Shown here: positions 1-24,954 of the stretch, one piece after another
How the letters are laid out: every line of letters starts with the position of its first letter
Position numbering within the stretch: the first letter of the stretch is position 1
Virus record (IMG/VR): IMGVR_UViG_3300035034_000196
Span: 1 to 24,954 of that record
Reading direction: 5' to 3' (one strand)
Origin: a virus
DNA length: 24,954 bases
The notes under the pieces: model-generated
Databases searched by the model: none
Seen by the model: only the letters and a program-made list of their open reading frames with translations
Told to the model about the DNA's origin: nothing
Made by a program: the position numbers and the translations under genes

Positions 1-103
1 CCAACGTGAAGTCATCACGCTGGCACATCTGTTCCGCCACAGTCCACGTCGGTGCATTGACGTAGACCGTGTGTCCGTTACGGTCGTCGGCTATGAAGGT
101 CAC
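1..103 (-). CDS. Hypothetical protein, 3' end cut by window edge
   Basis: An open frame begins with GTG at 103 and runs off the left edge (34 codons visible). Its GTG overlaps the TGA stop of the preceding membrane protein gene (GTGA), the overlap style used throughout this genome, which suggests translational coupling. The visible residues begin MTFIADDRNGHTVYV and show no motif I recognise. Only the N-terminus can be described and no function is proposed. Confidence 0.5.
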   Translation of the reverse strand, partial: MTFIADDRNGHTVYVNAPTWTVAEQMCQRDDFTL

Positions 104-519
104 GTGATGCTCGGTGCGCCGGACTTGTTCATGTCCCGTCGCCATAAGCGCAGGCCGAACGTCGCCAGATAGATTGACATGACTGTCGTGCGATACCAGA
201 GTGGTGTAGTTGCGAGCGCATCGAAGCCAGCTTGCGTTGCTGCTTGCGTCCAAGGGATGAACGAAGTTACCATAGGGATAGATAAAATAATCAGCACGAG
301 TTCGTCTTTCCACCCGCTGTTGTTGATGCTCGCCATTTCCCAAGCGTGATCGAAGCCTTCTGATTCGCTTGCGCGTTGTGACTTTGCTGCCTCCCATGCT
401 GCCTTGCCGCGCAGCTTTTCCAATTCGATTTCAGCTTTGAGTTTGTACTTGGTGGCCTTGTACTCAAGCACTGCCCCCACTGTTTGACCTGTTAAGGTCG
501 CTATGATTTTAGCCCACAC
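100..519 (-). CDS. Two-TM membrane protein, holin-like
   Basis: A protein of 139 aa with a charged N-terminal half (many Lys and Glu, probably helical) followed by two hydrophobic segments, around ELVLIILSIPMVTSFIP and WYRTTVMSIYLATFGLRLW. The stretch GFDHAWEMASINNSGWKDE before the first segment resembles small phage membrane proteins often annotated as holins. The start is set at GTG 519 because GAGGAG lies six bases upstream; an in-frame codon further upstream lacks such a site. It overlaps the end of the HNH gene by 11 bases. The function is inferred from topology only. A second holin candidate sits next to the tail fibre, so this one could have another role. Confidence 0.55.
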   Translation of the reverse strand: MWAKIIATLTGQTVGAVLEYKATKYKLKAEIELEKLRGKAAWEAAKSQRASESEGFDHAWEMASINNSGWKDELVLIILSIPMVTSFIPWTQAATQAGFDALATTPLWYRTTVMSIYLATFGLRLWRRDMNKSGAPSIT

Positions 520-844
520 GTTCTCTCTCCTCTCGTCTGTTATAAGTTCTGATGCGATGGCAGTTAGCGCACACCACTTCACATTTCGCTATCTCTGCCT
601 CAATTTTTTCTTTCTTGTACCCTTCCATGTGGCTGACCTGTGCCACCTTAACCGATCCCGGAAGGTGATCAAAGTCCAGAGCGACAGGATTTTCGTTGTA
701 ACCACAATCTACACAGCCAGAGTCGAGTTGTATCTTGTTGAGCATAGCCTTGAATGCAGCCTTGCGCTTTCTATCCCTAACCCTGCGTATGGGCTTGTAA
801 GCGTCGGCCAGCTGCTTCCGTTTCTTTGGACAGCTGCTGGGCAT
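509..844 (-). CDS. HNH endonuclease
   Basis: A 111-aa protein with the zinc-binding HNH architecture: CVDCGY near residue 44, then ALDFDHLPG with the DFDH core, and CEVVCANCHRIRT near the C-terminus. The Cys pairs would bind structural zinc and the His residues the catalytic metal. Such small HNH proteins are common free-standing nicking or homing-type nucleases in T7-like phages. The N-terminal third is Lys/Arg-rich and probably contacts DNA. The start is ATG 844, preceded by GGAGGG seven bases upstream. It lies downstream of a GIY-YIG gene, giving two mobile-type nucleases in a row behind DNA polymerase. Confidence 0.85.
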   Translation of the reverse strand: MPSSCPKKRKQLADAYKPIRRVRDRKRKAAFKAMLNKIQLDSGCVDCGYNENPVALDFDHLPGSVKVAQVSHMEGYKKEKIEAEIAKCEVVCANCHRIRTYNRREERERVG

Positions 845-896
845 CAATGATCCCTCCGAAAGATGCCGCGTGTGCTGCTGAATTTAATTTCAGTTA

Positions 897-1376
897 TCAT
901 GTCGTTTCCTTCAGTTTGTCGATTGAATGAATGGCTTCGTCAAGGTCGATGTAGAACCATTCGCCTTCCCGTCTCCACTTGACGTGGTATGCATGTATAG
1001 CCCGCTCTGCTACGTAGCAGTCCTCGAAGTAGACCGCGTAGTGCAACCGATAGTCACGCTTCGGGCAACCAGTCTGGTAGCCTTTGAGTCGTGACTCAGG
1101 GTTGAACGCTCGGCCTATCTTCAGGAGGTCGGGCCATGAAGGGTGTCCGATGATGTACACGAATCCCTGTCGATTAGTTTCCTCAGCCTTCGCAGCTGTT
1201 GGCACGTCCCTTCCGAAATCGTACAACTGCTTTGCCATCTCCCGTATGGATAGCCGCTCCTCTTTGTTGAGCGCGCTGTATTCCTTACGTCCACCTGCGA
1301 TGTTCTCTGCAAGTTTCCTGATGGCATTGTTCCACGTGTAGTACTCAAGGCGATCGACGGGTTCATACGATTGCAT
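897..1376 (-). CDS. GIY-YIG nuclease-domain protein (T5orf172/MUG113-like)
   Basis: A protein of 159 aa. Residues 71-77 (GFVYIIG) match the GIY half of the GIY-YIG fold, LLKIGRAFNPESRL (about 84-97) matches the KIG...R element of the T5orf172/MUG113 subgroup, and a later AERAIHAYH stretch is typical of the same subgroup. The N-terminal 70 residues are mostly helical and of unknown role. ATG 1376 begins 19 bases after the DNA polymerase stop; the Shine-Dalgarno is weak (GGCGGG very close). The open frame continues upstream into the polymerase gene, but that part is out of frame with it and is not credible. It probably acts as a site-specific nuclease or self-spreading gene. Confidence 0.75.
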   Translation of the reverse strand: MQSYEPVDRLEYYTWNNAIRKLAENIAGGRKEYSALNKEERLSIREMAKQLYDFGRDVPTAAKAEETNRQGFVYIIGHPSWPDLLKIGRAFNPESRLKGYQTGCPKRDYRLHYAVYFEDCYVAERAIHAYHVKWRREGEWFYIDLDEAIHSIDKLKETT

Positions 1377-1395
1377 CCCGCCGATGCCCTGATAC

Positions 1396-3420
1396 TTAGT
1401 GTGTCTCTGCCCACGTGTTACCGATGTCGTAGTCTCCGCCAAGTGGACATCTGAGTCCAAATGCTTCACCTGCGTCGGCAATAGCCTGTGCTGCAATCCG
1501 TCCAACACGGTCGCCTTCTCCTTTCTTCACTGATAGTTGAACCTCGTCGTGGACGTTCAGCAGCGGCAGGACATCAAGCCCTTGTCGTCTGAACTCCTCG
1601 AACATTAGGATGAGTGCTCGCTTCATCACGAGCGCACCTGCTCCTTGGCATAGGAAGTTGAGTGCTGAGTGCTTGGAGCGCACAGGCACACGCCGACCGT
1701 CCAATCCTTTAAGGTAACCCCTTTCGGCAGAGGCATGAACCCGCTTGAGGAGCGCGTCAAACGCTGGTAGGCTTGAAAGCAGTCGTGCTCTTGATCGCTT
1801 GCCAAGCGCAGTAGTTTTGGATCGACGCTTGTTACCTGCGGGGTAGGCTGCGTAGAACTTGGTGGTCTTCGCAACGTCCCACTCACTGATGACGATGGTG
1901 CCGAGGTTGAAGTCTCCGCTTCCGTAGATGAATGCATAGAACCACGTCTTCGCAGTGTCACGTTTAGTGAGTCCCAACGCGATACGGTTTCGAGTATGCA
2001 TGTCAGTGCCATCTGCTTTGTTGCCATCGAGCACCGTCTTAGTGTATGCACCACCATCGAAGCGAGCCAAGAAGTGAGCGAGGATACGCAGCTCAAGAGC
2101 ATCCGCATCACAGCCCACCAAGTCACGGCCAATATCAGCAAGGAATAGAGCACGACACGCAGTGCCATACGGCTTGCCAGTCTTAGGTACTTGACCAAGG
2201 TTAGGACCAAAGTGAGACATCCGTCCTGTGCCTGTTCCCAAGGGGTCAACACGTCCATAAATCCTCCCGTCTGGTTGCACAGCTTTCAGCCATGCCTGCT
2301 TACCTTCTGCCAGTTGCGAGAGTCGCTTCTGTACCATGAGGTAGTCAGTGATCGTCTTCGTCTCGTCGAACGGTAGGGTGCCGAGAGTTTCCTCGTCGAT
2401 CTTTGCGCGCCCTTCCTTCGTGAGTTCCGATGGTTCCCAATCGTACTTCCAGCGCAGTCGGTTCTCGATCTGCACACGGGAGCCGGGGTTAAAGGGTATC
2501 AACTTGATCGGCTGATGTTCCGCACAAGTCTCACTCCAGTAACCCCGCTGCTCCTCTCCTTTGTACTTGCGAGTCACGGCTCCGAGTGCGGACACCTTAA
2601 AGCGACGATGAGGTTTCGCTGGTGTCTTACGCTTGCCATCCTTGGTAAAGAATGGAGCGAACGCTTCTCGTGCCTCGTTCTCAAGTACATGTAGTCTGGT
2701 GTACAACTCAGCGGCCAGCTTCTCTGCTGCCTCTACGTCGAAGCGCACACCACAACGCTCTTGCCAGCAGATGATCTCCGCTGTTGCCAACTCCATCTCG
2801 ACTGCGATGGGGCAATGTTCCAACCTCGCTTCCATGAATTCAATCACAGCTACGTTGGCCAGACAATCATCGACACAGTAGTCGTCCATCGTCTGAGTGA
2901 ATGGCATGGTCTTCCATGTGTGACCGAAGTCTTTAGGATCGAAGTGTGTCTTCAATGCCTTGCCCACACGGATAGCCCAGTCCTTCAAAGTCTGACTTCC
3001 CGGTCGCATCTTGTCGAAGCCGGGTCGATCCTTTCGTTTGTTCGCGAAGTCTTTGTCCCTCAGGTTCGGTACCGCGAGCTTGCCGAGTACCTTGCTGTCG
3101 AACTGATCGCTGGCTGCGAGTTCTAAGTCCACACCCATGATGTATTCTATCGCTGGCGTATCGTAGCCGATGATGTTGTGTCCACCTACGTACTCACCTT
3201 GTAGGAATTTGACGGCATCCTTCAGTGTCCCATTGCGAGGGGTAGGTGTCGTCGTGTAGTCACCGTCGAGGTCTTGATAGAACTCGTGATCGGTGAAGCG
3301 CAAGATCGCATTTGCATTGGCGCGATCCACTACGTTGATGCAGTGTATCTTCGTGATCTCCTCGCCTGCCTTGCATTGCCCCGGCAGTAAGCCGTCTGAT
3401 TCTAAGTCGAAAACTTTCAT
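1396..3420 (-). CDS. T7-like DNA polymerase (family A) with 3'-5' exonuclease
   Basis: A 674-aa protein aligning by eye over its whole length with T7 gp5. Exonuclease motifs: FDLESDGLL at the N-terminus (Exo I Asp/Glu), GGHNIIGYD (Exo II) and DYCVDDCLANV (Exo III). Polymerase motifs: CDADALELRILAHF (motif A), AKTWFYAFIYGSGD (motif B, keeping the Lys and both Tyr of T7) and NVHDEVQLSV near residue 625 (motif C). A Lys/Arg-rich insertion before FNPGSR sits where T7 has its thioredoxin-binding loop and is shorter. ATG 3420 follows GGAGAGACAG. It copies phage DNA with the helicase-primase encoded upstream. Its first 54 codons overlap the preceding gene in another frame. Confidence 0.97.
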   Translation of the reverse strand: MKVFDLESDGLLPGQCKAGEEITKIHCINVVDRANANAILRFTDHEFYQDLDGDYTTTPTPRNGTLKDAVKFLQGEYVGGHNIIGYDTPAIEYIMGVDLELAASDQFDSKVLGKLAVPNLRDKDFANKRKDRPGFDKMRPGSQTLKDWAIRVGKALKTHFDPKDFGHTWKTMPFTQTMDDYCVDDCLANVAVIEFMEARLEHCPIAVEMELATAEIICWQERCGVRFDVEAAEKLAAELYTRLHVLENEAREAFAPFFTKDGKRKTPAKPHRRFKVSALGAVTRKYKGEEQRGYWSETCAEHQPIKLIPFNPGSRVQIENRLRWKYDWEPSELTKEGRAKIDEETLGTLPFDETKTITDYLMVQKRLSQLAEGKQAWLKAVQPDGRIYGRVDPLGTGTGRMSHFGPNLGQVPKTGKPYGTACRALFLADIGRDLVGCDADALELRILAHFLARFDGGAYTKTVLDGNKADGTDMHTRNRIALGLTKRDTAKTWFYAFIYGSGDFNLGTIVISEWDVAKTTKFYAAYPAGNKRRSKTTALGKRSRARLLSSLPAFDALLKRVHASAERGYLKGLDGRRVPVRSKHSALNFLCQGAGALVMKRALILMFEEFRRQGLDVLPLLNVHDEVQLSVKKGEGDRVGRIAAQAIADAGEAFGLRCPLGGDYDIGNTWAETH

Positions 3421-3670
3421 CTGTCTCTCCTGTAACGGTCGAGGTGTTTGTGCCTGACTGCGCTACGTGACGTGCGTTAAATAATCTACGGAATGCGAAC
3501 GAACGGATGAGACTAACCGCTACGAAAATAGCAGTCAGTCCCATGTTGTCCGTGATCGTGATGGCATAGCCGAACAGTGGGTACACCACCTGTCCAATGC
3601 CAACGCTGATCGCATAGCCGATGAAGGTATTAGTTGCCGCTTCTAACAGCGACATGATCTTCGTCTGCAT
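3260..3670 (-). CDS. DUF7220-like small membrane protein
   Basis: The N-terminal 70 residues (MSLLEAATNTFIGYAISVG..., VVYPLFGYAI, then SLIRSFAFRRLFN) match the pattern of a widespread phage family I know as DUF7220: an amphipathic start, two membrane helices and a closing R-S-x-x-x-R-R-L-F-N. Its function is unknown. ATG 3670 has AAGGA eight bases upstream; an internal ATG at 3655 is the alternative. The frame does not stop after RRLFN, where I would expect the family to end. It continues about 65 residues, overlapping the DNA polymerase start by 161 bases with a basic, low-complexity tail. The extension may be accidental or may couple translation of the two genes. Confidence 0.65.
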   Translation of the reverse strand: MQTKIMSLLEAATNTFIGYAISVGIGQVVYPLFGYAITITDNMGLTAIFVAVSLIRSFAFRRLFNARHVAQSGTNTSTVTGETDESFRLRIRRLTAGAMQGRRGDHEDTLHQRSGSRQCKCDLALHRSRVLSRPRR

Positions 3671-3935
3671 TTTCCAATTCCTTTTCGAGATGGGCCAACG
3701 CTCTCCATGCGACAGCATCCCAGTCACCGTCCACCACGTGACGCATCAGTGCATCAAGCTCGTCGCCTGACTTACTGCGGTCCCAGTGTAAGGGTTTGCC
3801 GGGGTTGTGCTGATCGTTGCCCGCCTTCGACAGCTTCGCTACAGCTGCCAGTGCCCGAGGGAAGTACGCAATGACACCCGAGTAGATCGGTATGCCTTTG
3901 CGCTCCTTCGGGTCCGTACCGAGGATGCTACTCAT
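3630..3935 (-). CDS. dATP/dGTP diphosphohydrolase-like protein (DUF5664 type)
   Basis: A 101-aa protein with the hallmark sequence of a common phage family: KERKGIPIYSGVIAYFP, then GNDQHNPGKPLHWDRSKSGDELDALMRH, and AWRALAHLEKEL. I recognise this as the DUF5664 / dATP-dGTP diphosphohydrolase N-terminal family, related to nucleotide-pool hydrolases. Conserved Glu, Asp and His in the central segment are plausible metal or substrate ligands. ATG 3933-3935 overlaps the TGA of primase-helicase by one base, so translation is probably coupled. Placed between the helicase-primase and DNA polymerase, it fits a role in nucleotide metabolism during replication. The enzyme activity is inferred from family resemblance. 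Confidence 0.75.
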   Translation of the reverse strand: MSSILGTDPKERKGIPIYSGVIAYFPRALAAVAKLSKAGNDQHNPGKPLHWDRSKSGDELDALMRHVVDGDWDAVAWRALAHLEKELENADEDHVAVRSGN

Positions 3936-5578
3936 CAGTATTCTCCATCGTCATTAGCTTCAAAGCCGTGAGATTTAGCTGATCCACGGGCATCAGGTAT
4001 TGGACATTCATCAAGCAGCCCGGTGGTCGTGGAGTATTTGAGTCCCACTCGCAGGCCCGCCGCGTCTCCCGTATATCTGTCTTTAAGGCACCGCAGCACC
4101 GTAACTCCTGATTCATCTTGCTTGTCCCTCTCGATCCCGAACAGAAAGTGTGACCAGTAGGCAATCGAACGTGACCCTCGGAATTGTTTCTCCAAGACTC
4201 GTCCGCCTTCCTCATGCGCCTTGCCTTCAGGGGTAGACAGATGGCTCACGTAGTAAATCGTGCATTCAAGCTCTTGACACAGTGACGAGAGTTCCGCCAT
4301 GATCTTGTCGATGGCAACACGCTCACTCACATCCTCACCAATGGCAGATGCCAGTGCGGTAAGGTGGTCGAGAAAGATGTCGCGAACTCCAAGTCCACGT
4401 ACCATGTACCTGATCTTCTGCTTGATGACATCGAATGACATCGAACCGAAGTGATCGTATAGGTACACCTTGCCGTCGAGACTTGCGAGTGTTCCGCGCA
4501 GTTCATCACGGTCATACTCAACGTCAGGTACATGCACACGCACGCCCATCATCATGCCAGCCAGAGTCTTCGCCGTCATAGACGGTGGCTCCTCCAACAT
4601 GATAAGACCTACGGGTACATCCTCCGTCTCGATGATGTGCTTCGCGATCTGCTTGAACACCGTGCTCTTGCCACACCCAGTACCACCTCCGAATCCATAC
4701 AATTCTCCGAACCTCCGTCCGTATGTACGATCCGTCAGTGCTGGCCACGGCCATGCACGTCCCTGCTCGATGTCCATTGCTGCCTTGTCGGCAACCTCCG
4801 AGATGGAGATGACACCGTCAGGTCGATAGGCTTTCGCATCCCACATTGCGGAGATGATTGCCTTGCCCTTCCCGTTCATCAGACACTCGTTCGCATCCTT
4901 CAGTGGTAGCTGTGCGATGAATGCCTTGCCCGGTGACAGTAGTGCAGCACACTCAGCGGCAGCCTCACGACCCGGCTTGTCCATGTCGAACATGAAGATG
5001 ACCTTCTCGTACGACTCAAGCCACTCGATCTGTTTGCCGATTGATTTGGCTGCCCCTTGCGCACCGTTAGGTATGCTCACGACAGGCCATTTGTTCTGCT
5101 GCATTTGCGACACAGTTAGCGCGTCGATCTCTCCCTCGGTGACGACAAGCATCTTGCCTCCGTCACGCCACAGGTGTTGACCGAACAGATCTGCCTTCTT
5201 GGGTTCGCCAGCGAACATGAAGTTCTTCTTCGCGTCACGAATCTTCTGGGCTACGATGTTCCCCTTCGAGTCACAGTAGTTGGCAACCTGCACAGTCACG
5301 CCGCGCATCTCACCTACACCGTACTTGAAGTGGCGACATGTCTCCTCGTCAATGCCACGCTTCGGTAGTCCACGGTACTCGAACTCAAGCAGGCTCGTTG
5401 CCTTCTTGGGTGCGCCGACTGAGGGTGCCATGTTGGTGCTACCCTCCGCCCGCTCGCTGTGTCCACATGAGAAACAGTAAGCGCCTCCGTCGTCGTACCT
5501 TGCGAGGTTGTCCCCGCTGTTGTCCCCTCCGTTCTCGACACACTTGGGACAGGCTTCTTTATCTACGACGTTTGCCAT
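3935..5578 (-). CDS. T7 gp4-like DNA primase-helicase
   Basis: A 547-aa bifunctional replication protein. Zinc-binding domain: C10, C13, C35 and C38. TOPRIM primase: VVTEGEIDALTV and FMFDMDKPGREA. Helicase: Walker A GGTGCGKST, Walker B DIFLDHLTAL, the YYVSHLS motif, the QFRGSRSIAYWS segment that matches the T7 arginine-finger region, and LRCLKDRYTGD. The start is ATG 5578 because GAGGAG lies six bases upstream; an upstream in-frame codon at 5614 lacks a ribosome site and would lengthen the overlap with the 50-aa gene. It unwinds DNA and makes primers for the DNA polymerase encoded just downstream, as in T7 genes 4 and 5. Confidence 0.97.
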   Translation of the reverse strand: MANVVDKEACPKCVENGGDNSGDNLARYDDGGAYCFSCGHSERAEGSTNMAPSVGAPKKATSLLEFEYRGLPKRGIDEETCRHFKYGVGEMRGVTVQVANYCDSKGNIVAQKIRDAKKNFMFAGEPKKADLFGQHLWRDGGKMLVVTEGEIDALTVSQMQQNKWPVVSIPNGAQGAAKSIGKQIEWLESYEKVIFMFDMDKPGREAAAECAALLSPGKAFIAQLPLKDANECLMNGKGKAIISAMWDAKAYRPDGVISISEVADKAAMDIEQGRAWPWPALTDRTYGRRFGELYGFGGGTGCGKSTVFKQIAKHIIETEDVPVGLIMLEEPPSMTAKTLAGMMMGVRVHVPDVEYDRDELRGTLASLDGKVYLYDHFGSMSFDVIKQKIRYMVRGLGVRDIFLDHLTALASAIGEDVSERVAIDKIMAELSSLCQELECTIYYVSHLSTPEGKAHEEGGRVLEKQFRGSRSIAYWSHFLFGIERDKQDESGVTVLRCLKDRYTGDAAGLRVGLKYSTTTGLLDECPIPDARGSAKSHGFEANDDGEY

Positions 5579-5711
5579 TCCCTGCTCCTCGTGCGTTGGT
5601 GGTCCAGCCACCATACGTCTTTGTCTTCTGCTTCAGTGCCCGCTTGATTGCGGGGACGAGTGGGTGCGTGGCGTTAGCCAACACAGCACCCTCGAATGCT
5701 ACTCGCATCAT
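5559..5711 (-). CDS. Small basic hypothetical protein
   Basis: A 50-aa protein ending in NARGAGNGKRRR, with many Lys and Arg in the C-terminal half. ATG 5711 overlaps the stop of the preceding gene as ATGA, and its end overlaps the primase-helicase start by 20 bases. This tight packing in the replication operon supports it as a real gene. No family is recognised; nucleic-acid binding is possible from its charge alone. Confidence 0.55.
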   Translation of the reverse strand: MMRVAFEGAVLANATHPLVPAIKRALKQKTKTYGGWTTNARGAGNGKRRR

Positions 5712-6019
5712 CGTGCAAGAAGACCGGACAGTGCTTGTGCACGTGTCAACATCTTGATGCTTCGATTCATCAGAGTTGCTGCTGCGTGCTGAATCTCTGC
5801 CTTCGAGGCGTACCGTGCGAGACGATAACCTTCCGTAGTGCCAATCGCTAAACAAGGATAGGCATTGCAGATGCGACGTGTCATCACGCCAGTCAGTCCA
5901 GTGTTGTGTGTGATCTCACCTTGCGTAACGTACCGTGTCTGTAGCATCAGGTAGTCGCGTAAGATTCCATACTCACAGTAGACTGCGAGGTTCTCGGTTG
6001 TTCGTTGTGCTTGTGCCAT
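5708..6019 (-). CDS. Predicted winged-helix-like protein of the replication operon
   Basis: A 103-aa protein. The stretch RYVTQGEITHNTGLTGVMTRRICNAYP reads as a helix-turn-helix pair, followed by a short wing-like IGTTEGYRLARYA and a C-terminal helix with SKAEIQHAAATLMNR. Similar small proteins sit in replication modules of other phages. Two ATGs are possible (6025 and 6019). The second is preferred because GAGGAG lies eight bases before it and only two before the first. It is probably DNA-binding, but the target is unknown. Confidence 0.6.
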   Translation of the reverse strand: MAQAQRTTENLAVYCEYGILRDYLMLQTRYVTQGEITHNTGLTGVMTRRICNAYPCLAIGTTEGYRLARYASKAEIQHAAATLMNRSIKMLTRAQALSGLLAR

Positions 6020-6080
6020 GTTCATCTCTCCTCAGGGATGGTTGTTAAATTAGTTGGGGCATTGCACCCCGTCGTCAGCT

Positions 6081-6521
6081 CTATGGCTGCATGATCTTTT
6101 CCCACCACTCAAGTGTATCGAATGAGGGGCACGCCTTGCTCACGTTGGGTAGGTCACGATGACCGACGACCTTCGCGTCAGGGTGCAGTTTCTTCAGGTC
6201 TTTGACGAGACGTTCGAGAGTCTTCCACTGGAATGCAGTGTAGTTTCCTTCTGGTGTCTTGCCGTCTGACTCAACACCACCAATCAGGCAGATGCCTATA
6301 CTTACGTGGTTGAATCCTCTTGCATGTGCTCCGGGTACATCGTGTGGACGACCCGTCTGTTGTTCGCCATCACGCTTGATGACGTAGTGATAACCAATGT
6401 CCATGAATCCACGCTGCCTATGCCAGCGGCGTATGTCTGCGACATCAAAGTCTTGGTCTTCCTTTGTGGCTGAGCAATGAACGACGATGTAGTTGACTGC
6501 CTTCAGCTTCTTCCAGTTCAT
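6081..6521 (-). CDS. N-acetylmuramoyl-L-alanine amidase (T7 lysozyme type)
   Basis: A 146-aa protein matching T7 gp3.5 along its length. Zinc ligands are H15 (in VVHCSATK), H121 and C131 (in KACPSFD). Tyr44 (in DIGYHYVIKRDG) and Lys129 correspond to the T7 catalytic Tyr46 and Lys128. The enzyme cleaves the amide bond between N-acetylmuramic acid and L-alanine in peptidoglycan. T7 lysozyme also binds and inhibits the phage RNA polymerase; whether this one does cannot be seen. ATG 6521 overlaps the stop of the resolvase gene as ATGA. There is no signal peptide. A short hairpin lies just after the stop at about 6056-6070. Confidence 0.95.
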   Translation of the reverse strand: MNWKKLKAVNYIVVHCSATKEDQDFDVADIRRWHRQRGFMDIGYHYVIKRDGEQQTGRPHDVPGAHARGFNHVSIGICLIGGVESDGKTPEGNYTAFQWKTLERLVKDLKKLHPDAKVVGHRDLPNVSKACPSFDTLEWWEKIMQP

Positions 6522-6949
6522 AACGGTTCAATACGAATCCTTGTATGTGGTTCCTCGTCCGGATGCTGCCATCTCTTGAGAGCGTTCAGCTCTGTGATCT
6601 GGTCGTCATCATTCCAGTAACCCTTCAGCTCGATCTTCTTGATGCCTGTTACAGCGTCGAGTATTGCTTTGCAGTGATTGTCTACATCACCGCGTGGGTT
6701 CTGGCGCTTGGTAGTCTTCGGCTTGTGACACACGAATTCAATCGTGGCACGTAGGTTGCCGAGCAACGCTGGCTGGCGTGACTTGGGTATTGCCTTGTCC
6801 GCAAGATCACGATACGCCTTGTACGTCTTGGTGTAGTATGTCCCCCATCGAGTGACACGGGGACGGGAGGCAGGTGTAGGTGGGAAGGGCAGACGAATGG
6901 TGAATCCACCATCCGACTCCCTCGTGACCACCTTAGAATTCTTCGCCAT
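6518..6949 (-). CDS. RusA-like Holliday junction resolvase
   Basis: A 143-aa protein with RusA-family features: an N-terminal TIRLPFPPTPASRPR strand and turn, NPRGDVDNHCKAILDAV with D88 and D90, and a later WNDDDQITEL supplying further acidic metal ligands. These match the catalytic aspartates of E. coli RusA. The product should cut four-way junctions in replicating phage DNA. It occupies the position between SSB and lysozyme where T7 encodes the unrelated endonuclease I (gene 3), suggesting functional replacement. ATG 6949 overlaps the SSB end by 17 bases. Only a GAGG abuts the start, so coupling with SSB translation is likely; a longer upstream frame overlaps SSB and is not credible. Confidence 0.88.
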   Translation of the reverse strand: MAKNSKVVTRESDGGFTIRLPFPPTPASRPRVTRWGTYYTKTYKAYRDLADKAIPKSRQPALLGNLRATIEFVCHKPKTTKRQNPRGDVDNHCKAILDAVTGIKKIELKGYWNDDDQITELNALKRWQHPDEEPHTRIRIEPL

Positions 6950-7577
6950 CCTCGTCGTCGCCAGACTGAGGAGTAAATCCTTCCGAGCCTGCTTCGCCAA
7001 CGTAAGCGTCGTCTTCTTCACCGAAGCCAAAGTCTCCACCGCTCTTGCTCTGTCCGGAGACGAGCTTGAGTATCTGTACAGCCTGACAACGCAGCGACAG
7101 ACCGAACATCTTGGTCGTCTCCATGTAGTAAGGGAATACTTCAGCGGAAATCTTCGCTTCACTGCCAGTCCACGGGTTCACACCCTCGGCTACTGGTTGT
7201 GCCTGTCCGTCGAACAAGCGGGGCTGTTGATCCCACGACTTTGTCTTCGTCTTGACCTTCGCCTTCAGCTTGAACTTGAAGATGATGCGTCCAGTCTCCT
7301 CGCCTTCGTCATCCACTTCTTCCTCGTAGAGATCAGCACGCCCAGCTTTCTTCAGCTTGGCAGTGTTCAACTCGTCGGGGTTCAACTCGATGTATGCATC
7401 CATGATGCGGTTGAGGTCTGCGATGAGTGCGTTAGCCTCGTCACTGTCCGCTGGTAGTGCGAACTTGGTGTGGTACTCACCGTCCGGCTTCACGAACTTC
7501 GTGTCCGGTTCAATCAGATGCGGGTACACAAGCACACCGCGTGGTGTGGTGAGCCACTCGTAGTTAGTCTTCGCCAT
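6933..7577 (-). CDS. T7 gp2.5-like single-stranded DNA-binding protein
   Basis: A 214-aa protein with the features of the gp2.5 group: an N-terminal segment LTTPRGVLVYPHL, a central OB-fold-like region (FKFKLKAKVKTKT, PRLFDGQ) and a strongly acidic C-terminal tail rich in Asp, Glu and Gly that ends in Phe, as in T7 gp2.5. In T7 the acidic tail with its terminal aromatic residue contacts DNA polymerase and the helicase. ATG 7577 follows AGGAG nine bases upstream. It is the first large gene of the replication block and precedes the resolvase. Confidence 0.85.
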   Translation of the reverse strand: MAKTNYEWLTTPRGVLVYPHLIEPDTKFVKPDGEYHTKFALPADSDEANALIADLNRIMDAYIELNPDELNTAKLKKAGRADLYEEEVDDEGEETGRIIFKFKLKAKVKTKTKSWDQQPRLFDGQAQPVAEGVNPWTGSEAKISAEVFPYYMETTKMFGLSLRCQAVQILKLVSGQSKSGGDFGFGEEDDAYVGEAGSEGFTPQSGDDEDGEEF

Positions 7578-7719
7578 CTTCAATTTCTCCTGCTATTTGT
7601 GCCAACACGAGGTCAGCGTTAAGTCCAGCGTTGTTAAGCGCCATGTATGTGTCTGTCGCAAGCGTACCTGTGTCAGCGTACTCTTTCTCAGCTTGCTTGA
7701 GTAGTCCCTTCGTTGTCAC
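7564..7719 (-). CDS. Small acidic hypothetical protein
   Basis: A 51-aa protein beginning with GTG 7719, with AAGGAG six bases upstream and a GTGA overlap with the previous stop. It ends inside the first codons of SSB, a 14-base overlap. The sequence (KGLLKQAEKEYADTG...LAQIAGEIEDGED) looks helical and acidic. No family is recognised. The good ribosome site and overlap on both sides support expression together with SSB. Confidence 0.65.
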   Translation of the reverse strand: MTTKGLLKQAEKEYADTGTLATDTYMALNNAGLNADLVLAQIAGEIEDGED

Positions 7720-7997
7720 AGTCGGCTCCTTATCTCACCTCGTGCGTATGCCTCAAGGGCACGGAAGGTGGACGCGAAGGGACCGTCAAGGTCTGCTCGC
7801 ATTTGTTCCACCGTATTCAGGATGTCCTTGATGTCGATGTCGATAGAATCACACACGGCAACGAGCGCCATCGCAATAGCCTGCACCTGCACCTCGGGCT
7901 TGTCCTGTGTCTTGTCGATGACTGCGTACATTGCCTGACGCATAGCATCCGGGTGTGTCGCGGCCATTCCTATCAGCCTGTCTCTGTTGATCGCCAT
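7716..7997 (-). CDS. Hypothetical protein, first gene after promoter-like repeat 1
   Basis: A 93-aa protein. ATG 7997 is chosen over upstream in-frame codons because AGAGGA lies seven bases before it. The sequence is helical: RDRLIGMAATHPDAMRQAMYAVID, then VQAIAMALVAVCDSIDID and LNTVEQMRADLDGPFA. There is no membrane segment and no catalytic motif. It is the first gene read from the promoter-like repeat at 8288-8306, ahead of SSB. I do not recognise the family. Confidence 0.7.
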   Translation of the reverse strand: MAINRDRLIGMAATHPDAMRQAMYAVIDKTQDKPEVQVQAIAMALVAVCDSIDIDIKDILNTVEQMRADLDGPFASTFRALEAYARGEIRSRL

Positions 7998-8287
7998 AAA
8001 TTTTCCTCTGTTGAATAAGGTGAGCAGCAGGGCAGCGTCGAACTGCATTGTACACGTGTTACCACGATGTTTTCTAATCACCGTAAACGCATAGTGACTG
8101 CGCAATGGCTACCTGCCGCAAAGTTGCTGGGTATCTCGGCGTCCTCCCAGCACGGGTTACGGGTTGCACCTTAAGGGTGTCCCACCTATGTGTCATTGCT
8201 CCCGTTGATCTCGTCGTGGCGTATTGCAATTCAGACACGTACGTCGGGTGCAGATTGTTTCATGGTATAATGAAATCGGTTCTTCCT
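7998..8287 (-). other. Leader without a credible gene
   Basis: About 290 bases between promoter-like repeat 1 and the 93-aa gene. A short hairpin (TTTCAT ... ATGAAA, 8258-8275) starts about a dozen bases downstream of the repeat. A 40-codon frame beginning MTHRWDTLKV has a GGGAG only two bases from its ATG and is not convincing. I see no other structure. Confidence 0.5.
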
Positions 8288-8306
8288 TCTTGTGGTTGGC
8301 CCCCCC
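8288..8306 (-). promoter_or_regulatory. Putative phage RNA polymerase promoter 1
   Basis: An exact copy of the 19-nt repeat GGGGGGGCCAACCACAAGA on the minus strand, followed by purine-rich AGGAAGA. It abuts the stop codon of the 49-aa membrane protein gene and points at the SSB/replication block, the place of class II promoters in T7. It has no dyad that would suggest a terminator. The promoter role is inferred from repetition, orientation and location. Confidence 0.75.
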
Positions 8307-8456
8307 TCAGTTTCCAAACTCATTGAAGACAGCAGCCATGCCCAGACATGCAAGCGAAACGGTACCGTACTCGACCATGCCTGTGACGTACGCAAGCACA
8401 GCCCAACCCGCAGCCGATGCTGTCCACATGAGCGCACCTATCTTGAACCAGTTCAT
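8307..8456 (-). CDS. Small two-TM membrane protein
   Basis: A 49-aa protein, almost entirely hydrophobic, with two potential membrane helices (IGALMWTASAAGWAVLAYV and VSLACLGMAAVFNEF). ATG 8456 overlaps the stop of the preceding gene as ATGA. Its TGA ends exactly where the G-run of promoter-like repeat 1 begins. The function is unknown; small membrane proteins in this region of T7-like phages often act against the host. Confidence 0.6.
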   Translation of the reverse strand: MNWFKIGALMWTASAAGWAVLAYVTGMVEYGTVSLACLGMAAVFNEFGN

Positions 8457-8638
8457 AGCGGCCACCAGTCAGTGAACACAGGCACAGGTATCATCGGGTA
8501 GTTCGTGATGAGTCCTACTGCTGTCGTGCGTCTAACCATCAGCCACACCTCGTTGTTCGACTTGGTGTGACTTACCGGGGGAACCATCAGCTCCCACGTG
8601 TCACCCCTGAAGTCGAACGCATGAATTATATTGCTCAT
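8453..8638 (-). CDS. Hypothetical protein
   Basis: A 61-aa protein (MSNIIHAFDFRGDTWELMVPP... ending FTDWWPL), probably beta-rich with several Trp residues. The start overlaps the previous stop as ATGA and the end overlaps the next start in the same way, so it is part of a coupled four-gene string. I do not recognise its family. Confidence 0.65.
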   Translation of the reverse strand: MSNIIHAFDFRGDTWELMVPPVSHTKSNNEVWLMVRRTTAVGLITNYPMIPVPVFTDWWPL

Positions 8639-8919
8639 GTCTTCACCTCCACATAGCGTGTTGCAGTGTACTCCTCGGCAACTACCAGCTCCGCCTCAAC
8701 GATCTTGTCGTACTCCCACGGACTCTCGTCCTGCTGTTCAGTGAGACCCCGACGGTAGTACGCACGATAAATTTTACCATCGTACTTGAAGATGAGAGTG
8801 TGATGCTCTAACCACCGACTCGTATAATTGATGTCATCAGAGATAATCTCCTCCGTCTCCTCGTACAGCACGTCGAGCATGAACTCCTTCGTGAATACCT
8901 TCTTCTTCGTAGTACTCAT
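8635..8919 (-). CDS. Conserved phage hypothetical protein
   Basis: A 94-aa acidic protein. The pattern RWLEHHTLIFKYDGKIYRAYYRRGLTEQQDESPWEYD reminds me of small uncharacterised proteins from T7-like phages that share W-x-E-H-H and T-E-x-Q-D-E-S-P-x-E-Y. The fold is probably mixed alpha/beta. The start overlaps the previous stop as ATGA. It lies between RNA polymerase and the replication block. Its function is unknown. Confidence 0.7.
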   Translation of the reverse strand: MSTTKKKVFTKEFMLDVLYEETEEIISDDINYTSRWLEHHTLIFKYDGKIYRAYYRRGLTEQQDESPWEYDKIVEAELVVAEEYTATRYVEVKT

Positions 8920-9113
8920 GCGATCCGTGCGCCACGATGGAACACGCCTCCGTCTTCGGAAGTCTGAAGGGTGGCACCGACCTGACGATCTTCCTGCCAG
9001 CGAACGGCTTTAACCTTGGTGCTTCCATCTTCCTGCTTGACGTTTCGTTTGGCAAAGGAATCCACTGTGTGTGTGGACTTGGTCGTGACGTGCTGTGTCT
9101 TTACGTTTTGCAT
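8916..9113 (-). CDS. Small basic hypothetical protein
   Basis: A 65-aa, Lys/Thr-rich protein with a polar start (MQNVKTQHVTTKSTHTVDSF) and no hydrophobic segment. ATG 9113 has GGAG seven bases upstream and overlaps the previous gene by 13 bases; its stop overlaps the next start as ATGA. The family is not recognised. Confidence 0.6.
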   Translation of the reverse strand: MQNVKTQHVTTKSTHTVDSFAKRNVKQEDGSTKVKAVRWQEDRQVGATLQTSEDGGVFHRGARIA

Positions 9114-9280
9114 TTGAATGCTCCATCAGTTGTGGTGTGTGGTTTGTAGCAGTCGGGACAGATAGGCTGACCCGCATAGGTTGAGTGCGCCAGCTTCATG
9201 CGGTGGTTGTGCTCCGCAATCAGCTGACGTTCGATCCGGTACGTAGGTACCAATGGTCTACGCGAAGAAGAAGTCGGCAT
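9101..9280 (-). CDS. Small Cys-containing protein overlapping the RNA polymerase end
   Basis: A 59-aa protein. ATG 9280 lies inside the last codons of RNA polymerase and is preceded by a near-perfect AGGAGG six bases upstream, which decides the start. The C-terminus has CPDCYKPHTTTDGAFKC, a partial zinc-ribbon pattern (C-x2-C plus a later Cys). It may be a small zinc-binding adaptor, and its translation is probably linked to that of the polymerase. Confidence 0.6.
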   Translation of the reverse strand: MPTSSSRRPLVPTYRIERQLIAEHNHRMKLAHSTYAGQPICPDCYKPHTTTDGAFKCKT

Positions 9281-11702
9281 CACGCACCTCCTCAAGGTTC
9301 AGCTCGCCTGCTTCAGGTGGCAACGGAACGTCCACCCACTTCTCACCCGGCAGTGCAGGTAGGCATTGCTGATACACGCTAACCAATTGCTCGGGAGTGT
9401 ACAGCTTGATGAACTCATCACGGATGATGAAGTGCATCTCGTCTACGTCACAGGCATGGACTCCGAACGAGTCATGGATCATGGCATAGTGGTTGGTCAC
9501 CCCTTGCTCAGCGAGTGTGTTCACCACCATCATCAGGTGAGTAGCATCCATCGAGTGAATGAAGTTGGGTGCAACCGATAGCTTGTGCTTGGCTGCGTCC
9601 ACATTCTTACTCACCACCTGCAACGTCAGTCGTACCCGCTGCCCTTGGAACAAGACCTTGAACACCTTGCCCTTCGACTTACGGTACGGCTGAACAACAG
9701 GCAGCCCGAGTGGTGTGACCCACGATGTCGGGATGTTCTCTTGCGAGTATGCCTTGCTGATTTCTTTCAGCCAATCCATCGCTTCAGCTGCGCGGTCAAC
9801 GACCTGCCTTATCGCTTGCTCAACGATAGGTGCAACGAAAGCTGCTGCCTTCCAGTTCTCATGGCCCGGAAGGAACTGCCCTTCGGTGCGCTTCCGCATT
9901 TCCTTTGCGATCTGGTCACGTATCCCAATGGATGTTACACTGTACGCAAACGTCATGCATGGTCGCTTGACCATAGTCCTGTCGAGTGCAGACCACCAGA
10001 CCTTCGCCATTGGCTCTCCATTTTCTACCAGTAAATCTTTTGCTACGTTCAGCACCTCGGTGTAGATGTCCGATGGTGCGTCGGTCGCCGTAAGATTCAC
10101 AGCACGTCCACCTTCCGCATCCCTCAGCATTGCGCTGAAGTGTTGGATGCCTGAGCATGAGCCGTCCATCGCAATCGGTAGGTGTGACACGTAGTCCTCA
10201 CCCTCGACCTGATAGCCAGTCCACTCAAAGCAGGCAGCAAGTGCACAGAACGGGTCGTCAGCCTCAGTCCAGAAGCGTTGACCGTCGAGCGGTAGCATCG
10301 CGCTGTCCATCAGCTGCTTGCTGTGTGCTATGGTCCATGCGACACGCTCGTCGAATGATACCTTATCAACACCGAACAGGTTGGCGATCTGAACAGCCAG
10401 CCAGTATGCTCCACTGTTGCCCAGCTTCTTGCCGTCAGCGAATTGGATCAGTGCCTTCGACACGTCGTCACCCTGAGGGTGCATGTCCGCAGACATGGAG
10501 TACACACGACCTCTGAAGTCCAGCGAGTGCGGGAAGTAGAACTCCTCGTTATCTCGCAGGTCTTGAGCGATGGCCAGCTTGGTCATCAACGAGATGCGCT
10601 TCGACCTGAGCTTTGCGTTCGCCTCATGCACATCACGTGCTCGCATTTTCCACTCGGTGAACACGTCATACATTTCCGGTGGCATTTTGGTGGCGTGTAG
10701 CTTGCGATCAATCGACGCTGGTATCTCTGGGATAGCCTCGTCGTTCATCGCTGGTAGTCCACCCATCACGCTGTCCGCAGCTCTGATCTCACGGATGACA
10801 TCAAGTACCGGGACGTTGACAGCCCACGGTGTAGCTTGGATGCGATTGACTGCATCGTAGATACCCGGCATGTCCGAGCTGAACAGGTCGTCTCGTGTGT
10901 CCGGTGATGCTGAACGTACGAGGTTAGCCTTCAGTCGTGCTGTCAGGTAACCGCCCGATGTCGGTGAGGTCCACGGCACAGGCGGCATGAGCATCGGTAA
11001 GTTGACTGGTCGGTCAGCTTCGAGCTGCATGTGGTTGCTTGCGAGTCGCTCGATGGCTGCCTCACTCATGGATATGAGCTTGGTCGTCTTCACACCTTGC
11101 TTCTGCATGGTCAGCTCAGCGAAGCCAGTCGCCTCGATGTACAGCTCGACCAGCTTGGTCCCCATAGTCAGCTTCTCACCCTCCGTCCAGCCCATGCCCT
11201 TGACACCTGCTATCTGTGCTGCCTTCCGCATGATGCGACGACGAGCGCCGGAGCTACTCCACTTCGCAGCCTTGCGGCTCATGCTGTTTGCCAGTGCAGG
11301 CTCGGCTTGTTCCAACTCCTCGAACTGGTAGTCCTCCTGAATGAGGTTCGCTACTCGCATCGCTGTGCGGGTGAGCTTGTCTCGTGAATGGGATGCGGTG
11401 ACACACACTCGGGCTGTGATGTACGCGATGGCATCGGCTCTCAGTTCCCGCATGTAGTGGAAGGCGAGCGGCACCTGCGTTGGTAGGTTACCATTGCCCC
11501 CATCTTCAAGGGCTGTCACTCTCTCCTCTATCACAGGGATCAGTGCACCCATAGCTACGAGTACCATTCCCTTTCCAGCAGTCACGTCACCTGCTCCCTG
11601 TCCCTCAGCTTCCCTGTAGTAGCGGGATACCCCGTCACTGAGCTGCTGTATCTCACGCATCTCTTGAAGTTCTCTTACAGTTGACTCATATTCCCTTTCC
11701 AT
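9258..11702 (-). CDS. T7-like single-subunit DNA-directed RNA polymerase
   Basis: An 814-aa protein matching T7 gp1. Catalytic elements: DGSCSGIQHFSAMLRD (T7 Asp537), MVKRPCMTFAYSVTSIG (Lys631 and Tyr639) and IHDSFGVHA near residue 744 (Asp812). The protein ends in DADFFFA, like the DFAFA end of T7. The segment after VVQPYRKSKGK corresponds to the T7 specificity loop that reads the promoter, and its sequence differs, consistent with a different promoter. ATG 11702 has AAAGG ten bases upstream; a GTG at 11747 lacks a ribosome site. A putative promoter for this enzyme lies about 60 bases upstream, suggesting self-amplification. Confidence 0.98.
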   Translation of the reverse strand: MEREYESTVRELQEMREIQQLSDGVSRYYREAEGQGAGDVTAGKGMVLVAMGALIPVIEERVTALEDGGNGNLPTQVPLAFHYMRELRADAIAYITARVCVTASHSRDKLTRTAMRVANLIQEDYQFEELEQAEPALANSMSRKAAKWSSSGARRRIMRKAAQIAGVKGMGWTEGEKLTMGTKLVELYIEATGFAELTMQKQGVKTTKLISMSEAAIERLASNHMQLEADRPVNLPMLMPPVPWTSPTSGGYLTARLKANLVRSASPDTRDDLFSSDMPGIYDAVNRIQATPWAVNVPVLDVIREIRAADSVMGGLPAMNDEAIPEIPASIDRKLHATKMPPEMYDVFTEWKMRARDVHEANAKLRSKRISLMTKLAIAQDLRDNEEFYFPHSLDFRGRVYSMSADMHPQGDDVSKALIQFADGKKLGNSGAYWLAVQIANLFGVDKVSFDERVAWTIAHSKQLMDSAMLPLDGQRFWTEADDPFCALAACFEWTGYQVEGEDYVSHLPIAMDGSCSGIQHFSAMLRDAEGGRAVNLTATDAPSDIYTEVLNVAKDLLVENGEPMAKVWWSALDRTMVKRPCMTFAYSVTSIGIRDQIAKEMRKRTEGQFLPGHENWKAAAFVAPIVEQAIRQVVDRAAEAMDWLKEISKAYSQENIPTSWVTPLGLPVVQPYRKSKGKVFKVLFQGQRVRLTLQVVSKNVDAAKHKLSVAPNFIHSMDATHLMMVVNTLAEQGVTNHYAMIHDSFGVHACDVDEMHFIIRDEFIKLYTPEQLVSVYQQCLPALPGEKWVDVPLPPEAGELNLEEVRDADFFFA

Positions 11703-11764
11703 ATCTTCAGTACCTTTAAGTTGACTGACAGTTACTTTAAGTATCACTATAAAGTGGTCTTGCT

Positions 11765-11783
11765 TCTTGTGGTTGGCCCCCCC
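11765..11783 (-). promoter_or_regulatory. Putative phage RNA polymerase promoter 2 (upstream of RNAP gene)
   Basis: An exact copy of GGGGGGGCCAACCACAAGA on the minus strand, followed by AGCAAGA. It lies between the 77-aa gene and RNA polymerase. A small inverted repeat, CACT-TTAT-AGTG (11745-11756), starts nine bases downstream. If this is a promoter, the polymerase transcribes its own gene. Confidence 0.72.
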
Positions 11784-11786
11784 TCC

Positions 11787-12020
11787 TCAAACCTTGCCCT
11801 TCCAGCCTTGCCGTGCAATGTCCCACTCCACGTCCTTGTTGAATACGAACAGGCTGCGCTCGGTCCAGCCCCCGTCACCACGTGCAACCTCGTAGGTAGC
11901 GCGCAGTTGCACGGAAAGCACGTCCACGACGGTGCATATGTGTACCACCTCGGGCTTGTCACCGTACAGCCCCTCCTCTACCACACGTATCTGCTCGCCA
12001 GCTTTCGGTCGCCTGCTCAT
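11787..12020 (-). CDS. Small beta-rich hypothetical protein
   Basis: A 77-aa protein (MSRRPKAGEQIRVVEEGLYG... WTERSLFVFNKDVEWDIA), predicted by eye to be mostly beta strands, like a small SH3-type barrel. ATG 12020 has AGGAG eight bases upstream and overlaps the stop of the secreted HExxH gene as ATGA. It is the last gene before RNA polymerase. The family is not identified. Confidence 0.65.
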   Translation of the reverse strand: MSRRPKAGEQIRVVEEGLYGDKPEVVHICTVVDVLSVQLRATYEVARGDGGWTERSLFVFNKDVEWDIARQGWKGKV

Positions 12021-12361
12021 TGGTACCACTCCTCGTGATACTTCCCAAGCAACCCATGCAATACCTCGTGCCCGAGGATGGTCGTGTGCTTGTCGTCCAC
12101 CTTCGTCGGGCGCACTGCCATGATGGTGCACAGTACGGTCCCGTCATCTTGCGGCTTGCATAAGCTGATACCACGAGTGCCACCGCAGTCGCGACAGCCA
12201 GCCCGCTTGAGCTTGGCTTGCAGTGCGGTGCGTGTCGGGTACCAGTGTACCTCGAAGGTGACCGTCGTCACGTCCCACTCGGGAACTATCTCCTCCGCTT
12301 GAGCCTGACTGCACACCAGCACAGCCAGCCCTATCATTAACAACCACGTTGCTCGTCTCAT
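12017..12361 (-). CDS. Secreted HExxH protein (putative small metallopeptidase)
   Basis: A 114-aa protein with a clear Sec signal peptide: MRRA, a hydrophobic core, then a likely cleavage after AQA at residue 22. The mature part has four Cys (56, 59, 68, 78), suited to disulfides in the periplasm, and TILGHEVLHGLLGKYHEEW at the C-terminus. H98, E99 and H102 form an HExxH zinc site and H109 is a possible third ligand, one residue further than in canonical metzincins. ATG 12361 follows AGGAG six bases upstream. It sits in the early region just before RNA polymerase. Peptidase activity is inferred and the target is unknown. Confidence 0.75.
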   Translation of the reverse strand: MRRATWLLMIGLAVLVCSQAQAEEIVPEWDVTTVTFEVHWYPTRTALQAKLKRAGCRDCGGTRGISLCKPQDDGTVLCTIMAVRPTKVDDKHTTILGHEVLHGLLGKYHEEWYQ

Positions 12362-12416
12362 AATTTTCTCCTGTCATCCATTGCCACCACGTGTATTGTG
12401 CCCAGCTTCATAGTGC

Positions 12417-12905
12417 TCATCGTAGTGCCTCCTCGATTGCGTCTATGATAGCGTGCTGTTTCAGCAGTGCCTCACCCTGCCGCTCGACCGTCTTCACCAG
12501 CTCAGCCCTATCGCCAACCATCCGTGACACATAATTTTCCTCGACCGTCTTCACCAGCTCAGCCCTCTCTCTAACCAGCCGTGACACAAAATTTTCCTCG
12601 CCTTGCAGCTTGCGCTTCAGGTTACCGAGTTCCACATTGTACGACCGACAGTCATTTTCGAGCTTACTGCACTCTGCTTTGAGAGATTCGAGGTCGTCAG
12701 TCAGGCTGTCTATCTGCCGGTTCTGTCGCTTGACTCGTGGGTCAAGGTCCAAGTGGATACGGTCAGCCAACTCGTCGTTCTGCTTCATCAACCCACGGTT
12801 ACGGTTGATGTGGTGACTCAGCCGATTGATGTAGCCAGCCTTGTTGTCCTCGATACGCTTGCGAAGCAATCTGATTGTTGCTTCCAATCCTCCGATGATA
12901 CTCAT
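12417..12905 (-). CDS. Coiled-coil protein with a tandem 19-residue repeat
   Basis: A 162-aa protein composed of heptad-like sequence rich in Leu, Glu, Arg and Lys, so almost certainly a long coiled coil. Near the C-terminus a 19-residue unit, ENFVSRLVRERAELVKTVE, is followed directly by the near copy ENYVSRMVGDRAELVKTVE. ATG 12905 follows GGGAGAGG and overlaps the previous stop as ATGA. It could be a scaffold or host-interaction protein; no family is recognised. Confidence 0.65.
   Translation of the reverse strand: MSIIGGLEATIRLLRKRIEDNKAGYINRLSHHINRNRGLMKQNDELADRIHLDLDPRVKRQNRQIDSLTDDLESLKAECSKLENDCRSYNVELGNLKRKLQGEENFVSRLVRERAELVKTVEENYVSRMVGDRAELVKTVERQGEALLKQHAIIDAIEEALR
12484..12597. 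repeat. 57-bp tandem duplication inside the coiled-coil gene
   Basis: Two adjacent copies (12484-12540 and 12541-12597) begin with the same 26-bp block, TCGACCGTCTTCACCAGCTC continuing to AGCCCT, and differ at a few later positions. The period of 57 bases equals 19 codons, so the frame is kept. Confidence 0.9.
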
Positions 12906-13129
12906 AGTCCTCTCCCAATGTCACTCAGTGTTGCGTTCATGTCAGCCGCACGTTCGCGGTCGTCTGCTTCACGTACGCTGTCGATGCAAGATTCCTCAGG
13001 CTCCAGCTGTGACAGCTCGTGCTCAAGGTCTTCCACCTCGGATGCAAGCTCGGCTTCAAGCTCACGTGTGTCGTCGAGCAGTGCCTTCTTCTCGGCCAAC
13101 TCAGCGGTCCACTCCTCGTAGAGACTCAC
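12902..13129 (-). CDS. Acidic coiled-coil hypothetical protein
   Basis: A 75-aa protein, strongly acidic and helical (ELAEKKALLDDTRELEAELA...). GTG 13129 overlaps the preceding stop as GTGA, and its own stop overlaps the next start as ATGA. Placed next to another coiled-coil gene, it might form a hetero-oligomer with it, which is inference only. Confidence 0.6.
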   Translation of the reverse strand: MSLYEEWTAELAEKKALLDDTRELEAELASEVEDLEHELSQLEPEESCIDSVREADDRERAADMNATLSDIGRGL

Positions 13130-13392
13130 GAGTTCACCAAGTCAATCGCAGCTTTATTCTGTGCCTGCTGCTGATTGTACCTGTCGGCTGCTTCAGCCAT
13201 GCGGTCGAACTCAATGGCCATCTCTTTCTTCGTCGCCATGTTGTCGGTCGTCGAGTACACCAGCAACATCATCGGAGTGAGCACACTCCACGTTGGTGTG
13301 TTGTCGATAGTCCCGACTACCTTCTTCGTGCATCTCTCAAGCACCTCAGTGGCAATGTAGGTCCTGATTCTGTCTTCATTTTGCTGTAACAT
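13126..13392 (-). CDS. Hypothetical protein
   Basis: An 88-aa protein starting MLQQNEDRIRTYIATEVLERC, with a central PTWSVLTPMMLLVY stretch and a helical, Gln- and Ala-rich C-terminus. ATG 13392 follows GGGAGTAGGAT and lies within the end of the preceding gene. No membrane protein call is justified because the hydrophobic stretch is short. The family is unknown. Confidence 0.6.
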   Translation of the reverse strand: MLQQNEDRIRTYIATEVLERCTKKVVGTIDNTPTWSVLTPMMLLVYSTTDNMATKKEMAIEFDRMAEAADRYNQQQAQNKAAIDLVNS

Positions 13393-13609
13393 ATCCTACT
13401 CCCATGCACTCGATCCACGCGTCGGTGCCATCGTTGTAAAGGGGTCTGCACTTCGTGGGCAGATGAAACTTATCACGCTTCGGTAAGGCGACCGACTCGA
13501 CGTACGAGTCCGATGCTGGTGCGCACGATCCAACCATGATCGCCAATTCAATCGTGATGATGATACATCCAATGCCAGAATCCAATGCTGCTCTCCTCTG
13601 GTGATTCAA
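13376..13609 (-). CDS. Putative exported or lipoprotein-type small protein
   Basis: A 77-aa protein with an N-terminal hydrophobic stretch (GCIIITIELAIMVGS) followed by Cys, resembling a lipoprotein signal. From ATG 13609 the N-region is basic (MNHQRR), which suits an export signal, but it has no Shine-Dalgarno. A TTG at 13585 has AGAGGAG seven bases upstream and is the alternative start. The region after Cys is polar. It overlaps the zinc-ribbon gene in another frame by 62 bases from the ATG. Confidence 0.5.
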   Translation of the reverse strand: MNHQRRAALDSGIGCIIITIELAIMVGSCAPASDSYVESVALPKRDKFHLPTKCRPLYNDGTDAWIECMGVGYVTAK

Positions 13610-13694
13610 AGTAGCTGGTCAAGCCACACTCCTCGCAGTCGCCACCATCAGGCTCAGGCAACGCGATCTCTTTGCAGTACGGGCATTCCATCAT
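13548..13694 (-). CDS. Small zinc-ribbon protein
   Basis: A 48-aa protein with CPYC near the N-terminus and CEEC sixteen residues later, a classic two-CxxC zinc ribbon, and a C-terminus ending in HWMYHHHD. ATG 13694 has GGAGG eight bases upstream and overlaps the previous stop as ATGA. Phages often encode such ribbons as small adaptors or anti-host factors; no specific role can be assigned. Confidence 0.65.
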   Translation of the reverse strand: MMECPYCKEIALPEPDGGDCEECGLTSYFESPEESSIGFWHWMYHHHD

Positions 13695-13795
13695 CTTGTC
13701 ATCCTCCATAGTTTGTACACACACTCAGCCACAGCCACGACGATGTACGCCGTGACCATGACACCGATCCAGAAGAACAGTTGCTTATCGTCCAC
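13691..13795 (-). CDS. 34-aa single-TM protein
   Basis: A tiny protein starting with GTG 13795: MDDKQLFFWIGVMVTAYIVVAVAECVYKLWRMTR. It has one membrane helix with Asp residues at the N-terminal end and basic residues after the helix. It overlaps both neighbours. The ribosome site is weak, so expression would depend on coupling. Confidence 0.45.
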   Translation of the reverse strand: MDDKQLFFWIGVMVTAYIVVAVAECVYKLWRMTR

Positions 13796-13961
13796 GTGCT
13801 TCGACCAGCTTCTGCGCCAGCGACTTCGGTTGCTCGGATACATGTCCGACCAACTGAGGCATTAGCTTGCCAGCTGGAGACCAGCCAAGCAGCTCGCTGT
13901 AAAATGACACCGAACGGGTGCCGTCAGGGTTTACGTGCGGGTTGATGTGTGACTGTCTCAT
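13785..13961 (-). CDS. Small protein with EQPKSLAQKLVEAR motif (paralogue 1)
   Basis: A 58-aa protein. Its C-terminal half, GWSPAGKLMP...EQPKSLAQKLVEARGR, is nearly the same as that of the 69-aa protein at 15045-15254. ATG 13961 overlaps the stop of the basic 44-aa gene as ATGA. The shared C-terminus with different N-termini suggests a common interaction helix. No known family is recognised. Confidence 0.6.
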   Translation of the reverse strand: MRQSHINPHVNPDGTRSVSFYSELLGWSPAGKLMPQLVGHVSEQPKSLAQKLVEARGR

Positions 13962-14092
13962 GCTTGACTCCTCGCTGCCTTCCGTGCCTTGCGGCGTGCT
14001 GCCCGTTTAATGGCGTAATGCCGGGGCGTCTTCCACCTGCTCTTGCTGGCGGATACTCGTGCTACTGCTCTGCGTCTCATCTTTCGGTTCAT
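13958..14092 (-). CDS. Very basic 44-aa protein
   Basis: MNRKMRRRAVARVSASKSRW... with 20 Arg or Lys residues out of 44 and no acidic residue. ATG 14092 has AAGGAG five bases upstream, a strong start. It overlaps the next gene as ATGA. The composition suggests nucleic-acid binding. Confidence 0.6.
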   Translation of the reverse strand: MNRKMRRRAVARVSASKSRWKTPRHYAIKRAARRKARKAARSQA

Positions 14093-14108
14093 CAGTGCTC
14101 CTTGCTGG

Positions 14109-14708
14109 TCACCCCAGCAGATATTTCACATGCCGACGACTTACGTCATCAGCGCCTTCAAAGGTGCTCACCCTATCGTTAAGGTGCTCGCACCACTCGT
14201 TCCACAACTTCTCTGTGCCACCACATGCGTCGCACAGGTGCAAGTACAATTCGCACTTGTCGTCGATCTCTCGCACCTGAGCTGCCGGGTTTTTACGTGG
14301 CCGGATGAACCATGCTTTCTCGTCGAGGTCAAATCTTTCGACGTTGTGCATGTCCAGACAGCCCGCCTCACCTACCAGAAGTTGACACATAAAGCCAGCT
14401 TTCGGTAGACCGAGGCCGGGAACCTTTAAGAATTCCCTAAGTAAATCACCGAGTTGCAACCGTCCGGCACGATAAGCTCGCACCTTGGAGTACAACTTCA
14501 CACGGTTATCGCGCAGGTAAATGTACCCTGCTCGTTTGAATCCCCATAGCTGCGGAGCATCAGTGCCCAACTTGCGCACGCTCTCCATCTGGTTCCCAAC
14601 ACCGACCCATTGCATCCGGATTGAAAGTAGCACCATCGTGCCAACTGTAAGGAACTTGTCGGGGTTCTTGCACCAGCGTTCGATGCGACTCTGGTCGTCT
14701 TTGTACAT
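14109..14708 (-). CDS. Possible HhH-GPD DNA glycosylase-like protein
   Basis: A 199-aa protein, the largest in the early block. Residues 95-111 (KVPGLGLPKAGFMCQLL) form a helix-hairpin-helix of the form L/V-P-G-x-G-x-x-K-A. Sixteen residues after K103 comes CLDMHNVERF, with D119 where endonuclease III-type glycosylases have their catalytic Asp in VDTH. The upstream region (GTMVLLSIRMQWVGVGNQMESV) could form the other helices. A DNA glycosylase or lyase acting on modified bases is therefore possible, although the iron-sulfur cysteines of endonuclease III are absent. ATG 14708 follows GAGGAGGAG. The call rests on motifs seen by eye. Confidence 0.55.
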   Translation of the reverse strand: MYKDDQSRIERWCKNPDKFLTVGTMVLLSIRMQWVGVGNQMESVRKLGTDAPQLWGFKRAGYIYLRDNRVKLYSKVRAYRAGRLQLGDLLREFLKVPGLGLPKAGFMCQLLVGEAGCLDMHNVERFDLDEKAWFIRPRKNPAAQVREIDDKCELYLHLCDACGGTEKLWNEWCEHLNDRVSTFEGADDVSRRHVKYLLG

Positions 14709-14757
14709 GGTGTTAACTCCTCCTCGCGCAGCCAGTGCGCATGAATCTTATCAAAAA

Positions 14758-14958
14758 TCACTTGCTTCGGGTGAGTCTCAACGTCGCATCACGGTGCATC
14801 GAGAGCATATCCCGAAGCCACGCTTGCCTACTGCTGCGACACTCTCGGGTCTTCCCATACGGGGTGACCATTGAGCGAGCAACCCGGACCATCTCACGTG
14901 GACTGGCAGTGCAACCACCAGCTCGTGACTCGATCCGACAATACTGTGCATACATCAT
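14758..14958 (-). CDS. Small Arg-rich protein downstream of ribozyme-like RNA D
   Basis: A 66-aa protein, MMYAQYCRIESRAGGCTASPREM..., rich in Arg and predicted helical. ATG 14958 is chosen because the GAGGAG six bases upstream is the end of hammerhead-like element D. A longer frame to 15048 would run through the ribozyme and the previous stop region and has no ribosome site. The family is unknown. Confidence 0.6.
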   Translation of the reverse strand: MMYAQYCRIESRAGGCTASPREMVRVARSMVTPYGKTRECRSSRQAWLRDMLSMHRDATLRLTRSK

Positions 14959-14966
14959 AACAATCT

Positions 14967-15044
14967 CCTCATCAGGCCCGACTGTAAGTCGTCGGACGAC
15001 GATCAACGCAACCCCCATGCGAGAGGTCACGCCGACCGTTTCGG
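14967..15044 (-). ncRNA. Hammerhead ribozyme-like RNA D (type II)
   Basis: In minus-strand order: CC (15043-44) then GAAA (15039-42). Stem III has 14 pairs, 15025-15038 against 15000-15013, with several G-T pairs. The GUC triplet is completed by TC at 14998-99, with predicted cleavage between 14998 and 14997. Stem I is GTCCGAC / GTCGGGC with loop GACTTACA. CTGATGA (14969-75) then GG. The TGA of the 69-aa gene directly precedes it and the next Shine-Dalgarno GAGGAG lies at its 3' end. Stem II has only two strong pairs, so activity needs testing. Confidence 0.75.
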
Positions 15045-15254
15045 TCACTTCGCGTGGAACATGGTGCGCCTGATCTGGTTCTGATCCGGCTTGCTCCGCG
15101 CTTCTACGAGCTTCTGCGCCAAAGACTTCGGCTGCTCGGGGATGACGTTGGTCACCTCAGGCATCAGTCTTCCCGAAGGAATCCAGCCCTTATCAGGGCC
15201 ACGAAAGATGCTCACGTTACCGCTATGCGGCTCGATGTTGGTTGTTTTCCTCAT
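15045..15254 (-). CDS. Small protein with EQPKSLAQKLVEAR motif (paralogue 2)
   Basis: A 69-aa protein: a polar N-terminus, then GWIPSGRLMPEVTNVIP and EQPKSLAQKLVEARSK. The second half matches the 58-aa protein at 13785-13961 almost residue for residue. ATG 15254 has GGAG eight bases upstream and overlaps the previous stop as ATGA. Its own TGA touches the stem II strand of ribozyme-like element D, so translation could reach the ribozyme. The function is unknown. Confidence 0.65.
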   Translation of the reverse strand: MRKTTNIEPHSGNVSIFRGPDKGWIPSGRLMPEVTNVIPEQPKSLAQKLVEARSKPDQNQIRRTMFHAK

Positions 15255-15508
15255 ACGATTGTCTCCAGTTGCTCGTTCACGTTATCGAGCGTTGCTTCGA
15301 CCCATGCTGAAAGCTCAGCAATCGGGTAGTTTCTTTTCAGGCCCATAAGCTTTCGCAGGTAGGTTGATACCTTCTGGCCACGAGACATTGTTATGCCTTT
15401 GGCTTCCAGTCGCAGCGCGTGTTTCCACTGGAGCAACTGGAAGTGATTGGTCATAAACGTGTCGCCAGCGTCATTGAAGGCGATCTCTACAGTTGTCACT
15501 ATACTCAT
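15251..15508 (-). CDS. Hypothetical early protein
   Basis: An 85-aa protein: MSIVTTVEIAFNDAG..., then QWKHALRLEAKGITMSRGQKVSTYLRKLMGL and a helical, acidic end. The central part resembles small phage proteins with an ALxLExKG-S-x-G pattern that I have seen but cannot name. ATG 15508 overlaps the stop of the 34-aa gene as ATGA; an in-frame GTG two codons earlier is less likely. Confidence 0.65.
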   Translation of the reverse strand: MSIVTTVEIAFNDAGDTFMTNHFQLLQWKHALRLEAKGITMSRGQKVSTYLRKLMGLKRNYPIAELSAWVEATLDNVNEQLETIV

Positions 15509-15609
15509 CCCCACACCAGCCCAGCGAAGATGATCGCAAAGAATACCGCGATCTCAAAGTCGTCACCATGGATCATGTACCACGTACTTTTCCAGTATTG
15601 CCATTTCAT
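15505..15609 (-). CDS. 34-aa single-TM protein after ribozyme-like RNA C
   Basis: MKWQYWKSTWYMIHGDDFEIAVFFAIIFAGLVWG: an aromatic N-terminus and one membrane helix at the C-terminus. Two ATGs exist (15615, 15609); the second is preferred because GAGGAG at the end of element C is seven bases from it and only one base from the first. It overlaps the next gene as ATGA. Confidence 0.55.
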   Translation of the reverse strand: MKWQYWKSTWYMIHGDDFEIAVFFAIIFAGLVWG

Positions 15610-15618
15610 TTTCATTCT

Positions 15619-15672
15619 CCTCATCAGGCCCAGCAGTATCGTCGCTGGACGACCACCCGAAGGTGGTTTCGG
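15619..15672 (-). ncRNA. Hammerhead ribozyme-like RNA C (type II)
   Basis: The most compact copy. CC (15671-72), GAAA (15667-70), stem III CCACC-TTCG-GGTGG (15653-15666), the GUC triplet with predicted cleavage between 15651 and 15650, stem I GTCCAGC / GCTGGGC with the nine-base loop GACGATACT (15628-15650), then CTGATGA (15621-27) and GG. It fills the spacer between the 168-aa gene stop and the 34-aa gene. Its 3' end is that gene's Shine-Dalgarno. Confidence 0.8.
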
Positions 15673-15680
15673 TCACGTTC

Positions 15681-16187
15681 TCATACTCCCATATCGACGT
15701 ATTGCTTACCGTCGATCATTGCGTACTCGTAGCCCGCAGGAGGTGGATTCGTGTCGAAGAACTTCTCGTCAACGAACGGTCCACCGCAGCAATCACATGG
15801 ACACTCCCGAGAGACAGCCGAAGCGATGAATCCCAGAATCTCCTCATGCGTATAGTCAAGCAGTTGCCCGAGGGTATACTGCAATCGCGGTCGGCTGATT
15901 TCGCCTTCCTTCGCACTAAACACCAAGTCCAGAGCAGCCCTCGCGATGTCATCGTAGGTGCCCGGTCGGCGTGACGAGATAAACGCATGTTCGTACATCT
16001 TCCCGTCTTCACATCGGAGCATTCCAATTTCGATCTGAAGGTTCGACCGTTCAGCCAACATGACGCATGTCTCATACGCCAGCGTTGATTTTCCGCTCGA
16101 TACAATCAGCAGTCGGACTTCGAGGTCGTACACGTCACCGTATCGGCGCATGCAATCGTCGAAGTACTTTCGTTCTTCCTTGTTCAT
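15681..16187 (-). CDS. Hypothetical early protein with Cys cluster
   Basis: A 168-aa protein starting MNKEERKYFDDCMRRYGDVYDLE. It is mostly alpha/beta and has a CPCDCCGG cluster near residue 132 that could bind a metal, then a Pro/Gly/Tyr-rich end (NPPPAGYEYAMIDGKQYVDM). ATG 16187 has AAGGAG six bases upstream; a GTG six codons earlier is less likely. The stop lies just before ribozyme-like element C. The family is unknown. Confidence 0.65.
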   Translation of the reverse strand: MNKEERKYFDDCMRRYGDVYDLEVRLLIVSSGKSTLAYETCVMLAERSNLQIEIGMLRCEDGKMYEHAFISSRRPGTYDDIARAALDLVFSAKEGEISRPRLQYTLGQLLDYTHEEILGFIASAVSRECPCDCCGGPFVDEKFFDTNPPPAGYEYAMIDGKQYVDMGV

Positions 16188-16201
16188 AGTTTGCTCCTTT
16201 T

Positions 16202-16348
16202 TCACTTTTCGGATTCCATCACGATGTCTTCGATCACGAGGTCTCCATCAGCGGCCACATAGTGTTTCACCGTGACTCGCATCTCATATTCATGCCGAAC
16301 GCCAACAAACACGCAACGGCACTTCGCAATAATCTTATCTATGTCCAT
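16202..16348 (-). CDS. Small hypothetical protein after ribozyme-like RNA A
   Basis: A 48-aa protein, MDIDKIIAKCRCVFVGVRHEYEM..., with alternating hydrophobic residues suggesting beta strands (MRVTVKHYV, LVIEDIVM). ATG 16348 has GAGG, part of ribozyme-like element A, eight bases upstream. The next gene starts 15 bases after its stop. No family is recognised. Confidence 0.6.
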   Translation of the reverse strand: MDIDKIIAKCRCVFVGVRHEYEMRVTVKHYVAADGDLVIEDIVMESEK

Positions 16349-16356
16349 CAGTTTAT

Positions 16357-16420
16357 CCTCATCAGCGCAGGCAGTATCGTCGCCTACGGACAGCCCCGGC
16401 TTGCGCCGGGACCGTTTCGG
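16357..16420 (-). ncRNA. Hammerhead ribozyme-like RNA A (type II)
   Basis: CC (16419-20), GAAA (16415-18), stem III of ten pairs closed by a GCAA tetraloop (16391-16414), the GUC triplet with predicted cleavage between 16389 and 16388, stem I CGTAGGC / GCCTGCG with loop GACGATACT (16366-16388), CTGATGA (16359-65), then GG. The loop equals that of copy C although the stem differs, so pairing has been kept by compensating changes. It lies between the 75-aa and 48-aa genes. Confidence 0.82.
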
Positions 16421-16425
16421 TCACG

Positions 16426-16653
16426 TTATGCTGCTACAGCTTCAGCTTCGCTGGTTTCAGCTTCGGTGTCAACCTTTGGCTTAGCGTCAAGTACCGACGC
16501 GAAGTAGGTTTCAATCGCCTGAATTTTGGTCACGATATTCTTCGGAACCGAGACACCAGCGAGACCAGCATTGCCAAGCGCGGTGACCAACTTGCGGTTT
16601 TTAGCGCGGGCGGACTGGAGTGATGCACGTTGTTCTGCGTTTAACTTGCTCAT
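16426..16653 (-). CDS. Hypothetical early protein with Ala/Glu tail
   Basis: A 75-aa protein: a helical basic N-terminus (KLNAEQRASLQSARAKNRKLV), a central NAGLAGVSVPKNIVTKIQAIETYF and an acidic Ala/Glu-rich end (DTEAETSEAEAVAA). ATG 16653 has GAGG of ribozyme-like element B upstream. It stops just before element A. It could be a small dimeric DNA-binding or anti-host factor; no family is recognised. Confidence 0.62.
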   Translation of the reverse strand: MSKLNAEQRASLQSARAKNRKLVTALGNAGLAGVSVPKNIVTKIQAIETYFASVLDAKPKVDTEAETSEAEAVAA

Positions 16654-16661
16654 ATTTGTAT

Positions 16662-16722
16662 CCTCATCAGGTCCAGAAAAGCGTCTGGACGACAGCCCCG
16701 GCTTGCGCCGGGACCGTTTCGG
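16662..16722 (-). ncRNA. Hammerhead ribozyme-like RNA B (type II)
   Basis: CC (16721-22), GAAA (16717-20), the same ten-pair stem III with GCAA loop as copy A (16693-16716), GUC with predicted cleavage between 16691 and 16690, stem I GTCCAGA / TCTGGAC with loop CGCTTT (16671-16690), CTGATGA (16664-70), GG. It lies between the 63-aa and 75-aa genes, and its end supplies the GAGG ribosome site. Confidence 0.82.
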
Positions 16723-16736
16723 TCGCGGTGTTTTAC

Positions 16737-16928
16737 TTACTTAGCTCCGATAGATCGGATGCCCATTTTGTGAGCGGTGCATCGCCCTAATATGTAAGTT
16801 ATCGCGGAACGTACCCGCGCACTTTCGCTGGTCTCGCGGTGTTGATGAAGCAGCACGATCAGCTGGTCAGCAGTAAGCTCGTTCGCCTCGTGTTCCCCTA
16901 ATTCCTGTGTCGTTCGATATGTAGTCAT
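16737..16928 (-). CDS. Hypothetical early protein
   Basis: A 63-aa helical protein: TTYRTTQELGEHEANELTAD, then QLIVLLHQHRETSESARVR and a basic end. ATG 16928 overlaps the previous stop as ATGA. Its Shine-Dalgarno GAGGATA is the surviving 3' end of a deleted ribozyme-like element. The stop is followed by a 14-base spacer and element B. The family is unknown. Confidence 0.62.
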   Translation of the reverse strand: MTTYRTTQELGEHEANELTADQLIVLLHQHRETSESARVRSAITYILGRCTAHKMGIRSIGAK

Positions 16929-17062
16929 GCTATGTATCCTCGTTTCGGTCGCGGTGTTTTACTCGGTTTATTCACTGCCGTTAGGTGCTGCTTCGCGGCT
17001 GCCGGGTTCTTCGCCCGGTTCATGCTGGCACGCCTTGCGGCTTTCTGCTCCGCAGGACTCAC
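16925..17062 (-). CDS. Small basic protein whose end is encoded by a ribozyme remnant
   Basis: A 45-aa, Lys/Arg/Ala-rich protein. GTG 17062 overlaps the previous stop (GTGA); an ATG at 17023 with AAGG upstream is the alternative start. Its last codons (TPRPKRGYIA) read through the remnant of a hammerhead-like element at 16933-16963, so the deletion that removed the ribozyme also created this C-terminus. The stop overlaps the next ATG. It probably binds nucleic acid if it is made. Confidence 0.5.
   Translation of the reverse strand: MSPAEQKAARRASMNRAKNPAAAKQHLTAVNKPSKTPRPKRGYIA
16933..16963 (-). other. Remnant of a hammerhead-like element (internal deletion)
   Basis: 23 bases (16941-16963) are identical to 16715-16737 of element B, and nine bases (16933-16941) are identical to 16657-16665. 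In B these two blocks enclose stem III, the cleavage site, stem I and most of CTGATGA. Here they are joined directly, so about 49 bases are missing. The GAGGATA ribosome site is kept. Confidence 0.75.
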
Positions 17063-17199
17063 GATGCGGCTGCCGTGCGGCGGATGTTTTCCCGGCGAAT
17101 CTCGCGGGCCAATTTCAGTGCAGCTTCGCTGCTTTTCTCTGCCGAATCCGTGTTTCCGATCCTTGCCGCTTCGCGGGTTTGGTAGTTGCTTGTACGCAT
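17059..17199 (-). CDS. Small helical early protein after ribozyme-like RNA E
   Basis: A 46-aa protein (MRTSNYQTREAARIGNTDSA... LAREIRRENIRRTAAAS), entirely helical and basic in its C-terminal half. ATG 17199 has GAGG from element E eight bases upstream. The stop overlaps the next GTG. No family is recognised. Confidence 0.6.
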   Translation of the reverse strand: MRTSNYQTREAARIGNTDSAEKSSEAALKLAREIRRENIRRTAAAS

Positions 17200-17205
17200 G
17201 GTAAA

Positions 17206-17278
17206 ATCCTCATCAGCAGCAGGCTAAGTCCTGCCGGACGCGAGGTGCAACCCGAAGGTCACACCCTACGTTTCGGAT
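17206..17278 (-). ncRNA. Hammerhead ribozyme-like RNA E (type II, 4-bp stem II)
   Basis: ATCC (17275-78) pairs with GGAT (17206-09), giving a four-pair stem II, the best of the series. GAAA is at 17271-74. Stem III has 14 positions with a TTCG loop and one A-C mismatch (17239-17270). Cleavage after TC is predicted between 17237 and 17236. Stem I is CGGCAGG / CCTGCTG with loop ACTTAG (17217-17236), then CTGATGA (17210-16). The base before U is G, as in the other copies. It begins two bases after the stop of the 65-aa gene. Confidence 0.82.
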
Positions 17279-17279
17279 A

Positions 17280-17477
17280 CTATGCCAGTACTTCGTACTG
17301 TCCGGCACTTCGGGTTGCACGGTCAAGCCAGTCCAGATTGCCTTCGCCGATGCAGCTTACGGTCGCCTTAGGCGGAGTCGGCGTAGACAATACAATCTCG
17401 TTGCCGTTTGTTTCAATCTGGCAGCCTTCGGCTGATACGGTCTTCACTGCATGGCGTGCTCGGTTTACTTTACGCAT
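17280..17477 (-). CDS. First early protein, hypothetical
   Basis: A 65-aa protein: MRKVNRARHAVKTVSAEGCQI, then a probable beta section (NEIVLSTPTPPKATVSC) and NLDWLDRATRSAGQY. ATG 17477 has GGAG six bases upstream. It is the promoter-proximal gene of the early operon, the position of the anti-restriction gene 0.3 in T7, but it shows no resemblance to Ocr. The function is unknown. Confidence 0.62.
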   Translation of the reverse strand: MRKVNRARHAVKTVSAEGCQIETNGNEIVLSTPTPPKATVSCIGEGNLDWLDRATRSAGQYEVLA

Positions 17478-17493
17478 GTCAATCTCCAGTTAA

Positions 17494-17538
17494 TTTCGGG
17501 GTATCTCATCAGGTACGGGTACCAATCCCGTACGATTA
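17494..17538 (-). ncRNA. Permuted, weak hammerhead-like element F (type III-like)
   Basis: It has AATC with predicted cleavage before a perfect stem I, GTACGGG / CCCGTAC with loop ATTGGTA (17513-17533), CTGATGA (17506-12), then eight bases and GAAA (17494-97). Here GAAA is downstream, so stem III would pair TAAT upstream with ATTA downstream (four pairs), the type III order. Stem II is reduced to about one pair, so it may be degenerate or inactive. It precedes the first early gene. Confidence 0.4.
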
Positions 17539-17539
17539 T

Positions 17540-17935
17540 GCACTGCTCGTGGTTCTCACTTGTCCCACAATTCGGCGTGCTGTCCGTTTTCTTATCGCGC
17601 TGCATTCAGCGACCGAGGCCGGTGTCCCTCGCCAGCACCTCGCGGCATGAACGGCGAGGCTGAGCTGGTGTCGATCTTCGCAGGGCTTCCGTGGAAGGCT
17701 TGCTGCGTTGAACGAGGACCGACACTGGCATGGACCGATATTGGCTGTCAACACTTTTCGGAAAATAAGATTCGAGAATCACCCGGAATGAGGCTGTCAA
17801 AGGGCTGGCGACCCGAAATTAAATTTGAGACAGGTCCGAAAATGGACCGATTCTCCGCAGCTCAGCAGTAGCTACGGCGGCCCGTTCGGCGCTGCGACGC
17901 CCAATGAACAAGGAACACGCCGCGTGATCCCGCCC
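17540..17935 (-). other. Early leader/promoter region without a credible gene
   Basis: No coding frame here has a good ribosome site. On the minus strand the hexamer TTGACA occurs twice, each followed by GCC (17795-17800 and 17746-17751), in the interval where T7 has its host promoters A1-A3. Neither is followed at 16-18 bases by a good TATAAT-like box, so a host promoter is only a possibility. Confidence 0.35.
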
Positions 17936-17936
17936 G

Positions 17937-18640
17937 CCCGCGTCAAGGAATCGCACACGCCCGCCTGCCCGCGACGATGATACGCGACACGCCCACGCGG
18001 TACCCTACTCGCGCACGTGTGTGTGCACCCGCGTCAAGGATACACGCACGGATGCCCGGCACCGTTCCCGGTATCGTCTCTTGTGGTTGGCCCCCCCGGT
18101 CATTGACGCGCCCGCCTGCCTGCGGACCTGCACGTGCGCGGTGAGTGTGGCTGCGAGTGTGGCTTGGAGTGTGCCTGTCCTGAGAGGCCCTGAGAGGCCG
18201 CCACACAGGCGCACGTGCAGGGGCGCGGTTAGGGTACCGGGAGTGACTGATCGTTGACTGGGAGTTAACTGGGAGTGAACTGGGAGGGATACTGGGCGTG
18301 TGCGTGCAGGCGTGCGCGTCAATGAGAAAAAAACATATCTGGGCACAGACGCAGCCAAGCACAGCAGCCTCGCGGTTCCTACTCGCAGGCGCGCCCGCCC
18401 GGTGTCTGTACGTGTGACCGCGAGTTAACTGGCAGTTCCCTGCGAGTGTACGCGCCAGAGGCAAGGCCGTCGAACTGTAAGCCAACCGCACGTCCATCTG
18501 TAAGCCAACCGCACGTACACCTGCACGGTGTCTGTACGTGTGACCCCAAGTGAACTGGCAGTCGAACTGTTCGTGGACCCATTACGCCGCGCCCGCGTGA
18601 CGCGCATGTCACCCGCCCGCCCGCTATGAGGTGTGCGTAC
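17937..18640. repeat. GC-rich noncoding zone with short direct repeats
   Basis: The composition differs sharply from the genes (runs of CGCCCGCC and GTGTGTGC). It contains three 11-bp units of (A/G)ACTGGGAG(T/G)(T/G) at 18256-18288; a 37-bp imperfect repeat beginning CGGTGTCTGTACGTGTGACC at 18400-18436 and 18526-18562; a 19-bp repeat CTGTAAGCCAACCGCACGT at 18475 and 18498; and a doubled CTGAGAGGCC near 18180. The position between TerL and the early genes suggests a genome-end, packaging or replication-start region. Confidence 0.65.
18079..18097 (-). promoter_or_regulatory. Putative phage RNA polymerase promoter 3 (left-end type)
   Basis: An exact copy of GGGGGGGCCAACCACAAGA on the minus strand, followed by GACGATACC. 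A small hairpin, ACCG-GGAA-CGGT (18061-18072), follows six bases downstream. It lies in the noncoding zone facing the early genes, as T7 phiOL does near the left genome end. Confidence 0.72.
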
Positions 18641-18732
18641 AGGGCCACGGGGGAAGTCTCGCTCGCTACACGTTATGATGCCTGCTCGGATAAATCTGGC
18701 AAATCTTTTGGTCTTATCGCCAATAGAACTGG
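18641..18732. other. Short spacer between repeat zone and tRNA
   Basis: I see no gene and no clear structure here. It marks a change from GC-rich repeat sequence to ordinary composition at about 18690. Confidence 0.3.
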
Positions 18733-18810
18733 TGGTTGATCTTCAGGGACTCGAACCCCGGACCTCCGAAGTATCAGTTCGGCGCTCTAACCAGTCTGAG
18801 CTAAAGATCA
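18733..18810 (-). tRNA. tRNA-Ile (GAT anticodon)
   Basis: A complete cloverleaf on the minus strand: acceptor stem TGATCTT / AAGATCA (seven pairs), D stem GCTC / GAGC, anticodon stem CCGAA / TTCGG around the loop CTGATAC (anticodon GAT), T stem CGGGG / CCCTG with loop TTCGAGT, then discriminator A and an encoded CCA. It is oriented like the phage genes and lies between TerL and the early region. No integrase is visible, so this looks like a functional phage tRNA rather than an attachment fragment. Confidence 0.93.
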
Positions 18811-19360
18811 TCTTTCAGTGGTTGACGCAGGGTATAGCCTTCGTTTATCTCTATCAAACGGAGGATGTGACCTGCGGGGTACTTGAACTCGAAGGTTTCC
18901 CTATAACCCGCTAATGCTTCCCTCTCAGCACTCGTAGAATACCCGGTGCGTACACCAGCTATCTCAGGGCTATCTAAATGGATTCAGGAGGGGCAGTGTA
19001 AGGCTTTCAGGCGTTCGTACAGCAGAGCGGCGCTGAGAGCGTCTCACTTGGATGGGCTGTATTGGAACCTGAGGAGCGGCGTATGTACTACTTATAGGTT
19101 TTCGTGTTGTACCCCTGTTAGGTTTTCGTGTCATACCGAGCGGTAACAAACACCAGCAGTTATCGAGAAGTGCAGGTATCTGTTACCGAGTGCTGGTATG
19201 AATAGAGGTAGTGAATCTCTAATGGGGGTAATTAGGGAGGGGTGATACCCTTCCAGTATACCTTAAGGTACACATACAGCATCTAACAGTATCCCTTGGG
19301 GTACACTTTAAGCATACCTAAAGGTAACCCCTAACCCCTCTCTACTTAAAGTCTATCTGC
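18811..19360. other. Noncoding interval with direct repeats and dyads
   Basis: No gene has a credible start. The interval holds a 13-bp direct repeat TAGGTTTTCGTGT (19095-19107 and 19119-19131) and a group of TACC-N4-GGTA palindromes (19134-19326, listed separately). The last 40 bases before promoter-like repeat 4 are rich in C/T. It probably belongs to the genome-end region. Confidence 0.5.
19134..19326. repeat. Cluster of TACC-N4-GGTA palindromes
   Basis: 12-bp dyads TACC-GAGC-GGTA (19134-19145), TACC-TTAA-GGTA (19259-19270), TCCC-TTGG-GGTA (19292-19303, one mismatch) and TACC-TAAA-GGTA (19315-19326). A looser TACC-N7-GGTA lies at 19184-19198. They look like binding sites of a dimeric protein. 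Confidence 0.6.
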
Positions 19361-19379
19361 CTCTTGTGGTTGGCCCCCC
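19361..19379 (-). promoter_or_regulatory. Putative phage RNA polymerase promoter 4 (right-end type)
   Basis: An exact copy of GGGGGGGCCAACCACAAGA on the minus strand, followed by GGCAGATAGAC. It lies about 80 bases downstream of the TerL stop and reads away from TerL into the noncoding end region, the position and direction of T7 phiOR. It may prime replication or packaging transcripts. Confidence 0.74.
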
Positions 19380-19396
19380 CTCACTATCAATGACTT

Positions 19397-19455
19397 ACGT
19401 GTACATCTTTCCAGCTTGTACAATAATAATGTACAGGCCATCCGGATGTACACGT
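19397..19455. repeat. Bipartite inverted repeat directly after TerL
   Basis: Outer arms ACGTGTACATC (19397-19407) and GATGTACACGT (19445-19455) are perfect complements. Inside them lies a second pair, TGTACA (19417-19422) and TGTACA (19430-19435), around a 7-base AT-rich loop. The transcript would fold into a long interrupted hairpin starting five bases after the TerL stop codon. It could be a processing site or terminator-like structure, but no U-run follows. Confidence 0.65.
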
Positions 19456-19459
19456 GCTG

Positions 19460-21202
19460 TCATCTTCGTCGGGTGAACTGACCACGGGTGCGTTTGCGTG
19501 CTGGATACATGTCACGCTTCGTGTGGCCAGCCTTGGCAGACTTTGCGAACTCCTTAAGGGACTTGTCGCGGGCCTTGTCAGAAGATCTCTCAGCGGCCTT
19601 CTCAGTGTCTCTCGCGACGGACTGGGTGAAGTAACCCACAGCCTCGGCCAAGACATCGACCCTATCGTCCTGCTTCAAGCTCCCACGATCCCGTGTAAGG
19701 AACGCAAGCTGATAGAACCCATTGTAGTAGCGTGCACGCTCTCCAACGTCATCTGGCACGTCTGTGAACTGGTTCTCGACGATAGTCTTGTCCATGACGA
19801 GCCTGTGGTTGTTCATCACAGGTTCCAGCTTGTCGATGACGCGAGCTTCCTTCTGACCCTTCACGGTGTACCCATCGAGGGCACATGGATGAATCTTCTG
19901 GAGCACAGGAGCGAACAGAGCGTTGAACATGCCGTCACCGAAGTTATCCTCGGTCCAGACCTCGTTCACGTTCTCGTTCAGGGCTATGGTGGCGAGAGCT
20001 TCAAGGACGACAGCGTCGTAGCCACCACCCGTGAATCCGCCCCATCGCTTGATGAAGATACGGCCATGCAGCATCTTGGCCACACAGAACGATGTTTCAT
20101 CCTTACCGCGACCTGATGGATCGACGAACATGACTGAGCCTTCGTAGGGAAGTATGTCCTTGTCCTCGGTGCTCATACTCATGGGAGAGTAGAATCGGTC
20201 GCCTGTGAGTCCCACGTTGTCCACTGGGAGTGCATCGGCAGTTGACCATACGATCCTCGCAGGTGCTCTCTCAGTATCCACGTCCATGACTATGAGGTCA
20301 CGAAGCTTCAATGGATAGCGGTTCTCATCGCTAAGTGTCGTGTCAAGCATGAACTGAAGTGCAAATCCGCTTCTGCCATACTCAGCCTCACGCTCCAGCA
20401 AGTCCTGTTCGTGGAATCTATCAGGATCAACTGGTCGTCCCACGAGGAGAGGATCGTCCGCGAGCCGTCGAAGTAGGCTGGGAGCCAGACGGTCACCGTA
20501 CTTAAGTCTCTGTTCTTCATTTGGATACCTTGCAGGCCAGACTCTCATACGATAGCCGCGTTCTTCAAAGCCGTTGTAGATCGTCTGGGTAGACTGTGGG
20601 GTACCAAGCCCGATGCTGTGTCCACCGGGAACGAGAATAGCACCACCCATCTCACGAGCACGCATGTCGAGTTTCTCTCGCTTGCCTTCTGTCTCGGAGT
20701 TATTGGGAACCTCGATGTCATCGAAGATCACCTTGGTGGCACGTCCGCCAGTCATCTGACCAGTAACACCTACCGCTCGAACTGACGGTGCCTGTGCTGG
20801 ATTGCTTGGGCCAACATCAAAGGCAAGCACTGAGTCGCGCTGTCCGTCTTTCGGTCGGGCCTTCAGCCACGACAACAGGGGTAGGGTTTCGATCAACTGC
20901 TTGGTAAATGTGGAGAACTCAGTAGCCTTGTACTCGGAAGCCGAGACTACCATCATCTTCTCTTGGGGGTTACGCATGAGACACCAGAGCACGAATGCTG
21001 CGGTGATCCATGATTTGCCTACGCCACGGAAAGCCATGACGATGCGGCGCTTTGGTCCATGCTGCAACCAGTCAGCCATCTCGTATTGAGCAGGCGTAGG
21101 TGTAGGCAGACCGAGCTGAATCCACAGCCACCACAAGAGGACCTTGAAGTCATCGTGCATTTTCTTGTGGGTTTCGGTCTGGACCCAATTAGGATACTTC
21201 AC
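19460..21202 (-). CDS. Terminase large subunit (T7 gp19-like)
   Basis: A 580-aa protein. The N-terminal ATPase has Walker A FRGVGKSW (about residues 58-65) and Walker B KVIFDDIE (about 156-163). The C-terminal nuclease has VMFVDPSGRGKDETS, VWTEDNFGDGMF and DRVDVLAEAVGYF, the spaced acidic metal ligands of terminase nucleases. The enzyme pumps concatemeric DNA into proheads and cuts the ends. The start is GTG 21202, with GAGGAG six bases upstream; a TTG eight codons earlier has no ribosome site. The basic C-terminus (RKRTRGQFTRRR) resembles other T7-like terminases. It follows the TerS-like gene after four intervening genes. Confidence 0.96.
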   Translation of the reverse strand: MKYPNWVQTETHKKMHDDFKVLLWWLWIQLGLPTPTPAQYEMADWLQHGPKRRIVMAFRGVGKSWITAAFVLWCLMRNPQEKMMVVSASEYKATEFSTFTKQLIETLPLLSWLKARPKDGQRDSVLAFDVGPSNPAQAPSVRAVGVTGQMTGGRATKVIFDDIEVPNNSETEGKREKLDMRAREMGGAILVPGGHSIGLGTPQSTQTIYNGFEERGYRMRVWPARYPNEEQRLKYGDRLAPSLLRRLADDPLLVGRPVDPDRFHEQDLLEREAEYGRSGFALQFMLDTTLSDENRYPLKLRDLIVMDVDTERAPARIVWSTADALPVDNVGLTGDRFYSPMSMSTEDKDILPYEGSVMFVDPSGRGKDETSFCVAKMLHGRIFIKRWGGFTGGGYDAVVLEALATIALNENVNEVWTEDNFGDGMFNALFAPVLQKIHPCALDGYTVKGQKEARVIDKLEPVMNNHRLVMDKTIVENQFTDVPDDVGERARYYNGFYQLAFLTRDRGSLKQDDRVDVLAEAVGYFTQSVARDTEKAAERSSDKARDKSLKEFAKSAKAGHTKRDMYPARKRTRGQFTRRR

Positions 21203-21226
21203 GTTTCTCTCCTCTGGTTCAGCCAA

Positions 21227-21517
21227 TTATTTCATTGTGCGCGTCACCTGATGGAGCGCCTGCCCCATCCTGTCGACGAGCTTCTCGTTCTTCGAGTGCT
21301 TCTCGTAGCCCTGAACTTCCAGTGTCGCGTGCATGACTTCATGCCAGAATGTTTGCATCTGGTACGATTCGGTCACGTCCTTGTTCACCTTCTGTACTTC
21401 GATCAGGTTCTTCGAGGCCGTCCAGCGGCCATAGCACTCTGCATTCTCATACAGGTTGGCCACCACCTTGACGGTGATCGTATGTCCACCCAGTTCAAAT
21501 TTCTTCGGCAGGCTCAT
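21227..21517 (-). CDS. Small HExxH protein (putative phage metallopeptidase)
   Basis: A 96-aa protein without a signal peptide. H59, E60 and H63 form HEVMH, and E78 in KNEKLVDRMGQALHQV is a suitable third zinc ligand on the following helix. The arrangement HExxH-A-x-L-E followed by E-K-L-V-D-R-M-G resembles short zincin-like phage proteins of unknown function. The N-terminal part (KKFELGGHTITVKVV) is beta-rich. ATG 21517 follows GGAG seven bases upstream. It lies directly before TerL. Enzyme activity is inferred. Confidence 0.75.
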   Translation of the reverse strand: MSLPKKFELGGHTITVKVVANLYENAECYGRWTASKNLIEVQKVNKDVTESYQMQTFWHEVMHATLEVQGYEKHSKNEKLVDRMGQALHQVTRTMK

Positions 21518-21519
21518 AC

Positions 21520-22014
21520 TTAATCTCCTTTGACTCGCTTGATGATTCGTTCGATGTAGTCAGGAAATATCTCCCGAGCTATCTCAGTTCCATCAGCGTT
21601 ACAGCGATAAGGTTTCAGCCAGCTATCGTCGTACTCCGAGTTGAACTCAAGAGCTGTGAGTTTCCTCGCAGTCATCTCAGATTCGCAGCGAGTGACATCC
21701 ATGCTGAGCTGAAAGTGGACGTAGTGAATCGTCTCGTGGAACTCTGTCTTCCATTGCATGAGCGGTGCCATCGTCGCGTTGACGAACACGTAGTTCTCAC
21801 CCGCATAGGTGAACCCACGGTAGAAGCATCCGAAGCACGGAAGGTCAGCGACCGTCTGTGTCACGACAACGATAGGCGCGTCGATAAACGAGCAGTCAAC
21901 TTCGAGTGTGTCGCACACCCGTTCAAATACGGTTTGCTCTACTGGAGGTTCAACGACAGTTGTCGCGCAGCCGAACAGCAGTGCCCCAATTAAGATCAGG
22001 TGTGAGTTTCTCAT
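21520..22014 (-). CDS. HExxH lipoprotein
   Basis: A 164-aa protein with a lipoprotein signal (MRNSHLILIGALLFGC, lipobox LFGC, lipidated C16). H93, E94 and H97 form HETIH; E111 or E113 in CESEMTARKLT could be the third zinc ligand, a gluzincin-like layout. Several further Cys could form disulfides outside the cytoplasm. It sits between TerS and TerL, where T7 encodes the spanins Rz and Rz1, and no coiled-coil Rz-like gene is visible here. A role at the outer membrane during lysis is therefore possible, but inferred. ATG 22014 follows AAGGA. Confidence 0.75.
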   Translation of the reverse strand: MRNSHLILIGALLFGCATTVVEPPVEQTVFERVCDTLEVDCSFIDAPIVVVTQTVADLPCFGCFYRGFTYAGENYVFVNATMAPLMQWKTEFHETIHYVHFQLSMDVTRCESEMTARKLTALEFNSEYDDSWLKPYRCNADGTEIAREIFPDYIERIIKRVKGD

Positions 22015-22016
22015 AG

Positions 22017-22208
22017 TCAGTCCTTGAGTTTTGAATCGTTGAATCGGAAGTGTGTCCTTGGGCTGGCGGGCAGCCGGGTCATCAGTTGTGAGTGGTCACC
22101 GCAGCAATCGTGCTCGCAGTGTTGGTCGTCCATCCTCTCGCGCTTCACCAATCGTGTGACGGTCTTGTTGCCACTCGAACAGCGATAGTCGAACATGATG
22201 TAGCTCAT
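22017..22208 (-). CDS. Small Cys-rich zinc-ribbon-like protein
   Basis: A 63-aa protein: MSYIMFDYRCSSGNKTVTRLVKR resembles the start of FmdB-type ribbons (Y-D-Y-x-C), and CEHDCCGDH supplies the second ligand pair. The C-terminus (PRTHFRFNDSKLKD) is basic. ATG 22208 follows GGAGG six bases upstream. It lies between TerS and the HExxH lipoprotein. The function is unknown; metal binding is likely. Confidence 0.6.
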   Translation of the reverse strand: MSYIMFDYRCSSGNKTVTRLVKRERMDDQHCEHDCCGDHSQLMTRLPASPRTHFRFNDSKLKD

Positions 22209-22210
22209 AA

Positions 22211-22423
22211 TTAGCCTCCAGCGTCTTCGACAGCACGCCTGATGCGTTCACGTCGAGAGAGTATGGAAGTCGTGGCAGCGTCAGCCATTCCGTCACCGAG
22301 AGGTACGTCTGTTGCTTTCTGTATCGGTCTTGGTCGCCCGTCGTCCTTCGGAACAGTGACAGATGTACCGTCGAGGTTCGTCAGGAAGTCAGGCAGGTTC
22401 TTCTGGGATTGGGCAGTACACAT
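22211..22423 (-). CDS. Hypothetical protein after TerS
   Basis: A 70-aa protein, polar and low in structure in the middle (TVPKDDGRPRPIQK), with a charged helical end (SILSRRERIRRAVEDAGG). ATG 22423 overlaps the TerS stop as TAATG, so translation is coupled. There is no membrane segment or known motif. By position it could assist packaging or lysis, but nothing in the sequence says which. Confidence 0.6.
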   Translation of the reverse strand: MCTAQSQKNLPDFLTNLDGTSVTVPKDDGRPRPIQKATDVPLGDGMADAATTSILSRRERIRRAVEDAGG

Positions 22424-22674
22424 TATTTGAAATCCTCCATGTGCGAAACATTATCGAATACTGGAACTTCTTCGTCCAGTAGAGAAGTAGGATCACCGGG
22501 AATAACCGCTCGGTCAATACCGTTGTCCTTGAGGAACTTGTTGGCCTGCGCGAACAGGGCCGGGGGCACGTCTTCTCCAGCCGCGACTTTGCGCTTGATT
22601 TCAGAGAGTAGTGTGCGAGCTTGTAAAGCATGTAGCTCATCGAGGGTATCCTCAGTCGCTCTTTCGTTCGACAT
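22423..22674 (-). CDS. Putative terminase small subunit (T7 gp18-like)
   Basis: An 83-aa protein: an N-terminal helix TEDTLDELHALQARTLLSEIKRKVAAGEDVPPALFAQANKFLKDNGI, then an acidic, flexible end. The pattern of a helix followed by G-E-x-x-P-A-x-x-x-x-A-x-K-F-L-K-D-N-G-I is typical of small terminase proteins of T7-like phages. The start is ATG 22674, with GGAG seven bases upstream; longer frames lie inside the holin gene. It recognises phage DNA for packaging, and TerL lies four genes downstream. The call rests on pattern and gene order. Confidence 0.8.
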   Translation of the reverse strand: MSNERATEDTLDELHALQARTLLSEIKRKVAAGEDVPPALFAQANKFLKDNGIDRAVIPGDPTSLLDEEVPVFDNVSHMEDFK

Positions 22675-22864
22675 CGATTTTCTCCATAGTGATACGGATG
22701 CGGACCTTGTGCCAATGTATAGCATAGATTCCCGCGACGATAGCAACCGAAGTTGCGATGAGTTGCAGCACGTCGTTCGCTGTTGCGATCCATGATACGG
22801 CTGCGCCTGCTCCGCTTACCGCCGCTGCGAGGTCTGCAGCAAGTCCTTCTGCTGTTCTGTTCAT
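22652..22864 (-). CDS. Putative holin (T7 gp17.5 position)
   Basis: A 70-aa protein with a small-residue amphipathic N-terminus (AEGLAADLAAAVSGAGAAVSW), a strong membrane helix (VLQLIATSVAIVAGIYAIHW) and a basic C-terminal tail (HKVRIRITMEKIDVERK). Length, topology and the order fibre, holin, TerS match T7 gene 17.5. It should form membrane lesions that time lysis. It overlaps the TerS start by 23 bases. Confidence 0.75.
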   Translation of the reverse strand: MNRTAEGLAADLAAAVSGAGAAVSWIATANDVLQLIATSVAIVAGIYAIHWHKVRIRITMEKIDVERKSD

Positions 22865-22877
22865 ATTGGTTCCTAAA

Positions 22878-23393
22878 TTATGTGAGTTCAGCCTGTAGAG
22901 ATACGGACTGTGAATCTAAAAGTGTGCCGCCAGCTGCAGCATCATAGAAGTTAATTGTCACCGAGGTTTCCTTGACTCCCGCTGATGCCTTGCTGATACC
23001 TAACGTACGGTTGGCGGTGCAGGCCTTGCGTCCGGCCCCCCAGTCTGTCGTGAGGCTTCCGGAGTCAATCACACGCTCCACCCAGACCTGAGAGTTCAAC
23101 CCTGAGTCCAGCCATGTCTCATAGCTGACGTTCGGGGTCGATCCTGTAGTCGAGGAGTATAGGTCCCCATCACTGAATACCCCGAGGTACGCAAAGGCTG
23201 TGCCAGTAGTCTCGAAGTCAGTTATAGACTTGAGAGCCGCGACCACAACTTCTGGTGCGCCTGAGTAGGCTTGCTTCCAAGCTGCCGAGATGTTCGTCTC
23301 GATGTTGTCCACAGTTTTCCAAACGCCACCGACGTTCACTTCCATAGAGTCCACCGTCTTCCAGACTCCCCCCACGTTTATTTCGATAGGCAT
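22878..23393 (-). CDS. Tail-associated protein with WKTV repeats
   Basis: A 171-aa protein. The N-terminus has three similar units: INVGGVWKTVDSME, VNVGGVWKTVDNIE and TNISAAWKQAYS, a repeat seen in phage tail and fibre proteins. The rest is beta-rich with many Ser, Thr, Gly and Ala, typical of structural adhesins. It follows the tail fibre gene directly and precedes the holin. It may be a fibre accessory or receptor-binding component. ATG 23393 follows a short spacer. Confidence 0.7.
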   Translation of the reverse strand: MPIEINVGGVWKTVDSMEVNVGGVWKTVDNIETNISAAWKQAYSGAPEVVVAALKSITDFETTGTAFAYLGVFSDGDLYSSTTGSTPNVSYETWLDSGLNSQVWVERVIDSGSLTTDWGAGRKACTANRTLGISKASAGVKETSVTINFYDAAAGGTLLDSQSVSLQAELT

Positions 23394-23410
23394 GAGAGGA
23401 GTCCTTTAGG

Positions 23411-24954
23411 TTAAGCGGTATATTGAAAGTGAATGTCGCCAGTAGTACCACCAGAGGCGGCACCAGTACCGAACGTGATCTGTCCGTTCTGGTCGTTGTC
23501 GTAGGATGCGCTTGCATGGTACAGGTAGTTGCCGTGGTCCGCTTTGTGAATGTCGGACGTACCGCGTATTTCAATACCTGCCGTACCAATGCCAGCAAGA
23601 TAGACTCCGTTCTGGAAGACGTACAGGCCTTCACCAACGTCGGTGATGTAGTCCGTATGAGCATTCCGTATCCAACGCAAACCGTAGACAGAAGACGACG
23701 ACGAGTGGGTACCTGAAGTTCCTCCGACATAGTTCGAGCCTATAGCCCAGATCGTTGCACCGAAGTGTGGGGTGCTTGGACCTTGGCCGTAGCCACCATC
23801 TATCCCGAAGTAAGCTGGGAGGTTGGTAGTAAAGCGTGCGTCACCACCGAACGACCAAACTTCATCTTCAAGAAAGTCGATGAAGTTATCTGGTGTCATG
23901 TAGCGTAGGAACGAATCCTGTGAACAGTAGATGCGAATAGGATCGGTCGTCGAGGCCCCGGAGAACGTATTGATCCAGCCTGTGTACAGGTAGCCTGACC
24001 CGTTGGTTACCAACAGTTCGTTGCCACCCGGGCGGTAGCTTGCGTTGTCAGTGATAGCGAAGCCACCATAGGTAGCACCAGTGATGTCACCAGTTGCGGT
24101 GAGGTCACCTGTTACAGCAGCACCACCAGATGTCGTGGAAAACTTAGCGGCAGCGTCATAGTAAAGACTAACCGCGCCTTCCGTGAAGCCTTGTATGTAC
24201 CAAGCACTGTTCAAGTCATCATAGAGACCACCGCGAGAACCATCAGTCTGATTCATCAATGCAAGCTTGCCGCCGATGTTGAGACCTTCCCAACCATCAG
24301 CACCTTGTACGCCTGCGACCTGTACGGAACCGTACGTGCCAGTAAGTCCGGTGATAGCGCCTGAAGTTTGACCATCGACACCTATGTCACCAGAGAACTG
24401 CGCCTTCTTCGATACCGTGTTGAGAGCCAACGTAGCGACACCAGCAGTATCCCTGAAGTTGATCGTGGTGTTTGCTTGAATGAACATCTCAGAGGAAGCA
24501 TGAGTAGCCGACATATAAGATGCCGGGCGTGACATGTACAGACCCGCGAAGTTGATATGCGAGTACGTCGAGTCGTCGCCTGCTCTGATAATTGGGTTAC
24601 TTGGATCAGATACGAGTATGTTCGAGTCTGAGTTGACTACACCTGTCAGTACTCCACCAGCGAGCGGAAGGTACGTCGAGGCATGATCGCCCCATCCGTA
24701 AGCTGTGTCCCACTCAGTTGCATTGTAAGCAGCATCGTCGGAGCGAACGAGTGTCGCGTCGATGAGTTCATACAGTCCCGCATGGTCACCCCACCCGTAG
24801 GCAGTGTTCCAGTTGGTGATGGACAGACCTGAAGTCAACGTGTAGTCAGCCAGAAGGTTATCCACTTCGGTCTCAGTGTAGTACCGAGTGTCCAACTGTC
24901 CGGCGTTCAAGGCCGTGCGGGTGTAGAAGGTCGCCGGATCAAACGTAGCAGCCG
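23411..24954 (-). CDS. Tail fibre protein, 5' end outside window
   Basis: 513 residues are visible and the frame is still open at the right edge. The start of the visible part has LDTRYYTETEVDNLLADY, a common fibre repeat, and two copies of TAYGWGDHA separated by about 36 residues, known from phage fibres with collagen-like or trimeric repeats. The rest is Gly-, Ser- and Thr-rich beta sequence (LPLAGGVLTGVV, DLTATGDITGATYGG) ending in TTGDIHFQYTA. It should form the receptor-binding fibre. Its N-terminal tail-attachment part is not visible. Confidence 0.85.
   Translation of the reverse strand, partial: AATFDPATFYTRTALNAGQLDTRYYTETEVDNLLADYTLTSGLSITNWNTAYGWGDHAGLYELIDATLVRSDDAAYNATEWDTAYGWGDHASTYLPLAGGVLTGVVNSDSNILVSDPSNPIIRAGDDSTYSHINFAGLYMSRPASYMSATHASSEMFIQANTTINFRDTAGVATLALNTVSKKAQFSGDIGVDGQTSGAITGLTGTYGSVQVAGVQGADGWEGLNIGGKLALMNQTDGSRGGLYDDLNSAWYIQGFTEGAVSLYYDAAAKFSTTSGGAAVTGDLTATGDITGATYGGFAITDNASYRPGGNELLVTNGSGYLYTGWINTFSGASTTDPIRIYCSQDSFLRYMTPDNFIDFLEDEVWSFGGDARFTTNLPAYFGIDGGYGQGPSTPHFGATIWAIGSNYVGGTSGTHSSSSSVYGLRWIRNAHTDYITDVGEGLYVFQNGVYLAGIGTAGIEIRGTSDIHKADHGNYLYHASASYDNDQNGQITFGTGAASGGTTGDIHFQYTA

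Follow-up and report, generated by a model that had tools for sequence, protein, structure and literature searches.

The spacers that separate the presumed early genes in a T7-like phage raised the question of whether its early mRNA might process itself. The window analysed here is the whole 24,954-nucleotide stretch (IMG/VR record IMGVR_UViG_3300035034_000196, positions 1 to 24,954). It carries a T7-like primase/helicase, DNA polymerase and terminase together with a single-subunit RNA polymerase, which identify its source as a T7-like phage of the Autographiviridae type. The RNA polymerase was 67% identical to its counterparts in two related contigs, G001 and G002; used as a query against viral contigs it found no close relative, and the related viral contigs were retrieved with a TerL query. 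Genes g1–g10 are presumed from their position to be early genes. In T7, host RNase III cuts the early transcript between successive early genes and leaves a 5′-phosphate. Cuts in the window would likewise fall between early genes, but we propose that there the RNA itself would make the cut, with a 5′-OH as the product. Judging from the sequence, five of the spacers probably (at roughly 0.77) encode cis-acting self-cleaving hammerheads on the early polycistronic mRNA.

Anatomy of the hammerhead motifs

Five type II hammerhead motifs (A–E) were found between presumed early genes on the minus strand, which is the gene strand (Table 1). A motif scanner that specified the core, an A15.1–U16.1 pair, closed stems I and III and an open stem II returned exactly these five copies when both strands of the window were searched, and no motif in 400 order-2 Markov shuffles of it. 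The catalytic core (CUGANGA, GAAA, A15.1–U16.1 and H17) was present in 5/5 copies, and in all of them stems I and III were closed by loops and stem II was open, the arrangement that distinguishes type II. By core and architecture, motifs A–E are type II hammerheads, with cleavage predicted. Stems I and III folded very stably, and the 5′ halves of A and B were identical.

Table 1. Hammerhead elements, early genes and RNA polymerase gene of the window, in the direction of the gene strand
Feature	Position	Strand	Details
Candidate type III hammerhead	17491..17539	-	early operon head; AUAAUC-[stem I GUACGGG/CCCGUAC]-CUGAUGA-G(AUACCC)C-GAAAUUA
Early gene g1 (65 aa)	17280..17477	-	C-terminal homologue in G001/G002
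Type II hammerhead E	17206..17279	-	stem I CGGCAGG/CCTGCTG; stem II 4 bp (AUCC/GGAU); stem III 4 bp + 10 more past one mismatch; predicted cleavage after GUC
Early gene g2 (46 aa)	17059..17199	-	ATG 10 nt past CUGAUGA of copy E
Collapsed ribozyme scar	16933..16963	-	23 nt of B 5′ half + 8 nt of B 3′ tail joined; core deleted; directly before g3 start
Early gene g3 (63 aa)	16737..16928	-	
Type II hammerhead B	16662..16723	-	stem I GTCCAGA/TCTGGAC; stem II 2 bp; unbroken stem III 11 bp; flank GCG pairs with loop CGC
Early gene g4 (75 aa)	16426..16653	-	homologues in G001, G002, G003, G005
Type II hammerhead A	16357..16421	-	5′ half as in B; stem I CGTAGGC(G)/(T)GCCTGCG; stem II 2 bp; unbroken stem III 11 bp; flank CGU pairs with loop ACG
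Early gene g5 (48 aa)	16202..16348	-	
Early gene g6 (168 aa)	15681..16187	-	homologues 58-65% identical in G001, G002, G005
Type II hammerhead C	15619..15673	-	stem I GTCCAGC/GCTGGGC; stem II 2 bp; unbroken stem III 6 bp; flank CGU pairs with loop ACG
Small ORF g7 (36 aa; start uncertain)	15505..15615	-	
Early gene g8	15251..15514	-	overlaps g7 and g9; no ribozyme between; homologue in G001/G002
Early gene g9	15045..15254	-	stop UGA within 5′ part of ribozyme D (AAG UGA CCGAAA)
Type II hammerhead D	14967..15045	-	stem I GTCCGAC/GTCGGGC; stem II 2 bp; unbroken stem III 18 bp; flank AAGU pairs with loop ACUU
Early gene g10 (66 aa)	14758..14958	-	
T7-type single-subunit RNA polymerase	9258..11747	-	PHROG 414, E 5e-227; downstream of early region

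The first-pass annotation had reported these five motifs, at positions confirmed here, with the full type II core and a weak stem II of two pairs in four copies, and both statements held. Its stem III range of 5–14 pairs was wrong and is replaced by the lengths in Table 1, and its 7-bp stem I is corrected to 7–8 bp. It had correctly placed type II hammerheads between early genes but overlooked a sixth copy, a candidate type III hammerhead. This candidate was a scanner hit (null about 0.01 per window) with a 1-bp stem II, the loop of which (UACC) could base-pair with GGUA in loop I. Its stem III has 4 bp and is A-U rich, its isolated fold was not stable and it had no Rfam match; we regard it as the weakest copy in the window. 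G001, G002, G003 and L015 each carry a type III motif in this position too. The spacer before g3 holds only a collapsed scar, recognised by its 23-nt and 8-nt identity to copy B, so a cut there is dispensable.

An Rfam covariance-model search, proposed earlier as a check, matched four of the five copies with Hammerhead_II (RF02276), scoring C at 36.4, B at 36.2, D at 27.3 and A at 27.0 bits (E-values 9.5e-8 to 2.6e-5 when the matched copies were searched alone). Copy E was not matched, and no window copy reached the gathering score of 37 bits, which is a curation cut-off and not a defining property. With this model, a G003 copy belonging to the subtype described below reached 48.7 bits.

Covariation, the loop I pseudoknot and ribosome-binding sites

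The earlier observation that stem I changes in sequence while its pairing is kept was borne out when the window was compared with related contigs: among 14 distinct copies, compensatory double changes were found at all seven stem I pairs. The covariation score was 0.684, compared with 0.185 ± 0.029 for shuffled and at most 0.115 for slid alignments, and 93% of cells were paired. Stems I and III both covaried, and in stem I of copies of G002 and G001 that were otherwise near-identical, a C-G pair in one was replaced by an A-U pair in the other, a compensatory change. Core residues were invariant or nearly so among the 14 copies, an invariance inflated by the copies having been picked out by their core.

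Loop I was found to pair with the 5′ shoulder (flank) of stem II in 41 of 42 cells from the window and its relatives. Pairing of loop I with the 3′ tail, a pseudoknot that is common but not universal in the published consensus, showed no excess in the window subtype. Control viral type II copies gave the reverse pattern, with loop I pairing with the 3′ tail and not with the 5′ flank, and on this basis the copies of the window and its relatives, where alone the 5′ pseudoknot was seen, constitute a distinct subtype. They resemble the RF02276 type II hammerheads in their core, in how the elements are ordered, in having stems I and III closed and stem II open, and in their phage or prophage location, but differ in this docking and in a 3′ side that forms the next Shine–Dalgarno sequence. 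Stem II was mostly 2 bp across the subtype, a concern that the covarying pseudoknot largely offsets; a stem II with one or two pairs also occurs among published hammerheads (PMC3088659).

The Shine–Dalgarno sequence falls in CUGAUGA-GG, on the 3′ side of stem II that is freed from loop I pairing, and an ATG followed at +6 to +13 in 16/16 subtype copies, compared with 12/117 controls. Each type II copy occupies the space between the stop codon of the preceding gene and the ribosome-binding site of the following one, and in copy D the stop codon lies within the pseudoknot arm. Caulobacter phage S2B has its start codon within stem III and AAGGAGG in loop II.

Relatives and known hammerhead clusters

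Hammerheads occupied the same early-region location in related phages. A type II hammerhead also follows the g6 homologue in G001/G002, and homologous genes are ordered differently relative to the ribozymes across G001–G003. Among more distant named phages, hammerheads of types I, II or III were found in the early regions of Caulobacter phage S2B, Mycobacterium phage jiawei, pelagiphages HTVC019P/142P/168P and Eistla, and Rhizobium phages RHEph01, RHEph21 and TRX32-1, whose records carry no ribozyme annotation for them; the region is that of the window, but the types are mixed, and the 5′-pseudoknot subtype was not seen among them. Searches run on each of T7, phiKMV, Syn5, P-SSP7, HTVC011P, LUZ100, CRP-113, CRP-114, BB8, Babayka, Lo5R7ANS, Mysterion and MedPE-SWcel-C56 found no hammerhead. 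Many T7-like phages have no detectable hammerheads, so this lifestyle does not depend on them. When 84,980 prokaryote species genomes were scanned for the pattern, none of the 11 matches had hammerhead stems, and hence no integrated relative of the subtype was found. Among 397 Microvirga-order genomes there were seven loci of T7-like RNA polymerases; no hammerhead was found in the fetched regions, some on short contigs, that neighbour them. A possible connection with the hammerhead prophage of A. tumefaciens (ardA, marR, integrase) is suggestive.

The first-pass annotation knew of no such array, yet clustered prophage hammerheads that flank single genes or short gene blocks had been described (Perreault et al. 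2011, PMC3088659). Processing of prophage transcripts into gene-length mRNAs was proposed for these clusters, three of which cleave in vitro and one in E. coli (PMC3088659); the idea itself is therefore not new. The prophage clusters of Agrobacterium tumefaciens, Azorhizobium caulinodans and Clostridium scindens likewise place several hammerheads around genes (PMC3088659), whereas the window has five or six copies, a T7-like early region and a tight fit between stop and start codons. The fusion with ribosome-binding sites and the T7-like early setting appear to be new.

Proposed self-processing of the early mRNA, and alternatives

Of the readings considered, an early mRNA that processes itself has the best support. 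Stems III and I would fold during transcription, and docking of loop I onto the 5′ shoulder of the short stem II would be followed by self-cleavage after GUC. The upstream message would then terminate in the stem III hairpin with a 2′,3′-cyclic phosphate, and the downstream message would start with a 5′-OH and the hairpin of stem I, immediately after which come the UGAGG(A/U) Shine–Dalgarno sequence and the start codon. One long early message would thus be chopped into gene-sized messages, with g7-g8-g9 and g5-g6 staying uncut; no ribozyme separates the overlapping g7-g8-g9 or the tightly spaced pair g5-g6. We propose cleavage because of the full core in every copy, the absence of motifs from shuffles, the Rfam matches, the covariation, the shared early location, the pseudoknot, the near-fixed start-codon distance and the cleavage of clustered prophage hammerheads (PMC3088659). 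Speaking against it are the Rfam scores below the gathering value with E unmatched, the poor fold of the type III candidate, the scar in place of a ribozyme before g3 and the many T7-like phages that lack detectable hammerheads. Beyond the anatomy, covariation and positional conservation observed here, we infer cleavage, its timing and its effects on mRNA stability and translation.

The overlap with ribosome-binding sites could also mean that translation control is the main role, the intact hammerhead hiding the Shine–Dalgarno sequence in stem II and the core until cleavage or an arriving ribosome resolves it, with cleavage and initiation in competition. The position of this sequence, the regular placing of the ATG, the stop codon in the pseudoknot arm of D and the S2B arrangement all favour such a role, but a 2-bp stem II would occlude weakly without the tertiary fold, and compactness by itself could account for the overlap. 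We think it somewhat unlikely as the main role; it is compatible with self-processing, not exclusive of it.

It is improbable that the elements are structured insulators or stability hairpins that no longer cleave in vivo: the stems are very stable and a coreless scar exists, but the catalytic residues are (nearly) invariant, even if core-based discovery inflates this, while the stems vary freely, and plain hairpins need no core, H17 or pseudoknot. Slighter still is the chance that the repeats chiefly provide boundaries at which recombination shuffles cassettes of early genes. The identical 5′ halves of A and B, the scar as a deletion derivative of B and the changed gene order in G001–G003 fit that idea, but stems diverge between copies yet stay paired, which homologous recombination does not require, and recombination is more likely a side effect. 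Chance matches were ruled out by the empty shuffles together with the covariation. Terminator-like hairpins do occur in the region, but all lie on the opposite strand and no intrinsic terminator was found on the gene strand; that chance matches or terminators were mistaken for hammerheads, which covariation also contradicts, has next to no probability.

Alongside self-processing, we suggest only tentatively that this T7-like lineage may have swapped host RNase III processing for self-cutting RNAs whose core is a ribosome-binding site. Folding, cleavage and initiation would then form one switch, in which ribosomes have no access to the intact RNA and cleavage frees a translation-ready, gene-length message. 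Such arrays may be undercounted, because Rfam models miss the subtype or score it below the cut-off. The subtype shows an alternative way of docking loop I and is a natural module that packs a stop codon, a predicted self-cutting RNA and a ribosome site closely together. The role of phage hammerheads, a question since the 2011 report, is now directly testable in cultured Caulobacter S2B, pelagiphages and Rhizobium RHEph01.

Type II copies of the window and its relatives

The window, a virus record of IMG/VR with 24,954 bases, encodes on its minus strand a T7-type RNA polymerase, which is distant from those of named Autographiviridae (best identity 37%), a DNA polymerase, a primase/helicase, an amidase and a terminase large subunit (TerL). 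Five of the small genes in 14109-17477 were searched against PHROG and none was matched. Their positional counterparts in Caulobacter phage S2B and in Mycobacterium phage jiawei are the early genes, and by position they are presumably early as well. A complete tRNA-Ile (GAT) in the terminase/early-gene gap is a possible attachment site, although the window showed no integrase. LUZ100 and the related contig L015 also have a tRNA near this region.

The first-pass annotation had placed type II hammerheads in five spacers, and we found the complete motif in all five (A-E), on the gene strand. Our motif scanner gave five type II matches in the window versus none in 400 shuffles. Agreement with Rfam was partial: four of the five copies were matched, under the gathering score (single-family search, E-values 9.5e-8 to 2.6e-5), and the fifth was not.

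Related contigs were retrieved by a terminase search (G001, G002 and G003) and by hammerhead patterns (L015, also G005, and L037, also G006). G001 and G002 (44 kb) are 85% identical to the window in TerL and 67% in the polymerase, and the shorter G003 is 67% identical in TerL. Four type II copies each were found in G001, G002 and G003 and one each in G005 and G006; in the 44 kb records, those passing the stem test all lie in the early region. When 14 distinct copies were aligned as fixed-length pieces without gaps, 93.2% of cells in the proposed structure were paired versus 69.0% when shuffled, percentages biased towards the structure because scanner selection required stems I and III. The variety of pair types is free of this bias. 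The covariation score was 0.684, versus 0.185 ± 0.029 for shuffled and at most 0.115 for slid versions, the counts being inflated by kinship that the slid controls preserve. Double changes at all seven stem I pairs bear out the earlier proposal that this stem varies while its pairing is kept, as in an orthologous pair with a compensatory change (CGTGCAT/ATGCACG in G001, CGTGCCT/AGGCACG in G002).

Extending the scanner to three permutations yielded a type III candidate, for which the chance expectation is about 0.01 per window. Its stem III consists of four pairs, rich in A-U, and the isolated element folds poorly. Weak alone, it is supported mainly by its position, since in G001, G002, G003 and L015 the early genes are likewise preceded by a type III hammerhead.

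Features of the window and of other phages
Feature	Location	Strand	Remark
Small genes	14109-17477	minus	between terminase side and RNA polymerase
D	14967-15045	minus	type II
C	15619-15673	minus	type II
A	16357-16421	minus	type II
B	16662-16723	minus	type II
Ribozyme scar, core deleted	16933-16963	minus	23 nt of B 5′ half joined to 8 nt of B 3′ tail; directly before early gene g3
E	17206-17279	minus	type II
Hammerhead candidate	17491-17539	minus	type III; precedes first early gene
tRNA-Ile (GAT)	18733-18810	minus	
jiawei	early region		type III
HTVC168P	early region		types I, II; III at record end
HTVC142P	early region		type I; III at record end
Eistla	early region		types I, II, I
HTVC019P	early region, L168:971-1028 and 2948-3008		type III and I candidates; no report from Rfam type III and II models
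RHEph01	early region		types III, II and a type I/III candidate
RHEph21	early region		type III
TRX32-1	early region		types II, I
Lo5R7ANS RtcB	L162:5757-6410		annotated; T7-like early region

Pairing of loop I with the 5′ flank

In published type II hammerheads loop I is often paired with the 3′ tail (PMC3088659). In 75 viral type II copies outside the window group this pairing stood out clearly (z 11.9), and the 5′ side gave no signal (z 1.1). The side was reversed in the window group: pairing of loop I with the 5′ flank of stem II scored 54, versus 41.1 ± 2.7 for shuffled loops (0 of 1,000 as high), and pairing with the 3′ tail showed no excess (39 versus 40.4). Swapping whole loops between copies in free register, a weaker test, gave p 0.06. 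In a fixed register picked after inspection, 41 of 42 core cells were paired versus 34.9 ± 1.7 with loops swapped (p 0.0002, kinship still included); E and G006 were excluded because both misfit that register. The covariation comes mostly from a switch between flank ACGU/loop ACG and flank AAGU/loop ACU, and B contributes a further change, U-A to C-G.

Fusion with translation signals

All 16 distinct copies carry an ATG at +6 to +13 past CUGAUGA, usually at +10; C has two, either of which could be the start. Only 12 of 117 control copies had an ATG in this interval, about the chance rate, and the median first ATG was at 10 in the window group versus 27 in controls. The controls were retrieved with CTGATGAGGA, and the control set is therefore not depleted of Shine-Dalgarno-like letters. 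Near the start, most copies have no letters of this kind other than UGAGG(A/U), which belongs to the core and stem II. The upstream stop codon lies near or within the element and precedes GAAA by between 2 nt, in D, and 16 nt, in B; overlapping genes have no ribozyme between them. A and B are identical in the 5′ half (stem III) and differ in stem I, a pattern that suggests recombination between copies.

Other phages and proposed processing

Hammerheads in other phages were located by Rfam and the scanner, several by the scanner alone. The S2B early region has two type I candidates and a type III copy (46.6 bits, Rfam) whose stem III contains the gp065c start codon and whose loop II contains AAGGAGG. 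The record-end copies of pelagiphages HTVC168P and HTVC142P would head the early region only if these records are circularly permuted. Searches of T7 and of a dozen further T7-like phages found no hammerhead, and neither did those of seven T7-like loci in alphaproteobacterial genomes; the sample was non-systematic, so we give no prevalence figure. Viral contigs with at least four type II hammerheads in one stretch were also seen (L029 with five, L036 with six, L044, L047, L066, L069 and L084). RtcB, annotated in Mesorhizobium phage Lo5R7ANS, in which no hammerhead was found, joins the kind of RNA ends that hammerheads leave.

The first-pass annotation knew of no such array; the array idea dates from 2011, and for published prophage clusters of this class cleavage has been shown both in vitro and in E. 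coli (PMC3088659). Among papers open without subscription, none was found that links the early regions of Autographiviridae or of pelagiphages with hammerheads, and both the 5′-pseudoknot subtype and the way it is fused with translation signals look new. Most likely, each copy would cut the early transcript during its synthesis. The messages upstream of a cut would then have a 3′ hairpin, and those downstream would have a 5′-OH, a hairpin and a ribosome site ready for use; that the copies cut, when they do so and what is gained by it are what we infer. The early transcript of T7 has RNase III sites, and the cutting proposed for the window would work alike, but free of protein.

Follow-up and report, generated by a model that had tools for sequence, protein, structure and literature searches.

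Early mRNAs of phage T7 are cut by host RNase III at sites between the early genes. Hammerhead ribozymes of bacteria and phages have, to our knowledge, been known since 2011, and their function is unsettled. Clusters of hammerheads were found to flank prophage genes; tandem copies cut in vitro, and one cluster did so in E. coli (Perreault et al. 2011, PMC3088659). The same authors suggested that prophage transcripts are processed to single-gene mRNAs. Loop I of type II hammerheads usually forms a pseudoknot with the 3' tail that follows stem II (PMC3088659).

The window considered here is the whole analysed stretch of 24,954 bases, an IMG/VR virus record; the window and several of the compared contigs are incomplete sequences. 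The source phage is T7-like (Autographiviridae), as it has a single-subunit RNA polymerase gene close to the early region. The best named matches of this polymerase are from Mycobacterium phage jiawei and Caulobacter phage S2B (37% amino-acid identity). The genes run on the minus strand, and in the early region (14.9-17.6 kb) hammerhead ribozymes lie between the small genes. None of the eight array-region proteins queried against PHROGs and Pfam (the shortest ORFs excluded) could be named. The array region had no blastn match among the INPHARED phages, and a close-protein scan with the RNA polymerase as the query produced no loci; the relatives described below were recruited by a ribozyme pattern scan.

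Hammerheads of the early region

Five intact type II hammerheads were found in the window, all on the minus strand (Table 1). All five have the CUGANGA and GAAA core residues and a U-H cleavage site, as do four copies in each of two relatives. Stems I and III are closed by loops, stem II is open, and the stems are kept by pairing, as expected for type II. Four of the five copies match Rfam family RF02276 at 27.0-36.4 bits, all below the gathering cutoff of 37 bits. A close family member on L243 scores 48.7 bits, and the low scores in the window are a matter of the scoring threshold and not of a structural defect. The stem-and-core descriptor produced 378 matches with stem II of at least 2 bp in the first batch of real sequences, versus a single match, lacking stem II, in shuffled sequence.

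Table 1. Coordinates of ribozymes and associated features (positions in the window unless a phage record is named)
Feature	Position	Strand	Description
Single-subunit RNA polymerase ORF	9258-11747		identified by protein comparison
Type III hammerhead heading the array	17491-17538	minus	found by inspection; cleavage site ATC, 7-bp stem I, 1-bp stem II, 4-bp stem III, loop I-loop II pseudoknot GGTA:TACC
Type II copy 1	17208-17276 (core to stem II)	minus	fused SD GAGGATTTTACC then ATG; long stem III; no Rfam match, found by the stem-and-core descriptor
Relic	16938-16950	minus	GACCGAAAC followed immediately by GAGG; stems I and III and most of the core have been lost
Type II copy 2	16662-16722	minus	fused SD GAGGATACAAAT then ATG
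Type II copy 3 (first reported)	16357-16420	minus	stem II CC/GG, GAAA, stem III, cleavage after GTC, stem I hairpin, CTGATGA
Copy 3, stem II 5' shoulder	16421-16428	minus	TAACGTGA; CGT (11.7-11.5) pairs with loop I ACG
Copy 3, SD	16356-16360	minus	GAGGA = G8, A9, G10.1, G10.2, 10.3; ATG at 16348-16346
Type II copy 4	15619-15672	minus	fused SD GAGGAGAATGAAA then ATG
Type II copy 5	14967-15044	minus	fused SD GAGGAGATTGTT then ATG; TGA stop of the upstream gene (15047-15045) adjoins stem II
Caulobacter phage S2B (MN857473), type III hammerhead	44983-45040 of the record (L363:643-700)	minus	RF00008, 46.6 bits
Rhizobium phage RHEph01 (JX483873), hammerheads	658-715, 2078-2148, 2544-2605		scored by Rfam, below curated cutoffs
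Pelagibacter phage HTVC168P (OR420735), hammerheads	39717-39772, 1226-1292		scored by Rfam, below curated cutoffs

The array has two further elements. Firstly, it is headed by a sixth hammerhead, which is of type III and has its Shine-Dalgarno (SD) box CTGGAG downstream, outside the ribozyme. This copy has no Rfam match; its counterparts at the equivalent place in two relatives score 34.5 and 29.4 bits with RF00008. Secondly, there is a relic of a type II copy, which has retained its SD box and precedes the ATG of a 63-aa ORF (16737-16928). The 21 nt upstream of the relic are identical to those of copy 2.

Several other features were observed around the array. The early region contains a pair of small paralogous genes on the minus strand, 13785-13961 and 15045-15254 (47% identity over 57 aa); the stop codon of the latter adjoins hammerhead copy 5. 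The region 17540-18730 upstream of the array is rich in repeats of short words, e.g. GTAAGCCAACCGCACGT, which occurs twice, and is possibly the early promoter region. The word TCTTGTGGTTGGCCCCCC occurs at about 18080 and 19360. A tRNA-Ile (GAT) gene (18733-18810, minus strand) lies between the terminase gene and the region upstream of the array.

Overlap of the ribozyme core with the Shine-Dalgarno box

The original prediction was that the catalytic core at 16357-16365 doubles as the SD box, and CTGATGAGG is indeed located at 16365-16357 on the minus strand. As described there, the core runs into the SD box in every intact copy: in each of the five type II hammerheads A9-G10.1-G10.2 leads into GAGGA(T) or GAGGAG. 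The SD bases are thus ribozyme bases, G8 and A9 belonging to the core and G10.1 and G10.2 to stem II, all inside the folded molecule. The start codon had been placed 6-9 bases downstream; the distance from GAGG or GAGGAG to ATG is 6-8 nt in the intact copies and reaches 9 only if the relic is counted. Counted from position 10.1, the ATG lies at a nearly constant 10 nt. No second SD box exists between the ribozyme and the ATG in any of the five type II copies of the window.

A similar overlap in related phages had been proposed as a check, and it was found in four other contigs. Two of them, G001 and G002 (44 kb), encode an RNA polymerase 67% identical to that of the window; each contains four intact type II copies, every one of them with a fused SD box, behind a type III copy. 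The SD box is also fused in the only type II copy of L015 and in all four type II copies of L243. Among the distinct copies of this family the overlap occurs in 13 of 13, versus 1 of 136 unrelated type II hammerheads from an unbiased sample, and thus goes beyond chance. The overlap is real and is kept in relatives.

The ribozymes themselves are under selection, since in the 13 distinct copies all 221 cells of the 17 pairs counted are paired, and 11 of these 17 pairs covary, with changes on both sides. The covariation score of the 13 copies is 0.725 versus 0.198 in shuffled alignments and at most 0.102 in slid versions; this and the other tests take no account of kinship between copies. Even near-identical relatives show a double-sided change in stem I, cct/agg to cat/atg. 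Stem II is the sole invariant stem (G-C, G-C): G10.2-C11.2 is fixed in 13 of 13 copies, whereas stems I and III vary freely. The fixation is consistent with an added constraint from the SD box.

Pattern scans of viral contigs together with the descriptor yielded 589 distinct hammerheads. In the unbiased scan, where stem II beyond 10.1 and the downstream region were left free, there were 139 type II copies; 119 have a separate SD box, four have a fused one (three of these from L243, of the same lineage), and none was found for 16. Base 10.2 in these copies is A in 52, G in 36, C in 26 and T in 25. The start codons in the survey lie mostly 20-40 nt downstream, and the type II ribozyme adjoins the upstream stop codon, at 0-5 nt, in 286 of 415 cases. 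A ribozyme before a gene is a general arrangement, whereas fusion with the SD box is a trait of the lineage of the window, as follows from the 119 separate and four fused boxes. An apparent enrichment of GG at 10.2 with ATG exactly 10 nt downstream was dropped: start codons had been chosen with the help of the SD box, and the test was therefore circular; when the SD box was not used to pick the start, there was no enrichment (18 of 60 versus 36 of 139).

The family also differs in its pseudoknot. Hammerheads with distant start codons confirm the pseudoknot with the 3' tail, which has at least 4 bp in 46% of copies (mean 3.46 versus 2.51 after permutation). No 3'-tail pseudoknot of at least 4 bp was found in the 13 copies of the fused-SD family. 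The partner of loop I in 12 of the 13 family copies is the 5' shoulder of stem II (11.7-11.5), versus 11% elsewhere; this pairing covaries between C-G and A-U (9:4). The relocation leaves the 3' side, i.e. the SD box and the spacer, free. Permutation of the shoulders within the family gave only P=0.08, as the shoulders are nearly alike, and was replaced by comparison with segments of other hammerheads and by the covariation count. As a separate observation, 22 loci (including L450, L452, L382 and L388) contain the type II form CTGATGAGCAGCCACCCATG with a candidate ATG 10 nt past stem II and no SD box; there the candidate ATG is directly behind a 3'-tail pseudoknot with the loop GTGGTT.

Processing of early mRNAs or a translation switch

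We believe that the spacers are self-cleaving mRNA-processing modules in which the ribozyme and the SD box have been merged to save space, and would give this reading, which rests on comparative sequence analysis, about two chances in three. A long early transcript would begin upstream of 17.5 kb and proceed leftward. Each hammerhead would fold during synthesis and make a single cut between stems III and I. Each small gene would thus receive its own mRNA, starting with a 5'-OH stem I hairpin followed by CUGAUGAGGA(G)-N6-8-AUG; just past the stop codon, the next ribozyme would supply the stem III hairpin that forms the 3' end. Such modules would do, independently of the host, what the RNase III sites do between the early genes of T7. 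The spacer may have been compressed in this lineage until bases came to be shared, with the upstream stop codon touching the 5' shoulder, and with stem II and the last core bases serving as the SD box; the stabilising pseudoknot on the 5' shoulder would keep the SD side open. In favour of processing, the structure is under selection, every type II copy of the window, G001, G002, L015 and L243 has a fused SD box, and hammerheads of both types occur in the early regions of named Autographiviridae. The original prediction that a stable stem I hairpin remains at the 5' end agrees with our folding, as the cleaved mRNA is predicted to start with a stem I hairpin of 7-8 bp. By analogy, this hairpin, left 5 nt before the SD box, could lower translation, which speaks against processing: an artificial twister construct that retained structure upstream of its SD box was weak (PMC5052635).

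The reading offered originally was that cleavage gates translation. The uncut RNA would hold the SD box in the core and stem II, the halves would separate after the cut and free it, and the gene would be translated from the cut mRNA only. Indeed, folding of the ribozyme locks up G8, A9, G10.1 and G10.2, the overlap is kept in the four other contigs with the G-C pair at 10.2/11.2 fixed, and engineered switches of the hammerhead and twister kinds, which mask the SD box, act in this way in E. coli (PMC5052635). However, stem II is short and weaker than in copies without an SD box: it has 2 bp in 9 of 13 family copies versus 19 of 178 hammerheads without an SD box there (P=4e-6, not corrected for kinship). 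The computed cost of opening the SD box is nearly flat, 1.3-2.7 kcal/mol before and 0.6-3.2 kcal/mol after cleavage, in terms of secondary-structure energies, with tertiary contacts and the pseudoknot outside the model. Forcing stem II costs 2-7 kcal/mol (again secondary structure only), and pairing with the anti-SD sequence, at -6 to -9 kcal/mol, could win. Nor are the products held by stem II alone, as had been assumed, since the loop I/5'-shoulder pseudoknot of 3-5 bp also joins them. The ribozyme-less relic retains the SD box, and no ligand, signal or other regulatory input able to gate cleavage is visible.

Homologous genes provide a further argument against the switch. The G001 homologue of the 75-aa window gene with a fused SD box stands behind a type III copy and has a separate box; conversely, the gene that follows the type III copy in the window has a G001 homologue whose box is fused (40% identity over 50 aa and 57% over 30 aa for the two swapped pairs). 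Related phages with the ribozyme but the SD box elsewhere were to count against the prediction; this layout was found in the type III copies, in RHEph01 and in HTVC168P, and in none of the type II copies of the close family. The original interpretation is thus partly supported: the location of the SD bases in the core and stem II and their conservation hold, whereas the short stem II, the flat opening energy, the relocated pseudoknot, the SD box of the relic and the homologue swap do not support cleavage as a translation switch, which we consider unlikely. Since the ribozyme and the ribosome-binding site share bases, folding and ribosome binding are mutually exclusive at each site, and this logical exclusion remains. 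Judging from the sequences, masking of the SD box is probably weak and cutting probably constitutive; a compact form of mRNA processing seems a better description of the overlap than a translation switch.

As another explanation, genome compaction, or the spread of one founder module from gene to gene, could have produced the overlap as a by-product. The GA at the end of the core would by chance have been followed by a GG in stem II, with the start codon coming to lie 10 nt further on; the ribozymes may serve processing or be nearly neutral passengers. The near-constant spacing between 10.1 and the ATG would fit this scenario, as would the identical 5' halves of two type II copies, the gene order of the array, which is shuffled between relatives while the ribozyme-SD modules persist, and the relic, which shows that a ribozyme can be lost. 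On the other hand, stems I and III have diverged fully with full covariation, hence the copies are old and selected, and the fixed G10.2 would not be needed in a passive by-product. We regard this explanation as quite improbable. Still further down the scale, and very improbable, are circular or re-ligated mRNAs, in which the 5' stem I-CUGAUGAGG and the 3' CCGAAA-stem III-GUC>p of a fragment would rebuild the active site and ligate to a gene-sized circle. The type II geometry allows this; the gene would then form the loop of stem II. However, spliced or circular products of clustered hammerheads were sought by Perreault et al. and none was detected (PMC3088659), and with a stem II of 2 bp whose loop would be several hundred nucleotides long, open ends are favoured.

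Named phages and comparison with known systems

Caulobacter phage S2B provides a second natural layout that favours gating by cleavage. Its type III hammerhead ends on the ATG of the annotated gene gp065c; stem-loop II carries a full SD box TAAGGAGG, and the 7-bp stem III CATGCGT/ACGCATG contains the start codon. Judged by this arrangement, S2B is the better candidate for cleavage-gated translation. Phage jiawei has the SD box in a similar position, but with an extra U in the core region and stem III of 4 bp only, and has no Rfam match. A scan for type III patterns with an SD box in loop II gave 20 matches, none convincing as a second case of the S2B kind; a further S2B match to RF02276 at 43040-43109 was judged doubtful. 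A more general idea, that of a natural device in which ribozyme and ribosome are rivals for one set of bases at each early gene, coupling cleavage, upstream translation and the next initiation, and that evolved at least twice in T7-like phages (in type II with the SD box in the core and stem II, in type III of S2B with the SD box in loop II and the AUG in stem III), appears rather unlikely to us.

The hammerheads of RHEph01 and HTVC168P are of types III and II, lie in the early region and have no matching feature in the record annotation. Together with S2B, they suggest that early-region hammerheads are a wider habit of Autographiviridae. A search of an open-access library found no paper linking early-region hammerheads with this family. 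The arrays of the window are a compact, repeated case of catalytic-core bases doubling as a ribosome-binding site. S2B, RHEph01 and HTVC168P, which have recorded laboratory hosts, allow one to ask whether phages replace RNase III with ribozymes; these named relatives also bear on whether cutting and translation initiation compete.

The closest described systems are the prophage type II clusters (PMC3088659, RF02276), with the same core, an open stem II of about 2 bp and copies flanking single small genes. They differ in that the loop I pseudoknot of the known consensus involves the 3' tail, whereas here it involves the 5' shoulder, the 3' side being taken up by the SD box; neither 'Shine' nor 'ribosome binding' occurs in the main text of that paper. 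The hammerhead of haloviruses HF1/HF2 (HHphage, PMC3088659) lies 13 nt upstream of the helicase start and, like those of the window, directly before an early gene; it is, however, a single copy in an archaeal virus, and the passage devoted to it does not mention overlap with an SD box. In the artificial SD-masking hammerhead and twister switches (PMC5052635) the ribozyme and the SD box share a stem, as here, and cutting can free the box, but the anti-SD stem is designed, whereas the natural stem II has 2 bp and no ligand domain is seen. In insulators of the RiboJ type the hammerhead cut trims the 5' end before the ribosome-binding site, as proposed here, and RiboJ increases transcript and protein levels; these insulators are artificial and their binding site is separate from the ribozyme, whereas here the SD box is inside it (PMC6206723). 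The RNase III sites of T7 occupy the same genome region in a related phage group and lead to the outcome proposed here, cut early mRNAs ending in hairpins, but the cutter in T7 is a host protein, and here it would be the RNA itself.
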